From Vulcanimicrobiota bacterium (GTDB lineage Bacteria > Vulcanimicrobiota > JAJTBE01): 64,000 nt of DNA. How positions within the stretch are numbered: the stretch's first letter is position 1; each line of letters opens with the position of its first letter. The notes below the pieces were generated by a model. It saw nothing but the letters and a program-made list of their open reading frames with translations, searched no databases and had not been told where the DNA came from. This document shows, in pieces, positions 1 through 64,000 of this stretch. Where the stretch lies: assembly GCA_021107945.1 (NCBI GenBank), contig JAIORV010000099.1, positions 1 through 64,000 on the forward strand, given 5' to 3'. Position numbers and translations under genes: made by a program.

Positions 1-100
1 AAATAAATTCTATTACTTCTTGACAGATTCACATGTGCGAAATGTGAGTATTTAACACTTTAAAAAATTATGCGGGAGCGGTTTCCTAACTGCTATAAAT
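1..100. repeat. Two abutting dispersed intergenic repeats (families A and B)
   Basis: Bases 1-55 match the reverse complement of 62711-62765 at about 48 of 55 positions (family A). The core contains the small inverted repeat TCACAT/ATGTGA around a GTGCGAA loop, and a weaker third copy lies near 63078-63115. Bases 51-100 match the reverse complement of 13031-13080 (family B), sharing TTTAACACTTTA and GGAGCGGTTTCCTAA. Neither copy is in a gene. The nature of the repeats is unknown; MITE- or REP-like spread is inferred. Confidence 0.7.
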
Positions 101-208
101 CCATATGAAACCTCGAAAGACACAAGTTTCCCGACCTGCATTATCGGAATACTCCAATTCTATTAAGCAATTATTTACGCCCTCGACCTCTTTGATGTGA
201 TTTAAAAA

Positions 209-1159
209 TCAGATTAAATGGACGCCCTCCTTAATTATCAGCTTTCCGTCAATTTCTACGGTAGGCTGTTTGATGATTCCGTCCATATGGAAAGGCACAT
301 CCACCACTCCGCCGAAATGGGCGTTATTACCAAGGGCGATATGGATTGTATTGTAAATCTTCTCGTCTTCCAATACATTCCCGGTGAATATTGCGTTTTC
401 ATTCAGTCCGATTCCGAATTCTGCAATATTCCTTGCATCAGGGCCAACTTTTCCGATAAGTTCAACAAGCTCTTTTGCTTCTTTGCCTCCTGATATATCG
501 GTTGCGAATCCCTTTTCCACCTTGATTTTAATAGGCTTATCCATCACGCCAATCATAGCACCATCTACAATAAAGACACCCTCAGCGGTTTCTTCAAGGG
601 GGGCAATGTAAGCTTCGCCCGCGGGAAGGTTTCCAAATGAACCGGGAGCGGTGTATATTCCCGTGTCAGGCTCTCCCTTTCTTCCCTCCAGCGAGAATGT
701 GAGGTCCGTCCCGATCTTTGTTGTGATATGAACCATCTTGCCTTTCGTGAGAATATCACAAAGCTTGTTGCATCTCTCTTCCATCTTCCTGTAATCCACG
801 GAGATGCATCTGTTCATCATTTCCTTTGTTACATTGGGAAGCGTTGCCCCTCTTGCCCCGGCTTTCACCGCGTTCTCCCTCGCCCTGGTATGTGTGAGGG
901 ATTTGGTTGTGGGACATACGAATACATCGGAAACCAGCCATGCTCTATAGACGGATTCCGGAGGCTCTTCCCCGTGAATTTGGCGGGGGATCATTTCCAT
1001 GAGAACCGCTTCCGCGCCCATTTTCCGGCCTATTTCGAAAAATGCTTGTGCTATTTCTCTTTTATGCTCATCGGTAATTACAATGAATTTTTCTCCAGGC
1101 TTCAACGCCAGACAGTCTCTCAATGCAATTTTTGCACTATTTCTAAGCTTCTCGGACAT
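209..1159 (-). CDS. M29-like aminopeptidase (AmpS/PepT-type metallopeptidase)
   Basis: A 316-residue cytosolic enzyme expected to release N-terminal amino acids from peptides. The C-terminal half carries the pattern of family M29: PAGEAYIAP (Glu182), AEFGIGLNENA (Glu247), HIALG (His273), then His281, His291 and Asp293. These match the family's two-metal ligands in order. It is shorter than the roughly 400 residues of classical AmpS and resembles the compact aminopeptidases common in archaea and anaerobes. The ATG start is preceded by AGGAG at a 6-base gap. It lies downstream of a nucleotidyltransferase and an oligopeptide transporter on the same strand, so peptide uptake and degradation may be linked, although the gaps (about 100 bases) do not prove an operon. 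Family assignment is good; substrate is unknown. Confidence 0.85.
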   Translation of the reverse strand: MSEKLRNSAKIALRDCLALKPGEKFIVITDEHKREIAQAFFEIGRKMGAEAVLMEMIPRQIHGEEPPESVYRAWLVSDVFVCPTTKSLTHTRARENAVKAGARGATLPNVTKEMMNRCISVDYRKMEERCNKLCDILTKGKMVHITTKIGTDLTFSLEGRKGEPDTGIYTAPGSFGNLPAGEAYIAPLEETAEGVFIVDGAMIGVMDKPIKIKVEKGFATDISGGKEAKELVELIGKVGPDARNIAEFGIGLNENAIFTGNVLEDEKIYNTIHIALGNNAHFGGVVDVPFHMDGIIKQPTVEIDGKLIIKEGVHLI

Positions 1160-1215
1160 AAGTATCTCCTTTCAAGATATGATATATTATATTTTTATTC
1201 CCTCTTTGATAGTAA

Positions 1216-1244
1216 TTATTCACCGCAAAGACCACAAAGGTTAG
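1216..1244. repeat. CACCGCAAAGACC-type dispersed repeat (family C)
   Basis: This is a degenerate member of a family whose units read like ACCGC(A)AAGAxxGCAAAGxxx or its GCAGAG variant. Other members lie near 11464, 11612, 17936, 18628, 27231, 39421, 39474, 46448, 46512 and 54165, all between genes. Function is unknown. Such strings occur in many bacterial genomes. Confidence 0.55.
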
Positions 1245-1267
1245 AAAAAAGGGAGTAAAGTGAATCC

Positions 1268-1609
1268 TCACGCCGCATAAAGAACTTCTCCTTTTCTATC
1301 TATCTCCTGCATGAATTGATCTCCTATATCCAACCTCCCTGCATATTCAACAGGGGTTAAAACAATTATTTCCAGGGGTATGAACCTTTTTGGATCCGAT
1401 AGTATTTTGCGCACATTAAAACATCTATCGAAAAATCTCATTCGTGTCTCTTTGAGGATTAACAAGTCAACATCGCTTTCCAAATCGGGAACGCCATATG
1501 CATAAGACCCGAAAAGAATTATTTTCTCGGGTTTATATTCAGCCACCAGTTTATCAACCATTTCCTTTATTAATTTTTTTACTTCTTCAGGCGCTTTCAA
1601 GGTAATCAC
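1268..1609 (-). CDS. MNT-type minimal nucleotidyltransferase domain protein
   Basis: A 113-residue protein with the pol-beta-superfamily signature GSYAYG (Gly34-Ser35) followed by SDVDLL (Asp46, Asp48), the metal-binding pair of minimal nucleotidyltransferases. Such proteins often act as the antitoxin half of HEPN/MNT pairs, where they AMPylate the HEPN RNase. No HEPN gene is adjacent, so this copy is an orphan or acts alone. A clear third acidic residue in the family position is not obvious; Glu in PLEIIVL could serve. The longest frame starts at GTG (1609), but AGGTG there looks like a ribosome binding site for a TTG at 1600, which would remove three residues. Confidence 0.75.
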   Translation of the reverse strand: MITLKAPEEVKKLIKEMVDKLVAEYKPEKIILFGSYAYGVPDLESDVDLLILKETRMRFFDRCFNVRKILSDPKRFIPLEIIVLTPVEYAGRLDIGDQFMQEIDRKGEVLYAA

Positions 1610-1700
1610 CTTTTTAGCTTATTAAAATTATTGATTACATTTTTTTCGTCAACCTCAGGTCGGATCCCGTTTCACATTTCCCGTTTCACATTTCTATTTG

Positions 1701-3851
1701 TCATTCTTCCACGGATTCATAATCTGAACTCTCACCGGATTTATCGACAATATCTTTTTGATTTTGATCTTTGTTTACCTTATCATTTTCACCGCCATCG
1801 TCTTCGCCGTCGTGATTTTTCGAAATCTGGTACCAGAGATAGCCGGTTACTGCAAGGAATGCCAGCATAGCGGTAAGTCTCCAGTGTGTCCAGCCCCAGG
1901 GGATCTGAAGAGCTACCCCTTTCAAGGCAAGGAAGCTGTTTAACGCGGGAATACTGAGGTTAAGTCCTTTTGCCGTCATGCCTATAATCAGGATGCCCAT
2001 CAGTGCGTCTCCGGCGATAAGCCCTGATGATACAAGAACTCCCTTTTCCACCTTCTGCTTTTGAATACCCTTTTTAAAAAACTTACCTGTAAGATATGAG
2101 AGACCACCTCCAACCATAATAGGTGTCGAGAGGCTAAGGGGAAGGTAAAGCCCCACTGCAAACGGTAGAGCGGGTGCGCCAAGTAGCTCGACACATACGG
2201 CGATGAATCCACCCGCCATGACGAGAGTCCAGGGAAGGTTTCCCTCCATTATTCCTCTTATGACAATCGCCATGAGGTTCGCCTGAGGAGCTTTTAATTG
2301 GACAACACCAGGAAGCACTCCCGGAGGTTTCGGCATTCCTGCGAAGCCCACATTATCTTTTAAAAACAGAAGAATCATTATCACAAATACAGAGGAGGCG
2401 ACAATTCCTATAATCTGCCCCACCTGCTGTTTCCAGGGAGTGGCGCCGAGGAGAAATCCTGTTTTTAAATCCTGGGACACATCCCCCGCCATACACATTG
2501 CGATACATACAAATGCGCCTACCAGGAGGGATGTAACCATTCCCTGTATGCCGGTGAACCCGATTGCCCTGAATATAAGGCAACTCATGATGAGCGTTCC
2601 GATTGTCATTCCTGATACCGGGTTTGATGATGAGCCAACAAGTCCGACGATTCTTGATGATACCGTTACGAAGAAGAACCCGAATACGAATACCATCATC
2701 GCTCCCAGTATTCCCTGAACAACATTGTCCGATATGGTTCTTGTTAAGGCGATTCCAACAATAAGGATTACCGCCCCGACAAGCACCCATATCAAAGGTA
2801 GATCCCGATCTGTTCGCTTTATCTCTCTTTTTTTACCCTGTTTTGCATGTTTCACTCCTTCTATAAACTCGATAAATGAGATCTTAAACGAGCGTCCAAT
2901 TGTTGGCAGGGCTTTTGCCAGCGATATCATTCCGCCAAAAGCAACCGCTCCTGCGCCTATATATCGAATATATGCTTCCCATATCTGTTCTGCATTCATC
3001 TGTGACGCCATAATGGTCTGGTTTTTTACCTGTACCATTACCTCAGGACCGAAGTTTATCATAAAATGTGTGATTAGCGGAATAAGTACAAACCATGCGA
3101 GCATTCCTCCCGCAAGCATGAGAGCGGAAATTTTCAGGCCGATTATATATCCCACCGCAAGGAGTATAGGGGATGATTCGATTGAGAACACGAGGTTTTT
3201 CATCCAGGGAATCTCCCACGCGCATATCTCTTCCCAGAGACAGAATCCCTTCTGAAAAAATTTGAATACAGCTCCCACTGCGATTCCCCCGAAAACCAAT
3301 TTTGCCGGGTTTCCCCCAATGTCTCCAGCCACAAGTACCTCGGCGCAAGCTGTGCCCTCGGGGTATTTTAGCTTTCCATGTTCCTGAACAATCAGGAATT
3401 TTCTCAGTGGAATCATGAGAAGAACTCCCAATGAGCCACCGATAAGGGCTATGACCGACAACTTAAATATGGAAAACGATGAGGCATTGAATTCCGGCCA
3501 CAAGTAAGCTGCGGGTATTGTGAAAATAATTCCTGCCGCCAGTGATTCTCCTGCGGAGGCGATTGTCTGAACTATGTTATTCTCAAGAATCGTGCCACGC
3601 TTGAAAATTCCCTTCAATATTCCCATTGACAATACAGCCGCAGGAACGGATGCGCTTATGGTCATACCGATTTTCAATCCCACATAGACCATGGCGACTC
3701 CAAACCCGATAGCAAGAACGATTCCCAGTATGACCGAAAGAACCGTCATCTCCGGGACTTTTTTCTTAGCAGGAATATATGGTTCGTAATCTTCTCCCGG
3801 AATTTCTTCGTATGCTGTTACAGGTAATCCCTTGTGCTCTTTTTCTTCCAT
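1701..3851 (-). CDS. OPT-family oligopeptide transporter
   Basis: A 716-residue polytopic membrane protein of the OPT superfamily, which imports oligopeptides or metal-peptide conjugates by proton symport. Family hallmarks are YVGLKIGMTISASVPAA near residue 60, YPEGTACAEVL near residue 163, and NPVSGMT in the middle. Long hydrophobic segments occupy nearly all of the rest. The last 35 residues form a soluble, highly acidic Asp/Glu/Asn-rich tail. The ATG start has AAGGAG 7 bases upstream. The aminopeptidase on the same strand downstream would be a natural partner for imported peptides, but this is inference. Family is certain; substrate is not. Confidence 0.9.
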   Translation of the reverse strand: MEEKEHKGLPVTAYEEIPGEDYEPYIPAKKKVPEMTVLSVILGIVLAIGFGVAMVYVGLKIGMTISASVPAAVLSMGILKGIFKRGTILENNIVQTIASAGESLAAGIIFTIPAAYLWPEFNASSFSIFKLSVIALIGGSLGVLLMIPLRKFLIVQEHGKLKYPEGTACAEVLVAGDIGGNPAKLVFGGIAVGAVFKFFQKGFCLWEEICAWEIPWMKNLVFSIESSPILLAVGYIIGLKISALMLAGGMLAWFVLIPLITHFMINFGPEVMVQVKNQTIMASQMNAEQIWEAYIRYIGAGAVAFGGMISLAKALPTIGRSFKISFIEFIEGVKHAKQGKKREIKRTDRDLPLIWVLVGAVILIVGIALTRTISDNVVQGILGAMMVFVFGFFFVTVSSRIVGLVGSSSNPVSGMTIGTLIMSCLIFRAIGFTGIQGMVTSLLVGAFVCIAMCMAGDVSQDLKTGFLLGATPWKQQVGQIIGIVASSVFVIMILLFLKDNVGFAGMPKPPGVLPGVVQLKAPQANLMAIVIRGIMEGNLPWTLVMAGGFIAVCVELLGAPALPFAVGLYLPLSLSTPIMVGGGLSYLTGKFFKKGIQKQKVEKGVLVSSGLIAGDALMGILIIGMTAKGLNLSIPALNSFLALKGVALQIPWGWTHWRLTAMLAFLAVTGYLWYQISKNHDGEDDGGENDKVNKDQNQKDIVDKSGESSDYESVEE

Positions 3852-3998
3852 TTTATGCTCCTTTTGTTTCTTCAGCTTCTAAAAATCTCAAGTTATTTTT
3901 AAACGTAAGTCAGTATAATTCCTTGTTAATATCTATCGGGTATATGCGATTTATGCCTTATAATGTGATCCATTATCTGTGAAGAAGAAAAGGAGGAA

Positions 3999-4055
3999 AT
4001 GATCGGAGATATAATATTATCCAGGGATTATCAGGAAAATTACTTCAGGAGATGA
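3999..4055 (+). CDS. Possible 18-codon leader ORF coupled to the next gene
   Basis: An ATG at 3999 follows a strong AGGAGG ribosome binding site (3991-3996) at a very short gap, and opens an 18-codon frame (MIGDIILSRDYQENYFRR). Its stop TGA at 4053-4055 overlaps the ATG of the next gene at 4052 in an ATGA arrangement. The next gene's own AGGAG directly abuts its ATG, too close to work well, so translational coupling through this mini-ORF is plausible. The alternative is that the two frames are one gene split by a single-base error. Confidence 0.4.
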   Translation: MIGDIILSRDYQENYFRR

Positions 4056-4528
4056 TTAACATTAACATCAATTTTATAAAAGATGAACTAATAAAAGACG
4101 GGTGGCAGGATACAGCACCGGGGAGATATATGGATATTGACTTCGACCTGATTGTATCAAGGCACATTATTTATGTTGATAGATGGGAAATTCTTATAAA
4201 AGAGTTGCCGGAACTTAATCGAAAAAATATGGATAAATGGCTGCGAAGATTTGAAGAAATAAAAGAAAATTCCAAAAATCTTCCCATCAGAAAATGTTTT
4301 GTTTTATGCCTTTTGGCGGAAAAGGTCTCCGGGGAGGCATGGGATTTCGCCCAATCTCAGAACCTATTCAATGCCGGTGAAATAAGCTTGAAAGAAGGGA
4401 CCGGCAACCTGCTTATGGCAGATATAAAAGAAAAGAAGGTTTATGGACAAATCCCGGAAAAACCGTATGATATGTATGTTTTTTCGAATAATCTCAAGAA
4501 GATAATTACAGATGCTTTCGGGAGATGA
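4052..4528 (+). CDS. Hypothetical protein, 158 residues
   Basis: I do not recognise this protein. It has no signal peptide or membrane segment and looks like a soluble mixed alpha/beta protein, with a charged helix (KNMDKWLRRFEEIKENSK) in the middle and CFVLCLLAEKVSG afterwards. The ATG has AGGAG immediately adjacent instead of 5-9 bases upstream. The overlapping leader ORF just before it (stop/start ATGA) probably feeds ribosomes to it. It runs opposite to the transporter upstream and parallel to the secreted glycosidase 62 bases downstream. Function unknown. Confidence 0.65.
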   Translation: MINININFIKDELIKDGWQDTAPGRYMDIDFDLIVSRHIIYVDRWEILIKELPELNRKNMDKWLRRFEEIKENSKNLPIRKCFVLCLLAEKVSGEAWDFAQSQNLFNAGEISLKEGTGNLLMADIKEKKVYGQIPEKPYDMYVFSNNLKKIITDAFGR

Positions 4529-4589
4529 AAAGTAACCTTTCGTAATGATAATAAAAACCGAAAATTAAACATAATGGAGGGAAGTATAA

Positions 4590-6077
4590 ATGTATAAAAA
4601 AAATCCGTTAATCTTGCCCGGAATTATTTTTTTTCTGATATTGACAGGTTTTTTCTCTTTTCACCAGGAGGCATTATCAGGAAGGCATGATGGCATTGAC
4701 ACAGCCTTCGCCGAATCTACCAATTCCAGGCCTTTTGGGGTATTTAATGATATGGTGGTGGAAAAGGGAGGGCTTAGCATTCAGGAGGCCCTTGAACTGG
4801 GAAACCAGCGAACCAGGCTTATTCTCCACTGGAAAATGGTTGAACCGAGAAAGGGAAAATTCAACTTCGCACTTGTTGACAGGGTAATCGACATGCATCA
4901 CAAGTTAGGAATAAAGCCCCTTGTAACAATCAGGTGTATTTCCAAATGGGGAACTAAAAGACCAAGTGCGAAAGATCGCTCTGCCCCACCCCGGGATATG
5001 TCCACCTATAGACGATTTATCAGAAAGGTGGCAAGTAGGTACAAGGGCAAGGTCGGGTACTGGCAGATTGAGAACGAGGTATATGACACAACACTGGGAA
5101 ACTCCAAATTCTGGAACGGCACGAAGGAAGAATACATCGAGCTTCTAAAGAACGCCTATGATGAGATAAAGAAAGCGGACCCGGGCGCAAATGTTGTTAT
5201 GGCAGGATTTGCAAATGTGATATTCAGAGAGATAGACAGAGGTAACGGGAAGATTAAGAGTTTTTTTGAATACCTCATGAATAAGGGAGGAAATTACTGC
5301 GATACGGTTGATTTCCACCAGTATTATGAACCCGACACTGTCTATAATGAAGTAAAAATACTAAGAGATACAATGAAAAAAATGGGATTAAAAAAAGAAG
5401 TGATATCAACGGAAGCAGGAGACCTCGATATCAGGTTATTCCCAAAGCATATACTTCACCCGGAAAAACCGATTCCGGTAGTGCAAAAATTCCTGGCAAT
5501 ACCGGATGTAAGAAATAAAATAAAGCAATTGAAGAAAAACAAGATTACACCGGACGAACTTGTAGAATTTGCCATATTCCTGAAGAAAAACCCCCGGTCA
5601 GGGCCTATTCTTGAGAAATACCAGGCGGAGAATCTTGTGAAAAGGTATTGTATTTCGCTCTCCCAGGGAGTAAGCCAGATTTACTGGGTATGGATGAGAG
5701 ATCAGGAAAAACCGATTGACTGGTTCTTCGGCTCGATGTGCCTCCAGGATACCGACGGGAGAAAGAAACCGCATTTTTGGACATACAAGCTCCTGATTCT
5801 GAAGCTTGAGAATTTCAGGAGAGTGAAAGAGATAAAAAATAAAACCGGTGCCAAAATATTCAGGTTCGATATGGCAAAGGGATCGCCAAAATATATTTTA
5901 TGGAGTGATAACGGGAGAAAAAAACTTGATATTTCATCCCTTGTTTCAGGATCGAAAGTGAAAATAACCCGTATAATCACACAGAGAGGCAAGACTATAA
6001 GAGATGTAAAAACAAAAACCGTTTCACCTAAATCGATTATTCTTGATGAAACCCCTGTGTTTGTCGAGTACCGGTAA
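4590..6077 (+). CDS. Secreted clan GH-A glycoside hydrolase (GH39/GH42-like)
   Basis: A 495-residue exported protein. Residues 8-30 are a hydrophobic signal or anchor. The body shows a (beta/alpha)8-barrel of glycoside hydrolase clan GH-A: a first strand near residue 48, YWQIENEVYD with the acid/base Glu163 after Asn162, and EVISTEAG with the nucleophile candidate Glu275. About 110 residues separate the two glutamates, normal for retaining GH-A enzymes. The C-terminal 100 residues look like a beta-sandwich, as in GH39. The ATG has GGAGGG 9-10 bases upstream. It stands alone, so the sugar it acts on cannot be told from neighbours. Retaining glycosidase chemistry is likely; exact GH family is not settled. 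Confidence 0.75.
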   Translation: MYKKNPLILPGIIFFLILTGFFSFHQEALSGRHDGIDTAFAESTNSRPFGVFNDMVVEKGGLSIQEALELGNQRTRLILHWKMVEPRKGKFNFALVDRVIDMHHKLGIKPLVTIRCISKWGTKRPSAKDRSAPPRDMSTYRRFIRKVASRYKGKVGYWQIENEVYDTTLGNSKFWNGTKEEYIELLKNAYDEIKKADPGANVVMAGFANVIFREIDRGNGKIKSFFEYLMNKGGNYCDTVDFHQYYEPDTVYNEVKILRDTMKKMGLKKEVISTEAGDLDIRLFPKHILHPEKPIPVVQKFLAIPDVRNKIKQLKKNKITPDELVEFAIFLKKNPRSGPILEKYQAENLVKRYCISLSQGVSQIYWVWMRDQEKPIDWFFGSMCLQDTDGRKKPHFWTYKLLILKLENFRRVKEIKNKTGAKIFRFDMAKGSPKYILWSDNGRKKLDISSLVSGSKVKITRIITQRGKTIRDVKTKTVSPKSIILDETPVFVEYR

Positions 6078-6105
6078 GTTTTGACTGCGATTTAAAAGGA
6101 ATGTA

Positions 6106-6272
6106 TTGAGGGGGAAGTGGGAAACGGGAAATGGGAAACGGGAAATAAGCGGGATTTTAAGGTTCTTCGATACTCTGACATCCGACTTCAGTTCTCTATT
6201 TATCGGGACGGGGACGTCCCTCCTACATTTCCGTCCTCTGACCTCCGTCATCCGTCCTCCGACCTCCGTTTT
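6106..6272. repeat. Low-complexity and palindromic dispersed repeats
   Basis: Three repeat types are packed between the glycosidase and the coiled-coil gene. 6112-6150 is a run of GGGAAAC/GGGAAAT units (family D). About 6198-6230 holds ATCGGGACGGGGACGTCCC followed by TCCTACA (family B/GACGTCCC type, see 47687). 6230-6270 repeats TCCGTCCTCTGACC-like words (family E). The same three families recur at other intergenic sites in the window. Confidence 0.7.
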
Positions 6273-9200
6273 TTACCACCATTTTTTCTTTCTGCTTTCC
6301 GCCCTTAAAAGTTCAAGTTCGGCGCGGTCTTTTTCTCTCTGGATTCTTTCCAGGGCGAGGGAGTCGATAAGCTCTTTCTTTTCCGTTTCATATTTTTGAA
6401 TAATTTCGTATTTATCCCGTTTTTCTTTATCCAGGGAATCCCGGAGTTCCACTTTTTCCCTGTAACATTCTTCCAGAAGGCGATCTTTTTCCATCATAGC
6501 AGCTTGCATCTGGTCATATTTCTTGGTATCAACCCCACCCCTGACCGGAACCGTCCTCAGTTGGTTTACCATGTCAATATTTTCTCGTCTTAATTTATCA
6601 TTGACTTTCTTCAACCGGGCATTCTCGATGTTTGCTTTTTCCTGCACCATGGCATCCATTTCGGGAGCAGGACCTTCTCCTTTAGAGTGAATTGTTTGAA
6701 TCATTATTGCCAGTTGCTCTATTCTCTCGGAAAGCCTGTCCTGATCCGTCCTTGCGTCTTCCATAAACCGGACGATATCCTGAATCTGGCTATCCTCTCC
6801 GGATGTCGAATATCCCTGGCTGAATATCTCGTGCATTTCCTGGAAGCTTTGAACAAGTTGTTGTTCCAATCCCCTTGTTTCTTCTATTTTTCTGGCAAAT
6901 AATTTTTGTATTTTGTCCGATTCTTCAGTCCGTCCGTGCTCCTGATAGATTGTCTTGAGAGCTTTATAAAGAGTATCAATTTTTCCGTCGAGTGTTTCAA
7001 GAACTTTTCTCTGCTCATCCACATTCTTCTTAACTGTTGCCTCAACTCTTGAAATTGCATCAATTGTCTGTCCCGGATTGCTTAAAAATTTCTTCATCTC
7101 TTCAAATTTTTTGCCCATAAACTTGGGGTCCTGAAGCTTTATGTTATCCTTTACAGTTTCAAGATCCGTCTTCAATTCATTCAAGTACTCAAATGTATCT
7201 TCAAGTGCTTCCCTTATGGCGGGCAGGAAGTTTTCCATATCTTGAAGCGAGGCCGCTTTCTGAACTTTCCCGGAGATATCATCAAGCTTTTCCATGATAT
7301 TCTGTGACATATCCCGGTTCATGTTTTCGAGAGATTTCTGTGCATTATGATGACTCTCAACGATCTCACCAAGCTTATCCGCCACAATTTTTTCTATAAG
7401 TGGAAGCATGGAATTGAGCTCATCCGCAATGGGTTCCTGCCCCTTTGCTTTTGAAATTGAATCCAGTTTTTCAATAAGGCTTTTTTGTGTTTTGAGGTTG
7501 AGTGAAAGAAGTGACTCCTGATTGTCCTTGATCTCACTCAATTTTTCTCCCATAATATAATCAACTGTGCCCACAAGTGAATCTGAATCAATTTTCACTT
7601 CCATCACTGAAAGATGCTGAGAAACCAGTTCTTTTATCTTGGATAAAAGCTGTTTTTGCAGGTTTACATTAAGGTTTACCAGTATTTTATGTGCCCCATC
7701 GAGATCCTGTTTAAAATTGGACATCTTGCTCTCGATCATGGATTCAAGAACCGGAAGAAGCTCACCCGCGCTACCTGCCGAGGAAATATTGCCTCTGAGA
7801 GTCTGAATCTGTTTCAACTCCTCAAGCAATTCCTTGTGATTTTTCATTTCCAGCTTGAGAAGGGCCAGTTGGTTCTCCTTGAGAATCTCATTACCCTCAA
7901 CAATAACCTCTCCGATTGATGAAATCATAGATTCCGGGTCAATAACGCTCCTGATGCTCGAGAGTGCGGCCTGTAATTGATCGACTTTATCTTCAACAGC
8001 GTTTCTTGTCGATTCATTAATCTCCGCCAAAATCTTGATGGAAGAATCCCGGTCTTTTTTAAATTCACTCAGAGATTCCTCAATTTTTTCGACAACAATA
8101 TCAGTCTGTAGATTCTTCTTCATATCCCTCAGAATTACAATCAGGTTATCGATTGATTGGACTATACTTTTCCCGGGTTCCACCTGTCCCACAAGTGCTG
8201 TCATGACATCCTGATATTTTCCGGTGATTTCATTAACAGCCTGGCTGGATAGGTCAACGTTATTCAATCTCTCCATCATCAATTTTTGATTGTTCATGTT
8301 GAGACTGGTGATAACTTTCTGCGCTGATTCCAGTGAATGCCGAATAGAGCCGGCCTCGGTTTCAATAAGTTTTTGAATGCGACCGAGCTTGTCTTTCGTA
8401 GATTTTCCAGATTCAATACGTTTTATCTGTGTTTTCAATTCATCCAGGGATCGAAGTTTAACATCCAGGAGATCTGAAACCGATGGAACAACATTTTCAA
8501 TCATGCTGAATTGACTCTTCACATCCCTGAGCAAATCAAAATTAACATTCATATCGTCAAGTTTTTCTATGATCCACTTCTGAGAGTTAGCACTCATATT
8601 AACCATGATTTTCTGAGCGGCTTCCTGGTTCTGTTTTAAGCTATCACCCTCCTGGCTGACGATATTTCTTATATGAGCCAACATACTCTCCAGCGAGAAT
8701 CGCTCCTGCACGAAATCCATCAGGGATCTGATTTCATCAACTTTCGTCAGAAGTTGTGTCTGTGCCACCCCGTCCAGTGGTTTGCTCTCGCCACTTCCCA
8801 GGGTGGTTTGTATTTCCTGAAGTGTTTGAAGTCTCTCATCAACCAATTGGTTGATATCCGCCATTATCGCCTCGAAAGTCTGCATCTGCTCGGCAATCTC
8901 ATCAATGTTATCCCCCATCTGAACCAATTCATTAAGTCTGTCCAATTGCTCGAGCTTTTCGACAATAGCTTTCTGATTGTTTATATTCAGGTTTACCATT
9001 ATTTTCTGGAAAGAATCCTGACTCTCTTTTAAATTCCCCAGACTCTCATCCAGCGTCTCTTGAAATGCGCCAAGGAACATGCGAAAATCAAATTTATCCT
9101 GGAAATTGTCAAGAACTTCCTGTATTTTGCCAAGCCTCTCATCGACTTCCCCTGTTTTCGATGGAGCTTGCTCTCCAATTTTTTCAACACTCTTGAAGGT

Positions 9201-10613
9201 GATATCATGAACTATAGTTATCGCTTTATCAACTGCAGAGAATCGTTCTTCGATAATGTCAGCAAATTCCGGAAATGTATTTTCAATAGTCTGTAATCTA
9301 TCCGTTATATCCCTGAAAGTCTCATCGGGAACCTTTACCCTTTCAAGTTTTTCCACAATCGCTTTCTGCTGTCTCCCGGAAAGTTTGACAAAAATCTGCT
9401 CGAGAGCCCGTCTTGTCTCCTTGAACTTTTCATCAATACTGGAGAGCATTTCCGCGTTGTCTGACTTATCCAGGAAATCCCGAAGCTTGCCAATCTGCTC
9501 TACCAGGTTCTCTTGCCCCTCGGTTGTGAAGCTTGCCTTGAGATTATCTATGGCGGAGTTAATTTTGGATATATCGGTAAGTTTTTCCTCAATTATTTCC
9601 CTGAGGTCGGGAATAGATTCTTTTAAATCCCTTACATAATCACTTGTTCTAACACTTGTTTCTTTGAGATCATTGTAATTATCCATCAGTGATTTCTGGA
9701 GATTGACATTCAGGTCAATCATAATTTTTTTCGCTTTTTTCTGACCCTCAATCAACTCACCCAGAGCATTTAGAACAGCTTTCCCATTTCCGTCCCCACT
9801 CTTGAGATCACCCTTGATTGTATCAATTCTATCCAGAATTTCATTAACATCAGCCCTGTCTTTTGACAATGTATCTAATTTACTGTCTATGGTGTCTCCA
9901 AGATATGAAATGAAAGCTTCCAGCCGGGATTTTATCTCGTCAGTGGGATTGAGAATTTTCAACTCCTCAAGAGATTCCAGTATTTCATCCTCCCTGTCAG
10001 TTAACTTTTTCTCCAGGGAGTCAATCATTTCAATGATATCATCTTGTCTGCGGAGTTTATCATCCAGGACATCAGACAAGGATAATGTGATTGCCTTTAT
10101 ATCATTCAGGCCAAGAGACCTTGGACCCACTTCCCCATTTCCTCCGGCAGGAATTTCGAGCTCTGAGATCGCTTTTTTCAGAGCTGAATCCAGAATTTTG
10201 CTAAGCCTGTCAAAAGCGGCCCTACTTAAATCAATTTCAGCAACAGCAAGAACCGAATCACGAAGTTCGTCAATCCTTTCCATAACAAAACGCGAAGTCT
10301 TTTCCTGATTTGTTATGTCAGCCTTGTGTTGATCATCTATTCTTTTGGCGAGATCCCCAAACTTAATCCTAAGATAATCAGAAATATAATTAATATATTC
10401 CTTGTCATCAAGCAAGGTATATGGAGGCTCTGATTTCCCAGGCACAGGACGAATTAGTTCAACCTTAATCCTGATTAATGAGTCCTCGTCAATAAGATAT
10501 TCATCTTTTACAATATCAAAAGATATTTTTCCCTCGGCAACAATATCTTCCAGGTACGATTGATCGATACCCAGAAATTTAGCTGCCTCCTGGAGGGAAT
10601 ACTTCTTTCCCAT
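6273..10613 (-). CDS. Giant coiled-coil repeat protein with excisionase-type HTH N-terminus
   Basis: A 1446-residue cytoplasmic protein I do not recognise as a named family. Residues 4-55 fit a MerR/excisionase-type helix-turn-helix (YSLQEAAKFLGIDQSYLEDI, then a wing ending YLIDEDSL). Nearly all the rest is predicted helix and coiled coil. A motif of the form NLNxNxQKxxxEKL recurs at least ten times, near residues 297, 406, 538, 669, 767, 860, 918, 977, 1034 and 1094. The last five are 57-60 residues apart; earlier ones are 93-132 apart. Residues 1315-1440 form an uninterrupted charged coiled coil, ending KKKWW. The ATG has AGGTGAT upstream, and a sigma-70-like promoter lies at 10767-10795. 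A DNA-tethered structural or scaffolding role is a guess. Confidence 0.85.
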   Translation of the reverse strand: MGKKYSLQEAAKFLGIDQSYLEDIVAEGKISFDIVKDEYLIDEDSLIRIKVELIRPVPGKSEPPYTLLDDKEYINYISDYLRIKFGDLAKRIDDQHKADITNQEKTSRFVMERIDELRDSVLAVAEIDLSRAAFDRLSKILDSALKKAISELEIPAGGNGEVGPRSLGLNDIKAITLSLSDVLDDKLRRQDDIIEMIDSLEKKLTDREDEILESLEELKILNPTDEIKSRLEAFISYLGDTIDSKLDTLSKDRADVNEILDRIDTIKGDLKSGDGNGKAVLNALGELIEGQKKAKKIMIDLNVNLQKSLMDNYNDLKETSVRTSDYVRDLKESIPDLREIIEEKLTDISKINSAIDNLKASFTTEGQENLVEQIGKLRDFLDKSDNAEMLSSIDEKFKETRRALEQIFVKLSGRQQKAIVEKLERVKVPDETFRDITDRLQTIENTFPEFADIIEERFSAVDKAITIVHDITFKSVEKIGEQAPSKTGEVDERLGKIQEVLDNFQDKFDFRMFLGAFQETLDESLGNLKESQDSFQKIMVNLNINNQKAIVEKLEQLDRLNELVQMGDNIDEIAEQMQTFEAIMADINQLVDERLQTLQEIQTTLGSGESKPLDGVAQTQLLTKVDEIRSLMDFVQERFSLESMLAHIRNIVSQEGDSLKQNQEAAQKIMVNMSANSQKWIIEKLDDMNVNFDLLRDVKSQFSMIENVVPSVSDLLDVKLRSLDELKTQIKRIESGKSTKDKLGRIQKLIETEAGSIRHSLESAQKVITSLNMNNQKLMMERLNNVDLSSQAVNEITGKYQDVMTALVGQVEPGKSIVQSIDNLIVILRDMKKNLQTDIVVEKIEESLSEFKKDRDSSIKILAEINESTRNAVEDKVDQLQAALSSIRSVIDPESMISSIGEVIVEGNEILKENQLALLKLEMKNHKELLEELKQIQTLRGNISSAGSAGELLPVLESMIESKMSNFKQDLDGAHKILVNLNVNLQKQLLSKIKELVSQHLSVMEVKIDSDSLVGTVDYIMGEKLSEIKDNQESLLSLNLKTQKSLIEKLDSISKAKGQEPIADELNSMLPLIEKIVADKLGEIVESHHNAQKSLENMNRDMSQNIMEKLDDISGKVQKAASLQDMENFLPAIREALEDTFEYLNELKTDLETVKDNIKLQDPKFMGKKFEEMKKFLSNPGQTIDAISRVEATVKKNVDEQRKVLETLDGKIDTLYKALKTIYQEHGRTEESDKIQKLFARKIEETRGLEQQLVQSFQEMHEIFSQGYSTSGEDSQIQDIVRFMEDARTDQDRLSERIEQLAIMIQTIHSKGEGPAPEMDAMVQEKANIENARLKKVNDKLRRENIDMVNQLRTVPVRGGVDTKKYDQMQAAMMEKDRLLEECYREKVELRDSLDKEKRDKYEIIQKYETEKKELIDSLALERIQREKDRAELELLRAESRKKKWW

Positions 10614-10942
10614 TCACATCACCTGAAACATTATTTCTCCAAATTTCATACTAAATCCTTCCCCGAACAAGACAAACAACATGCATTTTTTCATTGCCAA
10701 TTTCAACCGCTATTAATCAGGGCAAGGAAAGAGGTTAATAAAAGAAAGATAAACATTGATAAATTTATTATCAAATTATATCTCCCAAAAGTCAATAAAA
10801 CAAAAGAAAACTATTTATGGACAGACAGTCGGTTTAAGCGTTGACACCATTTAATAAATCCATGATGACCTTGGTTTATTAATAATATCACACAAACAAT
10901 CCGGTAAAAAATAGACCACCGGGGTGAAAAACTTAATTATAA
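10614..10942. other. Intergenic region, AT-rich, holding a promoter
   Basis: No credible gene on either strand. The only signal I see is the minus-strand promoter listed separately at 10767-10795. The rest is AT-rich sequence between two coiled-coil genes. Confidence 0.6.
10767..10795 (-). promoter_or_regulatory. Sigma-70-like promoter for the giant coiled-coil gene
   Basis: Read on the minus strand: TTGACT (10795-10790), a 17-base spacer, then GATAAT (10772-10767). Transcription would start near 10760 and leave a leader of about 147 bases before the ATG at 10613. Good match to the housekeeping consensus, no experimental support. Confidence 0.5.
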
Positions 10943-11194
10943 CTAGTTGAGATCAAAATGTTGCCCTGTCTGCTCACAAAAGGTTTCATAAGTGGAGCGA
11001 AGTCCCTCAAGTTCGTTCTCCAGGTTCTCACGTTCCTCTTTTAACTCAAAAAGCTGTTCGTTAAACTTCTCCATTTTTTTTTCGATTTTTCGAACTCCCT
11101 TGTTGTTCTCATCCCAGATTCCCTTAATCCTTTTGAATGCATTTTTCAGCTTATTTGCGACCATCTCTATGGTTACGTCGTTTACATCAGTCAT
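10943..11194 (-). CDS. Small coiled-coil protein, 83 residues
   Basis: I do not recognise this protein. From the chosen start (MTDVNDVTIEMVANKL) it has a short N-terminal helix and then a long charged coiled coil (KKMEKFNEQLFELKEEREN) ending in a cysteine-containing tail. The ATG at 11194 has AGGAGG at a 7-base gap. The frame stays open upstream, and an ATG at 11266 also has AGGAG (9-base gap), giving 107 residues. It lies upstream of the giant coiled-coil gene on the same strand, 329 bases apart, and may be a partner for it, but the downstream gene has its own promoter. Confidence 0.6.
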   Translation of the reverse strand: MTDVNDVTIEMVANKLKNAFKRIKGIWDENNKGVRKIEKKMEKFNEQLFELKEERENLENELEGLRSTYETFCEQTGQHFDLN

Positions 11195-11463
11195 TTGATA
11201 TCCTCCTGAATTAATAATATTTTTAAGAAGATTTCCAACTTTCGCATCTTTATCTGCAATCGTCATATTAAATCGCTCCTGAAATATAAAAATTGAGATT
11301 AAACTTTTACAGTCATTCCCGACTCGTTTCAGAATAAATTCCGGATGATCGGGCAATCGCCTGAATAGTCTCCAATTAATAATTGGTTTTTGCATATTCT
11401 TAACCGGTTCCCTAATTCCTTCATTATCCGGTCTTATCTTTAATTATTGGTGATTTTCTTGAT

Positions 11464-11645
11464 AAACCGCAAAGAAGCAAAGAGCGCAAAGATGCCCGCA
11501 AAAAGGGGTTGAATAGTCACCATTGTTTTATTATTGGGAGTATAAAAAGCATGAGGTGTAAACGAGGTGCATTTTACAATCGGAAATACGACCGTTGCTC
11601 TATCAATCCCTTGAACACTCTGTGGTCTTTGCGGTGAAAAAAATG
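11464..11645. repeat. Inverted pair of CGCAAAG repeats (family C)
   Basis: ACCGCAAAGAAGC-type sequence at 11467-11497 faces the inverted form GTGGTCTTTGCGGTG at 11623-11637. The roughly 115 bases between them hold no gene. The inverted ends make it look like a small non-autonomous mobile element, but no target-site duplication is evident. No other feature was seen from 11266 to 11708. Confidence 0.5.
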
Positions 11646-11708
11646 TCATCAAAGATTAGATTGTCCGGTGGAGGGAAAAAATAAAAGCCGGTGAAAAACT
11701 GAAATACT

Positions 11709-12944
11709 ATGTTGTATCTGAGTTCAATCCTGGACAGTCCCATAAAAAACGAAATCGGCACACGTATTGGCAAGGTCAGTGATATGATGATAGAGCCCGA
11801 GAAGGATTTCCCACCTGTCATCTATATCCTGATGACCTCCAGCGGAAAAACGAGCATGATTTCCTGGAGTAAGGTCAAACATATTGATAGCGAGGGAATC
11901 ATTCTTCTTAGTACCGAAGAGCAGATTAAGGATTTCAAAATTTCCGGGGAATGGATATATCTCAGGCGAGATGTGCTTGACAAGCAAATAGTTGATATGG
12001 ATGACCACCGTGTCGTGCGGGTGAATGATATTCAACTTAACAGGGTCGGTAACGATATACGGGTAGCAGGTGTTGATGTAGGAACGCCGGGTCTGTTAAG
12101 ACGCATGGGACTTTTGCAAATCGGGGAAATAATCTCACAAGTTTTGAAGCTCAAAACCCCAATGAATATCATTCCATGGGATATGGTTAATACACTCGGC
12201 AGGGGGCAGACTTCCTCTCTAAAGCTCTCCACGAACCAACAGGAAATGACAAAGCTCCACCCGGCCGACCTTGCCGATATTCTTGAAGATTTATCAGGCT
12301 CCGACAGGCGGCAGCTTTTCGACGCGCTCGATACGGAAACAGCGGCGGAGGCACTTGAGCAAATGGAGGAAGACATTCAGATTGCGTTATTCAAGGGGCT
12401 TAGTGATGAAAAGGCGGCGGATTTACTGGAAGAAATGAGTCATGACGAGGCGGCGGATCTACTGCAGGATCTCCCGGAAGAAAGAGCAAATGCGCTCCTG
12501 GGGTTGATGGATAAGGAAGAAGCGGAAGATGTTAAGGAGTTGCTGATTTACGAAGAAGATACTGCCGGAGGGCTTATGAACAATGAATTTGTATCGTCCA
12601 CTCCCAACAAAACATGTGCCGATACAATCAACCTGATCAGGGAACTTTCTCCGGAGGCTGAGCTGGTTTATTATATATATGTAGTTGAAGATGATGAAAA
12701 ATTCATCGGTGTATTATCTCTGCGGGATCTAATTGTTGCAAGCCCGTCAACAATACTGAAGGACATTATGCATACAACGCTCATCTCGGTCCCGCTGAAT
12801 GCCAATATTGCACAGGTTACGGAATCGATCGAAAAATACGATCTTCTTGCGGTTCCTGCTGTTGACGAAAAATTCAGGATTAAAGGGATCGTAACGGTGG
12901 ATGATGTCATGGAGCATATTCTGCCCCGATCCGGATCAAAATAA
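11709..12944 (+). CDS. Soluble PRC-barrel / MgtE-N / CBS-pair protein
   Basis: A 411-residue protein combining the cytosolic half of the MgtE magnesium channel with barrel domains. Residues 1-80 are a PRC-barrel (LSSILDSPIKNEIGTRIGKV), and residues 95-160 look like a second one. Residues 190-285 match the MgtE N-terminal superhelix, with repeated units such as HPADLADILEDL and DEAADLLQDLPEE. Residues 290-405 hold two CBS domains, the second ending GIVTVDDVMEHI. The transmembrane channel domain of MgtE (about 130 residues) is absent. In MgtE these domains sense Mg2+ and gate the pore; here they may sense Mg2+ or nucleotides for another partner. Such architectures occur in several bacterial groups. 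No strong ribosome binding site precedes the ATG. Confidence 0.85.
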   Translation: MLYLSSILDSPIKNEIGTRIGKVSDMMIEPEKDFPPVIYILMTSSGKTSMISWSKVKHIDSEGIILLSTEEQIKDFKISGEWIYLRRDVLDKQIVDMDDHRVVRVNDIQLNRVGNDIRVAGVDVGTPGLLRRMGLLQIGEIISQVLKLKTPMNIIPWDMVNTLGRGQTSSLKLSTNQQEMTKLHPADLADILEDLSGSDRRQLFDALDTETAAEALEQMEEDIQIALFKGLSDEKAADLLEEMSHDEAADLLQDLPEERANALLGLMDKEEAEDVKELLIYEEDTAGGLMNNEFVSSTPNKTCADTINLIRELSPEAELVYYIYVVEDDEKFIGVLSLRDLIVASPSTILKDIMHTTLISVPLNANIAQVTESIEKYDLLAVPAVDEKFRIKGIVTVDDVMEHILPRSGSK

Positions 12945-12997
12945 ACAATCTACATCATTATTATACTTTGAAGTTTAACTTATCCCTAAAACCAACG

Positions 12998-13080
12998 GCT
13001 CCGGCGTCCCCGCCGGAGCTGTGAAGAGTGGACTTATCACTATTAGGAAACCGCTCCTGCATAATGTCTAAAGTGTTAAA
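12998..13080. repeat. Hairpin and family B dispersed repeat
   Basis: 12998-13019 is a perfect 9-bp stem, GCTCCGGCG/CGCCGGAGC, with loop TCCC. No T-run follows on either strand, so it is not a standard terminator. 13031-13080 is the inverted partner of the repeat at bases 51-100. At 13123-13150 there is also a GTCATCCTGAACTTGTTTC word, related to the inverted pair at 35632-35706. Confidence 0.65.
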
Positions 13081-13180
13081 TTCATCTAAAACTCTGCATC
13101 TGCACTGCCTGCACTGAAGACGTCATCCTGAACTTGTTTCAGGATTGTTTCAGGGTTTCAGTATCCTATGCGGTGAATAA

Positions 13181-13804
13181 CTACTTTTCCTTCTCTTCCT
13201 CGTCGATTTTTCTTGCCTTCGTTATAATTCTATCGTGAAGTCCGTCCATATTTCGAAGGGCGGTCTCTACCATACCCAAACCTTCAGTGGCAGGAGAAAT
13301 ATCATTATCTCCATTATATTCCATCATCCTGAGACACCCGTCATAGAACTCACGATAATATAAAGCTGTATCTTCCGCAATTACCCTGATCTCGTCCGAC
13401 ATAGTTGAAAGTTGTTTTTTTACCATGTCGGTCTGGAAAATCTCAACTCCGTTTTTCGCTGTATTAAGTACCATCGAAACGTATTTCTTGTAATCCTGGT
13501 ATGTTACCTCACCGGTTTTCAAAGCGTCAACCGTATCTTGTAAAAGAAGAAGGTTTTCTGATTCTTCCAACGGCACTTTTTCAAAACCACTTTCAACTTC
13601 CTCGGCTCCACTGCCTACTCCCACTTCTTGTAGAAGTGAAATTGAAGGCTCTTCCTCGCGTTCCTCCTCGAGGGCAGCTCCACAAAACTCACACTCAAGA
13701 ACACCACTTGGATTTACTTCCGAGCATTCGGGACATTTCTTGCCTATTGCATTCATCAAGCCCTGAAGTGCTGTCAATTCAGGGGGGCATTGTTCATTCA
13801 TCAT
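13181..13804 (-). CDS. Zinc-ribbon protein, 207 residues
   Basis: I do not recognise the whole protein. Residues 24-41 form a zinc ribbon, CPEC-x10-CEFC (Cys24, Cys27, Cys38, Cys41). A Glu-rich linker follows and residues 75-200 are helical (DTVDALKTGEVTYQDYKKYV and onward), possibly a helical bundle. No signal peptide or membrane segment. The start is one of two consecutive ATGs with GGGAGG 5-8 bases upstream. A 14-bp hairpin sits directly before that ribosome site. The gene follows the glycine-rich mini-protein at 13917-14123 on the same strand, so the two may share a transcript. Confidence 0.7.
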   Translation of the reverse strand: MMNEQCPPELTALQGLMNAIGKKCPECSEVNPSGVLECEFCGAALEEEREEEPSISLLQEVGVGSGAEEVESGFEKVPLEESENLLLLQDTVDALKTGEVTYQDYKKYVSMVLNTAKNGVEIFQTDMVKKQLSTMSDEIRVIAEDTALYYREFYDGCLRMMEYNGDNDISPATEGLGMVETALRNMDGLHDRIITKARKIDEEEKEK

Positions 13805-13822
13805 TATTTCCTCCCGAAAATA

Positions 13823-13855
13823 TTTTCACCGGTATTACTTCAATACCGGTGAAAA
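13823..13855 (-). promoter_or_regulatory. 14-bp perfect hairpin before the zinc-ribbon gene
   Basis: TTTTCACCGGTATT and its exact complement flank a 5-base loop. On the minus strand it lies after the glycine-rich ORF and a few bases before the ribosome binding site of the zinc-ribbon gene. Without a long T-run it is a weak terminator candidate; it could cap or stabilise transcripts, or limit read-through between the two genes. Confidence 0.55.
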
Positions 13856-13916
13856 ATAACCTCTGTAGTCATTATAACTTATTTGAATTAATTATTGATT
13901 CAAAACTTTGTTTGGA

Positions 13917-14123
13917 TTATTGGGCTCCACAAGCTCCACCAGCTCCACCAGATCCCTGAGCGGCTTGTAAAAGTTTTGCAAGCATCTTCAGAAGACCCTT
14001 TTCTCCTCCCTGTCCGCCACATCCGCCAGCTCCTCCAGCTTGACCTGTTTCGCCGCCACCTAAAAGTCCTCCGATTGCCTCTTTGGCGATTCCGCCGCCA
14101 GCTATTGCTCCTATCGCTCCCAT
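13917..14123 (-). CDS. Glycine-rich mini-protein, 68 residues
   Basis: The ATG has AAGGAG at an 8-base gap, so I believe this tiny gene. About 40% of residues are glycine. The N-terminus (MGAIGAIAGGGIAKEAIGGLL) is hydrophobic and glycine-zipper-like, a GGAGG-CGGQGG stretch follows, then an amphipathic helix (KGLLKMLAKLLQAAQ), then a Gly/Ala tail with a second Cys. No classical signal peptide. It resembles small pore-forming or double-glycine peptides in composition, but no maturation or immunity genes are nearby. Function unknown; the zinc-ribbon gene follows on the same strand. Confidence 0.6.
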   Translation of the reverse strand: MGAIGAIAGGGIAKEAIGGLLGGGETGQAGGAGGCGGQGGEKGLLKMLAKLLQAAQGSGGAGGACGAQ

Positions 14124-14431
14124 TTTGACATCTCCTTCACAATTTTTTTCCTTGCCTTATTATTACATAAATCACAAAGTTAATAAATAGGTTAATCATT
14201 AAATATTTATTAACTATGTTAACGTTTTGTAAAACATGTTGCATTAAAGTTAACAAATCGGCAATTTTGGATTTGATGTGGATTTTTTAAAGCATAGCAT
14301 TCCATTTAAGAACGAGGATTATTTCCTGTCGGGAGAAAGAAGTATGGAAAGGATCATTAATATATTCACGAGAGTATAGAAAAGCCTGACAGCATCAAGG
14401 CATCAGGAAATCAAGCAAAGGAGGTTACATT
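14124..14431. other. AT-rich divergent intergenic region
   Basis: No gene. It lies between the divergent glycine-rich and LamG lipoprotein genes and must hold both promoters. Two GTTAAC sites occur at about 14219 and 14257. A minus-strand TTTACA with a TAAATA 18 bases further is a weak promoter candidate for the glycine-rich gene. Confidence 0.4.
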
Positions 14432-15328
14432 ATGGCAAAAAACAATAGATATAAAACATTTAAAGTGGGGGCTTTGATTTCACTTGTATCAATTATATTT
14501 ATTTGCTTTTTCTTTATGGCGGTTGGATGCACAAAGGAAGAACGACCGGATGCTCCACCGGTGGTAATCACAATGAAACCCGAGCCTGAAAGTACGGTGA
14601 CAAAAACATCTCCGGCAGGCTCACCGGGGATGACACAGTCAGCTTCAATGGAGACGACACCGGTTAAAAAACCGGGAAAGAAGAAAAAAAATCTCGGCAA
14701 GGTTAAAAAAGGGCTGATTGCATATTATAGCTTTGATGATAAAGATGCCTATGATGACAGCGGAAAAGGACATCATGGAATAATTATGGGAACACCCTCG
14801 TTTGTCAGGGGAGTTAAAGGACTGGGATTACAATTCAAGGGTGATATTGATGAAAATGTGACGATCCCCGATTTCCCGGCGTTAAAAAGGAGATTAACCC
14901 TGTCGTTATGGGTGAAGCCAAAAGATATAAGTCTTCCTGATGCCGCTGTCATAAGTAAAGCCTGTGGAAGCAAGGAACCTTGGTGTCTCTTTGTTGGATA
15001 CAACGGAACCAGGCTTGTATTAAACGGCAAATTCGCTGAGGGTATTCTTTATTCGAAGCTGAAGGTTCACGACGGCAAATTCAGCCATGTTGTCGCCTCG
15101 TATGATTATAACACTGGCGCAATGTGGCTATATAAAGACGGTAAATTCATAGGAGGCTCTCGATTCAGGGAAATGCTCGGAGACAGCCCCGGCAAGCTCA
15201 ACCTCGCTTCAAGCTATCCCGGCGGCAAGGAATACTTCAGCGGCGTGATGGATGAAGTCAGAATATACAACCGCGCTCTGAGTAAAAAAGAAGTGAAAGA
15301 GTTATATGAAGAGGTTGTGAAACGTTAA
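14432..15328 (+). CDS. LamG/concanavalin-like domain lipoprotein
   Basis: A 298-residue lipoprotein. The leader ends in the lipobox MAVG-Cys33. A Pro/Thr/Lys-rich linker (residues 35-88) leads to a laminin-G-like jelly-roll from about residue 90. Typical features are GLIAYYSFDD at its start, LTLSLWVKP in the middle and GVMDEVRIYNRALSKKEV at its end. Such domains bind sugars or proteins at the cell surface. The ATG has GGAGG 7 bases upstream. It converges with the DUF885 gene, the two stops being 2 bases apart. No catalytic partner domain is attached, so an adhesive or binding role is most likely. Confidence 0.85.
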   Translation: MAKNNRYKTFKVGALISLVSIIFICFFFMAVGCTKEERPDAPPVVITMKPEPESTVTKTSPAGSPGMTQSASMETTPVKKPGKKKKNLGKVKKGLIAYYSFDDKDAYDDSGKGHHGIIMGTPSFVRGVKGLGLQFKGDIDENVTIPDFPALKRRLTLSLWVKPKDISLPDAAVISKACGSKEPWCLFVGYNGTRLVLNGKFAEGILYSKLKVHDGKFSHVVASYDYNTGAMWLYKDGKFIGGSRFREMLGDSPGKLNLASSYPGGKEYFSGVMDEVRIYNRALSKKEVKELYEEVVKR

Positions 15329-15330
15329 TT

Positions 15331-16974
15331 TTATATCAATCCCAATTCTTCTTCCACCAACCGGGGAGGGATAGTGCCGATCTTCAGTATCCTGTCATGG
15401 AATTCTTTGAGAGGTAAATCGGGGTGTTTTGCCCTGAATTTATCTCTTATTTTTATTATCTTTGACAATCCCACGAGATATGACATGGGCTGTGTGGGAG
15501 TCCTTGTATATCGTTTCACCTCTGTAAGAGCGGCGAATTCACTGTATCCTATAGTATCCCGCAGGATTTCAACCGCCTCGTCAACCGTCATTCCTTTTGC
15601 ATGAAGTCCCACATCAATTAATATTCTTGCCGCTCTCCATACCTTGTCCTTCAACTGGAACAGTATTTGAACCGGCTCTTTGAGATACCCCGTTTCTTTC
15701 ATCAATTCTTCCGTGTATAAAGCCCACCCCTCGGCAAAAAGGGTTGACATGGATATAGCGCGGGCAAGCCTGGGGTTCTCTCTTGCAAATGAGAATTGCA
15801 GGTGATGTCCCGGGTAAGCTTCATGAACTGAGTTCAACACCATTTTATACCTGTTGTGCTCCTGGAGTTGCGCCAGTTGTTTTTCCGGCGGGAAATCAGG
15901 ATTGGGAGGAGTTACAACGAAATGTCCCATGCTCTCTTTATCGAAATATGCACATGGGAAAAATGCCGCCCAGGGAATCAAATGCTGTTGGAACGGCGGG
16001 GTGAATATGACTTCCACCTTCTCACCCGGTGGAAAGCTTACAAGATCATTTTCCTCGATAAATCTTCTTGCTTTTTGAGTTTCCTGAGTATATGCGGCAA
16101 TAAGCTCATCGGTGTCCGGGTGAATCTTCTTATACTTTCTTACAATATCCACCCAGGGAAGATCCGGGTCTATTTTTTTTGCGAGGTCTTTTAATTCCAG
16201 GTCAACTTTTTCGTATATTTCCTTACCGAGGGCTTCAATCTCATCGACGTCCTCATCCAGGAAATGGTCATATTTCAAACGATCGTTGAAGGCTTCCTTT
16301 CCTATTGCAAAGTCCGGAACAGCGCGATGAATCAATTCATCTTTCAAAAACTTCTTATATTCTTCAAGGGATTCCAGTACTTCATCACGAGCTTTTTCAT
16401 ATTCATCTAGATGTTCTGAAAGCTCGGTATTGAAAAGCTCACCCAGGCTTTCCTTGAAAAGCACTTTTCCTGATGATGCGGATTCAATTGCGCTCTCCAC
16501 ATATATTCTCGGAGGATTCTTAAGAAGCTTTCTTCCTTCTTTCAAGTATCGGGGAATCTGCTTCATGCGGGAGATAATATCCCCTGCTTTTTCCTTCAGC
16601 CTGTCACGGTGGCGAAACAGGATTCCATATACGGAATTAAAGCACATCTCCGGGTAAAGAGAAGGCTCAATGGAATACCTTTTCTCATGCTCCATTTCCC
16701 TGATCCCTTTACGGAATTCACTTTTAAGAAGCTTATAATCAACCCTGTCGGGGACACTTAATTCGGAGGGATCAATCCGATCCAGGTCGGACTGGAATTT
16801 TTTATTTTCTTTTATTATTTTTTCAACTTTATCACTATCCAGGATACCCAGTTCACCGTCTCGATCGTATATTCCCATCATTGTCGCCATAGCTGGAAAA
16901 TCTTCAAGCATTGATTTCAGGTATTCTTCCGATATTGACTTGATTTTTTCACTTGCTTTGATATTCTCTTGCAC
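15331..16974 (-). CDS. DUF885-family putative metallopeptidase
   Basis: A 547-residue protein of the DUF885 family, regarded as zinc carboxypeptidase-like peptidases. The key motif is HEAYPGHHLQF with His384, Glu385, His390 and His391, followed by EGWALYTEELM (Glu415, Glu422), which match the family's conserved metal-site and helix residues. Length is normal for the family. No signal peptide is visible, so it is probably cytosolic here, while many relatives are exported. The start is GTG with AGGAGG 5 bases upstream. It sits next to other peptidase and amidase genes on the minus strand, but gaps suggest separate transcripts. Confidence 0.85.
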   Translation of the reverse strand: MQENIKASEKIKSISEEYLKSMLEDFPAMATMMGIYDRDGELGILDSDKVEKIIKENKKFQSDLDRIDPSELSVPDRVDYKLLKSEFRKGIREMEHEKRYSIEPSLYPEMCFNSVYGILFRHRDRLKEKAGDIISRMKQIPRYLKEGRKLLKNPPRIYVESAIESASSGKVLFKESLGELFNTELSEHLDEYEKARDEVLESLEEYKKFLKDELIHRAVPDFAIGKEAFNDRLKYDHFLDEDVDEIEALGKEIYEKVDLELKDLAKKIDPDLPWVDIVRKYKKIHPDTDELIAAYTQETQKARRFIEENDLVSFPPGEKVEVIFTPPFQQHLIPWAAFFPCAYFDKESMGHFVVTPPNPDFPPEKQLAQLQEHNRYKMVLNSVHEAYPGHHLQFSFARENPRLARAISMSTLFAEGWALYTEELMKETGYLKEPVQILFQLKDKVWRAARILIDVGLHAKGMTVDEAVEILRDTIGYSEFAALTEVKRYTRTPTQPMSYLVGLSKIIKIRDKFRAKHPDLPLKEFHDRILKIGTIPPRLVEEELGLI

Positions 16975-17058
16975 TGCTTCCTCCTTTAGTCCCTTGCATC
17001 ACCTTTGAGATTTTCCATGTTTTATAACCCCGTGGTGAATAGTAATTTTTTTATGATT

Positions 17059-17847
17059 TTATTTGGGCTCATGTAAATTATACCTCAGCTTGAACATATA
17101 TGTCTTGCCGGGTCCCCTGGGTCTTGAACCGGGAGGATAGCCGTTTGGATAAAATGCATCTTTATATTGAGAGACAAGCTCTTTTCCCTTTGCAATCTCC
17201 GTATGGGCTCTTACACCTGAGGCAGAGATTTTGTATTTATTCATAAGCCACCTTACCAGCGAAAACACAACTTTCATTTGCTTTTTGTCTGCGAGGATAT
17301 CTTTCTCGTTTCTCCCTATTATTTCGATTGAAATAGCGGCATGATTTACGCCGTAAGTTCCCCTTGCCCTGCGGTTTAAAGGCATCAACTGGTATAATGT
17401 GCCGTCCCTGTCAACAACAAAATGTGTGGACAGATGCCCCATTTTCTTCTTTCCTCCGCCGGCGTCATATTCGCCGCCCCTCATAAAAGTCCACCATAAT
17501 GATGCAAAATCCGATGTTCCGGAATAATGCATAACAATAAGCTTGGGTTTTAATCCTAGCCCGGGATCGTTGTAATGTCTCCGGAAATATTCCCTGTATT
17601 CCTGCTCCCACTTCTTATATGGAAGGTATTTTTTTATAACAATAGCCCCTCTTGTCGATCCTTTTACAGGTGGAGGAATAGTAGGCGGAGGATCCAGCGA
17701 GGGAACATTCCTGTTATATTTTCCCTTGAGTCTTTCCACGTCCCTGTTTGTCAATGTCTTGCACTTACCCGTGGAAATGGTGAAAAATACAAACAGGAAA
17801 CAAAATATTACCATTACTACAATTAAATACTGGATTTGTCTTTTCAT
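17059..17847 (-). CDS. N-acetylmuramoyl-L-alanine amidase (Amidase_2/PGRP fold)
   Basis: A 262-residue exported or membrane-anchored peptidoglycan hydrolase. Residues 5-26 are a hydrophobic signal/anchor, followed by a Pro-rich spacer. The amidase domain runs from about residue 98 to 240: LIVMHYSG (zinc ligand His107), HLSTHFVVDRDGTLYQL, NHAAISIEIIG, and VRAHTEIAKGK (His215), with Asp230 as the probable third ligand. It should cut the bond between N-acetylmuramic acid and L-Ala. The ATG follows GGTGAT at 5-6 bases. The sequence around FMRGGEYDAGGGKKK is a lysine/glycine insertion of unknown role. Confidence 0.85.
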   Translation of the reverse strand: MKRQIQYLIVVMVIFCFLFVFFTISTGKCKTLTNRDVERLKGKYNRNVPSLDPPPTIPPPVKGSTRGAIVIKKYLPYKKWEQEYREYFRRHYNDPGLGLKPKLIVMHYSGTSDFASLWWTFMRGGEYDAGGGKKKMGHLSTHFVVDRDGTLYQLMPLNRRARGTYGVNHAAISIEIIGRNEKDILADKKQMKVVFSLVRWLMNKYKISASGVRAHTEIAKGKELVSQYKDAFYPNGYPPGSRPRGPGKTYMFKLRYNLHEPK

Positions 17848-17935
17848 TTATAATCACCCAACTTGATAATTCTTAAAAGAAGTATTTATGATATTTGTGT
17901 GGTTTCCTTCTATGATATTTTTGAACTCAACGATG

Positions 17936-18045
17936 TTTTTAAACTCAACGCAGAGATCGCGGAGGGCACAGAGGATGAGTAGTGAATAATAGAAGCGGGA
18001 AACGAGAAGCGAGAAACGAGAAAAAGAGGTGAGAAACAGCCTTAG
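17936..18045. repeat. Family C and family D dispersed repeats
   Basis: 17938-17973 is an AACGCAGAGATCGCGGAGG unit (family C). 17990-18045 repeats GCGGGAAACGAG / GCGAGAAACGAG words (family D). No gene lies here. Confidence 0.6.
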
Positions 18046-18091
18046 TTATCCTTATTCCCTCATTTCCTAAGAGGCATAAGAGGCATAATTC

Positions 18092-18490
18092 CTAATTTCC
18101 TTGTTTCATGGTGCGATATTTTAGACCTGCAAGCTCTTCCTCATCTAATCCCATATAATGACCTATTTCATGCAAAAGAGTCTCTTTAATCTGCCCCACC
18201 AATGATTTACCCGTTGCCTGACAGTATTTCTCTATATTCTTTTGAAAAAGCTGAATCCTGTCCGGTGAGGTGAATCCGTAAAAGCCTGAGGAATAACCCG
18301 CTCCCCTTACTGTGCGGGGAATTCCTGTATATAGCCCCAATAGAAGTCCACCCGGTGCAAGAGTCTCCCTGGTTTCCTTGTCGGGGTAGTTTCTCACGAT
18401 TATTTCCACATTATCAAGTATAGTGCCGAATTCATCGGGAAGCTGTTTGACAGCCTCATCGACGACATTCCAAAATTTATCCCTTGTCAT
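18092..18490 (-). CDS. Small zincin metallopeptidase-family protein (PF06262-like)
   Basis: A 132-residue protein with the zincin motif HEIGHYMGLDEEEL (His107, Glu108, His111 and Asp116 as probable third ligand). The N-terminal half (NVEIIVRNYPD, LLGLYTGIPRTVRG, DRIQLFQKNIE) matches the small HExxHxxGxxD family found in many actinobacterial and proteobacterial genomes, whose substrate is unknown. Length agrees with the family. No export signal. The ATG has GGAG 7-8 bases upstream. It appears to be transcribed alone. Confidence 0.85.
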   Translation of the reverse strand: MTRDKFWNVVDEAVKQLPDEFGTILDNVEIIVRNYPDKETRETLAPGGLLLGLYTGIPRTVRGAGYSSGFYGFTSPDRIQLFQKNIEKYCQATGKSLVGQIKETLLHEIGHYMGLDEEELAGLKYRTMKQGN

Positions 18491-19253
18491 TTAATATCTC
18501 CTTGAATGTTATTGGAAAGTGTTAATTTATTATAAAGCAACAAAAAGTAGCAAGGATGAAGCATTTTGTCTGAAATCAAGAAATTCCTGTTGAAAATTGC
18601 AATTATCCAGGATGATCCTTTTTTAATTCAACGCAGAGATCGCGGAGGTCGCAGAGAACTTATTATATCGGGGGGTCCTGTTAATTAATCGCATCAATTT
18701 TCAGGCATTCTCCGATTTTGGGATCATTTGGGAGGGCGGTTATTCCCCGGGGTTTTTTGTAATTCTGAGCGAATCACGAAAGAATTGCTTTAATCCAATG
18801 TCTTGCTCAAAGACCGGATTTGCTTGATTTGCGGAGATTCACGTGGCGAGGAATCTCAAATCACCAGAGTTGGGCAAAGCCATACACCCGGGATTGGTGG
18901 TCGGATACGATACCGATAAAATGTTGTTGTTTTTTTAAAAAACACTTGACAAGAATAAACCAGAATCTCCTTATGCTTTGGATTGGTTTGACGAGATCCT
19001 TCGCTGATTATTTCATCGGAGGTAAGTAAAACTCGTTCTTGCCTGGGTTGATCCAGTAAAGTAAATCGATCATTTTTCGCTCAGGATGACACGCCGGTAG
19101 GATCTGAACAGTAACCGGGCAGTTAACTGAAAATAGCCTAATGCACAATATTCGCCTTTTTTGTTTCATCAGTTATTGTGAATGAAAAGGATAATGGCCG
19201 ATTGAATTGAACTTAACGAGAGATAAAAACAGGTAAAAACAAGGAGGATTGAC
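18491..19253. other. 760-bp intergenic region with hairpins, no supported gene
   Basis: A family C repeat lies at 18628-18660. CCCCGGGG followed by TTTTTT at about 18745-18758 could be a short terminator. 18826-18862 forms a hairpin (GATTT and GAGATTC pairing with GAATCTC and AAATC around a 10-base loop). A 69-codon frame at 18820 covers this hairpin but lacks a ribosome site and looks spurious. A structured RNA is possible; I found none of the conserved words of SRP RNA, RNase P RNA or tmRNA. Confidence 0.45.
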
Positions 19254-20177
19254 ATGGAAAATCAGTCTGAAGTTAAGTCCGTTTTTCGGATACTTTATTT
19301 TTCTGGAACCGGAAATACAAACTGGGTTATGAAAAAGATAAAAGATGGATTGGAAGAGGGCGGATACTCCTGTGAGATGCTTGCTGCAGATGTGCTTCAA
19401 TCAGAATGTGGCAGAGATGTAGGAAAGGGACCCGACAAGGAGTTGCTCGCCGGAAGACTGAAAGATTTTGTGCCTCCGGAAGTCGTTTTAATTCTGGGAT
19501 TCCCCGTCTATGGCTCAAATGTCCCGGATCCCCTCAAGGAGCTTCTCCCTCTTTTGCCCGACGGAGAAGGAAGAAAGCTTGCAACTATTGCGACACTTCA
19601 CAAGGCGGGCGGAGATGCCTGTAACCTGCCGGAAAAAATGCTTGAAAAACGAGGGTATAAATCAGTTCTTGCCACGTATATAAAAATGCCCAACAATGTC
19701 AAAGTACCAAAATTTGATTTCTTTGAGATTAAAAACGGCGATGAATTGAACTCTTTTTATGATTCCGCGGGCAAGGCCGTTGAAGATATCGTGGATGTGC
19801 TAATAGAGGGAGATACCCGTTTTGAGGGCAAGGGCATAGGCGATTATATACTCGGAATAAGCCAGCGTTTGGGCGAACAACTTTTCTCGGATCCGTTCTT
19901 CGTGAGTCACTTTTTTGCACATGCAAAATGTATAAGGTGCGGACTTTGCGCCGAAAGCTGCCCCATGGGCAATATAAGCATGGAGAAAGGATACCCCGAT
20001 TTTGGGAAAAACTGTTGCCTGTGTCTTCGCTGTTATAATTTCTGTCCTGTAAATGCCATTCAGATAACAGACGCAACTCTTAACGAGAAAAAATATACCC
20101 GCTACAAAGGTTTTGATGGTTGGAAACCGACCAAATTAAGAAAATTGGAAATCAAAATAGAGCCAGTTAGCAGTTAG
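19254..20177 (+). CDS. EFR1-type flavodoxin/ferredoxin fusion
   Basis: A 307-residue electron-transfer protein. Residues 10-185 form a flavodoxin-like domain opening with the FMN-binding loop SGTGNT (17-22). Residues 222-270 hold two [4Fe-4S] sites, CIRCGLCAESCP (Cys226, 229, 232, 236) and CCLCLRCYNFCP (Cys254, 257, 260, 264). This is the EFR1 architecture, common in anaerobes and used to pass low-potential electrons to unknown partners. The ATG has AGGAGG 7 bases upstream. dnaX follows after 4 bases and has a poor ribosome site of its own, so the two are probably co-transcribed. The protein implies an anaerobic or microaerobic lifestyle. Confidence 0.9.
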   Translation: MENQSEVKSVFRILYFSGTGNTNWVMKKIKDGLEEGGYSCEMLAADVLQSECGRDVGKGPDKELLAGRLKDFVPPEVVLILGFPVYGSNVPDPLKELLPLLPDGEGRKLATIATLHKAGGDACNLPEKMLEKRGYKSVLATYIKMPNNVKVPKFDFFEIKNGDELNSFYDSAGKAVEDIVDVLIEGDTRFEGKGIGDYILGISQRLGEQLFSDPFFVSHFFAHAKCIRCGLCAESCPMGNISMEKGYPDFGKNCCLCLRCYNFCPVNAIQITDATLNEKKYTRYKGFDGWKPTKLRKLEIKIEPVSS

Positions 20178-20181
20178 TAAT

Positions 20182-21924
20182 ATGAATAAAGAAATTGAAA
20201 AAACTGAAAAAACCAATAAGCCTGTCAAAAAAGGCAGGCTTGTTCTTCACCGCAAATGGCGATCCCGGGACTTCAACGAGATAGTGGGACAACAGCATGT
20301 GGTTCGCACTTTAAAAAATGCACTCTCACAGGGACGCATCGCACAGGCATATCTGTTCTCGGGTCCCAGGGGAACGGGCAAAACAAGCATGGCCAGAATT
20401 CTTGCAAAAGCGATGAATTGCCCACACTTGAAGAATGGCGAGCCTTGCAATACCTGCAGGACATGCAGGGAGATTGCCGACGGCTCTTTCCTTGACGTTA
20501 TAGAGATGGACGCCGCATCCCATACGCAGGTGGACAAGATCCGTGAGTTTATTGTGGAGAAAGTTAATTTTCGCCCAATGGAGGCAAAGCGAAAGGTATA
20601 TATTATTGATGAAGTTCACAAACTCTCGTCATACTCGTTCGATGCGCTCCTGAAGACAATCGAGGAGCCGCCTTCATTTGTTGTTTTTATCCTTGCTACA
20701 ACGGAGCCTGAAAAGCTTCCCGCGACAATCATCTCGCGCTGTCAACGGTTTGACTTCAAACGGATTCCAATAAAAGACATTATTGACAGGCTAAGTTATG
20801 TCTCGGAACAGGAGGAATTTAGCATCGAAGACGGTGCGCTGAATATCATCGCCCAGGCATCCGACGGAGCATTGAGAGACGCCCTTGTCATACTGGAACA
20901 GTCTGTTTCGTTTTCCACCGGGTGTGTAAGCTCGGGCGAGGTTATCTCCCTGTTGGGCATGACTCATTCCGATGTTTTATTTTCATTCGGCGATATCATT
21001 CTGAACAAAGACACCCGCGCAGGACTTCAGTACATTGATGAGATTTACCGGGAAGGAAAAGATCTTCACCGTCTTGCAATTGACCTGATGGAGCATTTCA
21101 GGAGATTACTTCTTATAAGAATGGTTCGCGATGCGGAATCAATTTTACAGGTTTCTGATGACCTTTATAGCAAGTTGCAGGGACAGGCATATCAATTTAA
21201 AGCCCCCCATATTCTTCATATCATCAAGGAATTGATGGAGCTTCACCGGAAGCTTCGGGAAGTGGGAATGGAAAGAATATTATGGGAAACTGCTGTTGTA
21301 AAACTCACAAGGTGGGAAATATCTCCAACTCTTGACGGCCTGAATAAAAAAATTGCAGAGTTAGAAAAGAGGATCATGGGGGGAAATCAAGAAGAAATAG
21401 AAGGAATTAAGGATGGATCCCTTCCTTACGTCGCGCCCAGGAAGAGGGAAGTTACTCTCCCGAAAGCTCCGGACCCTGAACTTTCCACTAGTCCCGATAA
21501 ACCGGAAGTTATAAAACCGCCGGGGGAAGTGCAGGAAAAGGTATCGCCTGTTGATGAAGTTAGCAGAAAGGCTCCCGGTCCCACGATGAATGACGGGGTA
21601 TTGTGGCATCAACTGCTACGTATGATCAAGAAAGAGAAAGTGGATATCTTTTACATTCTCAAGGGTGAGGGCGCAGGAAAGCTCGTTAATGGCGATTATA
21701 TCCTGAAAATCCATGGAAAACATGTCTTTAACAGGGATTTACTGGAGAAAAATCGAAGTTACATTATAGGCCTGTTAAACAGTATTACAGGAAAAAAGGT
21801 TCAACTCATTCTGGAAACAACAGATCGCGGAAGCGATTTATTTGAAGTTAAGCAGAAACCACATGAGGTTTTTGTTCAGGAAGTGGCGGATTTATTTAGC
21901 GCCACTCACATAGGTGGAGACTGA
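20182..21924 (+). CDS. dnaX: DNA polymerase III subunit gamma/tau
   Basis: The clamp-loader ATPase of the replicative polymerase, 580 residues. The N-terminal AAA+ module has Walker A GPRGTGKT (61-68), zinc cysteines at 80, 89, 92 and 95, the Walker B-type DEVH (143-146) and sensor SRC (185-187). Domain III ends near residue 390. A Pro/Lys-rich linker (400-470) leads to a tau-like C-terminal domain of about 110 residues. No slippery A-run for programmed frameshifting is obvious at the domain III boundary. It starts 4 bases after the EFR1 gene with no clear ribosome site, and precedes a response regulator and ybaB. The dnaX-ybaB order is common, but recR is missing after ybaB. Confidence 0.95.
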   Translation: MNKEIEKTEKTNKPVKKGRLVLHRKWRSRDFNEIVGQQHVVRTLKNALSQGRIAQAYLFSGPRGTGKTSMARILAKAMNCPHLKNGEPCNTCRTCREIADGSFLDVIEMDAASHTQVDKIREFIVEKVNFRPMEAKRKVYIIDEVHKLSSYSFDALLKTIEEPPSFVVFILATTEPEKLPATIISRCQRFDFKRIPIKDIIDRLSYVSEQEEFSIEDGALNIIAQASDGALRDALVILEQSVSFSTGCVSSGEVISLLGMTHSDVLFSFGDIILNKDTRAGLQYIDEIYREGKDLHRLAIDLMEHFRRLLLIRMVRDAESILQVSDDLYSKLQGQAYQFKAPHILHIIKELMELHRKLREVGMERILWETAVVKLTRWEISPTLDGLNKKIAELEKRIMGGNQEEIEGIKDGSLPYVAPRKREVTLPKAPDPELSTSPDKPEVIKPPGEVQEKVSPVDEVSRKAPGPTMNDGVLWHQLLRMIKKEKVDIFYILKGEGAGKLVNGDYILKIHGKHVFNRDLLEKNRSYIIGLLNSITGKKVQLILETTDRGSDLFEVKQKPHEVFVQEVADLFSATHIGGD

Positions 21925-21960
21925 CAATATCAAGGCACAGCATAATTCAGGAGGCATTTT

Positions 21961-22353
21961 ATGGCGGAGAATGAAACCAAACACAAGGTTCTACTGGTGG
22001 ATGATGACCAACAAATTCTGCGCTCTTTAAGAGTATATCTCGAATTGGAAAACTACCAGGTGGAAACGGCAAGTAACGGCAAAGAAGCTCTGGTAAAGTT
22101 GAGAGACAATAAACCCGAGATTCTTGTTCTTGATATAATGATGCCGGAGATGGACGGATTCGAGGTAATGGAGAGAATGAAGAATGATGAAGAGATGTCG
22201 GGGATCCCGGTCATCATGCTCACTGCCAAGGGACAGGGTGGTGATGTGCTCAAAGGTTATAAAATGGGAGCTTCATCATATATGACGAAACCGTTTAACC
22301 TCAACGAACTTGTGGAAAACGTGGAACTTATTCTCAATTCAGATGAGGAATAA
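21961..22353 (+). CDS. Single-domain response regulator (CheY-like)
   Basis: A 130-residue stand-alone receiver domain. The acidic pocket is Asp14/Asp15, the phospho-acceptor Asp58 lies in LVLDIMMPEMDG, Thr88 in MLTAKG and Lys110 in MTKPF. No output domain, so it acts by protein contact or in a phosphorelay. The ATG follows AGGAGG at 8-9 bases. It is inserted between dnaX and ybaB, where housekeeping genomes normally have nothing, and no histidine kinase is nearby. Confidence 0.92.
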   Translation: MAENETKHKVLLVDDDQQILRSLRVYLELENYQVETASNGKEALVKLRDNKPEILVLDIMMPEMDGFEVMERMKNDEEMSGIPVIMLTAKGQGGDVLKGYKMGASSYMTKPFNLNELVENVELILNSDEE

Positions 22354-22463
22354 GTTATTATTAGAAATAAATGAAAAGTAAAATAATGGACAATACCTAC
22401 TGAAAGTAACTTAATGCTATTCAAGAAAAATTAGATTTATAACAATAAATGGAGGGTTAGCCG

Positions 22464-22778
22464 ATGCAGAGGCAGATGTTAAAAAAAATGCAAAAGCAAT
22501 TGCAAAAATCAATGGCAAAAATGCAGGAAGACCTTACGGCACAAGTCGTCGAGGGAGATGCAGGCGGTGGAATGGTTAAAGTTCAGATGAACGGACAGCA
22601 GGAACTACTCTCGATTAAAATTGATCCGTCAGTCGTGGACCCGGAAGAAGTGGACATGCTCGAAGACCTGGTAACTGTAGCGTTCAGGGATGCTATGGCA
22701 AAAATCCAGACACAGCAAACGGATATGATGAGCAAAATCACAGGAGGACTACCGATACCGCCAGGGCTGTTCGGTTAG
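22464..22778 (+). CDS. ybaB: YbaB/EbfC family nucleoid-associated protein
   Basis: A 104-residue DNA-binding protein. Basic, Gln-rich N-terminal helix (MQRQMLKKMQKQLQKSMAKM), then the conserved VEGDAGGGMVKVQMNG hairpin and SIKIDPSVVDPEEVDMLEDL, and the C-terminal KITGGLPIPPGLFG. It forms dimers that bridge or bind DNA. GGAGGG precedes the ATG by about 8 bases. It belongs to the dnaX cluster and is followed by a hairpin at 22831-22856. Confidence 0.95.
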   Translation: MQRQMLKKMQKQLQKSMAKMQEDLTAQVVEGDAGGGMVKVQMNGQQELLSIKIDPSVVDPEEVDMLEDLVTVAFRDAMAKIQTQQTDMMSKITGGLPIPPGLFG

Positions 22779-22830
22779 ATACTTGTGATTTCACTCCAAG
22801 GAAATTAATTTGATAATTATATAAATCTAA

Positions 22831-22856
22831 AAGCCATGCCATCATAGGCATGGCTT
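22831..22856 (+). terminator. Probable terminator of the dnaX-ybaB cluster
   Basis: A perfect 10-bp stem, AAGCCATGCC/GGCATGGCTT, with a 6-base loop ATCATA, followed by the moderately T-rich ATTTAGCTTTATT. It lies 52 bases after ybaB. Confidence 0.65.
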
Positions 22857-22928
22857 ATTTAGCTTTATTAGATATATTATTAATATCTTGAATCATTAAA
22901 AATTCTCAAATTCCCGGAGGTGAACAAA

Positions 22929-23618
22929 TTGAAAAGCAACAAAACAAAAGTATTACTCGTTCTTGCCATCTGCCTTGTAGTTGCAGTCGTATCGATATTC
23001 TTTCTCACCAATAGCGTAAATGGGCAGACTGATTATAGCAGGATTACACATCAGGATTTCAACTTCCAATTCAACGGGAAAACTATCAGGGGCGTTGCGG
23101 CCTTTCCGGATCAGATGAAAAGATTCCCGGGTATTCTTGTTTTAAATCCCGTCGGAATGGGGACAATCGATAACTTCGCAAGGAAAGGCTTTTTCGCCGT
23201 TCGAATTGATTTCAGAGATGAGAAGGACTGCAAGGAAGCGATAAAACAAATACGCCTTCACAACAGATGTACGGGAAAGGCCGGCGTCACAGGCTTTTCA
23301 TTCGGAGGCGCACTCTCGATGGTTATTGCGGCAAAAAATCACAATGTTCACGCCGTAGTCGAAGCGGCGGGGCTTCTCCATCCGATGAACAATATAGACC
23401 TTTCTAAAGACATGTACGCCGCCGTTCTTTTTATCAGCGGTGAAAATGACAACGCCGTCAGTCCCGACGCAACAAGAAAGATGTATGAGGATCTGAAGAA
23501 AGGTGGGAGACCTGCGGAAATCTACATAGTTCCGGGACAGGGACATGGATTCTCACATGAATATAACGAGATTGTCTTCAAGAAATCAGTGGATTTTTTT
23601 AGAAAACATTTAAGATAG
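22929..23618 (+). CDS. Exported alpha/beta hydrolase, dienelactone-hydrolase-like
   Basis: A 229-residue hydrolase with an N-terminal signal/anchor (residues 8-27). The nucleophile elbow is GFSFGG with Ser124, and the triad is completed by Asp174 (GENDNAVSP) and His206 (GQGHGFSHEY). Classical dienelactone hydrolases use Cys as nucleophile; Ser here suggests an esterase or peptidase-type activity. The frame is open from a GTG at 22920, but that codon overlaps the GGAGG ribosome site; the TTG at 22929, 8 bases after it, is the correct start. It stands alone between the ybaB terminator and the mutase cluster. Substrate unknown. Confidence 0.82.
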   Translation: MKSNKTKVLLVLAICLVVAVVSIFFLTNSVNGQTDYSRITHQDFNFQFNGKTIRGVAAFPDQMKRFPGILVLNPVGMGTIDNFARKGFFAVRIDFRDEKDCKEAIKQIRLHNRCTGKAGVTGFSFGGALSMVIAAKNHNVHAVVEAAGLLHPMNNIDLSKDMYAAVLFISGENDNAVSPDATRKMYEDLKKGGRPAEIYIVPGQGHGFSHEYNEIVFKKSVDFFRKHLR

Positions 23619-23675
23619 AGGTATAAGCTATTTCTCGAAAATTATATCTTGTATTATGGGCGGCGGGACGCCACC

Positions 23676-23752
23676 CCCACCGTAATTACAGTATCTGTCA
23701 CCATAATTACAGTATCTGTTACCATTATAGCAATATCGGCATTACAACAATA
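23676..23752. repeat. Short tandem repeat (TAATTACAGTATCTGT)
   Basis: Two near-identical units of about 24 bp containing AATTACAGTATCTGT(C/T)ACCAT, followed by two copies of an AATATCGG-containing unit. It is intergenic, between convergent genes. Function unknown. Confidence 0.6.
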
Positions 23753-23789
23753 TCGGTAGCTGCGGCGTTTCGCTGCAGGTCAAAAAATA

Positions 23790-23834
23790 AATGCAGATTT
23801 CATGAAACTTTTAAAGTTCTATGAAATCTGCATT
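23790..23834. terminator. Long hairpin, probable two-way terminator
   Basis: A perfect 14-bp stem (AATGCAGATTTCAT and its complement) continues after a wobble and a mismatch into a further 6-bp AACTTT/AAAGTT stem. T-rich sequence follows on both strands (TTTTAAAGTTTTTT on plus, TTATTTTTT on minus). It sits between the convergent hydrolase and mutase genes. A second 13-bp hairpin with one G-T pair lies at 23873-23903. Confidence 0.7.
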
Positions 23835-23943
23835 TTAAAGTTTTTTGAATATGGCGGGTGCCCTTTGGGCGCGGGAAGAGACTTTAATAAAAAGTTTCTT
23901 CCCCAAATAAACCATGTTAAATAAGTTCTCTGGACATTACTGA

Positions 23944-24354
23944 TCAGGAAACTACAACTTCCTTCTTCTTGCTTGTCTCTTGAAAATAGTTTACTATTTC
24001 TTCAAGTGAAGTTCCGGGTCCGAATAATTTGCCGACTCCCATTTCATGTAATGTCTTCATGTCATCCGCCGGTATAATTCCGCCGCCGGTGAGAACAATA
24101 TCGTCAATGCCTTTTTCTCTTAGTTTATCAAGAACCCGCGGGAATATGGTCATGTGCGCCCCCGAGAGAATTGATAACGCTACAAAATTGACATCTTCCT
24201 GTAAGGCAGCCTCAGCTATCATTTCCGGGGTCTGATGAAGTCCCGTGTATATTACTTCAATTCCTGCATCCCTCAAAGCTCGAGCTACAACTTTTGCGCC
24301 CCTGTCGTGTCCGTCCAGCCCGGGTTTTGCAACCAGTACTTTTATCTTTTCCAT
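23944..24354 (-). CDS. Methylmalonyl-CoA mutase, cobalamin-binding subunit
   Basis: A 136-residue B12-binding (Rossmann-like) protein. The cobalamin motif DGHDRG (Asp14-Gly19) supplies the lower axial His16, followed by SILSGAH and TGGGIIP, which cradle the nucleotide tail. It is the C-terminal domain of the mutase as a separate chain, as in archaeal and many anaerobic bacterial mutases. Together with the large subunit at 25417-27096 it interconverts (R)-methylmalonyl-CoA and succinyl-CoA. AGGAGG lies 8 bases before the ATG. It is last in a three-gene operon with gaps of 15 and 45 bases. Confidence 0.93.
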
Positions 24355-24399
24355 ATCGTGAGCCTCCTGTTGGTGGAATGTTTATATTCATATTGATAA

Positions 24400-25401
24400 T
24401 CACTTGTGTAAAAATGAAGCGTCGATATTAACATTTAACACTTTCGCACTTTTAAGAAATGTATTTGCCGCCGTGAAGGGGTCTATTTTACCTTCCATTG
24501 AAAGGTTGGAAAGTCTTTTTAAAGTAGGTTCCAGCTCAGGGTTTAACCAGAGTTGATTTTCAATCCTATGTTTCATTATCTCAATAATATTGACTTTCTT
24601 CTGATTCATCCGGCTTGTGTTGAGATGATCCGTATCCTCAAGATGAGTTTTATGCGTGTAAATCGTATCAACAAGCTCTTTTATTCCTGTTCCGTCAAGA
24701 GCGACTGTCAACTTGACTGGAAGATCCCATCCTTTATTTTTAATTGCTGGCATGAGTGACAGAGCATCCTGCAACTCGAATTTGAGGGTCTCCGCTCCCT
24801 CGCGATCCGCCTTGTTTATGGCGAAAATATCGGCAATCTCAATAAGCCCTGCTTTCATCGCCTGGATACTGCTTCCCGCTTCCGGTACAAGCACTACAAC
24901 CGTTGTATCGACAGCTCCCGCCACGTCAAGCTCCAGTTGCCCGACTCCGACGGTTTCTATTATGATAACATCGAATCCATACGCATCCATTACATCTGCC
25001 ACGTGTGTAGTGGTTCTGGCAATCCCTCCTGTGCTTCCTCTGCTGGCCATACTTCTCATGAAGATATGAGGATCCTTAAGCAAGCCCGTCATTCTAATCC
25101 TGTCTCCCAGAAGCGCGCCTCCGGTAAAGGGACTCGTGGGATCTACGGCGACGATCCCTACTTCATTGCCTCTATCCTTGATTTGCTTTGCAAGTATATT
25201 GACAAGTGTGCTTTTTCCCGCGCCCGGCGGTCCTGTTATTCCGATACGGTAGGCTTTACCGGTATGGCCATATATTTCCTTTAAAATGGAATAATATTCC
25301 GGTTTATCGCTTTCAACCATGGTTATTATGCGGGAAAGAGCGCGTTTATCCTTATTAAACAGTCCCTCCATCAGTTCTTCTATTTTATTGTCAGATTTCA
25401 T
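24400..25401 (-). CDS. meaB: MeaB/ArgK-family GTPase, mutase chaperone
   Basis: A 333-residue G3E-family P-loop GTPase that protects and reloads B12-dependent mutases. Walker A is GITGPPGAGKST (54-65), followed by VAVDPTSPFTGGALLGDRIRM, the Walker B/Mg region (IIETVGVGQLE) and the NKAD base-recognition motif. The C-terminal dimerisation arm is present. Its place between the two mutase subunits makes the role clear. GGAG lies 7 bases before the ATG. Confidence 0.94.
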   Translation of the reverse strand: MKSDNKIEELMEGLFNKDKRALSRIITMVESDKPEYYSILKEIYGHTGKAYRIGITGPPGAGKSTLVNILAKQIKDRGNEVGIVAVDPTSPFTGGALLGDRIRMTGLLKDPHIFMRSMASRGSTGGIARTTTHVADVMDAYGFDVIIIETVGVGQLELDVAGAVDTTVVVLVPEAGSSIQAMKAGLIEIADIFAINKADREGAETLKFELQDALSLMPAIKNKGWDLPVKLTVALDGTGIKELVDTIYTHKTHLEDTDHLNTSRMNQKKVNIIEIMKHRIENQLWLNPELEPTLKRLSNLSMEGKIDPFTAANTFLKSAKVLNVNIDASFLHK

Positions 25402-25416
25402 AAAGTATCTCCATTG

Positions 25417-27096
25417 TCAGAATATTACAGGTTCCCTGTATGTGCCATAGACTTCTTTTAACGCTTGCACTATTTCTCCCATGCTTGCATAGACATTAAC
25501 GGCATCCAGTATTGAATACATCAGGTTTTCGTCATTTTGAGCGGCCTGTTTTATTCTGTCAAGCTTTTCTTTCAAGACATCCTGATCCCTTGAAGATTTC
25601 AATTCTTTTAACTCTTTTACTTTTTTCTCCTCTATGTGAGGATCAATTTTCAAAATCTGGATCTCGATATCCTCGTCTTTATCAACAAATTCATTTACAC
25701 CAACGATGATATCTTCCTTTTTGTCGATTTTCTTTTGTTGCATATATGCCGAGTGTGCAATCTCTCTCTGGAAGAATCCTTTCTTGATTGCCTCTATCAC
25801 GCCTCCGTAATGCTCAATTCTTGTGAAATATTTCTCACATTCTTCCTCCATCCTTCCGGTGAGGTTTTCAACATAGTATGATCCTGCCAGTGGATCCACT
25901 GTGTCGGTTACTCCTGTCTCGTGGGCGAGAACCTGTTGTGTACGCAATGATATCTTGACCGCTTTCTCGGTAGGAAGAGAAAGAGTCTCGTCCATCGAGT
26001 TGGTATGAAGCGATTGTGTGCCTCCAAGCGATGCCGCCATAGCCTGGTATGCGACGCGAATTATATTGTTCTCGGGTTGTTGCGCCGTGAGTGTGCATCC
26101 TGCTGTCTGGGTGTGAAATCTCAGCATCAATGACTTGGGATCTTTTGCTCCATATTTCTCTTTCATTCTTTTTGCCCATATCCTTCGAGCCGCCCTGAAT
26201 TTTGCTATCTCCTCAAAGAAATTGTTATGGGAATTGAAGAAGAATGAAAGCCTGGGTGCGAATGAATCCACATCCATCCCTCGTTCTATTGCAGCTTCCA
26301 CGTATGCAAACCCGTCCGCCAGTGTGAATGCAAGCTCCTGAACGGCGTTAGCTCCAGCTTCCCTTATATGATAGCCGCTTATTGAAACTGTGTTCCATTT
26401 CGGCGTATGCTTCATTCCATACTCTATGGTGTCAACAATTAGTTTCATTGATGGTTCCGGAGGGAATATCCATTCTTTTTGCGCTATGTATTCCTTCAGG
26501 ATATCATTTTGTAAGGTACCTCTTATTTTTTCTATTGGCACGCCCTGCTTCTGGGCAACGGCGATATACATTGCCAGAAATATAGGAGCGGGACCGTTTA
26601 TAGTCATCGAAGTGCTTATTTTATCCAGTGGAATTCCCTTGAAAATCACTTCCATATCCGCCAGCGTATCAACTGCCACGCCACATCTTCCCACTTCGCC
26701 CAGGGATATAGGATCGTCTGAGTCGTAACCCATGAGAGTAGGCATGTCGAAAGCCACGGAAAGTCCATTCTGTCCGTTTTTCAGGAGGTAATGATACCTG
26801 CGGTTCGTTTCTTCGGGGCTGGCAAAGCCTGAGAATTGCCTCATCGTCCATAATCGCCCGCGATACAGATTGCGATGTACTCCCCTCGTATAAGGAAATT
26901 CGCCGGGGTATCCAATATCCCGTTCGAAGTCCGTATTTTCCAGGTCAAAAGGTGAATACAGGGGGTTAATCTCCATCCCTGACAAGTTACTAAATGAATT
27001 TCTTCTTTCCTTGCAGTTTTTGCGGGTTTCATCTTTCCATTGTTTATCTTTTTGATAGTCTTTATCATCGTCAAGTTTTTTGTCGAATGTCAGCAA
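25417..27096 (-). CDS. Methylmalonyl-CoA mutase, large (catalytic) subunit
   Basis: A 559-residue TIM-barrel subunit. It carries YPFTRGVH-type sequence (FPYTRGVHRNLYRGRLWTMR), SVAFDMPTLMGYDSDDP, the acyl-CoA-binding SISGYHIREAGA and RFHTQTAGCTLTAQQPENN, all diagnostic of the mutase family. The B12 domain is separate (23944-24354). The start is TTG with GGAGGG 6-7 bases upstream. No epimerase or carboxylase gene is nearby, so the pathway direction (propionate breakdown or formation) cannot be told. An isobutyryl-CoA-type mutase is possible but less likely, given the residues seen. Confidence 0.92.
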   Translation of the reverse strand: MLTFDKKLDDDKDYQKDKQWKDETRKNCKERRNSFSNLSGMEINPLYSPFDLENTDFERDIGYPGEFPYTRGVHRNLYRGRLWTMRQFSGFASPEETNRRYHYLLKNGQNGLSVAFDMPTLMGYDSDDPISLGEVGRCGVAVDTLADMEVIFKGIPLDKISTSMTINGPAPIFLAMYIAVAQKQGVPIEKIRGTLQNDILKEYIAQKEWIFPPEPSMKLIVDTIEYGMKHTPKWNTVSISGYHIREAGANAVQELAFTLADGFAYVEAAIERGMDVDSFAPRLSFFFNSHNNFFEEIAKFRAARRIWAKRMKEKYGAKDPKSLMLRFHTQTAGCTLTAQQPENNIIRVAYQAMAASLGGTQSLHTNSMDETLSLPTEKAVKISLRTQQVLAHETGVTDTVDPLAGSYYVENLTGRMEEECEKYFTRIEHYGGVIEAIKKGFFQREIAHSAYMQQKKIDKKEDIIVGVNEFVDKDEDIEIQILKIDPHIEEKKVKELKELKSSRDQDVLKEKLDRIKQAAQNDENLMYSILDAVNVYASMGEIVQALKEVYGTYREPVIF

Positions 27097-27230
27097 TTCA
27101 ATCCCTCCGATTTTTTAAAATTAAAACATGAACGTATTAATCCGATAACAAATTAATCCGCCCATGCATTAAACAAGGTAGTCAACTTCTCCAATTCCGT
27201 ATCAAAATCCTCCTGTTAATTATTTCGTAA

Positions 27231-27266
27231 CAATTCACCGCAGAGCTCGCGGAGGGCGCGGAGTAT
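27231..27266. repeat. CACCGCAGAG repeat (family C)
   Basis: ACCGCAGAGCTCGCGGAGGG-type unit between the mutase and SpoIID genes. It is a close match to units at 17938 and 18628. Confidence 0.6.
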
Positions 27267-27304
27267 TAAACGAAGTTAACACTTCAGACAATTATTTTAT
27301 TCGA

Positions 27305-28744
27305 TTATATATCGCCATAATCCGCGATTGATACCCCGGTATAATACTTCTTTAGAATTTGCTCGTAATTAAAATCTTTTTTCGCAAGGGAAAGGGCTCC
27401 AAATTGGCACATGCCTATGCCATGCCCCCATCCGGATCCTTTAAAAATCCAGGTTATCTTATCACCCTTCTTCTTTTTTATTATATTGAAACGGGTGCTG
27501 TATAAATTTCTTCGTCTTCCCTTTGAATCCTTAAATCGGAAAGTTCTCCTTATCTCATCCCCATAGACCGGAAATTCTCCTTTGTCGGTAACAATAACAA
27601 GCTTTACCACTCTGCCGGAGTCACCCCTCTTCTCTATTCGAAGGTCTTTTATCGTTCCCGTATCATCTTCCGTAAAAGACTTGTTTATAATTTTCGATAA
27701 ATCCTTATTATCCCATTCAACATTCCAGCGGTAATATCGTGATATATGGCAGTTGTGAGGAGGATTGACATTAAGTTTGATATCTTTTATTTCATTTTCA
27801 TTATTCTTGTCGTTATTATTCCCCTTGCCATTATTCTTTTTGGGATTATTCGTAATGAGGGAGCGCTTTTTCCTGTCACATTTCGCGCTTCTCAGATATG
27901 GTATAGGCTTCGTCAGGAAAACCGACTCGTTGCCGGCAGTCATCCCTCCGCATGTGGAGTGATACAGAGGATATTTGGCCAGCTTTTTGTTATAGACAAG
28001 CACCTGCCCCTTTGTGGCATCCACCGCCCTGTTGCATAAGACATCCTCCGCCTCAAACCCGCCATAAACCTGGGAGCTTGTTCCCGATGGGAAATCGTAT
28101 CCATATTTCTCATATTTCCCTATATGTCCCAGAGCATACGTCCTTGCCACAACCGCCTGCGCCTTGCCGGCTTCAATATATCTCGTCTTCAACTCCTTTG
28201 GAAGCACGCCGTACAGGTATTCTTCGAGGGGAACCAGGTTGATAAGGCACATTCCTCCGTTTCTTATAAAAGCCCTGATTTTGCCCCTGTATCTCCTGCC
28301 GTTTATTTTCAACAGAGCGTCTTTATTAAGAGGAGATATGGTTATATCACTGAATCCGACCTCACCCTCCGGTGTTTTATAATTTTTAAGCTCGATTTTT
28401 TCGTTATTGCGGGTAAATACATGTAAACCGGATGATTTGAGGGCAATGCTGTTGTCATTACCGGCATCGTTTATTTCAATGCCCCCCTGCGCCGATGCTT
28501 TAAGATTCCCTTTTATCTTTGCAAGAAGCACCCGGAGAATAATTTCTTTTCCGGGAGTTTCAATCGTTTGCTTTTTTATGGGGGGAGTTTTCTGATCGAT
28601 GGGTATCCTTCCCCGCAACATTTCCTCGTATTTACTTGCATATGCCGGGAGTTGGATAATGTGGACAAAAAAAACAGATAAAAAAACGCATAAAAGAATA
28701 ATTCTAAATTCTGTTATCCGTCCTCTGGCTTCCGGCCTCTGCAC
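27305..28744 (-). CDS. Exported SpoIID/LytB-domain protein
   Basis: A 479-residue exported protein. A hydrophobic signal ends near PAYA (about residue 36). The SpoIID domain occupies about residues 165-470: VPLEEYLYGVLPKEL, QAVVARTYAL, YHSTCGGMTAGNESVF and the C-terminal GSGWGHGIGMCQFGA. SpoIID proteins are lytic transglycosylases that act on denuded glycan strands; outside spore formers they serve in cell-wall remodelling. An Asn/Lys-rich insertion lies near residue 305. The GTG start and first 14 residues fall inside a dispersed TCCGTCCTCTGG-type repeat, so the true start may be further in. No spore genes are otherwise visible. Confidence 0.85.
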   Translation of the reverse strand: MQRPEARGRITEFRIILLCVFLSVFFVHIIQLPAYASKYEEMLRGRIPIDQKTPPIKKQTIETPGKEIILRVLLAKIKGNLKASAQGGIEINDAGNDNSIALKSSGLHVFTRNNEKIELKNYKTPEGEVGFSDITISPLNKDALLKINGRRYRGKIRAFIRNGGMCLINLVPLEEYLYGVLPKELKTRYIEAGKAQAVVARTYALGHIGKYEKYGYDFPSGTSSQVYGGFEAEDVLCNRAVDATKGQVLVYNKKLAKYPLYHSTCGGMTAGNESVFLTKPIPYLRSAKCDRKKRSLITNNPKKNNGKGNNNDKNNENEIKDIKLNVNPPHNCHISRYYRWNVEWDNKDLSKIINKSFTEDDTGTIKDLRIEKRGDSGRVVKLVIVTDKGEFPVYGDEIRRTFRFKDSKGRRRNLYSTRFNIIKKKKGDKITWIFKGSGWGHGIGMCQFGALSLAKKDFNYEQILKKYYTGVSIADYGDI

Positions 28745-28857
28745 TCCATTTTCCTCATTTCCTAATTTCCTAAGCGGAAAAAATCCTTATTACCTTATCT
28801 GTCATCCGTTCTCCATATATCGGGACGGGGACGTCCCTCCTACATATCCGTAATCCG
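28700..28857. repeat. Family E and GACGTCCC-type dispersed repeats
   Basis: 28712-28745 holds CCGTCCTCTGGCTTCCGG words (family E, overlapping the SpoIID start). 28817-28845 holds ATCGGGACGGGGACGTCCC followed by TCCTACA, the same palindromic unit as at 6198 and 47729. 28745-28775 has CCTAATTTCCTAAG words. Confidence 0.65.
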
Positions 28858-29604
28858 TTATCCATCCTCCATAATCCTCATTTCCTCAATCAGGACCTCT
28901 TCCAGGATCTTCTTCTCTTCTTCAGTAAGATGAGCTTTTTCAAGGAGATCGGGTCTTCTTACAAGGGTCCGTTTTATGGCCTCTTTTTTTCGCCATTCTT
29001 CAATTTTTGCATGATGTCCCGACAATAGCACATCGGGAACCTTCGTCCCCTCAAATTCCTGTGGACGGGTATAATGTGGGTAATCAAGGAGAGAATTAGA
29101 GAACGAATCCTTTTCCGCCGATTCCTGTTCGATCACTCCAGGTATAAGGCGGACTACCGCATCAATTATCACCTGTGTAGGAAGCTCGCCGCCGGTGAGA
29201 ACATAGTCGCCGATGGAAATTTCCATATCGGCCGCATTGCTTATGCGCTCGTCAAATCCCTCGTAATGTCCGCAAAGAAATACAAGGTGTTTTTTCAATG
29301 ATAATTCTCTTGCAATTGATTGATCAAAAAGAATTCCCTGAGGGCTAGTCAATATAACAAAGCTTTCTCCCCGTTCGTCTTGTTTCACATGATTTATTGC
29401 CTTATAGATAGGCTCCGGTTTCAGAACCATTCCCCGGCCCCCACCATAAGGCATGTCATCAACAGTACGGTGTTTATCTCCCGTAAAATCTCTGGGATTC
29501 ACAAGATTTATCTCTGCAATGCCCTTATTTCTGGCTCTTTGAATTATAGAGAAATCCAGATATGTAAAAACTTCGGGAAAAAGTGTGATAATTGATATTA
29601 TCAT
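28858..29604 (-). CDS. trmD: tRNA (guanine-37-N1)-methyltransferase
   Basis: A 248-residue SPOUT methyltransferase that methylates G37 of tRNAs reading CNN codons and prevents frameshifting. Signatures: LFPEVF at the start, DDMPYGGGRGMVLKPEPI, LCGHYEGFDERI and the knot SIGDYVLTGGELP. Length and order are standard. It is the last gene of the ffh-rpsP-khpA-ylqD-rimM-trmD operon, 20 bases after rimM. rplS, which usually follows, is missing here. Confidence 0.96.
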   Translation of the reverse strand: MIISIITLFPEVFTYLDFSIIQRARNKGIAEINLVNPRDFTGDKHRTVDDMPYGGGRGMVLKPEPIYKAINHVKQDERGESFVILTSPQGILFDQSIARELSLKKHLVFLCGHYEGFDERISNAADMEISIGDYVLTGGELPTQVIIDAVVRLIPGVIEQESAEKDSFSNSLLDYPHYTRPQEFEGTKVPDVLLSGHHAKIEEWRKKEAIKRTLVRRPDLLEKAHLTEEEKKILEEVLIEEMRIMEDG

Positions 29605-29624
29605 TTTAATTGCTCACCTGAATA

Positions 29625-30167
29625 TTATAAATCGATTAATTCTTCAATCGGCTCAATAATAATTTTTCTGGATTCCAAGTTCACTTCTTTAACGAATTGC
29701 TTGCATGCCGGTATAAGGTTTACTTTTCCCGTTACCGGGTGCATTACTTCGTAAACGTCGTGATACCCCGCGGGAATAACCTTAACAACCTTTCCCACAT
29801 TAGTTCCTTCAACAGTCAGCACTTCAAGTCCAATAACATCAAAAATATAAAATTCATCATCCTCAAGTTCCATCAGGTCATCCTTGCTGATCTTGAGATA
29901 TGAATTTCTGTATAACTCCGCATCTTCAATGGAATTGATCACGTCCAGCTTTAGAAGCGCACGCTTTTTATGGAGTCTTGCTGACTCTATATTAACAATG
30001 AGAATCGGGGAATTCTGTTTTTCCCGCACCAGAAATAAACTTTCCATCTCAAAAAAACGATGGGGGAAGTCGGTGAGTATTTCCACCTGAACTTCGCCCC
30101 GGATACCGAAAGGTTTAATTATTTTGCCAATTGTTATCAGGCATTCCTTATTTCTATTACCTTCCAA
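29625..30167 (-). CDS. rimM: Ribosome maturation factor RimM
   Basis: A 180-residue 16S rRNA-processing factor. The N-terminal RimM barrel opens ITIGKIIKPFGIRGEVQVE, and the C-terminal PRC-type barrel contains FYIFDVIGLEVLT and VNLIPACKQFVKEVN. It helps assemble the 30S head near S19. The start is TTG at 30167, which overlaps the end of ylqD by 31 bases, indicating translational coupling. A weak GGTGAT lies upstream. Confidence 0.93.
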   Translation of the reverse strand: MEGNRNKECLITIGKIIKPFGIRGEVQVEILTDFPHRFFEMESLFLVREKQNSPILIVNIESARLHKKRALLKLDVINSIEDAELYRNSYLKISKDDLMELEDDEFYIFDVIGLEVLTVEGTNVGKVVKVIPAGYHDVYEVMHPVTGKVNLIPACKQFVKEVNLESRKIIIEPIEELIDL

Positions 30168-30550
30168 TTCTCTATCACCACTTCAGTTCTCGACATTTTT
30201 TCCAGGATATCATCTCCAGGTTTTATCTGGACTGATCCTTCAACAATTCTGAATGGAACTTCAGCGCCGTCATCAACGTTCCGAACTTCCTTGATTTTCC
30301 AGTCCAATTCGCCTTTCATACGATAGAGCTGCTCTCTGTCAATTTCCATTTGTTTTTTCATCTGTGAGGCCCTATCGGGATTATTAACTTCAAGAGCGGA
30401 GATCTGCACGTTTCCTTCTTCCTCCAGCGCCTTGAGGTTCATATCCAACCTGCTGATAGTCTCTTCGGCTTCGTCGGTTAATTGCTGTCTGAATTCAGAC
30501 GTCATCACAACTTTTAGCATAACCGGTCTTTTAAGATCTATAGAATCCAA
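30137..30550 (-). CDS. ylqD: YlqD family protein
   Basis: A 137-residue protein of unknown function, placed between khpA and rimM exactly as in Bacillus. The sequence begins LKRPVMLKVVMTSEFRQQL, then a coiled-coil centre (MKKQMEIDREQLYRMKGELDWK) and a beta-rich end (VEGSVQIKPGDDILEKM). The start is TTG with GGAGGG 6-7 bases upstream. YlqD is largely a Firmicutes family, so its presence is a useful lineage hint. An 8-bp inverted repeat (30587-30594 with 30633-30640) lies in the khpA-ylqD gap. Confidence 0.85.
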   Translation of the reverse strand: MDSIDLKRPVMLKVVMTSEFRQQLTDEAEETISRLDMNLKALEEEGNVQISALEVNNPDRASQMKKQMEIDREQLYRMKGELDWKIKEVRNVDDGAEVPFRIVEGSVQIKPGDDILEKMSRTEVVIENWKVIEIRNA

Positions 30551-30652
30551 ATCTATCCCTCCTTAAAAATATAGTAAATAAAACATAGCAGGGATTTAAA
30601 CCCCGGTGTGCGCACTTTTTACCGAGATTTACTCCCTGCTTTAATAATTGCT

Positions 30653-30880
30653 CTAAATTATCTCAATCATGACTCTCTTTCCATCTTTAACAGCGGCCGC
30701 TTTGATAATGGTTCTGAGAGCCTGGGCAATCCTTCCCTGTTTTCCAATTACCTTGCCCATGTCATCAGATGATACTCGAAGCTCAAGTATCACGGATCTT
30801 TCACCTTCCACCTGACTAACTTCAACTTCCTCGGGCTTATCTACAAGTGCTTTTGCCAGATACTCTAACAGTTCTTTCAT
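30653..30880 (-). CDS. khpA: KH-domain RNA-binding protein KhpA
   Basis: A 75-residue single KH domain with the RNA-binding GxxG loop in VIGKQGRIAQALRTII. KhpA pairs with KhpB/EloR in several bacteria to control cell elongation and RNA fate. GGAGGTG lies about 8 bases before the ATG. It follows rpsP in the usual order. Confidence 0.94.
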   Translation of the reverse strand: MKELLEYLAKALVDKPEEVEVSQVEGERSVILELRVSSDDMGKVIGKQGRIAQALRTIIKAAAVKDGKRVMIEII

Positions 30881-30947
30881 TTTAAGGGCACCTCCGATGG
30901 AATTTTTGACTGATAGTGTAAGTATTAACTGTTTTAGTCGAGTTTAT

Positions 30948-31244
30948 TTATTCTTCCGACTTATCTTCCTTAGTGGGAATCTCTTCAACGGGCTTTTCGA
31001 AATTCTTCCAGATATCAATTTTTTTTAATAGCCTTATTACCACATTGGTGGGTTTCGCACCCTTTCTTAACCAATCCAGTACTTTCTCTTCGTCAAAATT
31101 AATTACCGGAGGTTCCGTTCTCGGGTTATAATTACCCAGAGTCTCTATAAACCTTCCATCCCTTGGAGCTGTTTTTTCTGCTGCTACCAGACGATAGGTG
31201 GGTTGTTTCTTTTTTCCCATTCTACGAAGTCTTAGAGTTACCAT
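30948..31244 (-). CDS. rpsP: 30S ribosomal protein S16
   Basis: A 98-residue S16 with the conserved start MVTLRLRRMGKKKQPTYRLV, PRDGRFIETLGNYNP and the GAKPTNVVIRLLKK end of the core. A short acidic tail is added. AGGAGGTG lies before the ATG. Standard second gene of the ffh operon. Confidence 0.97.
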   Translation of the reverse strand: MVTLRLRRMGKKKQPTYRLVAAEKTAPRDGRFIETLGNYNPRTEPPVINFDEEKVLDWLRKGAKPTNVVIRLLKKIDIWKNFEKPVEEIPTKEDKSEE

Positions 31245-31371
31245 TTGTTCACCTCCTTGGTTCTGCTTGTGCTTTTGCGCTGTTAGTATTTGAAAGAGAC
31301 TTCCATTTCTGGAGTATCTCTATTATTATTGCAACCAACTAACAAATCCTTCATAAAAAGATAATTAGATA

Positions 31372-32718
31372 CTATCCCATAAAGGGAATCTTTAATTTCC
31401 CCCTGTGCTTACCCTTTTCCATGCCGGTAAATTGTTTCATCATTTTTTTTACCATATGAAATTGCTTAATAAGACGGTTGACATCTGATACATCAGAGCC
31501 TGAACCTCTTGCTATTCTCTTTCTCCTTTTTGCATTGAGGAGTTTTGGATTATTCCTTTCCTCGGGAGTCATCGACTGAATTACCGCTTTTATCCTGCCG
31601 ATCTGTTTCTCGTCAACCTTCATATTTTTAAGCGCCGGACTCTGCGCCACACCGGGCATCATGCCCATCAGGTCTTCCAACGGACCCATTTTTTGAACCT
31701 GCTCCATCTGTTCCAGAAAATCTTCGAGAGTGAATTCCTGGGTGCGGATCTTTTTCTCAAGCTCCATCGCCTTTTCTTTATCAATGGTCATCTCGGCTTT
31801 TTCAATTAAGCTTAACATATCTCCCATGCCCAGGATACGAGAGGCCATTCTGTCAGGATGAAAAAGCTCAAGAGCGGACAGCTTTTCTCCCACACCGACA
31901 AATTTGATGGGCTTTCCTGTAACGGCGCGTACCGAGAGAGCCGCTCCTCCCCTTGCATCACCATCAAGCTTGGTAAGGACGATACCGTCAATTCCGATAC
32001 TTTCGTTAAAGCTCTTTGCCATGGTTACGGCATCCTGTCCAATCATCGAGTCAACCACAAGCAGGACTTCGCTGGGGCGAATCTCCGCCTTCATCTCTTT
32101 TAGCTCGTCCATCAACTCCTCGTCAATGTGAAGACGACCGGCCGTGTCAATCAGGATAATATCGTTGAGATTATCCTGTGCATATTTCAACGCCCCGCGA
32201 CAAATATTTACAGGTGCTGTCTTGTCGCCCAATTGGAATACGGGAATGTCAATCTGTTTTCCCAGCACCTCCAACTGTTTAATGGCGGCGGGACGATATA
32301 TATCGGTCGCAACCATAAGAGGATGATGTCCCTGTGTTCTGAAGTGCATTGCCAGTTTACCCGTCGATGTGGTTTTTCCGCTTCCATGAAGCCCCACCAT
32401 CATGACAATTGTCGGCGGGGTCTCAGCCATGTTGACTTTTTGATTCACCGAGCCCATTAGATCGACAAGCTCATCTTTGACTATTTTGATAACCTGCTGG
32501 GCAGGGGTCAGACTATGCCATATCTCTTCCCCTATTGCCGCTTCCTTAACTTTTTTCGTAAATTGCTTAACAACCTTAATATTAACATCGGCGGCAATGA
32601 GAGCAATCCTTATCTCACGAAGAGCCAGGTTAACATCTTCTTCGGAAAGCTTTCCCCGACGTTTTAATTTCTGGAATATTCCTTGCAATCTCTCCTGGAG
32701 ACTTTCGAACATCGCCAT
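31372..32718 (-). CDS. ffh: Signal recognition particle GTPase Ffh
   Basis: A 448-residue SRP54 homologue that delivers nascent membrane proteins to FtsY. NG domain: GLHGSGKTTSTGKLA (P-loop), DTAGRLHID, and TKLDGDARGGAAL. The methionine-rich M domain follows, with GSGSDVSDVNRLIKQF binding SRP RNA, and a basic tail. GGAG lies 8 bases before the ATG. It heads the operon; ylxM, often first in Firmicutes, is absent. Confidence 0.97.
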   Translation of the reverse strand: MAMFESLQERLQGIFQKLKRRGKLSEEDVNLALREIRIALIAADVNIKVVKQFTKKVKEAAIGEEIWHSLTPAQQVIKIVKDELVDLMGSVNQKVNMAETPPTIVMMVGLHGSGKTTSTGKLAMHFRTQGHHPLMVATDIYRPAAIKQLEVLGKQIDIPVFQLGDKTAPVNICRGALKYAQDNLNDIILIDTAGRLHIDEELMDELKEMKAEIRPSEVLLVVDSMIGQDAVTMAKSFNESIGIDGIVLTKLDGDARGGAALSVRAVTGKPIKFVGVGEKLSALELFHPDRMASRILGMGDMLSLIEKAEMTIDKEKAMELEKKIRTQEFTLEDFLEQMEQVQKMGPLEDLMGMMPGVAQSPALKNMKVDEKQIGRIKAVIQSMTPEERNNPKLLNAKRRKRIARGSGSDVSDVNRLIKQFHMVKKMMKQFTGMEKGKHRGKLKIPFMG

Positions 32719-33095
32719 AATATCTGCTCCTTCACTGATTCAGCAATTTCTATTACATAAAAAAAAGGATTATCCTCTATAAATCCAAAATATTATCAAA
32801 CAGCACTTCCTAAAATAATATCCAAATTGGGCAGTGAGGGCTGTCCATTAAGTCTAAATGAATCCGGGAGTAACACCATATATTGTATCATGCTTTTTGC
32901 AAGCCACAACATATGCGGAGGACTGAAGACCTTCGCTACATTATTGAACAGCCCCTGTATTTGAGGAAAATAATTTATTAAGATTACCATAAATTCCCGT
33001 CGATTTTTTTTGGAACTAAAATTGTTTACAATTTTTTCTTTTTCTGTCTCCACGCCCTTTGCGGCGAACGGTATTTTTTTTACAGGAGATGTCAA
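32719..33095. other. Divergent intergenic region
   Basis: Between ffh (minus) and the response-regulator cyclase (plus). It must contain both promoters. I see no strong consensus pair. A minus-strand frame covers part of it, but is not convincing (see rejected list). Confidence 0.4.
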
Positions 33096-34106
33096 ATGGC
33101 AAAAGGTCTTGTTCTTATAGCGGATGACGACGAACCTGCGTTGGATATCCTTCAATTTCTTCTCCAACAGTGGGGATACAGGGTTATTACCGCGGTTGAC
33201 GGCAAAGATGCATATGAGAAAGTGGGGATTTTTAAGCCTGATCTCATATTATCCGATATTATGATGCCTTACATGAGCGGGTATGAATTATGCAACAAGA
33301 TTAAAACGGAATTAAAGGATTATTTCATACCCATAATACTGCTCACAGCGAAAACCGACCTGGACAGTAAGCTGGCAGGACTAAATATCGGTGCCGACGA
33401 TTATCTTTCAAAGCCCTATTCACACACGGAACTGGAAGCAAGGGTACGCTCACTTTTTCGCATAAAGGAGCTCCATGATGAATTATCAAGTCGCAACCAG
33501 GATCTTCTTGATTTAAATCAGAAACTGCAATATTCTCTTGATGAAAATAGAAAGTTACAGACGGAACTTGAAGAGAAGAATCAACAACTTCTCCAGCTCT
33601 CAAGGCATGACGGGCTCACGAATCTCTATAACAGGAGAACTTTTTATGAATTCATGAACAGTGAGTTGTCCAGGTCACAGCGATATTCAATTCCCCTTTC
33701 GGTGGTCATGTTCGATCTGGATCATTTCAAGGATGTTAATGATACATTCGGACATCTTGCAGGGGACTTTATCCTGCGAAAGTTCGCCAAGGTTTTAAAG
33801 AAGAACTCTCGACAGAACGATATTATAACTCGTTATGGCGGTGAAGAATTTATCATGCTTCTACCAAATACAAATTGTGAGCAAGCTGAAATTGTTGCTG
33901 AGAGAATCAGGAAGGAAATGGAAACCTCAACTTTTTCATTCGATAGGTTTAAGATCAACCTGACCATTAGTTGTGGGGTTGTGGAATACCGTGAAAGAGA
34001 TAAGGATAAAGAAAACTTTTTAAATGCAGTTGATGAGGAATTATATAAATCTAAAAGAAGAGGGAGAAATTGTACAAGCGTTAGAACTGTAGAGGAAAAT
34101 ATTTAA
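33096..34106 (+). CDS. Response regulator diguanylate cyclase (REC-GGDEF)
   Basis: A 336-residue cytosolic c-di-GMP synthase. The receiver domain (1-120) has phospho-acceptor Asp54 and Lys107. A coiled coil (125-168) links to the GGDEF domain (170-330). The active-site signature is GGEEF (248-252), functional in the family, and an RQND I-site (239-242) lies five residues before it, implying product feedback inhibition. It is PleD/WspR-like in design. AGGAG lies 7 bases before the ATG. It precedes a site-2 protease gene by 55 bases. The pilus motors at 36.8-39.2 kb are plausible, unproven downstream targets. Confidence 0.94.
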   Translation: MAKGLVLIADDDEPALDILQFLLQQWGYRVITAVDGKDAYEKVGIFKPDLILSDIMMPYMSGYELCNKIKTELKDYFIPIILLTAKTDLDSKLAGLNIGADDYLSKPYSHTELEARVRSLFRIKELHDELSSRNQDLLDLNQKLQYSLDENRKLQTELEEKNQQLLQLSRHDGLTNLYNRRTFYEFMNSELSRSQRYSIPLSVVMFDLDHFKDVNDTFGHLAGDFILRKFAKVLKKNSRQNDIITRYGGEEFIMLLPNTNCEQAEIVAERIRKEMETSTFSFDRFKINLTISCGVVEYRERDKDKENFLNAVDEELYKSKRRGRNCTSVRTVEENI

Positions 34107-34161
34107 ACATAAAAGAGAGATTTAAAACGAACACTCACACATGTAGAGAAGGAGATATTTT

Positions 34162-35604
34162 ATGTTTCCCAGCGGAAAAGGCCTGAAGATAATGACAATC
34201 AACGGTATTCCCATTAGAATCGACTGGTCATGGCTTATTGTCTTTTTCCTTGTGACGTGGACATTGGCTGAGAATTATTATTTTCAAACTTTTAAAACCG
34301 ATCCCCGATGGTTAAACTGGTCAATCGGCGCACTTTCCGCGCTGCTTCTTTTTACCAGCATCCTTCTTCATGAAATAAGTCATTCACTGGTGGCACAGGC
34401 AACGGGTCTTCCCATAAAAGGGATCACGCTTTTTATATTCGGCGGCGTCGCCCAGATGACCGAGGAACCCAAGAGTCCGGAGCAGGAGTTCATGATTGCA
34501 ATAGCGGGACCTATTATGTCTTTTGCGCTTGCAGTTCTCTTTTTCTCTCTTTACTTTCTACTGAGACGTAGCATCGGCTTTGCGCCATTAACAGCAATGT
34601 TCAGTTATCTCGGAATTATTAACATTGTGCTTATTGTATTTAATATGGTTCCCGGAATGCCCCTCGACGGAGGGAGAATTCTCAGGGCGATCCTGTGGAA
34701 ACTGCTTGACAACCTGGCCAAGGCAACCAAGATAACCTCAATACTGGGCAAGGGATTTGGATACCTGCTCGTTCTTTTTGGTGCTATCCAGGTATTTTCT
34801 GGCAATCTGGTTGGGGGAGTTTGGCTCTCCATAATCGGTCTCTTTTTAACCCGGGCTGCCCGCATGTCGTATGAAAACGTTTTTATTGCCGACATCCTCG
34901 AAGGCGTATCCGTCAGAGACGCAATGGCTCCAAATCCCGTCACGGTTCCTTCAGATATTACCCTGGAAAATCTCGCAAGTGACTATTTTCTCAGGCATCC
35001 TTTCGGGGGATACCCGGTAAAAAGATCCCGACATATTTTACACGACGGATTTCCCGTTCATGAATCATCCTTTTCAGTTTCGTATAATTCCAATACAAAT
35101 GATGAGACGGATTATGTTGATGATTCACCGGCATTCCCGGAGATTCATACCGAAAGTATCGAAATTGACGATTCCCCCGCATTCCCGGAGATTCATACCG
35201 AAAGTATCGAACATGAAACTACTCCTGAAGAGGAAGCTCAAGTCCTACATAAAAATGAAAGTACGGAGGCTGTTCAGCCTTTGCACTCCGATGAGTTTAC
35301 CCTTGAGGAAGAGAATGTGCCGGATGATATCCTGGGCTATGTGGGAATAAATGATCTCAATTCAATTGACAGATCCCTCTGGAGCAGAATGACAGTGGAA
35401 GAACTGCTTCAAAAACGACAGAAAAAATGCCTGTCAGTCAATCCCGAAACAAACCTGAAGGAAGCCCTGGGAATTATGGAACAGGAAAATGTATCCTGCC
35501 TGATGATTATGGACCGGGGTAAATTCCTGGGAATTGTAAACCGTGAGGATGTGATAGGACTCATCTCTGTCAGGAGCAAAATTGTGGGGGGATTGAGGAA
35601 ATAG
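34162..35604 (+). CDS. M50 site-2 protease with CBS pair and repeat insertion
   Basis: A 480-residue polytopic intramembrane zinc protease. The metal site is HEISH (70-74) with Asp169 in NMVPGMPLDGG. Six or so membrane segments end near residue 232. A CBS pair follows as in Rip3/SpoIVFB-like relatives, but the first CBS domain (about 250-290) is interrupted by about 100 acidic residues (290-390). This insertion has two identical copies of DDSPAFPEIHTESIE (320-334, 336-350), a 48-bp in-frame duplication. CBS domains probably sense adenine nucleotides. GGAG lies upstream of the ATG. Substrate unknown. Confidence 0.88.
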   Translation: MFPSGKGLKIMTINGIPIRIDWSWLIVFFLVTWTLAENYYFQTFKTDPRWLNWSIGALSALLLFTSILLHEISHSLVAQATGLPIKGITLFIFGGVAQMTEEPKSPEQEFMIAIAGPIMSFALAVLFFSLYFLLRRSIGFAPLTAMFSYLGIINIVLIVFNMVPGMPLDGGRILRAILWKLLDNLAKATKITSILGKGFGYLLVLFGAIQVFSGNLVGGVWLSIIGLFLTRAARMSYENVFIADILEGVSVRDAMAPNPVTVPSDITLENLASDYFLRHPFGGYPVKRSRHILHDGFPVHESSFSVSYNSNTNDETDYVDDSPAFPEIHTESIEIDDSPAFPEIHTESIEHETTPEEEAQVLHKNESTEAVQPLHSDEFTLEEENVPDDILGYVGINDLNSIDRSLWSRMTVEELLQKRQKKCLSVNPETNLKEALGIMEQENVSCLMIMDRGKFLGIVNREDVIGLISVRSKIVGGLRK

Positions 35605-35631
35605 TGATCTTTATACAGGACTTATACAAAC

Positions 35632-35706
35632 GTCATTCCGAACTTGTTTCGGAATCTAATAATAACACAGTTTACCGGATAGATCCTGAAACAAGTTCAG
35701 AATGAC
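35632..35706. repeat. 27-bp imperfect inverted repeat (TTCCGAACTTGTTTC type)
   Basis: 35632-35658 and 35680-35706 are inverted copies with 24 of 27 positions paired. The word GAACTTGTTTC also occurs at 13134. It lies in the gap between the protease and methyltransferase genes. The same word is common as dispersed repeats in other bacteria. No T-run follows, so it is not a typical terminator. Confidence 0.7.
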
Positions 35707-35777
35707 TTATTGGACAGCCTCTCCTGCAGTGATGGGTCTGAACAAATACGAACTTTATAAAGGAGGATACCTGAATC

Positions 35778-36812
35778 ATGAAATCAGCCACTTCTACAAG
35801 CTGTTTTCAGAAAATATATTCCAACTGTCTTGGGATTTTATTTCTCTTAATTTTCATAATTTGTATGCCATCCTGCTCAAGAACAACTAATCAACCTGCT
35901 GATTCCAATATTGACAGTGTGAAGGAAAGAGAAACTTCGGTTAAATCGGCGGAGCCGGTCGCTGCGCCCTTAAAACCCATAAAACCCGTGACTCAAGAAA
36001 TAACAGGCTCAATTGCTCCCGGGAAGGTCGATAGTCCTCCTCTTGCTGATAAATTCCCCCGCAATGTGGAGGATGCCCTTGCCGAGCAGGAATTCCCAAT
36101 CCTTGCTCCCCTGGAGCCTGATGAATATCCCGATTTGACTCTTGATGAAATTGAGTATGTAAAATTCATGAAAGCACTTATAAATAAAAGCCGTGTAATC
36201 AATTTCAATCCCCGCAGGATAATGGATGTAATTGAATTGAAGAAAGGTGATGTGATTGCCGATATCGGATGTGGCCCCGGGTATCTCACATTCCAATTCG
36301 CCAACAAGGTAGGGAAATCGGGAAAAGTATATGCCGTTGATATTGAGCCTATGGCGTTGAAATATATTGTTCTCCAGGCGAAGAAGCTAAAAAAAGATAG
36401 GGGTATAGAATTTACTAATATCAAGCTGATAGATAATTCGAAGAGCGGCGGTAATGATATAATGATTCCGCCGAATAGCCTCGACATTGCATTTCTCTGC
36501 GGCGTTCATAATCTTGCCGTTATTCCTCACAGATACAACAATATACTCACTGAGAAACAATTAAAAGACAAAAATCTACTTCATAAATTGATAAAAAAAG
36601 AAAACATGGAATTTATGATGAATATTCACAAGGCACTGAAAACAGGGGGCAAGATAGTCATAATTGAAGCAAGGAAGCTTGAACCGGGTGACAGGACCGG
36701 CGTATTTTTCGAGGAGGATATAAAAAAGCTTTTAAAAGAATTCGGGTTTACATTTTACAAATCACCGGACGACTTCCGGAGTATTTTTGTGCTTGTGATG
36801 AAGAAAAAGTAA
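35778..36812 (+). CDS. Probable lipoprotein with SAM-methyltransferase domain
   Basis: A 344-residue protein. Residues 17-32 are hydrophobic and end CMPS-Cys33, a non-ideal lipobox. A Pro/Lys linker of about 70 residues precedes a class I methyltransferase fold with motif I VIADIGCGPGYLTFQFA and the acidic VYAVDIEP. Further on come FLCGVHNLA, ALKTGGKIVIIEARKLEPGD and the end FRSIFVLVMKKK. An exported methyltransferase is odd because S-adenosylmethionine is cytosolic; similar exported families are known, with unknown purpose. AGGAGG lies 11 bases before the ATG. It converges with the PilT pair. Confidence 0.8.
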   Translation: MKSATSTSCFQKIYSNCLGILFLLIFIICMPSCSRTTNQPADSNIDSVKERETSVKSAEPVAAPLKPIKPVTQEITGSIAPGKVDSPPLADKFPRNVEDALAEQEFPILAPLEPDEYPDLTLDEIEYVKFMKALINKSRVINFNPRRIMDVIELKKGDVIADIGCGPGYLTFQFANKVGKSGKVYAVDIEPMALKYIVLQAKKLKKDRGIEFTNIKLIDNSKSGGNDIMIPPNSLDIAFLCGVHNLAVIPHRYNNILTEKQLKDKNLLHKLIKKENMEFMMNIHKALKTGGKIVIIEARKLEPGDRTGVFFEEDIKKLLKEFGFTFYKSPDDFRSIFVLVMKKK

Positions 36813-36818
36813 AATTCA

Positions 36819-38135
36819 TTACACATTCTCCAGATCATACCCATACATTTTATATATATTGAAATCATTTGCTTTTTCTTTGGCCGCCTTGGGCGTTATC
36901 TTCTTTTGCTTCAGGAATTCAAGCAGACTCTGATCCATCGATTGCATCCCATGCTCCCTGCCTGTCTGGATGAATGATGGTATCATGCTTGTTTTTCCTT
37001 CTCTTATAAGGTTTCCCAGTCCTGACATTGATATTAATATCTCGTTTGCCGCGCACCTTCCCTTGCCGTCGTATGTTTTCAATAATTGTTGAGCTACAAC
37101 AGCTTTCAGGGATATACTCAGCATGGATCGAATCTGTTCCTGTTGCTTTGCCGGAAACACGTCGATCATCCTGTCAACGGTTTTGGGAGCGCTGTTTGTG
37201 TGTAGTGTTGCAAATACAAGCACACCGGTTTCCGCCGCCTTAATCGCCTGGTAAATGGTCTCAAGGTCTCTCATTTCTCCCACCAGTATAATATCGGGAT
37301 CTTCCCTGAGAGTGGCCCTGAGGGCGTCTGCGAACGAGGTGGCATGAATTCCAACTTCCCTGTGATCAATGATACATTTCTTATTCTGATGTGAAAATTC
37401 AAGGGGATCCTCAATTGTTATTATATGTGCCGCCCTGGTTTCGTTTAAATGATTTATCATTGCCGCAAGTGTTGTTGATTTTCCGGATCCCGTGGGTCCT
37501 GTTACAATTACCATACCGCTCCTGAATAACGCTATTTTTTTTAATACAGCGGGCAATTTCAATTGATCGATCGTTGGAATTTTGCTGGGGATTATCCTGA
37601 AAACAGCGGCCATTCCATAATATTGGTTAAAATAGTTTGCTCTAAAACGCGCCACGTCTTTTATTTCGTATGCAAAGTCCAGATTTCCGGATTTAAAATA
37701 TTTCTCTTTCTGCTCAAAACCCATTACCGGGTGAAGAATTGATTCTATCTTTTCACTTGTAATCTTATCAACTTTCAATCTCTTGAGATCACCATGCACC
37801 CTCACGATAGGTGGTGAGTTTACGGCAAGGTGAAGGTCAGAACCTCCTGATTCCACGAGAAGCATGAGCAGGTCATCCAGCGAATAATTCTCCGGGACAA
37901 TAATATCAAGTTCTTCCTCTTCATGTTCCTCAACCTTAGGCTCTAACAATGTATCGGGAACCGCCATAGAAGAAATTTCTGGAATTACCTGAACTTCATC
38001 CAGAGGACCCACATGTTTTTTCTCACTTTTAAGTGGTGCAACTTCCGGTTCAAAGGCATTCGCTCTCAGTGAAAGAGAAGTGGCCTCTTCCGGTTGTCCG
38101 GTTATTTTTTTTGCCCATGATGAAAAGAAAGACAC
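36819..38135 (-). CDS. PilT/PilU-type twitching ATPase with N-terminal extension
   Basis: A 438-residue hexameric ATPase of the pilus-retraction class. Walker A is VTGPTGSGKSTT, the Asp box ITIEDPLEF, Walker B EDPDIILVGEMRD and the His box ATLHTNSAPKTVDRMID. The PilT-type C-terminal motif is NEILISMSGLGNLIREGKT. Compared with its neighbour it has about 75 extra acidic residues at the N-terminus (7-85). GTG start with GGAGG 9 bases upstream. It lies 16 bases after the other ATPase, in the same operon, resembling pilT-pilU. Confidence 0.9.
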   Translation of the reverse strand: MSFFSSWAKKITGQPEEATSLSLRANAFEPEVAPLKSEKKHVGPLDEVQVIPEISSMAVPDTLLEPKVEEHEEEELDIIVPENYSLDDLLMLLVESGGSDLHLAVNSPPIVRVHGDLKRLKVDKITSEKIESILHPVMGFEQKEKYFKSGNLDFAYEIKDVARFRANYFNQYYGMAAVFRIIPSKIPTIDQLKLPAVLKKIALFRSGMVIVTGPTGSGKSTTLAAMINHLNETRAAHIITIEDPLEFSHQNKKCIIDHREVGIHATSFADALRATLREDPDIILVGEMRDLETIYQAIKAAETGVLVFATLHTNSAPKTVDRMIDVFPAKQQEQIRSMLSISLKAVVAQQLLKTYDGKGRCAANEILISMSGLGNLIREGKTSMIPSFIQTGREHGMQSMDQSLLEFLKQKKITPKAAKEKANDFNIYKMYGYDLENV

Positions 38136-38151
38136 TCTTTTATACCTCCGG

Positions 38152-39240
38152 TTATCCTGTTGTTATCTCACTTTGAGTTTTTTTCTTGAATAAAGAAGGA
38201 TCCTGTGCATGAACAGCGGCTTCCTCTGCGGAAATCAATCCATTTCTAAATAATTTCATAATAGAGGTGTCCATGAGAGTCATTCCCTCTTTCTTGCCCG
38301 TTTGTATTACGGACATAAGCTGGAATGTTTTCCCGTCCCTTATAATATTTGCAACGGAGATTGTGCCTATCAGGATTTCAACTGCAGGCAACCTTCCCTT
38401 GCCCTCTTTTTTCTTTATAAGCTTCTGGGAAATAATACCCTTCAGGGATTCACTCAACATTGTTCGAATCTGCGCCTGTTGATCGACAGGGAATGAGTCA
38501 ATGATCCTGTCGATTGTTCTCGGTGCGTTGTTCGTATGCATTGTTCCCATTACCAGGTGTCCGGTCTCGGCAGCGGTTATTGCAAGTTGGATTGTCTCCA
38601 GATCGCGAAGCTCTCCGATAAATATCACATCAGGGTCCTCACGCAACGCCCCTTTTAAAGCCATCTGAAATGATTCCACGTGTAAACCGACCTGTCGCTG
38701 GTTTATCAACGCTTTCTTGCTCTGAAAAATATATTCTATAGGATCTTCAACCGTTATTATATGAACAGACTTGGTTACATTAATAAGCTCCACCAGGGCG
38801 GCCAGTGTTGATGTTTTTCCACATCCCGAGGGACCTGTGGCAAGAATTAATCCCTGATGAAAATGCGTCAATTTTTTCAGTGATGCCGGGAGACCGAGAG
38901 ATTCCAGGGTAGGCATCCCGTTGGGAATTGCCCGCAAGATGATGTTTAATCCCTGTTTCTGGTAGTATGTATTCCCTCGAAATCGGCGATTCTCACCTCC
39001 TGGAACCACCATTTCATATGCGAAGTCCATATTTTTTTCTGCAGGAAGCTTCTCCTTGATCTCTACGGAGAAAATCTCAAAACCCATTTTTTCTATTTCT
39101 TCCCCCGTTAGCTCGGGCATGTCCTCCATTTGCACAAGGTCCCCATATATCCTCATTGTAGGCTTGTGACTCGCAATAAGGTGCAAATCGGAGCCGTGCT
39201 GTTCTAATAATTCCTGAAGGTATTTGTCAATCAGGGGCAT
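38152..39240 (-). CDS. pilT: Type IV pilus retraction ATPase PilT
   Basis: A 362-residue ATPase of normal PilT length. LIDKYLQELLEQHGSDLHL opens the N-domain, followed by Walker A ATGPSGCGKTST, Asp box ITVEDPIEY, Walker B REDPDVIFIGELRD, His box GTMHTNNAPRTIDRIID and the motif VEILIGTISVANIIRDGKT. It powers pilus depolymerisation for twitching. First of two tandem ATPase genes. GAGG lies 7 bases before the ATG. No pilin or assembly genes are in the window. Confidence 0.92.
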   Translation of the reverse strand: MPLIDKYLQELLEQHGSDLHLIASHKPTMRIYGDLVQMEDMPELTGEEIEKMGFEIFSVEIKEKLPAEKNMDFAYEMVVPGGENRRFRGNTYYQKQGLNIILRAIPNGMPTLESLGLPASLKKLTHFHQGLILATGPSGCGKTSTLAALVELINVTKSVHIITVEDPIEYIFQSKKALINQRQVGLHVESFQMALKGALREDPDVIFIGELRDLETIQLAITAAETGHLVMGTMHTNNAPRTIDRIIDSFPVDQQAQIRTMLSESLKGIISQKLIKKKEGKGRLPAVEILIGTISVANIIRDGKTFQLMSVIQTGKKEGMTLMDTSIMKLFRNGLISAEEAAVHAQDPSLFKKKTQSEITTG

Positions 39241-39413
39241 AATATCGCCTCTTTTTAGAGATTGGAGATAGGAAATGGATTCATTTCAAACGCTCTGCAA
39301 TCCATAATCCTTCATACTCCCTTTTTCAGTTACTAAAAAGAACTGTAAAAGTTAATCTTAGATTTAATTAAATAAATTCCTTCTATTGATAATGCAGTAA
39401 CTATTCAACATCT

Positions 39414-39515
39414 ATAGCATTTTACCGCATAGCACGCAGAGGATTGGAAAGATTGTTTGAAAGTTCCTCACTTTTTCCAATCTCCGCGGTCTCTGCGACC
39501 TCTGCGGTGAATAGT
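39414..39515. repeat. Inverted pair of CGCAGAG repeats (family C)
   Basis: ACCGCATAGCACGCAGAGGATTGG (39424-39447, written with one or two differences in the partner) faces CCAATCTCCGCGGTCTCTGCG at 39477-39497, extended outwards by ACTATTC/GAATAGT. The two arms could fold into a long imperfect stem. It is intergenic, after the second glycosyltransferase stop. Confidence 0.55.
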
Positions 39516-39521
39516 AAAAAA

Positions 39522-40565
39522 TTAATACATATGTTCCAATTCGGAGATAGTATTTACTATTTCATTGATTAACTGGACAGGAGATTTCTGGACAAGCTTC
39601 TTATTCTTTACCCTCCAGGGAGCCCATTGCCTGGAATTCAACTCGTAGTTATCAGGATGATATATTACAATCACAGGTACTTTTTGCGAAGCGGCGACAT
39701 GCACGGCGCCGGTGTCGGTTGTGATGAGAAATGTACACTTCTTCAACATCGCCGCCCACTGCTTGATCGAAAGATCCCATACCGCATGAACAGTGGTTTT
39801 GTTTTTATAGTAATCGTGAATTTCCCTTCCTATGTCTATCTCGTATGAGCCATAAGTGAAAAGCACATACGAGCCTTTCCATTTCCTTTGTATCTCATTG
39901 ACAAGCCTGTGGAAATGCTTTACCTCCCAGCCAAGAGCGAGCCATTTGTTTGAGAGATGAATGCCGAATATCTTCTTATTTGTCCAGAACCATTTCTCCA
40001 TCATCTTATCCACATGCTTAAAATCCTTATCAGTCGGCTTCAAATAGAGATCCCTGGATTTTATCTTCAACCCCAGCTTTTCCGCTATCATCAATCCCTG
40101 CTCCACCTCGTGGGGAATTTTCTCCCCGGCGGCAAGTCGCGACCGTATATCGAGCATTATGGGATCCGTAAGAGCCATTTTCACAAGTTTTGCCACAATA
40201 GGCCTTTCCTCATATACATAGCCTATTCTGTGCTGGGCTTTAGTGAAAAATGCGGTAAAATAGGAGAATGAAGTCGGTGAATGGGCTATTACAAGGTCAT
40301 ATTCTTCTTTTTTCAGATGGTTGAGAAAACTAAGACGCTCCCCGATACTCCATTTATTGCTGAATACCTTTATCTCGGAGACGTAAGGACATTCTTCCAG
40401 AACTTCCCTTGTATATGGAGTGACAAGCGCGTGAACTTCCTTGTCTTTCCAGTTGTCATATAACGCTCTTAAAAGCGGGGTTGACAGAATAACATCACCC
40501 AGTCTGTCAAGTCTTATGTGCAGAATTTTTCTTACCGTCTGGTAAATAATCTCTTCTTTTTTCAC
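39522..40565 (-). CDS. Glycosyltransferase family 9 (heptosyltransferase-like)
   Basis: A 347-residue GT-B transferase of the ADP-heptose:LPS heptosyltransferase family. Hallmarks: ILHIRLDRLGDVILSTPLLRAL at the start, FGIHLSNKWLALGW and the donor-site TTDTGAVHVAASQKVPVI. Such enzymes build lipopolysaccharide core, supporting an outer membrane. The start is GTG, overlapping the stop of the upstream GT2 gene in a GTGA arrangement, so translation is coupled. Sugar specificity cannot be told. Confidence 0.9.
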   Translation of the reverse strand: MKKEEIIYQTVRKILHIRLDRLGDVILSTPLLRALYDNWKDKEVHALVTPYTREVLEECPYVSEIKVFSNKWSIGERLSFLNHLKKEEYDLVIAHSPTSFSYFTAFFTKAQHRIGYVYEERPIVAKLVKMALTDPIMLDIRSRLAAGEKIPHEVEQGLMIAEKLGLKIKSRDLYLKPTDKDFKHVDKMMEKWFWTNKKIFGIHLSNKWLALGWEVKHFHRLVNEIQRKWKGSYVLFTYGSYEIDIGREIHDYYKNKTTVHAVWDLSIKQWAAMLKKCTFLITTDTGAVHVAASQKVPVIVIYHPDNYELNSRQWAPWRVKNKKLVQKSPVQLINEIVNTISELEHMY

Positions 40566-41446
40566 AACTCATTCAATCCTTGCTTTATCCCGCTTATCCA
40601 GTAATGCTGGAGTACAACTTCTCTGCAGAAATTGCATGTGCCGCTTTTCTTCTTCATCCACCTTATGAAAGGGCCGTTATTGGATGTAAGGCCCTGCCAA
40701 GCGAAATTAAAAGGGTTCCATCCCAGTTTTAACTTTATTGCGGGATCTTTATGTTTTTTATAGAATCTCACGGTGGAAATCCCTGCGAGTAACCGTCTTT
40801 CACATTCCTGCTCAAACTCCACCGGGTGCCAGTGATAATTCACAGCATCCTTATTGTAATATATTTCAACACCTGCTTTTTCAAGCCGGTATCCCAATTC
40901 GAGGTCCTCGTGCCCGTAACCGGTGAAATCCTCGTCGAAAATTCCGACATCAACAAGGGTCTTTCTAAGGGCGGATGCATTTCCTGTAAGGAAATAAAGC
41001 CAGGAAAGCCTCTTTCTGTGAGGAGGATGAAGAGTGGGATAAGAATCAGGATTTACTCTTGCCTTTTCATATTCTTCAAGTGTATCGACTCTCACCTCGC
41101 GTCCAACAACTGCGCAGTTTTCATATTTATCATGGAATTTCAAATGCTCGGACAACAGGTCACCGGTCGCTAATATATCAGCATCGGTAAACAGGATATA
41201 TTCTCCTTTAGCTGATAAAGCTCCACGGTTTCGCGCTCCAGAGCGTCCCCTGTTCTCGCCGGTTATCATGCGAAGATTGGGAATGGAAAGCCTATCCACA
41301 ATTTCTTTCGTGTTGTCGGTTGATCCCGAATCGGATAAAATTATCTCGAATTCTTCTTTCGGGAAATCCTGATTGGCAATAGTGGGCAGCACAAACTCCA
41401 GCTTTTCCGCTCGGTTGTATGTCGGTATAACTATACTGAATTTCAC
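40562..41446 (-). CDS. Glycosyltransferase family 2
   Basis: A 294-residue GT-A transferase. It begins MKFSIVIPTYNRAEKLEFVL, has the metal-binding FTDADILA (DxD type), the acceptor-site GYGHEDLELGYRLEKAG and a C-terminal galactosyltransferase-like tail. Probably adds sugars to a surface glycan with the GT9 enzyme translated directly after it. The GTG start lacks a good ribosome site. Donor and acceptor unknown. Confidence 0.9.
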   Translation of the reverse strand: MKFSIVIPTYNRAEKLEFVLPTIANQDFPKEEFEIILSDSGSTDNTKEIVDRLSIPNLRMITGENRGRSGARNRGALSAKGEYILFTDADILATGDLLSEHLKFHDKYENCAVVGREVRVDTLEEYEKARVNPDSYPTLHPPHRKRLSWLYFLTGNASALRKTLVDVGIFDEDFTGYGHEDLELGYRLEKAGVEIYYNKDAVNYHWHPVEFEQECERRLLAGISTVRFYKKHKDPAIKLKLGWNPFNFAWQGLTSNNGPFIRWMKKKSGTCNFCREVVLQHYWISGIKQGLNEL

Positions 41447-41690
41447 AATTAAAGAAATTAAACATCAGCTCCGATTTTCCTCCAGATTTAAACCAGGATT
41501 TACGCATTTCCAAGAAAGAAATACATGGGACTGTCATTCCTTCACAGAACTTGCCCTCGAGCAGAACGAAGGATCTCTATCCACGACAAATGATCTCCTG
41601 CAGGCAATTATATCGAATGACATGAAGGAAAAAACCTTCCAAACAATAATAATCAGGGAAAGGATTTATATTGAGAAAGGATCATGAAGA

Positions 41691-43151
41691 TTGGAACATG
41701 AGGTAAGGGTTCGCTTCGCCCCAAGCCCTACTGGGCTTTTGCACGTGGGATCATTTCGGACGGCGCTTTTTAACTGGCTTTTTGCAAGAAAGAATAACGG
41801 AAAATTCATACTTCGCATTGAAGATACAGACCAGAAAAGATCCACAAAAGAATTTCTTGAAAGTCAACTTGAAGATATGAAATGGATGGGACTGGACTGG
41901 GATGAAGGGCCTGAAACGGTGGGATGCCACAGCCCGTATTTTCAGATGCAAAGACTTGAAACATACAAAAAATATGCCGACAAGCTAATGTCCATGGATA
42001 AAGTTTATCTTTGTTACTGCACCCCAGATGAATTAAAACAAGCGCGAGAAGAAACTAAATCCGCCGGGTATTCCGGTAAATGCAGAAACCTGACCCCACA
42101 ACAGGTTGAGAAGCTCAAGGATGAGGGAAGAAAGCCCTGTATCCGCTTCATTTCCCCACCCCGGGGAGAGACGGTTTTTTGTGATCAAATAAAGGGCGAG
42201 GTTTCTTTTGAGAATAATCTGCTGGATGATTTCGTCATCATGAAATCGAACGGCGTACCCACATATAATTTCGCAGCGGTTGTCGATGATCATCTCATGG
42301 AAATTACGCATGTAATAAGAGGGGATGAGCATCTTTCCAACACACCGAGGCAGGTTCTTCTCTATCAGGCAATGGAATTTGAACCGCCCCGATTCGTCCA
42401 TATTCCCATCATCCTTAACGAGGATCGCACAAAGCTGAGCAAGAGAAAGGGCGCGGTGCACCTGCTCGAGTTCGAACAGAAAGGCTTTCTAAAGGAAGCT
42501 ATGCTTAATTTCATGTCCCTGCTGGGATGGGCTCCCAAGGATGACCGGGAAATCTTATCAAAAAATGAGTTAATAGAATCCTTTTCACTTGACGGGATAA
42601 CAAAACACCCCGCTGTTTTTGATTATAAGAAATTGGAATGGATAAACGGACAATATATCACATCTCTTCCCACAAAAACAATAGTGGAAAGATTAAAGCC
42701 ATTCATCGAAGAGGCCGGTGCGGATCCCGGGGAAAAAGATTTCACCTGGTATGTTGAAGCGATTTCCGTCTATGGTAACAGAGTAAAGACACTGGTTGAG
42801 CTTGCAGACAGCCTGCTATGCTTTTTCAGGGATATAGATGAGTATGATCCGAAGGGAGTTAAAAAGCATTTCAAGCACGATTATATCATTAGTGCGCTTT
42901 ATGAGCTTGAAAAGCGAACAAGTGAGGACGAGGAATTTTCTGTCGAGAGCCTCGAAAAAATCATCAGGGATTACTCGGAAGAATTGGGAGTCTCTGCAGG
43001 AAAGCTGATTCAACCCGTCAGGTTGGCGATAACCGGCACCACCGCCAGTCCCCCGATTTTTGATGTAATGAAATTGGCGGGAAAAGAATTGCTTGTGGAC
43101 AGACTTCATAAAGCGGCGAAATTTGTCGAATCCTGGAAGGCAGATTCTTAA
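41691..43151 (+). CDS. gltX: Glutamate--tRNA ligase
   Basis: A 486-residue class I synthetase that charges tRNA-Glu (and possibly tRNA-Gln). It has RFAPSPTGLLHVGSFRTALF (HIGH variant HVGS), GKCRNL in the connective region, and the KMSKS variant KLSKRKGA. The C-terminal helical anticodon domain is complete. The start is TTG at 41691, since nearby ATGs are out of frame. recJ follows after 70 bases. Confidence 0.95.
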   Translation: MEHEVRVRFAPSPTGLLHVGSFRTALFNWLFARKNNGKFILRIEDTDQKRSTKEFLESQLEDMKWMGLDWDEGPETVGCHSPYFQMQRLETYKKYADKLMSMDKVYLCYCTPDELKQAREETKSAGYSGKCRNLTPQQVEKLKDEGRKPCIRFISPPRGETVFCDQIKGEVSFENNLLDDFVIMKSNGVPTYNFAAVVDDHLMEITHVIRGDEHLSNTPRQVLLYQAMEFEPPRFVHIPIILNEDRTKLSKRKGAVHLLEFEQKGFLKEAMLNFMSLLGWAPKDDREILSKNELIESFSLDGITKHPAVFDYKKLEWINGQYITSLPTKTIVERLKPFIEEAGADPGEKDFTWYVEAISVYGNRVKTLVELADSLLCFFRDIDEYDPKGVKKHFKHDYIISALYELEKRTSEDEEFSVESLEKIIRDYSEELGVSAGKLIQPVRLAITGTTASPPIFDVMKLAGKELLVDRLHKAAKFVESWKADS

Positions 43152-43221
43152 ACATATTAATGCAGAAACAATCATAACCTGGAAGTTTTCCAATAAAAAC
43201 ACTGGAAGGTTTGAATTAATA

Positions 43222-45762
43222 ATGAATTTTTGTTTTGAAATAATGGAACCGTCACAAGAAAAAATTGATTTTTTTGTTGAGAAATTGAAGGTTTCACCGA
43301 CCGTGGCAAAGACTCTCCTGAATCGCGATATCGAGAATATTGAAGATGCAGAAAAGTTTATAAACGGCACAATCAATGACCTTTACCCACCGTATTTAAT
43401 TGATGATCTTGAAAAGGCAGTCGGAATTATTCTTGAGAATGTTGAGCAAGACAATAAAATTCTCATCCATGGTGATTACGACGCCGACGGAGTAACTTCC
43501 ACAGCCATTCTCATTAAGGCGCTGGAAAGAATAGACGGCAAAGTCGGTTATTACATACCCGACAGGTTTGACGAAGGTTACGGATTCTCTCCCGATGCAA
43601 TAAAGATGGCGCAGGATGAGGGATACAGCCTCATAGTCACGGTCGATTGCGGATCTTCAAACTATGAGGAAGTGAAGAAGGCAAGAGAAAGTGGGATCCA
43701 GGTTATTATCACAGATCACCATGAAGTGCCCGAGAATCAACCCGATGCCGATGCATTCGTAAATGTAAAAAAACCCGGGGACAACTATCCGTTCAAACAT
43801 CTTTCCGGGGCTGGAGTTGCGATCAAGCTTGTTTCGGCGCTTTATTCCGAGATAGGTCGTGAAGACTGGGTTGATTTCCTGGATTTGGCGGCTATAGGAA
43901 CCGTTGCGGACGTAGTCCCTCTCATTTCAGAGAATCGTCTGATAGTAAGAGAAGGTCTCAAACTCCTTAACAAGAGAAAAATTCCCGGAATAGCTTCGCT
44001 TCTATCGACGGTAGGCTCCCGTAAGGTTAAACTGGCTCCCTGGGATATCAGTTTTGTCATAGCTCCGAGAATAAATGCGGCAGGCAGACTTGCAGACGCC
44101 ACGGTGGCTCTCAAATTTCTGCTCGAGGAGGATCCGGTCAAGGCAAGTGAGTTGACTCAGCAATTAATAAAGATGAATGAAGAGAGACAGAAGGTTGAGG
44201 GAGTCATAAAAAAAGAGATTGACAAGATGCTAAACGAGAACCCCGACCTTTTATCCGAGCCGGCATGGGTATTCGGCTCCGAGGGATGGCATCAGGGAGT
44301 AATAGGGATAGTTGCCTCACGATATTCCGAGTCACATAAAAGGCCTGTTTTCCTTATAAGTTTCGGAGAAGACGGGATGGGCAGAGGATCCGCCCGTTGC
44401 AATGAAGACTACAGTGTATATGAAGCCCTTGAAGCTTCCAGAGATTTGCTAATACATTATGGTGGTCATCGTTTTGCCGGCGGTTTCACTCTTGAGAAGA
44501 AAAATATTGAGAAGCTGAAAGAACGGGTAAGCAGCAAGGAGCTTTTTTCACGCATGAAAAAGCCTGTCCGTGTTGATGCCGAGTTATATCCCGATGAGGT
44601 TTCTCTTAATCTTGCCAGGGAGATTGATTTACTTGCTCCTTTTGGCGAGGGAAATCCAAAACCCCTGTTCCTCAGCCGCATGGTGAGGTTTCAATCAGTG
44701 ACCACCGTGGGCACGAACGATAGACACCTAAAATTATGGATTTCACTTGATAGAAATCTGGCGACCAATGTCAAGGGGATTGCCTTTGGAAAGGGAGGAA
44801 TGGCAACGGAGATTCTGGGCAATGATTTATATTATGATGTTCTATACAACCTTGACATTGACACATGGAATAAACAGGAGGAAATTTCTTTTAAAATATC
44901 GAGATTTATAAAACCCGGGGATGATTGTTACAGGATAATTGCCGGACTGGAAGAGATAGCGATTAATCGTGAATCGGAACAAACCGATAGCGAATGGAGA
45001 ATTGTCGATGCCAGGAGAGTCATTGACAGAAGGAAATATATCCGAAACTTGCATAAATCAAGGAAAAAAAGTCTTATTCTTACGAGAAACAGAAGGCAAA
45101 TGGATGTACTTTCCAGCAACCTCAATCGTGAGGGCGTGGAATGCGGTGATTTTTTCAACAAGGAATCCTGGAAGCCTGACAAGTATATATTTATTTCCCC
45201 CGTGGATAAAATCGACAAGAACCTTGGTTTCGAGGAGATCATATTTTATCACCCGCCATTTCATTTCAGTCATTTCAATAATGATATCTTTCTTGAAGAT
45301 AGTATAAAACGAGTACATATGTTATTCGGAGATGAGGATGTCTCAAGGGAGGAAGCTAATCAGGAAATCCTTGCCCCCGGCAGGGAAACGCTTTTAAGAA
45401 TTTACGATTGCCTGAAAAAAATATCCAAAAAAGAAAACAAAGATTCCATAAGGACACAACCCGACAGAATCTCAAAACTTTTTAAAGATCCTGCAATCAA
45501 ACCCATAACGGTAATTGTAGCTATTAAAATTTTCAGCGATCTTAATCTTCTGGAGTATCAAAAACAGGGAAATGAAGTCATTGTTACATTCAAAGAGAGC
45601 GGCAAAAACGACCTTAATCAGTCGAACACATTTCTCTCCCATCAGAAAACCAGGGGGAATTTCCAGACACTAAAGAAACTTCTTCTGAAATCATTCCTTG
45701 ATGATTTCGAGGAGCAAGTTCACAAAATCATACACTCTGCAACAAATTGCAAGGAGGAATAG
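43222..45762 (+). CDS. recJ: Single-stranded-DNA exonuclease RecJ, long form
   Basis: An 846-residue 5'-3' exonuclease. DHH-family motifs: ILIHGDYDADGVTSTAIL, TVDCGSS, VIITDHHEVP and the DHHA1 motif YGGHRFAGGF. The OB domain is around RVDAELYPDEVSLNLAREID. About 280 further residues form the extra C-terminal region typical of Firmicutes RecJ. The frame is open from 43093 inside gltX, but ATG 43222 (or 43243) is more sensible; GGAAGG lies upstream. The stop overlaps the ribosome site of apt, 2 bases before its ATG. recJ-apt is a Firmicutes-type order. Confidence 0.93.
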   Translation: MNFCFEIMEPSQEKIDFFVEKLKVSPTVAKTLLNRDIENIEDAEKFINGTINDLYPPYLIDDLEKAVGIILENVEQDNKILIHGDYDADGVTSTAILIKALERIDGKVGYYIPDRFDEGYGFSPDAIKMAQDEGYSLIVTVDCGSSNYEEVKKARESGIQVIITDHHEVPENQPDADAFVNVKKPGDNYPFKHLSGAGVAIKLVSALYSEIGREDWVDFLDLAAIGTVADVVPLISENRLIVREGLKLLNKRKIPGIASLLSTVGSRKVKLAPWDISFVIAPRINAAGRLADATVALKFLLEEDPVKASELTQQLIKMNEERQKVEGVIKKEIDKMLNENPDLLSEPAWVFGSEGWHQGVIGIVASRYSESHKRPVFLISFGEDGMGRGSARCNEDYSVYEALEASRDLLIHYGGHRFAGGFTLEKKNIEKLKERVSSKELFSRMKKPVRVDAELYPDEVSLNLAREIDLLAPFGEGNPKPLFLSRMVRFQSVTTVGTNDRHLKLWISLDRNLATNVKGIAFGKGGMATEILGNDLYYDVLYNLDIDTWNKQEEISFKISRFIKPGDDCYRIIAGLEEIAINRESEQTDSEWRIVDARRVIDRRKYIRNLHKSRKKSLILTRNRRQMDVLSSNLNREGVECGDFFNKESWKPDKYIFISPVDKIDKNLGFEEIIFYHPPFHFSHFNNDIFLEDSIKRVHMLFGDEDVSREEANQEILAPGRETLLRIYDCLKKISKKENKDSIRTQPDRISKLFKDPAIKPITVIVAIKIFSDLNLLEYQKQGNEVIVTFKESGKNDLNQSNTFLSHQKTRGNFQTLKKLLLKSFLDDFEEQVHKIIHSATNCKEE

Positions 45763-45764
45763 AC

Positions 45765-46298
45765 ATGGCTCAGCAAACAGTAGAAGCATACTTAAAGGAA
45801 AAAATCAGAGATCTACCCGATTGGCCCGTGGAGGGAGTATTATTCAGGGATATAACACCGGTCCTGGAGGATCCGGAGGCATTCAAAACCGCTATTGACT
45901 CACTTTCTGAATTGATGAAGGATCTGGATTTCTCTAAAATCGTTGCTGTGGAATCAAGAGGATTTATATTCGGCGGAGCGCTGGCACACAAAATGGGTAA
46001 GGGATTCGTAATTGTCAGGAAACCCGGAAAATTGCCCTGTGAGACTATCGCCCACAGTTATGAGCTTGAATATGGCAAGGACACCCTCGAGATGCACAAT
46101 GACTCGATTAAACCCGGAGAAAAAGTTGTAATTCTGGACGACCTCATTGCAACCGGCGGATCAGCCAAAGCAACCGCAATGCTCGTGGAAAAACTCGGTG
46201 GCAAAGTCGAAGCTATTGTATTCCTCATCGAACTGGAATTCCTGAAAGGCAAGGAAAAACTGAAAGAATATGATGTTTTCTCAGTAGTGAAATATTAA
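45765..46298 (+). CDS. apt: Adenine phosphoribosyltransferase
   Basis: A 177-residue purine-salvage enzyme that makes AMP from adenine and PRPP. Motifs: VLFRDITPVLEDPEAF, ESRGFIFGGALAHKMGKGFVIVRK, PRPP-binding VVILDDLIATGGSAKA. The frame opens at a TTG (45747), but that lies before AGGAGG; ATG 45765 with a 7-base gap is the start. Its ribosome site is inside the last codons of recJ, so the two are coupled. Confidence 0.96.
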   Translation: MAQQTVEAYLKEKIRDLPDWPVEGVLFRDITPVLEDPEAFKTAIDSLSELMKDLDFSKIVAVESRGFIFGGALAHKMGKGFVIVRKPGKLPCETIAHSYELEYGKDTLEMHNDSIKPGEKVVILDDLIATGGSAKATAMLVEKLGGKVEAIVFLIELEFLKGKEKLKEYDVFSVVKY

Positions 46299-46309
46299 AA
46301 AGGAAGATG

Positions 46310-46540
46310 GAATAAGGAAAAAGGAATTCTGAATACGGAGGTCGGAAGCTGGAGGTGGGAAGTTGGATGCTGGAAATATAAGGTTTGAATTCCAATTTCC
46401 AACTTATAATTTCAAACATCTATTTTGGAGAAATTAAAGTTTATTCTCTATTTCTCCTCTGCGATCTCTGCGATCTCTGCGTTAAAAAACACTTATTCGA
46501 CAGTCTTATTTCTTTGTGCTCTCTGCGTTGAATTGATACA
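46310..46540. repeat. Families C, D and E dispersed repeats
   Basis: 46336-46372 has GGAGGTCGGAAGCTGG-like words (family E). 46454-46486 repeats CTCTGCGATCTCTGCG, and 46515-46535 has another GCTCTCTGCGTTGAA unit (family C). No gene between apt and the exported protein. Confidence 0.6.
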
Positions 46541-46568
46541 ATTAATCGAAGGGAGAAATTTACTTTAG

Positions 46569-47636
46569 ATGAAGAAAAACAATCTCATTTTCCTTGTTCT
46601 ATTAATCGCTGTATCTTTTTTTTTATTTTCTCACCCAGCTTACGCAAAAAAATCAGGGCTCCTGCTGGGTTTAAGGAGTGATACTCCGAACCCGAAGGTT
46701 GAAGGACATCGTGGTTATGTCCCTCCACAGGTTCACAGATACAGGACTATATGGATTTACCCCCGGGGAAATACTTTGGGAATTAATATGGGGAACAGGA
46801 TCATTGTCCCCCGTGACACAGGCTTCTGGGAAGTGGGTGTCAGGCGGATGAAAAAAAAGACCACCCTTAAAGTGGGAAAGAAGACTGTAAATAAGACATG
46901 GATCGAGGATATTCCGTATGCCGTGCCACTGGGAAAGAGACCCCATCCGAAATTCAAGAATTACACGGAGCATACAAACGGTCTTGTTGACCTATCCCTT
47001 TTATTTGTGGGGAATAATTACCTTTGTGTTGACGGATGTACAGCGGGTTACAGTCAGGGGGCGGCGCATACCTTTGCAGGCAGTTTTCTCAGGATGCATC
47101 CCCTGGACAACTTGAAAAAGAGTGTGAAAATAACTCAGATATATTCAAAGAACGCAAACAAAGTGTTGATGAAATGTGCCGATGATTATTTCAAAAAACA
47201 TCCGGATACAAGGGAAAGACTCTTCGAAAAAGGGATTCTCGATGCATGGGGACTCATCCGGCAAAGCGGACACTGGGTAACACGGGGGTTCCTTAATTAT
47301 AAATCGGAGGTAGTCAGGGGACATTTCGCCCACTATGATATAACCCTGAAGCCACCGGCGAAACTTGTCTCATACGACAAACTCGCGCCTTCCTGGAGTG
47401 TGATTAAAAGGAATATGCCCGGTGCACTTGATGCTTTTTCATCACCCGAGGGCGATATTCTCGGCGTCATGACCGATAAAATTCTATACCTCTACCTTCA
47501 TAAAGGCAATAATGTAAATTTTCGAAAACCTACCCTCGAAATAGATCTGCGAAAAAACGAATGCGCTATTATGATTCAGTGGGCTACAGGTGATTTTGTC
47601 AATAAATGGACTCAGATAATAAAGAAGATCCTTTGA
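46569..47636 (+). CDS. Exported protein of unknown function, 355 residues
   Basis: I do not recognise this protein. A clear signal peptide ends at PAYA-KK (residue 26-27). The mature part begins GLLLGLRSDTPNPKVEGHRGYVPPQVHRYRTIW, includes RRMKKKTTLKVGKKTVNKTW, a Cys pair in CVDGCTAGYSQGA and HYDITLKPPAKLVSYDKLAPSW. A DUF3298-like or beta-rich periplasmic fold is possible, but I cannot support it. The ribosome site (GGGAG, 13 bases before ATG) is weak. It stands between repeat-rich gaps. Confidence 0.75.
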   Translation: MKKNNLIFLVLLIAVSFFLFSHPAYAKKSGLLLGLRSDTPNPKVEGHRGYVPPQVHRYRTIWIYPRGNTLGINMGNRIIVPRDTGFWEVGVRRMKKKTTLKVGKKTVNKTWIEDIPYAVPLGKRPHPKFKNYTEHTNGLVDLSLLFVGNNYLCVDGCTAGYSQGAAHTFAGSFLRMHPLDNLKKSVKITQIYSKNANKVLMKCADDYFKKHPDTRERLFEKGILDAWGLIRQSGHWVTRGFLNYKSEVVRGHFAHYDITLKPPAKLVSYDKLAPSWSVIKRNMPGALDAFSSPEGDILGVMTDKILYLYLHKGNNVNFRKPTLEIDLRKNECAIMIQWATGDFVNKWTQIIKKIL

Positions 47637-47686
47637 TTAGGAAATTAGGGGGGTTATCTCTTAGGAAATTAGGAAACCGGATAAAT

Positions 47687-47950
47687 GAATGCTGAATCTG
47701 TAAGATGGACGTCCCCATCCCGATAAACGGATGGCGAATCTGTAGGAGGGACGTCCCCGTCCCGATAAACGGATGGCGAATCTGTAAGATGGACGTCCCC
47801 GTCCCGATAAACGGATGGCGAATCTGTAGGAGGGACGTCCCCGTCCCGATAAACAAAAAACGACAAACGCAGGTTCTATAGGAGGGGTTTCCTAACCCAG
47901 ATAAACGGATGGTAGATCTTATAAGATGGACGTCCCCGTCCCGACAGCAG
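47687..47950. repeat. 42-bp tandem repeat of a palindromic GGACGTCCC unit
   Basis: Four exact-length 42-bp units lie head to tail at 47687-47728, 47729-47770, 47771-47812 and 47813-47854. They are followed by a diverged unit (47855-47906, with GGGGTTTCCTAACCC in place of GGGACGTCCCCGTCCC) and a last one (47907-47950). Each unit holds TAGGAGGGACGTCCCC or TAAGATGGACGTCCCC, the two versions alternating, and CCCGATAAAC. Single related units lie at 6198, 28817 and 57256. The 42-bp length keeps a frame open on the minus strand, but no ribosome site supports a gene. Confidence 0.85.
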
Positions 47951-47963
47951 GTATCTACACCGC

Positions 47964-49970
47964 CTACTGCCCTACCTCCGCCGCCGCCTGGATGTATTCG
48001 ATTCCCTTATCTCTGAGCACTTCACCGGCAGACTGCTCTTCCATTCCCTGTGCGATCAATTCCTGCGCCTGATTCATCATCTCATCGGCGCGGAATTTAT
48101 CATCTATACCGTCATTTTTCAGGCTTTCGCCATTTTTCATTAATTCCCGGGCTTTCTGGAGGAGCGCAAGTCCTTCTTTTTCTTTTGCCTGACCCACTTG
48201 TTCCTGTGCAATACCGCTATATATCAGATTCAGACCCTTCTCCTGCACCTTTAGCGACCCGGCGGATGCTGTCATACCTTTTTCGATCTTCTTGAGACCT
48301 TTTTTCTTTTGTATTTTCGCGGAGCCTTCGATCATTCGACCCTCGATGAATTCCATGAATCCCCCGGATTGAGTCCCAAGAGCCTGCTCACTTTTCTCAA
48401 CGCCGGTCATTGCCTGCTCGACGCCTTCCTTAACAATTCCGAGGCCTTCTTTTTCCTTTTCCATACCAGCTTGAAACTTTTCAAGTCCCGATTGTTGACG
48501 CACTTTCCCATGATCCGCATGCTTAATACCCCTACCGATATCCTTCATTCCATCGCGATGGAGCTTCTTGCCTTCTTTTTTTACGGATTTACCTATCTGT
48601 TCAAGGTTGTCTGCTTCTTCAAACAATTCCCCTGCTTGTTCCTTCTCCAGACCGGCTTCCTTTCGAAGACCCTTTGCAATTTTATTCTTCTTTTTGGCAA
48701 TCTGTCTGTGCTCCCAGGCGTCTTTCTTGATGCCCGCGGATTCTCTCCTCATAAGCTCAGCCTGCTTCTTGAGCATCAATGCTTCCTGCTCCTCACGCTT
48801 CGCTTGCACAAGCAGAGCTTTCGAAGTTTCCATATACCGGGTTCCGCGTCCCATCTCGCTCATTCCCTGGTTCCTCATACACCAGCCAACATGCCAACTG
48901 AAGGGACAAGACATTTGGAAATTGCTGTTAAGATAGTTGTTATATCCGTATTTATACCATGCCTGCCCTGCGCGCATGAACCGCTTACTTCTTTTCTTCT
49001 CGGCTTTTGCATGCCGAAGCATCTTTGCGGCCTTTGCCTCGAGTTCTGCTGCTTTCTTGTGAAGCTTTTCCGATTTCGCTTCCTCGGATTTTGCAATATC
49101 TATATTATTCTTTGCCGATTCGTTAAGTTGATCCGCCTTGCCTGTCTTGAAATCGGCATTGTCATCAAGCTCCTCTGCCTCGACCCTCTGAGCGAATGCC
49201 TGATCAACCTTCTGCTCGCCTTGTGAAACTTTTTCCATACCCGATATAAGCTTGTCACGTCCCTGATCCTTGAGACCAAGCCCTTTCTCGACCTGTGAGG
49301 TTCCACCCTCGACCTGCTTCAGACCTTTTTTCTCAATTCTCTGACCCGATCCCTCGCGGCGGATTCCCTTTCCAATTTTGACTCCGCCCTTGTACTTATC
49401 TTTTGCCGCAGGCTTTTCTTCCTTTATTCCCTGGGCAATTGTGCCCAGACCACTCATCTCAATATCAGCGGCTTGCTTCTCATCAATGACCCCGCGGGCA
49501 AACTGCCTTGCGCCCTTTGTTTTGACTTTACAGGCGGCTTCATCCCAGCGAAGCCCCTGTTCTATAAGGGAGACGCCCTCGGATTCATCACCGGCCGCAG
49601 TTTTCTTGTCCGCGATACCTGATTCTATAAGCTGAGCTCCATCAGTTTTCTGTTCCCCTGCCTCTATAATCTGTCCTTCGCCATCATCAACTTTGGCTTG
49701 AGCTTTTTCCTGCTCGACTGCAGCTTTTTTGGACTTATGACGACCTACAACCTCATGCATCTTGCCCTTGAGCTTCAACTCAGCACCTTTTTTGATCTCT
49801 TCAAGCCCCTCCTGAGCAAGCTCTTCCGCGGCGTTATAGACGTCGCTTTCGTCAACAACCGATCTATCTTCAATCTCTTTTTTTGCTTTTTTCCCCTGAA
49901 CCTTGCCCGGAGCGCCGACATGTACGGCATTGCGGGCAGGATCAACTGACATATTTTTAGGTATCGACAT
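47964..49970 (-). CDS. Protein of about 15 tandem 21-residue helical repeats
   Basis: A 668-residue cytosolic protein that I do not recognise. Residues 111-257 are seven contiguous 21-residue units of the form GxxxIxxGIxxxxxAAxxxxx, for example GAQLIESGIADKKTAAG and GLGTIAQGIKEEKPAA. Residues 474-641 are eight more with the same length (for example GLKKIEKGMTASAGSL). Between them is a long charged helix with an aromatic/Cys island (WYKYGYNNYL, CPFSWHVGWCM). Lys/Glu content is very high. The frame is open from 50042, but ATG 49970 follows GAGGTGAT and gives MSIPKNMSVDP. A right-handed coiled coil or fibre is inferred. Confidence 0.85.
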   Translation of the reverse strand: MSIPKNMSVDPARNAVHVGAPGKVQGKKAKKEIEDRSVVDESDVYNAAEELAQEGLEEIKKGAELKLKGKMHEVVGRHKSKKAAVEQEKAQAKVDDGEGQIIEAGEQKTDGAQLIESGIADKKTAAGDESEGVSLIEQGLRWDEAACKVKTKGARQFARGVIDEKQAADIEMSGLGTIAQGIKEEKPAAKDKYKGGVKIGKGIRREGSGQRIEKKGLKQVEGGTSQVEKGLGLKDQGRDKLISGMEKVSQGEQKVDQAFAQRVEAEELDDNADFKTGKADQLNESAKNNIDIAKSEEAKSEKLHKKAAELEAKAAKMLRHAKAEKKRSKRFMRAGQAWYKYGYNNYLNSNFQMSCPFSWHVGWCMRNQGMSEMGRGTRYMETSKALLVQAKREEQEALMLKKQAELMRRESAGIKKDAWEHRQIAKKKNKIAKGLRKEAGLEKEQAGELFEEADNLEQIGKSVKKEGKKLHRDGMKDIGRGIKHADHGKVRQQSGLEKFQAGMEKEKEGLGIVKEGVEQAMTGVEKSEQALGTQSGGFMEFIEGRMIEGSAKIQKKKGLKKIEKGMTASAGSLKVQEKGLNLIYSGIAQEQVGQAKEKEGLALLQKARELMKNGESLKNDGIDDKFRADEMMNQAQELIAQGMEEQSAGEVLRDKGIEYIQAAAEVGQ

Positions 49971-50009
49971 CCGGATCACCTCATTCATTAAACCTGCCAA
50001 ATATAAAAA

Positions 50010-50071
50010 ACAACAGGCTTTCCCTCCATTAAATGATATCATGGGTTCATGTTAAAATCAAAGCCTGTTGT
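50010..50071 (-). terminator. Rho-independent terminator of the DUF4097 gene
   Basis: ACAACAGGCTTT (50010-50021) pairs perfectly with AAAGCCTGTTGT (50060-50071), a 12-bp stem around a 38-base loop. On the minus strand the stem is followed by a run of six T. It lies 29 bases after the stop of the gene at 50100-51341 and before the start of the 21-residue repeat gene. Confidence 0.75.
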
Positions 50072-50099
50072 GTTAAGAATATGTTAACATTGGGACTAA

Positions 50100-51341
50100 T
50101 TATCTTCTTATTTTAATTCTCCCGCTGTTTGATTTCAAGCTTATCTCAGGATGATCTATCATATCGGAATCCGAAAGGTATCCTTCCAGGAATTTCTCTT
50201 CCGCTGAATCCTGTTTGCAAAGCTTCGCCCCGTTATCGATATACCCTGATCTTGTCTTTGCCGTTATTTTCCCGTCGCATTCTCCGGGCAGTCTGAGGAC
50301 AATGTATCCCGAGTTTGTCTTTGCTTCGAGTTTCGATCCCTCTTCGAGAACCTCCACATCAGCCTCGATACTTCCCGATGATGTTCTCGCTGTCAGGGTC
50401 TCAACGGTAATCTTCCTTGCCTCGATATCGCCGCTTGAAGTTTTAAGTTGAAATGCTCCCATGGATCTTTCAATCTCGATATCGCCGGAATTTCCGGACA
50501 GTGCAGCTTCACCGGACAGGTCGGTCATCTCGATATCCCCTGATGCGGACTTGCAGTTTATTTTACCTTCCAGCGTTGCTCCTTCTATGTCGCCGGATCT
50601 GCTCTGAAGGTCAATATCACCGGACAATTTGAAAAGCTCTATGTCGCCGCTGACAGTTGAAACTGAAATTGAGCCTATGACCTCGCTGATTCGAACATCT
50701 CCGCTTACACTCTTGATTTTTAGATCTCCATCGGCGATATCAACTTCTATGTCCGAGTCGTTTGTGGAAATGGAAGCTTTCTCTCCACCGAATTTCTGAA
50801 GAAAAACATCGCAGGAGCGTCCTTTTATATCAATATTTCCCGGTATTTGCCGCAAATTTAACTCACCGTCACGAGCTTTGATAGAAATTGGCACTGCGCG
50901 GGGCGACCTGATTTCCATATCAATTTTTTCACAACGGGTTTTACAGGCCTTATGATTGGAAATGTTAAGGATGCCGTTCTCCCGCCTGAATTTCAAACAT
51001 CCCACATGCTCCCTGTCAACATTGATTACAGCTTCCGGGGATTCCTTCCCTTTCAGGTATAAATCCAGCTCTCCCGACAGGTTTATTCTGACTGATTCGA
51101 CGCCGGCAAGTGAAACATCCCCAGTATTTTCTTCTTCTATTTCTTCAGTCGTTCCCACATCTTCTTTTTCCCATGCATCTTCACAATCTTCAAGAACCGC
51201 CATTTCATCATCTACCGGCAGCATATCAAAATGCTCCTCCAGCGCATCCAGGAGATGTTGTCCTTCCTCCGGGTTGACAGTGCCGTCTTTTATCATTTTC
51301 AATACTTTTTCAACCGGACTCTCCATTTCTCTATCACTCAC
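50100..51341 (-). CDS. DUF4097 beta-helix protein with SHOCT-like N-terminus
   Basis: A 413-residue protein. Residues 8-40 are a SHOCT/YvlB-type helical hairpin (VEKVLKMIKDGTVNPEEGQHLLDAL), followed by an acidic linker (45-75). Residues 80-410 form DUF4097-type beta-helix rungs in which SGDIE/SGSIE recurs about every 20 residues (DGDLKIKSVSGDVRI, LSGDIDLQSRSGDIEG, LKTSSGDIEARKI). This is the YvlB/LiaX-like layout; LiaX homologues sense membrane stress in Firmicutes. No signal peptide or transmembrane segment is visible. The GTG start lacks a clear ribosome site; an ATG five codons in is an alternative. Confidence 0.85.
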   Translation of the reverse strand: MSDREMESPVEKVLKMIKDGTVNPEEGQHLLDALEEHFDMLPVDDEMAVLEDCEDAWEKEDVGTTEEIEEENTGDVSLAGVESVRINLSGELDLYLKGKESPEAVINVDREHVGCLKFRRENGILNISNHKACKTRCEKIDMEIRSPRAVPISIKARDGELNLRQIPGNIDIKGRSCDVFLQKFGGEKASISTNDSDIEVDIADGDLKIKSVSGDVRISEVIGSISVSTVSGDIELFKLSGDIDLQSRSGDIEGATLEGKINCKSASGDIEMTDLSGEAALSGNSGDIEIERSMGAFQLKTSSGDIEARKITVETLTARTSSGSIEADVEVLEEGSKLEAKTNSGYIVLRLPGECDGKITAKTRSGYIDNGAKLCKQDSAEEKFLEGYLSDSDMIDHPEISLKSNSGRIKIRR

Positions 51342-51486
51342 TCTCTTTTAATTTATTTAACTCTTTGATTGCTATAATCGTTTCAATATTTCCTTTCTCA
51401 AGACCTTCCAGAACTTTGAGCGCATATCGTTTATTTTATTTGTCTTTTGGCTTTTCGAACTGCAAAGGGATTCGAATAGCACTTCC

Positions 51487-52437
51487 CTACAACTTCCCCC
51501 CGTTTTTCTTTAAAACTTCCGTTACTTTCTTTTTCCTGGCATCCAATGCGAATTTCAGGGGAGTCTTTCCCTCTTTACTCCTTGCGTTTACATCCGCCTT
51601 GTTGGAAATGAGAATTAAAGCAACTTTTTCGTGTCCTCTCCAGGCGGCCTCGTGAAGTGGCGTTACGCCGTTTGAGTCCCTGGTATTTACCGGCGCTCCC
51701 TTTGAGATGAGAAGTTTTACCATTTCAGCGTGCCCTCCCCTGGCGGCAATCTGAAGCGGCGTGGATTTGCCAGAGCTTTTGGCGTTTACATCTGCACCGA
51801 CTTTTATTAAATATTTGGCGGCATCTATATGTCCCTTCCATGCGGCACAATGAAGCGGGGTAAGCCCATACTTTGAGGAAGCTTTCACATCTGCTCCCCT
51901 GGAAACCAGAAGCTTTGTCATTTTCAGGTTTCCACCGTTGGCCGCAAGGTGAAGAATCGTCCTTCCTCCCTTGTCCTTTTCACTCACATCTATTTTTGCC
52001 CCGTTTGCCAAAAGAATCTCAATCATCGGGGCATCCCCCCTTGAGACAGCGACATGCAATGCAGTCCACTTGTTGGGTCTCAGGGCGTTTACATCCGCTC
52101 CATGAGACAGGAGAATTTGCATTACATCCGGGTGACCGCTTATTGCCGCAAAATGGAGCGGCGTCAACTGATGCTCCGTCTTTGCGTTAACATTTGCACC
52201 TTTTGATAAAAGAAACTCAACAATCTCAGGTTTACCGCATTCCGACGCGCAATGCAGGGGAGTTTTGCCGTCGCCGTGATGTATCATTACAAGACGTGAA
52301 TCCTTCTCAATGAGTCTTTTCATTTTTTGAATACCACCGGTTTTGGCGAATTCATGCATCTCGCAGGCATATATTTTAACGGGAAAAACCATGATAATCG
52401 CCATCACCAGAATAAGTACCACTATTTTATATTTCAT
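51487..52437 (-). CDS. Exported ankyrin-repeat protein
   Basis: A 316-residue protein with a signal peptide (residues 1-25, VFPVKIYA-C) and about eight ankyrin repeats of 33 residues, each with the TPLHxAAxxGH and GADVNAK consensus (for example GLTPLHCAAWKGHIDAAKYL). The first repeat (FAKTGGIQKMKRLIEKDS) is diverged. The repeats form a periplasmic or surface binding scaffold. Repeats are close copies, suggesting recent expansion. GGAGG lies 10 bases before the ATG. Target unknown. Confidence 0.92.
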   Translation of the reverse strand: MKYKIVVLILVMAIIMVFPVKIYACEMHEFAKTGGIQKMKRLIEKDSRLVMIHHGDGKTPLHCASECGKPEIVEFLLSKGANVNAKTEHQLTPLHFAAISGHPDVMQILLSHGADVNALRPNKWTALHVAVSRGDAPMIEILLANGAKIDVSEKDKGGRTILHLAANGGNLKMTKLLVSRGADVKASSKYGLTPLHCAAWKGHIDAAKYLIKVGADVNAKSSGKSTPLQIAARGGHAEMVKLLISKGAPVNTRDSNGVTPLHEAAWRGHEKVALILISNKADVNARSKEGKTPLKFALDARKKKVTEVLKKNGGKL

Positions 52438-53355
52438 ATTTCGATCTACCTCCGTTCTTTTATTTACCGAAAATATTTTCCCGAGGTTTCCGTCGAACGG
52501 CAGTTATTCCTGTCTTCTCTGTAAAGCTCGTCTGTCCTGTCCTGCTATGTTATATCTTTAAAAGATTCATCATAAATAAAAAACCTGAGCCAAAAGAGAT
52601 GCTATTAAATATAAACAGCTTAAGTGCAAAAAAAAACGAAAACGCACCCCGTTTTTTAAAAGGAAAATTATAATTGTGTCGAATTATTAAAAATAGTAAT
52701 AAACGGGGAAATGGGGAAATTCTGAAGAACATCGATTTCTCTGTTTTGGAAAGTCCCTGGATTCGGAAAAACCTGTGCTTTCAAGGGTTGAATTATCTAC
52801 CGGGGAGCCGTTATTGAAGAATATTATTCAAGCCATGTCTCTTACTGCGTAAAATCGAAGGTTTTGGCGAACGCGATTTGTTCTTTATTCAATAGTGCTC
52901 AGGAATAGATCGTATTTAGGGAAAGCTTGGTTATCGTTAAAAGGTAGTGACTATTTCAGCGTTTTAACCGATCGGTTAAACATGGCACTCCTGGTTGATA
53001 TGACGGGGTTCATGCACGAAATCATGAGTACTGAAATTGAATAATAAACAATGAGCCTTCAAGTTGACTATTCATGGCGCTTTACGGAAACGATAGGTTG
53101 ATTGCCGGGAAAAGTTTAAATTATTTCAACCCCGGCTTCTGCGGGCGGAAGTTCAGGTTTTGTCGAGTAAAGATCGATTATTTTCCTGAATTCCTCAAAA
53201 AGATTATTCAAGAATTGGAAGAATCGGCAAACAGGCATGGTTACTGGAACATCGTGCAGTTAGGATATTCAATTAATGAATGAATATTTATCAAAAAAAT
53301 CGCCTCCGGAAACCCGCATGAACACAAGACCTATGAAGTTAAAAATGTCTTAGGG
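52438..53355 (+). other. Long gene-free region upstream of the CRISPR array (putative leader)
   Basis: No convincing gene in 918 bases. The part nearest the array (about 53285-53355) is where the leader should be if the array is read on the plus strand. That orientation is suggested by repeats ending ATTGAGAC and by the decayed repeat at the far end. I could not identify a clear leader promoter. Confidence 0.5.
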
Positions 53356-54026
53356 GTAGAAACCCATCCCTGATGAATAAGGGATTGAGACATCCTTGCT
53401 CTCTACTATTGGCATGTTAATCACGTAGAAACCCATCCCTGATGAATAAGGGATTGAGACTTCTTGCTTTTGCTCTGTTCAAAGCCCACTCAACCTGTAG
53501 AAACCCATCCCTGATGAATAAGGGATTGAGACATGGAGCTTGCAGAATTCCCACCATTGCTGTTACAAGTAGAAACCCATCCCTGATGAATAAGGGATTG
53601 AGACAGTTTTTTAAATTAACATGAAACTCTCTTTATGCCGTAGAAACCCATCCCTGATGAATAAGGGATTGAGACAATTTTCTTATTCTCTCCTTATTCA
53701 TTATGTTACCCGTAGAAACCCATCCCTGATGAATAAGGGATTGAGACTTATAATATGCAATAGTGAGAATAATACTGCCATAGTAGAAACCCATCCCTGA
53801 TGAATAAGGGATTGAGACACAAACTTTAACACAAGACGAGCAAGCAACAAGTAGAAACCCATCCCTGATGAATAAGGGATTGAGACTTTGATTCTAACTG
53901 CTCAATTTCCCTTTGTAATGTAGAAACCCATCCCTGATGAATAAGGGATTGAGACTCTTTCACTGCCAATATGTATTGAATAAACCAATGGCAGAAACCC
54001 ATCCCTGATGAATAAGGGATTGCATG
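53356..54026 (+). CRISPR. CRISPR array, 10 repeats of 36 bp, 9 spacers
   Basis: Nine identical 36-bp repeats begin at 53356, 53425, 53497, 53569, 53640, 53712, 53783, 53851 and 53920. A tenth at 53991-54026 is decayed (second base C, end ATTGCATG in place of ATTGAGAC). Each starts GTAGAAACCC, has a 6-bp stem ATCCCT/AGGGAT around an 8-base loop, and ends TGAGAC. Spacers are 32-36 bp and all different. The ATTGAGAC end resembles the ATTGAAAC crRNA handle of type I-A/I-B and type III systems, so transcription is probably on the plus strand. No cas gene is within 53 kb to the left or 10 kb to the right. Confidence 0.97.
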
Positions 54027-54510
54027 ATGAGAAACGGGATGCGAGAAACGAGAACAGTTTCCCAAAGTCACATCCTTATTCCCGATTCCCGATTCCCGAT
54101 TCTAAATAGGATGACATGTTTTGACCATTCCCTCTTAAGATTGCGCAAGCTCTGCTCTTCCCTCTTTCTATACCCTCCGTGTTCTCCGTGGCTTCGTGGT
54201 TAATTTTAACCGTATGATGATGTGTTTTTAGCATTCCACCTTGGGACGCGGGTGGTGTTTTCTTTCGCCTCCTCCATCAATTGACAAATTCTATCGAAAG
54301 TTAACAAAAATTTAATATGTCATGTATCCCGCTATTGGCAATACAATGTTATAATGTACAGGCAAGTATTTCCCGGTTCTCTGGTTGTGAACCGGGTATG
54401 TGTTAATTTTGTTTATGGTAACTGGAGAATGGTGATTCTATTTGAATAATTTCTTTCTTCATGATAAATTTAGGTGCCTGGAAATAAATGTTAATGCGGA
54501 GTAATCACTC
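54027..54510. other. Gene-free region after the CRISPR array with repeats
   Basis: It holds GGGATGCGAGAAACGAG (54033-54052) and three CCCGATT units (54081-54104), both family D, and a family C unit (CTCCGTGTTCTCCGTGGC, 54172-54189). The promoter and hairpin for the next gene follow. Confidence 0.6.
54347..54396 (+). promoter_or_regulatory. Extended -10 promoter with a 5'-leader hairpin
   Basis: TGTTATAAT at 54347-54355 is an extended -10 box without a good -35. A transcript starting near 54362 would begin with the hairpin CCCGGTTC/GAACCGGG (54372-54379 with 54389-54396, 9-base loop) and have a leader of about 150 bases before the TTG start at 54511. Confidence 0.4.
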
Positions 54511-56421
54511 TTGAACTCACACCACATAGCAAAAGATATGGGAATCCTTTATCAGCCCGCTTCCAATCCCCTTGCCCCCGGAAAGAGTCGGGACGCCGGG
54601 AAGAAACAGGGTGATGGAGTTTCTATATCTCATGTCCGGGATACCTTCCGGAAGGACAGTGCTGACAAAAGCGATATCCGCAAAGCTATACAGGAAACCA
54701 AACAGGACTGGAAGCGCAAAGGCAAAAAGCTGGGTATGGTTGCCGCCGCCAGTGCCGCGACTTACGCCGCGCCTGCTGTATTGGCTACCCTGTTTCCCGC
54801 ACTCGCTATAGCCGCCGTTCCCGCCGGGGTTATCCTTGGTCTTGTAGTGGCAGGTCTGGAAGAGAAAAATATCGGACTTGGAAAACGTATCGGGGGTTTC
54901 ATCGGAGATAAAGCAGGCGTTGTCGGAGGACTTGCAAAAGGCATGGCGCGCCGCATTTCCGGAAAGGAAGCTTCCAAACAGGCAAAGGTTATATTGCCAA
55001 AAAGAAAGCCTACGGGGGCAAAGGCAAAAGAACCAATCCTTCAATCCCTCCTGCACGGGGCTGAAAAGAAGATCACGGGCAAAGAGCCAAAAATCAGCCA
55101 AAGCGGAAGGACAGGGGAGAGTATTGGGACAATTGCTGTTAGTGCCAGCAGTTTTCTGGCCGTTCCGATAGCCGCCGCTGTCGTGGCAGGGGGACCTGTG
55201 GGAATTGTCCTGGGATCCGCGCTTGGTGGGATCCTCGGTCTGGTGGGAGCAAACATCGAGGAGAATTTCCTTGGAGTTGGGCGGGTTGTGGGTGAAGTCG
55301 CCGGAAGAGCCGTCGGCATGGTCAAGTCCGGAGTTTCCAGACTGGTCGGCAAAGGTAAAAGTAAACACGACGAAATCAAGGAAGCCGTCCCTGCATCTTC
55401 TGACAATGCCCCAAAAAAGAAATCCAGAGACCCACTGATGGATTTGAATAACATTATCTCGGAACCGATAATGGGCGTTCTTATGGATACTGCTGTCGCA
55501 GGAAGTCGCCTCTTTCAGGAAAAACCGGTTCAGACCATTGATTTTGACAAACGTCCCGACCCGAAGGTCAATCAAGACAGGCTTTTAAATAATTTCAGAA
55601 AACTCGCCGGAATAGACGGCACAAGCGGAAATGAGAAGGCAGTCGGCAAAGAGCTGCGCCGGCAGTTGGATCTGATGGGAATATCTCACAAATCCAAAAA
55701 AGACGGCACAATTATCGCCACAATCCCGGGTACCGTGAAAGACGCCCCGTCTGTTCTCCTTTGCTCTCATCAGGATACCGTCTCTTCCACTTCACCTGAT
55801 GCGATTATCTTTGACGGCAGAGAATTTCGCTCCGACGAGAAACACATATTGGGCAGTGATGACCGGGCAGGTATCGCAGAAATAATGGAAGGCGTCGCAA
55901 CTGTCATCGAGAAGGGACTGGATCGTCCGGAAATCAAGATTGTCTTCACGGTAGGTGAAGAGCAAGGCTTGAAGGGGTCATCCAGATTGAAACCCGAAGA
56001 AATTTCAAATCGTCCCACACTTGGATTTGTTATGGACGCAATGGACAAAAGGGACCTGTTTCTCAAAATAGACGGGCCTGTTTTACATTCAAAGTCGGCA
56101 AGATATAACTTCTCCCAGGAGGATCCGCTAATCCAGGTTGCTATGAAATCCATGGCTGATGCGGGAATCAAGCCCCGCCCGATTCATGCGCCTCCTATTG
56201 CAGGGGCTCAATCAGACGCAAACACAGAAGCTTTCAATTCGGGAATGATACGGAGCCTGGCCGTTGGAACGGGAGCGAGCGACATTCATACTACACTTGA
56301 AAATATAAAAGCTGAAGATCTTGAGCAGGTTGCAAATTCTGTTGTAGGCTTCATTTCAAATGCCTGCGATCTCAAGGTGGATGACAGTCAACAAATCATT
56401 CCCAGATATCCAATCACATAA
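54511..56421 (+). CDS. Glycine-zipper double-membrane module fused to M20 peptidase
   Basis: A 636-residue protein. Residues 70-150 and 205-275 are two similar hydrophobic Gly/Ala zipper modules, each ending with a related phrase (GLEEKNIGLGKRIGG and GANIEENFLGVGRVVGE). Residues 355-625 are a peptidase-T-like M20 domain with a complete zinc site: SHQDTVSS (His, Asp), ILGSDDRAGIAE, TVGEEQGLKGS (catalytic and ligand Glu), FVMDAMD and IHTTLENI (His). The start is TTG with GGAG 9 bases upstream. M20 enzymes are normally soluble, so this membrane-tethered fusion is unusual. Peptidase activity is likely; role unknown. Confidence 0.85.
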   Translation: MNSHHIAKDMGILYQPASNPLAPGKSRDAGKKQGDGVSISHVRDTFRKDSADKSDIRKAIQETKQDWKRKGKKLGMVAAASAATYAAPAVLATLFPALAIAAVPAGVILGLVVAGLEEKNIGLGKRIGGFIGDKAGVVGGLAKGMARRISGKEASKQAKVILPKRKPTGAKAKEPILQSLLHGAEKKITGKEPKISQSGRTGESIGTIAVSASSFLAVPIAAAVVAGGPVGIVLGSALGGILGLVGANIEENFLGVGRVVGEVAGRAVGMVKSGVSRLVGKGKSKHDEIKEAVPASSDNAPKKKSRDPLMDLNNIISEPIMGVLMDTAVAGSRLFQEKPVQTIDFDKRPDPKVNQDRLLNNFRKLAGIDGTSGNEKAVGKELRRQLDLMGISHKSKKDGTIIATIPGTVKDAPSVLLCSHQDTVSSTSPDAIIFDGREFRSDEKHILGSDDRAGIAEIMEGVATVIEKGLDRPEIKIVFTVGEEQGLKGSSRLKPEEISNRPTLGFVMDAMDKRDLFLKIDGPVLHSKSARYNFSQEDPLIQVAMKSMADAGIKPRPIHAPPIAGAQSDANTEAFNSGMIRSLAVGTGASDIHTTLENIKAEDLEQVANSVVGFISNACDLKVDDSQQIIPRYPIT

Positions 56422-56540
56422 CCCGCCTCACATGACCGGTATCCCCTACCCCTCCTTCATTAATCCGTCATTAATCTGATCTTCCCCCGATATTTCGGAC
56501 ACTCCGAAGGAGAAGTTAGCTGTTTAAAAGGAGGTCACAA

Positions 56541-57200
56541 ATGGTCAAGAAATATTTGTTTGCACTGTGCGTTCTCGCCCTTTCCGTTTTCTTCATGTTT
56601 TGCAGGGGTGTAATCTGTGCCGAGGAGATAGAATCGCCCATTTCTCTCGGTATGCTGGAAGAGAAAATCTCGTCATTCAAACCGAATCCCAAGTACAAGG
56701 ATGATAAAGCCGGATTGGTTACGCTGCAGGAAGCCCTGGCCGCAGTAAAGGAAGGCAACCACGGCATCGGCGCGTGCCTTGTCCGTGAAAAAACAGGAGA
56801 AGTTGTTCAGCGAGGACACAACCGCGTTTATAAACCGTATTACAGAAGTGACTTGCACGCGGAGATGGATACGCTTACCGGCTATGAACAGCGAGTCAAA
56901 GCACAATCTCCAAAAATGGAAGGACTGGTTTTATACACTTCGCTCGAACCCTGCCCCATGTGTCTGGCCCGGATCATTAATTCAGGCGTGAAAAAAGTCT
57001 ATTACCTGGCGCCTGACCCTGAGCGCGGCATGGTTCACCTTTTCAAGAATCTTCCTCCTGCCTGGCAGGAAGTCGCAAAGGGAAGGTCCTATGGACCGGC
57101 TCAATGCTCCCCGGAGATGAAAGATCTGGCAAACGAAGTTTTCCAGTATTCTTTAAAAGTGTCGGATAAAAAGCCAAAAAACAAGAAATGCAACTATTGA
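56541..57200 (+). CDS. Exported cytidine/deoxycytidylate deaminase-fold protein
   Basis: A 219-residue protein with a signal peptide (residues 3-27). The zinc deaminase site is complete: HAEMD (His106, Glu108) and PCPMC (Pro137, Cys138, Cys141), with the flanking SLEPCPMCLARIINSGVKKV typical of the TadA/guanine deaminase branch. These enzymes hydrolytically deaminate bases or nucleotides in the cytosol, so export is odd. AGGAGG precedes the ATG by 6-7 bases. Possible uses are salvage of extracellular nucleosides or modification of a secreted target. It follows the M20 fusion by 119 bases on the same strand. Confidence 0.85.
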   Translation: MVKKYLFALCVLALSVFFMFCRGVICAEEIESPISLGMLEEKISSFKPNPKYKDDKAGLVTLQEALAAVKEGNHGIGACLVREKTGEVVQRGHNRVYKPYYRSDLHAEMDTLTGYEQRVKAQSPKMEGLVLYTSLEPCPMCLARIINSGVKKVYYLAPDPERGMVHLFKNLPPAWQEVAKGRSYGPAQCSPEMKDLANEVFQYSLKVSDKKPKNKKCNY

Positions 57201-57255
57201 TGGCATTTTATAGTTAAAGTCAGCAGTGTCCTAAGAAAATCTCTGGATTTGAGTT

Positions 57256-57285
57256 TATCGGGGTTAGGAAACCCCTCCTACAGTA
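57256..57285. repeat. GGGTTAGGAAACCCCTCC palindromic repeat (family B)
   Basis: TTATCGGGGTTAGGAAACCC followed by CTCCTACAG, the same design as the diverged unit at 47880-47906 in inverse orientation. It overlaps the end of wecB. Confidence 0.65.
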
Positions 57286-58454
57286 GAATGGAATAATTTT
57301 GTCCCGAACTCATCAGGTCTCTCATCACGAAAACCAAAGTTATACAATATCGCCTCGGCGGTCCTCCTCGACGCCTGACCGTCACCATACGGGTTAGCGG
57401 TGTGCGCCATTTTTTCGTAGGCAGCGCTGTCCGTCAGAAGTTCTGAAGCTGACTTGTATATATTCTCCGTTTCCACGCCAACAAGCTTTGCCGTCCCCGC
57501 ATCTACACCCTCCGGCCTCTCCGTCGTCTTCCTCATCACCAGGACAGGCTTCCCCAGGGAAGGACCCTCCTCCTGTATCCCACCGGAATCGGTAAGAACA
57601 AGATACGACTTCTTCATTAAACTCAACAAAACAGGATAATCCACAGGCTCAAGAAGAGTTATGCGCTCTTTATCCCTGAGCATTGGAAATACTGTATCGC
57701 GGACTTTTGGATTCCGGTGAACACTGAATATCAACTGTGTGTCAGGGAAATCATTCACAAGGCTTAACAACGCCCTGCATATATTTTCCATAGGTTTTCC
57801 CAGGTTCTCCCTCCTATGAGCTTCCACGAGAAGAATCCTTTTTCCGGGAATAATTTTGCTTCTTATTTCCGGGGGAATTACGCTGTCTTCACGGTTTGCT
57901 ATATGCAAAAGCGCGTCAATAACCGTGTTGCCTGTCAGGAAAATAGTATCATCACTCACGCCGCTTTTCCTCAGGTTCTCAACCGCAAGGGAAGTCGGGG
58001 CGAAATTCAGATCACCCAGTACCGTTATCAATCTGCGGTTCATCTCCTCTGGGTAAGGATCATACTTATTATCTGTACGAAGCCCGGCCTCGACATGTCC
58101 CACGGCAATTTTTTGATAAAATGCTGCAAGTGCCGCCACAAATGATGTTGTTGTATCGCCCTGTGTTATAACAAGATCAACTTTTTCCTCGATAAAAATC
58201 TTCTCAAGTCCCTCAAGGGCTTTCACCGTGATTCTTGTAAGAGTCTGGTTCTTTTCCATTATATCTAAATCCCGATCCGGCACAATCTCAAAAAGGTTTA
58301 ACACCTGATCCAACATCTCCCTGTGCTGGGCGGTGACAACAACCAATGTATCTATTTTATCTTCATGCTTTTTCAGCTCTATTATGACCGGGGCAAGCTT
58401 TACAGCTTCCGGTCTTGTTCCAAATACTATTGCTACTTTCTTTTTTAACTTCAT
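57264..58454 (-). CDS. wecB: UDP-N-acetylglucosamine 2-epimerase (non-hydrolysing)
   Basis: A 396-residue enzyme that interconverts UDP-GlcNAc and UDP-ManNAc for surface polysaccharides. Motifs: FGTRPEAVKLAPVI at the start, TQGDTTTS, HVEAGLRT, GNTVIDALLHI, VEAHRRENLG and the active-site LVLTDSGGIQEEGP. The C-terminal 25 residues extend slightly past the usual end and run into a dispersed repeat. GGAGGG lies 6-7 bases before the ATG. Confidence 0.95.
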   Translation of the reverse strand: MKLKKKVAIVFGTRPEAVKLAPVIIELKKHEDKIDTLVVVTAQHREMLDQVLNLFEIVPDRDLDIMEKNQTLTRITVKALEGLEKIFIEEKVDLVITQGDTTTSFVAALAAFYQKIAVGHVEAGLRTDNKYDPYPEEMNRRLITVLGDLNFAPTSLAVENLRKSGVSDDTIFLTGNTVIDALLHIANREDSVIPPEIRSKIIPGKRILLVEAHRRENLGKPMENICRALLSLVNDFPDTQLIFSVHRNPKVRDTVFPMLRDKERITLLEPVDYPVLLSLMKKSYLVLTDSGGIQEEGPSLGKPVLVMRKTTERPEGVDAGTAKLVGVETENIYKSASELLTDSAAYEKMAHTANPYGDGQASRRTAEAILYNFGFRDERPDEFGTKLFHSTVGGVS

Positions 58455-58615
58455 ATTAACCCTCCGATTAGGAATTCCGGAAATTGTATTGGAAGTTTAA
58501 TTATGTTCTACGATTTTCCTTTATTAATGAGGAAATGATGAGTTTTACCTCTGAGGAAATTAGGAAAATGGATTATGGATTATGGAGGACGGCGGATGGA
58601 AGGGGATTTTTTGGG

Positions 58616-58693
58616 CAATTCCAGCGGGTTTAAAAACCCGCGCTACGTGTTTTTTTTAATCAATTCCAGCGGGTTTGAAAACCCGCGCTACGT
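58616..58693. repeat. Two copies of a GCGGGTTT hairpin repeat
   Basis: 33-bp copies at 58616-58648 and 58661-58693, differing at one base. Each has AGCGGGTTT pairing with AAACCCGC plus a GCT end. The first is followed on the plus strand by eight T, terminator-like, although no plus-strand gene enters it. They abut the end of the transglutaminase gene. Confidence 0.75.
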
Positions 58694-60312
58694 TATGGGG
58701 ACTTTTTCATTTTCTTGTACGCTTTATTTAGTTCATTCCGGAAGAATGAGGAAGGGTGGATTTTTATTTTCAGTGCTTTTTTACATACAGTTGCTTTTGT
58801 AGAATAATCATTCAGAAAATCGAGCAGCTTAAAAAAGCTTCTATATGTGGGAAGTCCATTGGGGTTGTCCATGAGGGACTTATCAAAATACTTGGCGGAC
58901 TTTGGAACCTGCTTACAATTCGTATATAGGATACCCTTGTTATGAGCAATCAGGAAGGAGGGCATGCCCTTTTTTTTCGCAAGAGTGAATTCCTTCTCCG
59001 CAAAAGAATAATTGCCGATTAATGTATCGATAACTCCGAGAGCATAATAAACCGCTCCCTTGCTGGATTTGAGATTCTTTTTCGAGGAAAGTTCTTTCCT
59101 TAATGCCTTTAATTGATTCTTCTTTTCATATATCTGAATTAGCTTACGGTAAGCAATGGCAAACGGGGGGTCTATCCTGACGGCTTTGCGTGCGCTTTCT
59201 TCTGCACCTGTGAAGTCCCCGTTTTCGTATTGCCTGTTTGCTCTGAGGTAGGCATTTCTCGCCTTGCTATTGTGGGAAAGCAGGCGGGGAGTTTTTTTTC
59301 TCTTTAGATTCAATGAAAGTGCGGGATAAGATTTTTTCAGGGGAAGTGAGCTTTTTGAGACATGAGCTTTATATTTTATACTGACCTTAAAATCGGACCT
59401 GGATATTTTCTGTTTTGAATCAATCAACTTGGCTTTAAACGGGTTAGATGAATTTTTCCACAGAATTATATAGGGAGCTTCAATTTCGCTGAATCTTGTA
59501 AACCCGGTGTAATCATCGAACCTCCCCATTGTAGGATCCACGGGGACCCAGCCGTATGGGTGGAAATAGACCTCTGCCCATGCATGAGTATCCGGCGTGC
59601 TTTGATCTGTTGTTTTCAAATAGAAGCCTCCCACGTATCTTGCGGGAATGCCGATGCTTCTGCATAATGTGATAAAAAGATCAGTGGCGTCGGAACACTG
59701 GCATATCCTTGTCCTGATAACCTCCAATACCTTTCCCGGCTTTTCTTTAATCTTGAATTTCAATTTTCTGACAAAATCATAAAATTTCAAGACACGGTAA
59801 TAACTCCGGGATTCACCTGATATTATGGAGCGAGCAAGTTTCTTTACCACCGGGTTTTTTGCAGGCATTCTATTATTGGAATTCAGATATTTTTTATATT
59901 TATCAGGCACGTAATCTGTCACCTTGTTAGCATCAACATTATATAACACTCTCTTGCAAGCGATTCTTGCATTATATCCAAATTTCACGGATTTGTCCGG
60001 TGCTATCTCCTTCCATTTGAATACCACAAATTTACAATTCTCATTCAGATTCATAGCTGAGGGTTTTGGATAGATATCCATTTTAGTTACTATCTGGTGA
60101 GGAGTTTTATTTTCCACAATGGGAAATCTAATTTCAAGCCCGATTGGTTTAGTCCCATTATTTTTATATTCCACTTTATATTGAAGGTCAAAATTCTGTT
60201 TATCGCCGGTAACAACTGATGCGTAAGCTATAGATGTGAGGAGGAAAAATAATAACAGCGATATTATTATAAGTGGACTTATCTTTCTCAATTTCATGTT
60301 CCTTTCATGCAT
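58693..60312 (-). CDS. Exported transglutaminase-like protein with TPR tail
   Basis: A 539-residue protein with a signal peptide (residues 9-31). The transglutaminase-core triad is Cys206 (RICQCSDATDLF), His243 (TPDTHAWAEV) and Asp259 (WVPVDPT). Residues 355-530 are helical tetratricopeptide-type repeats (NRQYENGDFTGAEESARKAV). Bacterial members act as proteases or peptide-processing enzymes more often than as crosslinkers. The ATG at 60312 has no ribosome site. AAAGGA is best placed for a TTG seven codons in (60291), so that may be the true start. Confidence 0.83.
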   Translation of the reverse strand: MHERNMKLRKISPLIIISLLLFFLLTSIAYASVVTGDKQNFDLQYKVEYKNNGTKPIGLEIRFPIVENKTPHQIVTKMDIYPKPSAMNLNENCKFVVFKWKEIAPDKSVKFGYNARIACKRVLYNVDANKVTDYVPDKYKKYLNSNNRMPAKNPVVKKLARSIISGESRSYYRVLKFYDFVRKLKFKIKEKPGKVLEVIRTRICQCSDATDLFITLCRSIGIPARYVGGFYLKTTDQSTPDTHAWAEVYFHPYGWVPVDPTMGRFDDYTGFTRFSEIEAPYIILWKNSSNPFKAKLIDSKQKISRSDFKVSIKYKAHVSKSSLPLKKSYPALSLNLKRKKTPRLLSHNSKARNAYLRANRQYENGDFTGAEESARKAVRIDPPFAIAYRKLIQIYEKKNQLKALRKELSSKKNLKSSKGAVYYALGVIDTLIGNYSFAEKEFTLAKKKGMPSFLIAHNKGILYTNCKQVPKSAKYFDKSLMDNPNGLPTYRSFFKLLDFLNDYSTKATVCKKALKIKIHPSSFFRNELNKAYKKMKKSP

Positions 60313-60494
60313 TACTAATGATTATTTAGATTCAAATATCAGCAATCCTCTATTTCATAATTGTCTAAAAAACATATCTGGAAGGAATTGAGAGAATATG
60401 CTAAGAATATAGAGGAAGATCGGAAATCGGAGGTCAGATCCCGTTTCTCACCTCTTATTTGTTGATTCCTAATTTCCAGACAGGAGTATATTGA

Positions 60495-61340
60495 ATGAAG
60501 AAAAAATTTATATACATATGCATGCTGATTTTATCGTTAATTTTTCTACTTTCCCCACAAATACTTGCCCGGACGCACTCCAAGTCAAGAAATGGAATTG
60601 ATAAAATCGAGATTAAAAGGATCACTCCCCGGAGTCGCTCCTACTTATTGAAGCCTGTTAATATGCCGGTACATATGAAGATAGAATATAACCTGAAGTC
60701 TAAGAAAAAAGCAAAGATTGTTATATACTTTTACAAGTTTATTCAAAAGGGAATTTCCCCGGGAATGTTTCCTGTTGAAATGACAAATCTCCGGAAGGTT
60801 ATTACAATCGACAAGGGCAAGGGGAGCATGGTTTACATCTCGAAACCGGTAAAAATCGGACTTGATGAGAAGGTTATCGAGTTATATACCGCCACCAGTC
60901 TTGTTGATATGAGGGGTAAGGAATTGGCATTTTCCACCAGCAAAAATATGGTGGGGGGATCTTATCGTATATTTCCCGAGAACAAACAACCCGACGGTAA
61001 TTACATAAGAAAAATCGGAGTATCGCCGCCAATCGGCACAGATATCAAGACGGGAAATACGGCAAAATTTGAGATTTCTTTAAACTATTCACTTAAGGCA
61101 AAGCCATTTGCATTTATTGATATATTATTCACCGATGTTGCGAGTCTGGGAACGGGAAGATGTTGGGACTCTGCAACCATAGCGGTCCCAAAAGGCAGAG
61201 GTAAAATAATTTTAAAGCCTGAAGTTTATGTGAACAAAAACCTGTCTGGAACAAACCTGGGACTGGGAATAATCTATTGGCTGAAGCCCCTGTCAAACAG
61301 TGAAAATTACCTGCGTATAAAGGATTATTTTCTCAGATAA
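60495..61340 (+). CDS. Exported protein of unknown function, 281 residues
   Basis: I do not recognise this protein. Signal peptide at residues 5-25 (ending ILA-RT). The rest is beta-rich with many Lys, for example MKIEYNLKSKKKAKIVIYF and FEISLNYSLKAKPFAFIDIL, suggesting two immunoglobulin-like or jelly-roll domains (about 45-145 and 170-275). AGGAG lies 8 bases before the ATG. It lies 18 bases before yggS on the same strand, so they may share a transcript. Confidence 0.75.
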   Translation: MKKKFIYICMLILSLIFLLSPQILARTHSKSRNGIDKIEIKRITPRSRSYLLKPVNMPVHMKIEYNLKSKKKAKIVIYFYKFIQKGISPGMFPVEMTNLRKVITIDKGKGSMVYISKPVKIGLDEKVIELYTATSLVDMRGKELAFSTSKNMVGGSYRIFPENKQPDGNYIRKIGVSPPIGTDIKTGNTAKFEISLNYSLKAKPFAFIDILFTDVASLGTGRCWDSATIAVPKGRGKIILKPEVYVNKNLSGTNLGLGIIYWLKPLSNSENYLRIKDYFLR

Positions 61341-61358
61341 GGAGATGTTACTTTTTAA

Positions 61359-62063
61359 ATGAAAGATATGCTATCAAAGATCAATGAAAATTTAGGTAAT
61401 ATAAAAGAGAGGATCAAAGCTTCAGCGGAGAAATCAGGAAGAAATGCACAAGACATAATACTTGTTGCGGTAAGTAAGACATTCCCCGTCGAATATATAG
61501 AAGAAGTTTACAGGTCAGGAGTCAGGGAATTCGGCGAAAATTACATCCAGGAATCCATAGAAAAAATCGATCATCTGGATATTTCTGCACGCTGGCATTT
61601 CATGGGTCATCTACAGGCAAACAAAGTTCGCACTGCTGTAAAGTATTTCCCTGTCATACAATCTATAGACTCCCGGAAACTCCTGAAGAGAATCAACCAG
61701 ATAGCTGGAGAAGAAGGAAAAAAACCAGATGTACTCATAGAAGTTAATCTTGTGGGCGAGGAAAGTAAATTCGGAGTGGATCCGTCCGAAGTTTATCCCA
61801 TACTCGATGACGCACAATCTTATGAGAATGTAAAAGTATGTGGATTAATGCTTCTTCCTCCTTTCTATGACGACCCCGAAAAAAACAGGATAAATTTCAG
61901 AAAATTGAAGCAAATGGCTGACGAAATTGATAAAAAGGATTATTCGAACTGGAAGAATAAATATCTATCGATGGGCATGACAGACGATTTCGAGATTGCG
62001 ATTGAAGAAGGCTCCAACATGGTTCGCATCGGCAGGGCCATATTTGGGCCCAGAAGGAGATAA
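61359..62063 (+). CDS. yggS: YggS/PROSC-family PLP homeostasis protein
   Basis: A 234-residue alanine-racemase-fold protein that carries pyridoxal phosphate and maintains B6 balance. Hallmarks: VAVSKTFPVEYIEEV (PLP lysine in VSKT), FGENYIQE, WHFMGHLQANKV, SIDSRKLL and the SMGMTDDFEIAIEEGSNMVRIG end. It is followed by sepF after 4 bases, the ylmE-ylmF arrangement of Firmicutes and cyanobacteria. Confidence 0.95.
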   Translation: MKDMLSKINENLGNIKERIKASAEKSGRNAQDIILVAVSKTFPVEYIEEVYRSGVREFGENYIQESIEKIDHLDISARWHFMGHLQANKVRTAVKYFPVIQSIDSRKLLKRINQIAGEEGKKPDVLIEVNLVGEESKFGVDPSEVYPILDDAQSYENVKVCGLMLLPPFYDDPEKNRINFRKLKQMADEIDKKDYSNWKNKYLSMGMTDDFEIAIEEGSNMVRIGRAIFGPRRR

Positions 62064-62067
62064 TATA

Positions 62068-62520
62068 ATGGCCTCAGGAATAATTGAGAGAATAAGAAAA
62101 TTTCTTGCAATGGAGAGCGATGAAATGGAGCTTAGTTCTGTGGAATCGGTTGAATATCGTAACATAGCCGATGGAGTTAAGTCATATAAGGAAGATCCAA
62201 TGAGAGAATCAACAAGAATGAGAGGCATGCCCGGAGTAAAACAGGAGATTGTAGTCTTCCAACCGGGCACATTCGGCGATGCCCAACAAGTCGCCGAGCA
62301 TATAAAGGCAAGAAAAACAGTAATTATAAATATGAAACGCACGGAAAAAGAGCTTGGGAAGCGGATTATCGATTTCCTCAGCGGGATCAATTATGCAGTG
62401 GACGGAAATGTTCAGAAAATCGCTGACAATATTTTTGTCTTCACTCCGGCACATATTGATGTCACGATGATCCACGAAGTGGAGACCGCCGCAAGCGAAT
62501 CTCCCCTGTTCAACAGATAA
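62068..62520 (+). CDS. sepF: Cell division protein SepF
   Basis: A 150-residue FtsZ-ring anchor. N-terminal amphipathic membrane-binding helix (MASGIIERIRKFLAM), linker, then the SepF core VVFQPGTFGDAQQVAEHIKA, RKTVIINMKRTEKELGKRII and FLSGINYAVDGNVQKIADN. The frame is open from 61996 inside yggS, but ATG 62068 with GGAG 8 bases upstream fits the helix. SepF replaces FtsA/ZipA-type anchors mainly in Gram-positives and cyanobacteria, another lineage hint. Confidence 0.95.
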   Translation: MASGIIERIRKFLAMESDEMELSSVESVEYRNIADGVKSYKEDPMRESTRMRGMPGVKQEIVVFQPGTFGDAQQVAEHIKARKTVIINMKRTEKELGKRIIDFLSGINYAVDGNVQKIADNIFVFTPAHIDVTMIHEVETAASESPLFNR

Positions 62521-62710
62521 TATCCCTCCAGACTTTTTGACTTCGTTGATGTGTTATCTGAGAGCAAATACCAAAGTATAAAAGCTGAATAAGCCAATCC
62601 GGGAAACATTAAAGTCAAAAAGCGGATAAAAGAAGTCGGAAATAGGAAATGAGGATAGGTTATAGTCGAAATAAAATATGAAGGAATTCAACAGAATATA
62701 ATTATCATTA

Positions 62711-62765
62711 TTAAGTACCTACATTTCGCACATGTGAATTTGTTGAGAAGTAATAGAAATTATTT
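62711..62765 (-). repeat. Second copy of dispersed repeat family A
   Basis: Inverted copy of bases 1-55 (about 48 of 55 matches). Contains ACATTTCGCACATGTGAA. A weaker third copy lies about 63078-63115. Confidence 0.75.
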
Positions 62766-62801
62766 CAAGTGCCTTAAGGTAATAACAGATGTATTAAGGT
62801 G

Positions 62802-62977
62802 TTTAAGACAACACCACAATTTATTGTGGTGAATTGAGCGAATACCCCACCACTGCAGCGTCCTAACCACTTCAGTGGTTTATATCATCAAAAAACCGTT
62901 AAAACGGTTAAGTTGGAGGTGTGAGGTAGGTTTTATAGGCTTCTAGCCACCCGATTGAAATCGGGTGTTGTCTTAAA
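62802..62977. repeat. 176-bp multi-hairpin element with 14-bp terminal inverted repeats
   Basis: Perfect terminal arms TTTAAGACAACACC (62802-62815) and GGTGTTGTCTTAAA (62964-62977). Inside are four perfect hairpins, each with a 2-base loop: 62812-62831 (9-bp stem CACCACAAT), 62865-62880 (7 bp, AACCACT), 62894-62909 (7 bp, AACCGTT) and 62949-62966 (8 bp, ACCCGATT). No gene lies inside. It looks like a compound REP/MITE-type element or a nested assembly of small palindromes. Confidence 0.8.
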
Positions 62978-63182
62978 AACTCGAAAAGTTTATAAGCATT
63001 ATAAAAAATGGCTATAAGGCATATAATGAATTATTCTCAATCGTATTTTTAACAAATTGAGTGATTTAATTAAAAGATGTCAGGTGTGCGAAATCTAAGA
63101 AGTAAATATTGAATGACACGAGATTATCCTTATATCCATTTTTCTTTATCTATCGCTCTCTTATTAAGTGAAAGGCAAAAAC

Positions 63183-63968
63183 ATGAAAAACATAAAACTC
63201 ATAATAGTATTTCTGATAATATCGGCGATGTTGATTCTATCGCCTTTATTTGCATTCGCCCGTGAAAACCGCACGGGAAACTGGAACTTCAACGAAACAA
63301 CCGGGCTTATTAACATTCCCACAGCACGGACAATTGAGGCAAGAACAATCAAACTCTCCATTCGCATGGCGCGCATGGGGAAAAATCCGCCGCTCAAAAA
63401 GAAAGATCAATCTCCGAATCCGGGATCTTTCACAGGAACCCCCCTTGACTCCGACTGGTGGATAGACAACAACGGTGACAGGGTCTTTCTTATAAGCCCG
63501 TTTAAAAATTTCGAATTAAGCTTGATGAATATGCATAGCTACACCATTACTCCGTCTGTAGGAGTGAAATGGGTTGCAATAAATGAGAAAAAAAATTGGC
63601 CGGCCCTTGCAATTGGAGCGAATAATATGACCGGTGTTGAAGAGGACAGCAATGTAAAAAGCAAAGAAGTGCGGGATGCAAACAGTAAGGTGGCTCCTTT
63701 TATAGTTGCCTCCAAGACATTTTTCGAGAATAAAGACCTTGATCTGACTGTTGGCATTGGCGGCGGAAGGTTCAGAAAAAGGGTCTTTTACGGCGGCGAG
63801 TTTTTTATTGATAAGAGAAAAATTTTCAGCGCAGTGGGCGAATATGACGGCAATATTTCAAGTTATGGAATAAAAATTAGGCCATATAAATCAAGATGGG
63901 ATTTCGGAGCTTTCATGCAAGATGTTGACAGCCCGGGAGTAACAATTAATTATAAGATTATTTATTAA
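63183..63968 (+). CDS. Exported beta-barrel candidate (YjbH/outer-membrane-like)
   Basis: A 261-residue protein with a signal peptide ending FAFA-RE (about residue 26). It starts with ETTGLINIPTARTIEA, the IPTA phrase seen at the beginning of YjbH-type and similar outer-membrane barrel proteins, and continues as alternating amphipathic strands ending in INYKIIY, a terminal aromatic typical of barrels. GTG 63168 opens the frame, but AAAGG lies 7 bases before ATG 63183, which is chosen. Outer-membrane location is inferred. It could be a truncated member, since YjbH is much longer. Confidence 0.7.
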   Translation: MKNIKLIIVFLIISAMLILSPLFAFARENRTGNWNFNETTGLINIPTARTIEARTIKLSIRMARMGKNPPLKKKDQSPNPGSFTGTPLDSDWWIDNNGDRVFLISPFKNFELSLMNMHSYTITPSVGVKWVAINEKKNWPALAIGANNMTGVEEDSNVKSKEVRDANSKVAPFIVASKTFFENKDLDLTVGIGGGRFRKRVFYGGEFFIDKRKIFSAVGEYDGNISSYGIKIRPYKSRWDFGAFMQDVDSPGVTINYKIIY

Positions 63969-64000
63969 GCGGATTCTTACGAAGAGTTGAAAATAATCGG

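Follow-up and report, generated by a model that had tools for sequence, protein, structure and literature searches.

In Alacoils, Ala or another small residue occupies every seventh position, as in ROP and the tetramer helix of the Lac repressor, and the axes of the helices lie 7.5–8.5 Å apart. The cases that we know of are short. A published account (PMC3037368, which cites Gernert et al. 1995) describes the Alacoil as antiparallel with a small residue at each seventh position. The cytoplasmic hairpins of chemoreceptors (MCPs) fall into classes designated 24H to 64H, and their heptads are paired by counting from the tip (PMC6943060). Here, we analyze a gene in a 64,000-nucleotide stretch of DNA (the window) from a Vulcanimicrobiota bacterium; with a probability of roughly 0.8, its product is predicted to form a giant antiparallel helical hairpin of the Alacoil type.

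Gene and heptad repeat

The gene, designated family A, is an open frame of 668 amino acids at positions 47964–49970 on the minus strand, as are all features of the protein described below. Residue r corresponds to nucleotide 49970-3(r-1), numbered from the Met at 49970. Upstream of the ATG at 49970 lies the SD-like sequence GAGGTGAT, and the product from this ATG aligns with the start of a paralogue (MSIRDN). For these two reasons, 49970 appears to be the better start and the longer frame from 50042 is less likely; the coordinates, strand, and length given in the initial annotation are right. The protein is very hydrophilic (95 Lys, 81 Glu, and 75 Gly) and contains no membrane-like or signal-like hydrophobic segment, with a maximum hydropathy of 0.31 over 19 residues. 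Its N-terminal tail (residues 1–47; 49830–49970) is predicted to be mostly disordered (pLDDT of 33–37 to residue 40). Codon usage was considered as an indication of high expression and set aside, as its values are average and uninformative. Adjoining the stop codon is an intergenic 42-base tandem repeat (47680–47854; 4.2 copies, 91% matches), apparent decayed copies of which continue to about 47945.

A heptad register runs unbroken over residues 48–349 and 362–663, with 44 heptads on each side, and Gly, Ala, or Ser occupies the same heptad position in 88 of the 88 heptads. Arm 1 (residues 48–348; 48927–49829) accounts for 44 of these when residue 349 is included, and arm 2 (residues 362–668; 47967–48887) for the other 44 (residues 362–663). 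When heptads are counted from the tip in 10 homologues of family A and 11 of family B, the paralogous family, the small position is filled by Gly, Ala, or Ser in 94% of them. Gly–Gly pairs in the window protein occur 38, 30, 36, 27, and 29 times at lags of 7, 14, 21, 28, and 42 residues, respectively, compared with a mean of about 8 and a maximum of 17 in shuffled sequences.

The initial annotation had described fifteen exact 21-residue units in two blocks. The spacing is exact at residues 111–257 and 474–641, although the dominant period is 7; the count of fifteen falls short of the 44 + 44 heptads around the tip, and 21 residues, which had been taken for a non-heptad pattern, equal three heptads. 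The two blocks are the outer, Gly-rich parts of arm 1 (49200–49640) and arm 2 (48048–48551). Small residues in these outer parts run Gly-Gly-Ala, so that Ala recurs every third heptad and the triple gives a genuine 21-residue overtone. Indeed, the choice of Ala/Ser versus Gly recurs at each third heptad (permutation p < 0.0002 in the first half of the protein and 0.0018 in the second); at a lag of one heptad, p was 0.023 and 0.003, and at a lag of two, 0.07 and 0.06. The overtone is weak in family profiles (heptad-shuffle p of 0.002–0.2 for hydrophobic residues, and no signal for Gly). Because of this weakness and the dominance of period 7, 21 residues was rejected as the basic repeat and 7 is taken as the structural unit. 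Nor is the 216-residue stretch between the blocks, previously regarded as a spacer, a break in the pattern. The heptad register runs on through it to the centre at residues 349–362, and counts of small residues reveal that Ala/Ser replaces Gly in the inner part of arm 1 (residues 258–334; 48969–49199) and in the part of arm 2 that mirrors it (residues 383–459; 48594–48824).

Palindromic arms and in-register co-variation

The arms meet at a central turn (residues 349–361, SNFQMSCPFSWHV; 48888–48926). Here, SNFQMSC-PFSWHV places 13 rather than 14 residues between the flanking small positions, a phase slip of one residue, and Pro 356 stands in place of a small residue. This Pro is invariant among the 14 family A homologues in alignment A2. 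The aromatic/Cys island remarked upon earlier is real and marks the centre (residues 342–372; 48855–48947); the tip is rich in Trp, Tyr, Phe, and Cys, and the tip Cys is missing from some homologues. Outward from the centre, the small residues read SGGSAAASAAAAAAGGGGGGGGGAGGAGGAGGAGGAG in the N-terminal arm and GGGSAAASAAAAAAGGGGGGGGGGAGGAGGSGGGGAG in the C-terminal arm. Read in this way, the sequence is a palindrome, in that the choice between Gly and Ala/Ser agrees heptad by heptad in the two arms. Family B is of the same design, with 41–42 heptads per arm compared with 44 in family A. Its centre has the same 13-residue spacing, and nearly all members have Pro at the equivalent place (for example, GEALLEVPLFFEEG); the centre of the copy in the window genome, GKDLLGIDSFIEEG, is without Pro. 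A longer tip insert is present in the family A homologues of three genomes of group f8 and one of group f4 (L031 4059–6077, L034 9904–11907, L037 8725–10728, and L036 9434–11497). The insert is hydrophobic in f8 (maximum hydropathy of 1.4–1.5) and Pro-rich in f4.

When the two arms are compared as mirror images in register, the correlation is 0.62 in family A and 0.64 in family B for Gly identity, and 0.47 and 0.60, respectively, for a hydrophobic residue at +4; none of 39 circular shifts reached these values. In the parallel orientation, the in-register correlation is about zero, and a parallel coiled coil was rejected on this ground. Co-variation was determined in 8 homologues per family, with one kept from each closest pair. 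With column means removed, Gly at mirrored heptads co-varies at 0.48 in family A and 0.50 in family B (z of 5.8 and 9.1 versus other offsets), and at offsets of 2–15 heptads the value is 0.00 ± 0.05–0.08. Kinship inflates the row permutations somewhat; the offset and orientation controls carry the same phylogeny. Gly co-variation at offset -1 is also high in family A (0.49), as would be expected if each small residue nestled between successive layers. Opposite charges in family B co-vary only in register, at three flanking position pairs (0.19–0.24; z of 3.2–4.2); this co-variation is weak in family A (z of 0.8–2.1).

AlphaFold2 predicted a hairpin for both families from shallow alignments of 5 (A) and 8 (B) sequences. 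The mean confidence of the family A model is a pLDDT of 82.5, with a turn at residues 354–355 and a pLDDT of 85 around the tip; the family B model has a pLDDT of 84.2 and a turn at residues 315–319. The centre had been fixed by the heptad analysis before these models were collected. Thus, the mirror correlation, the residual co-variation, and AlphaFold2 agree in indicating that the arms would pair in an antiparallel orientation. The co-variation and the two models also support the suggestion of the initial annotation that the Gly positions mediate tight helix packing; the palindrome, the turn at the centre, the paralogous family, and the restriction to one lineage did not figure in that annotation. 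The pTM of the models is 0.33–0.35, and each arm is broken a second time at mirrored places (residues 184–190 with 526–532 in A and 172–181 with 456–462 in B; pLDDT near 44). The second breaks may correspond to a folded-over bundle resembling the SMC elbow or to a modelling artefact, the latter because the heptad register is continuous there. If straight, the rod would measure ~45 nm (0.15 nm per residue over about 300 residues). Foldseek neighbours of the models include condensin, MukB, Wadjet, and chemoreceptors, all with low TM-scores, and these matches probably reflect a common hairpin shape.

Distribution and genomic context

Profiles matched family A in 20 and family B in 21 of 149 genomes of the phylum, and the two lists overlap almost fully. 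The three f8 genomes (2–3 Mb) contain family A, with B present only as cross-matches; this group appears to have lost B. The members that bear names are Eremiobacterota of the UBP9/Xenobia type and include UBP9_UBA6111, UBP9_UBA1432, CPR1, Ca. Eremiobacterota ACE_ERE1, SZAS-1, and others; one is labelled Burkholderiales, although the genome set places it in this phylum. One study treats UBP9 as a class that is basal within Ca. Eremiobacterota and apparently anaerobic (PMC6664022), and Xenobia is one of three named classes of this group (PMC9758169). The window genome itself probably belongs to Xenobia. Homologues with 19–29% identity align nearly free of gaps along the arms, the length of which is nearly constant. 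When 84,980 species were scanned for the central motif of B, confirmed relatives emerged in this phylum only. The two families thus seem, so far, to be restricted to one group of uncultured bacteria; for A the restriction is less well tested because the scan used the motif of B. A tblastn search of 50,697 phage records and 72,556 plasmid records gave no match, and the B motif gave none in viral contigs; a phage or plasmid origin was rejected on these results.

The window protein has no credible match in Pfam, NCBIfam, or PHROGs. Among PDB sequences, it matches the T7 tail fibre and BpaC with E values of 0.004–0.007 over 77–83 residues of coiled coil; these matches look like common composition, and kinship with either protein was rejected. 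The earlier remark that no family like it was known therefore holds for all four collections. We found no description of the A/B family, which is apparently undescribed, though the literature was not searched specifically for it.

In six genomes, A and B share a contig, where they lie tail-to-tail (convergent) and 0.3 to about 9 kb apart. Beyond this linkage, flanking genes differ between genomes, and an assignment of function by neighbourhood was rejected. Directly upstream of the window's A gene (~50100–51341, minus strand) is a gene for a YvlB/LiaG/LiaX-type protein, which carries toastrack DUF4097 and gives a weak SHOCT-like match, and the B copy of the window genome is flanked by genes for a GIN-domain protein and a GH5 cellulase. 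DUF4097 and GIN-domain neighbours were not recognised beside other A/B copies when flanking genes were typed in relatives; for this reason, these neighbours and the GH5 gene are treated as incidental. Elsewhere in the window are a gene for a 316-amino acid protein that consists almost entirely of ankyrin repeats (51490–52437, minus strand; Pfam Ank, E = 1.7e-72) and a CRISPR-like array (53356–54022) with 10 copies of the 36-base repeat GTAGAAACCCATCCCTGATGAATAAGGGATTGAGAC spaced by 68–72 bases.

A proposed rod, its alternatives, and known systems

The analysis suggests a model in which helix 1, about 44 heptads long, runs up to a Pro-centred turn bearing aromatic and Cys residues, and helix 2, with 44 heptads, returns in register so that Gly would lie opposite Gly and Ala opposite Ala in each layer. 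A small residue at every seventh position would let the two helices pack very closely. The hairpin is probably a cytoplasmic strut of fixed length that may bind partners at its tip and at its base (the N- and C-terminal ends), both of which are conserved; paralogue B would be one likely partner. The rod would hold its partners apart in a manner analogous to the arms of SMC and Rad50 or the hairpins of chemoreceptors, without their heads or sensor domains. A cytoplasmic strut is the simplest reading because signal and membrane segments and enzyme domains are absent, arm length is nearly constant, and the tip and base are conserved; taken alone, the strut or scaffold role has about an even chance of being correct. 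It is tempting to speculate that A and B, as hairpins of fixed but slightly different length, constitute a hitherto undescribed two-component structural system of one bacterial class. The two giant palindromic rods of Alacoil type would then serve as molecular rulers or become subunits of a lineage-specific cytoskeletal or scaffold assembly, an idea that we hold slightly more tentatively than the strut itself.

A serious rival concerns the mechanism only and is compatible with the hairpin. The aromatic/Cys tip might insert into a membrane, with the arms extending into the cytoplasm, as its content of Trp, Tyr, Phe, and Cys would allow; the rival is serious because the f4 and f8 homologues carry the longer insert, which is hydrophobic in f8. 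However, the tip of the window protein has no segment near transmembrane hydropathy, and that of family B is not aromatic, so that we consider membrane tethering unlikely. A little less likely still is pairing of extended chains, either as an antiparallel homodimer or as an A/B heterodimer, in a ~90-nm rod or filament that would be kinked in the middle, at the Pro site. The palindrome and the co-variation are equally expected from such a dimer, and A and B co-occur, but the AlphaFold2 models of both families reverse the chain at the Pro, with high confidence at the tip of A, and a continuous rod has no need of a phase slip. The unequal arms of A and B also fit a heterodimer poorly. The single-chain hairpin is preferred to the dimer solely on account of the predicted turn and the phase slip.

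Two further readings are less probable than these. In the first, the protein is an LEA-like stress protectant, intrinsically disordered until drying or contact with membranes makes it helical, and the heptad is a compositional echo. Its hydrophilicity, its Gly every few turns, and its disordered N-terminal tail suit such a protein; the near absence of gaps in arms of such low identity, the mirrored co-variation, and the conserved turn do not, and we know of no disordered protectant with such a long-range register. Equally improbable is a role outside the cell, as a fibre or as a surface protein of the YhgE/Pip type built on heptad-Gly coils: an adhesin-like DUF4097 protein adjoins the gene, and heptad Gly with a hydrophobic residue four residues on (G-x-x-x-L-x-x) resembles the X-X-X-Leu-X-X-Gly of TIGR03057, but the hydrophobic residue is present in only about a third of the heptads, signal-like and membrane-like segments are lacking, TIGR03057 matches none of 14 A and 11 B members at E ≤ 1 and nothing in the window genome while four control genomes match, and the DUF4097 gene was absent from the flanking genes that were typed in relatives.

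If the hairpin is correct, a rule for pairing, in which Gly meets Gly and Ala meets Ala, can be read from the sequence over about 40 layers, with co-variation that shows in as few as 8 homologues per family, and designers of coiled coils would gain a natural template for tight antiparallel rods of defined length. It would also provide a marker pair of structural proteins for Xenobia-type Eremiobacterota, the cell architecture of which is almost unknown.

Three described systems bear comparison with the hairpin. The arms of SMC, MukB, and Rad50, which gave the best Foldseek matches, are likewise very long intramolecular antiparallel coiled coils with a functional element at the tip, but the family A protein has no ATPase head, hinge domain, or CxxC hook, and its small-residue heptads are uninterrupted. 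Pfam and NCBIfam searches detected no SMC or Rad50 head domain at its ends, which lie within heptads; the window tip SNFQMSCPFSWHVGWC contains no CxxC of the Rad50 zinc-hook type, and one A member has a chance-level match to Rad50 (E = 0.43). Chemoreceptors, also Foldseek neighbours, share the antiparallel helical hairpin, conserved tip, and tip-centred heptad pairing. In contrast, the family A protein has more heptads (88 in total) and lacks a sensor or membrane part; MCPsignal (PF00015) matches neither this protein nor anything else in the window genome, which has no MCP gene. The Alacoil shares the small residue at every seventh position and, as predicted here, antiparallel in-register pairing. 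It differs from the family A protein in that each arm of the latter would comprise 44 layers, rich in Gly in the outer parts and in Ala in the inner ones, within a single chain; no other natural Alacoil-type hairpin that we know of would come close to it in length.
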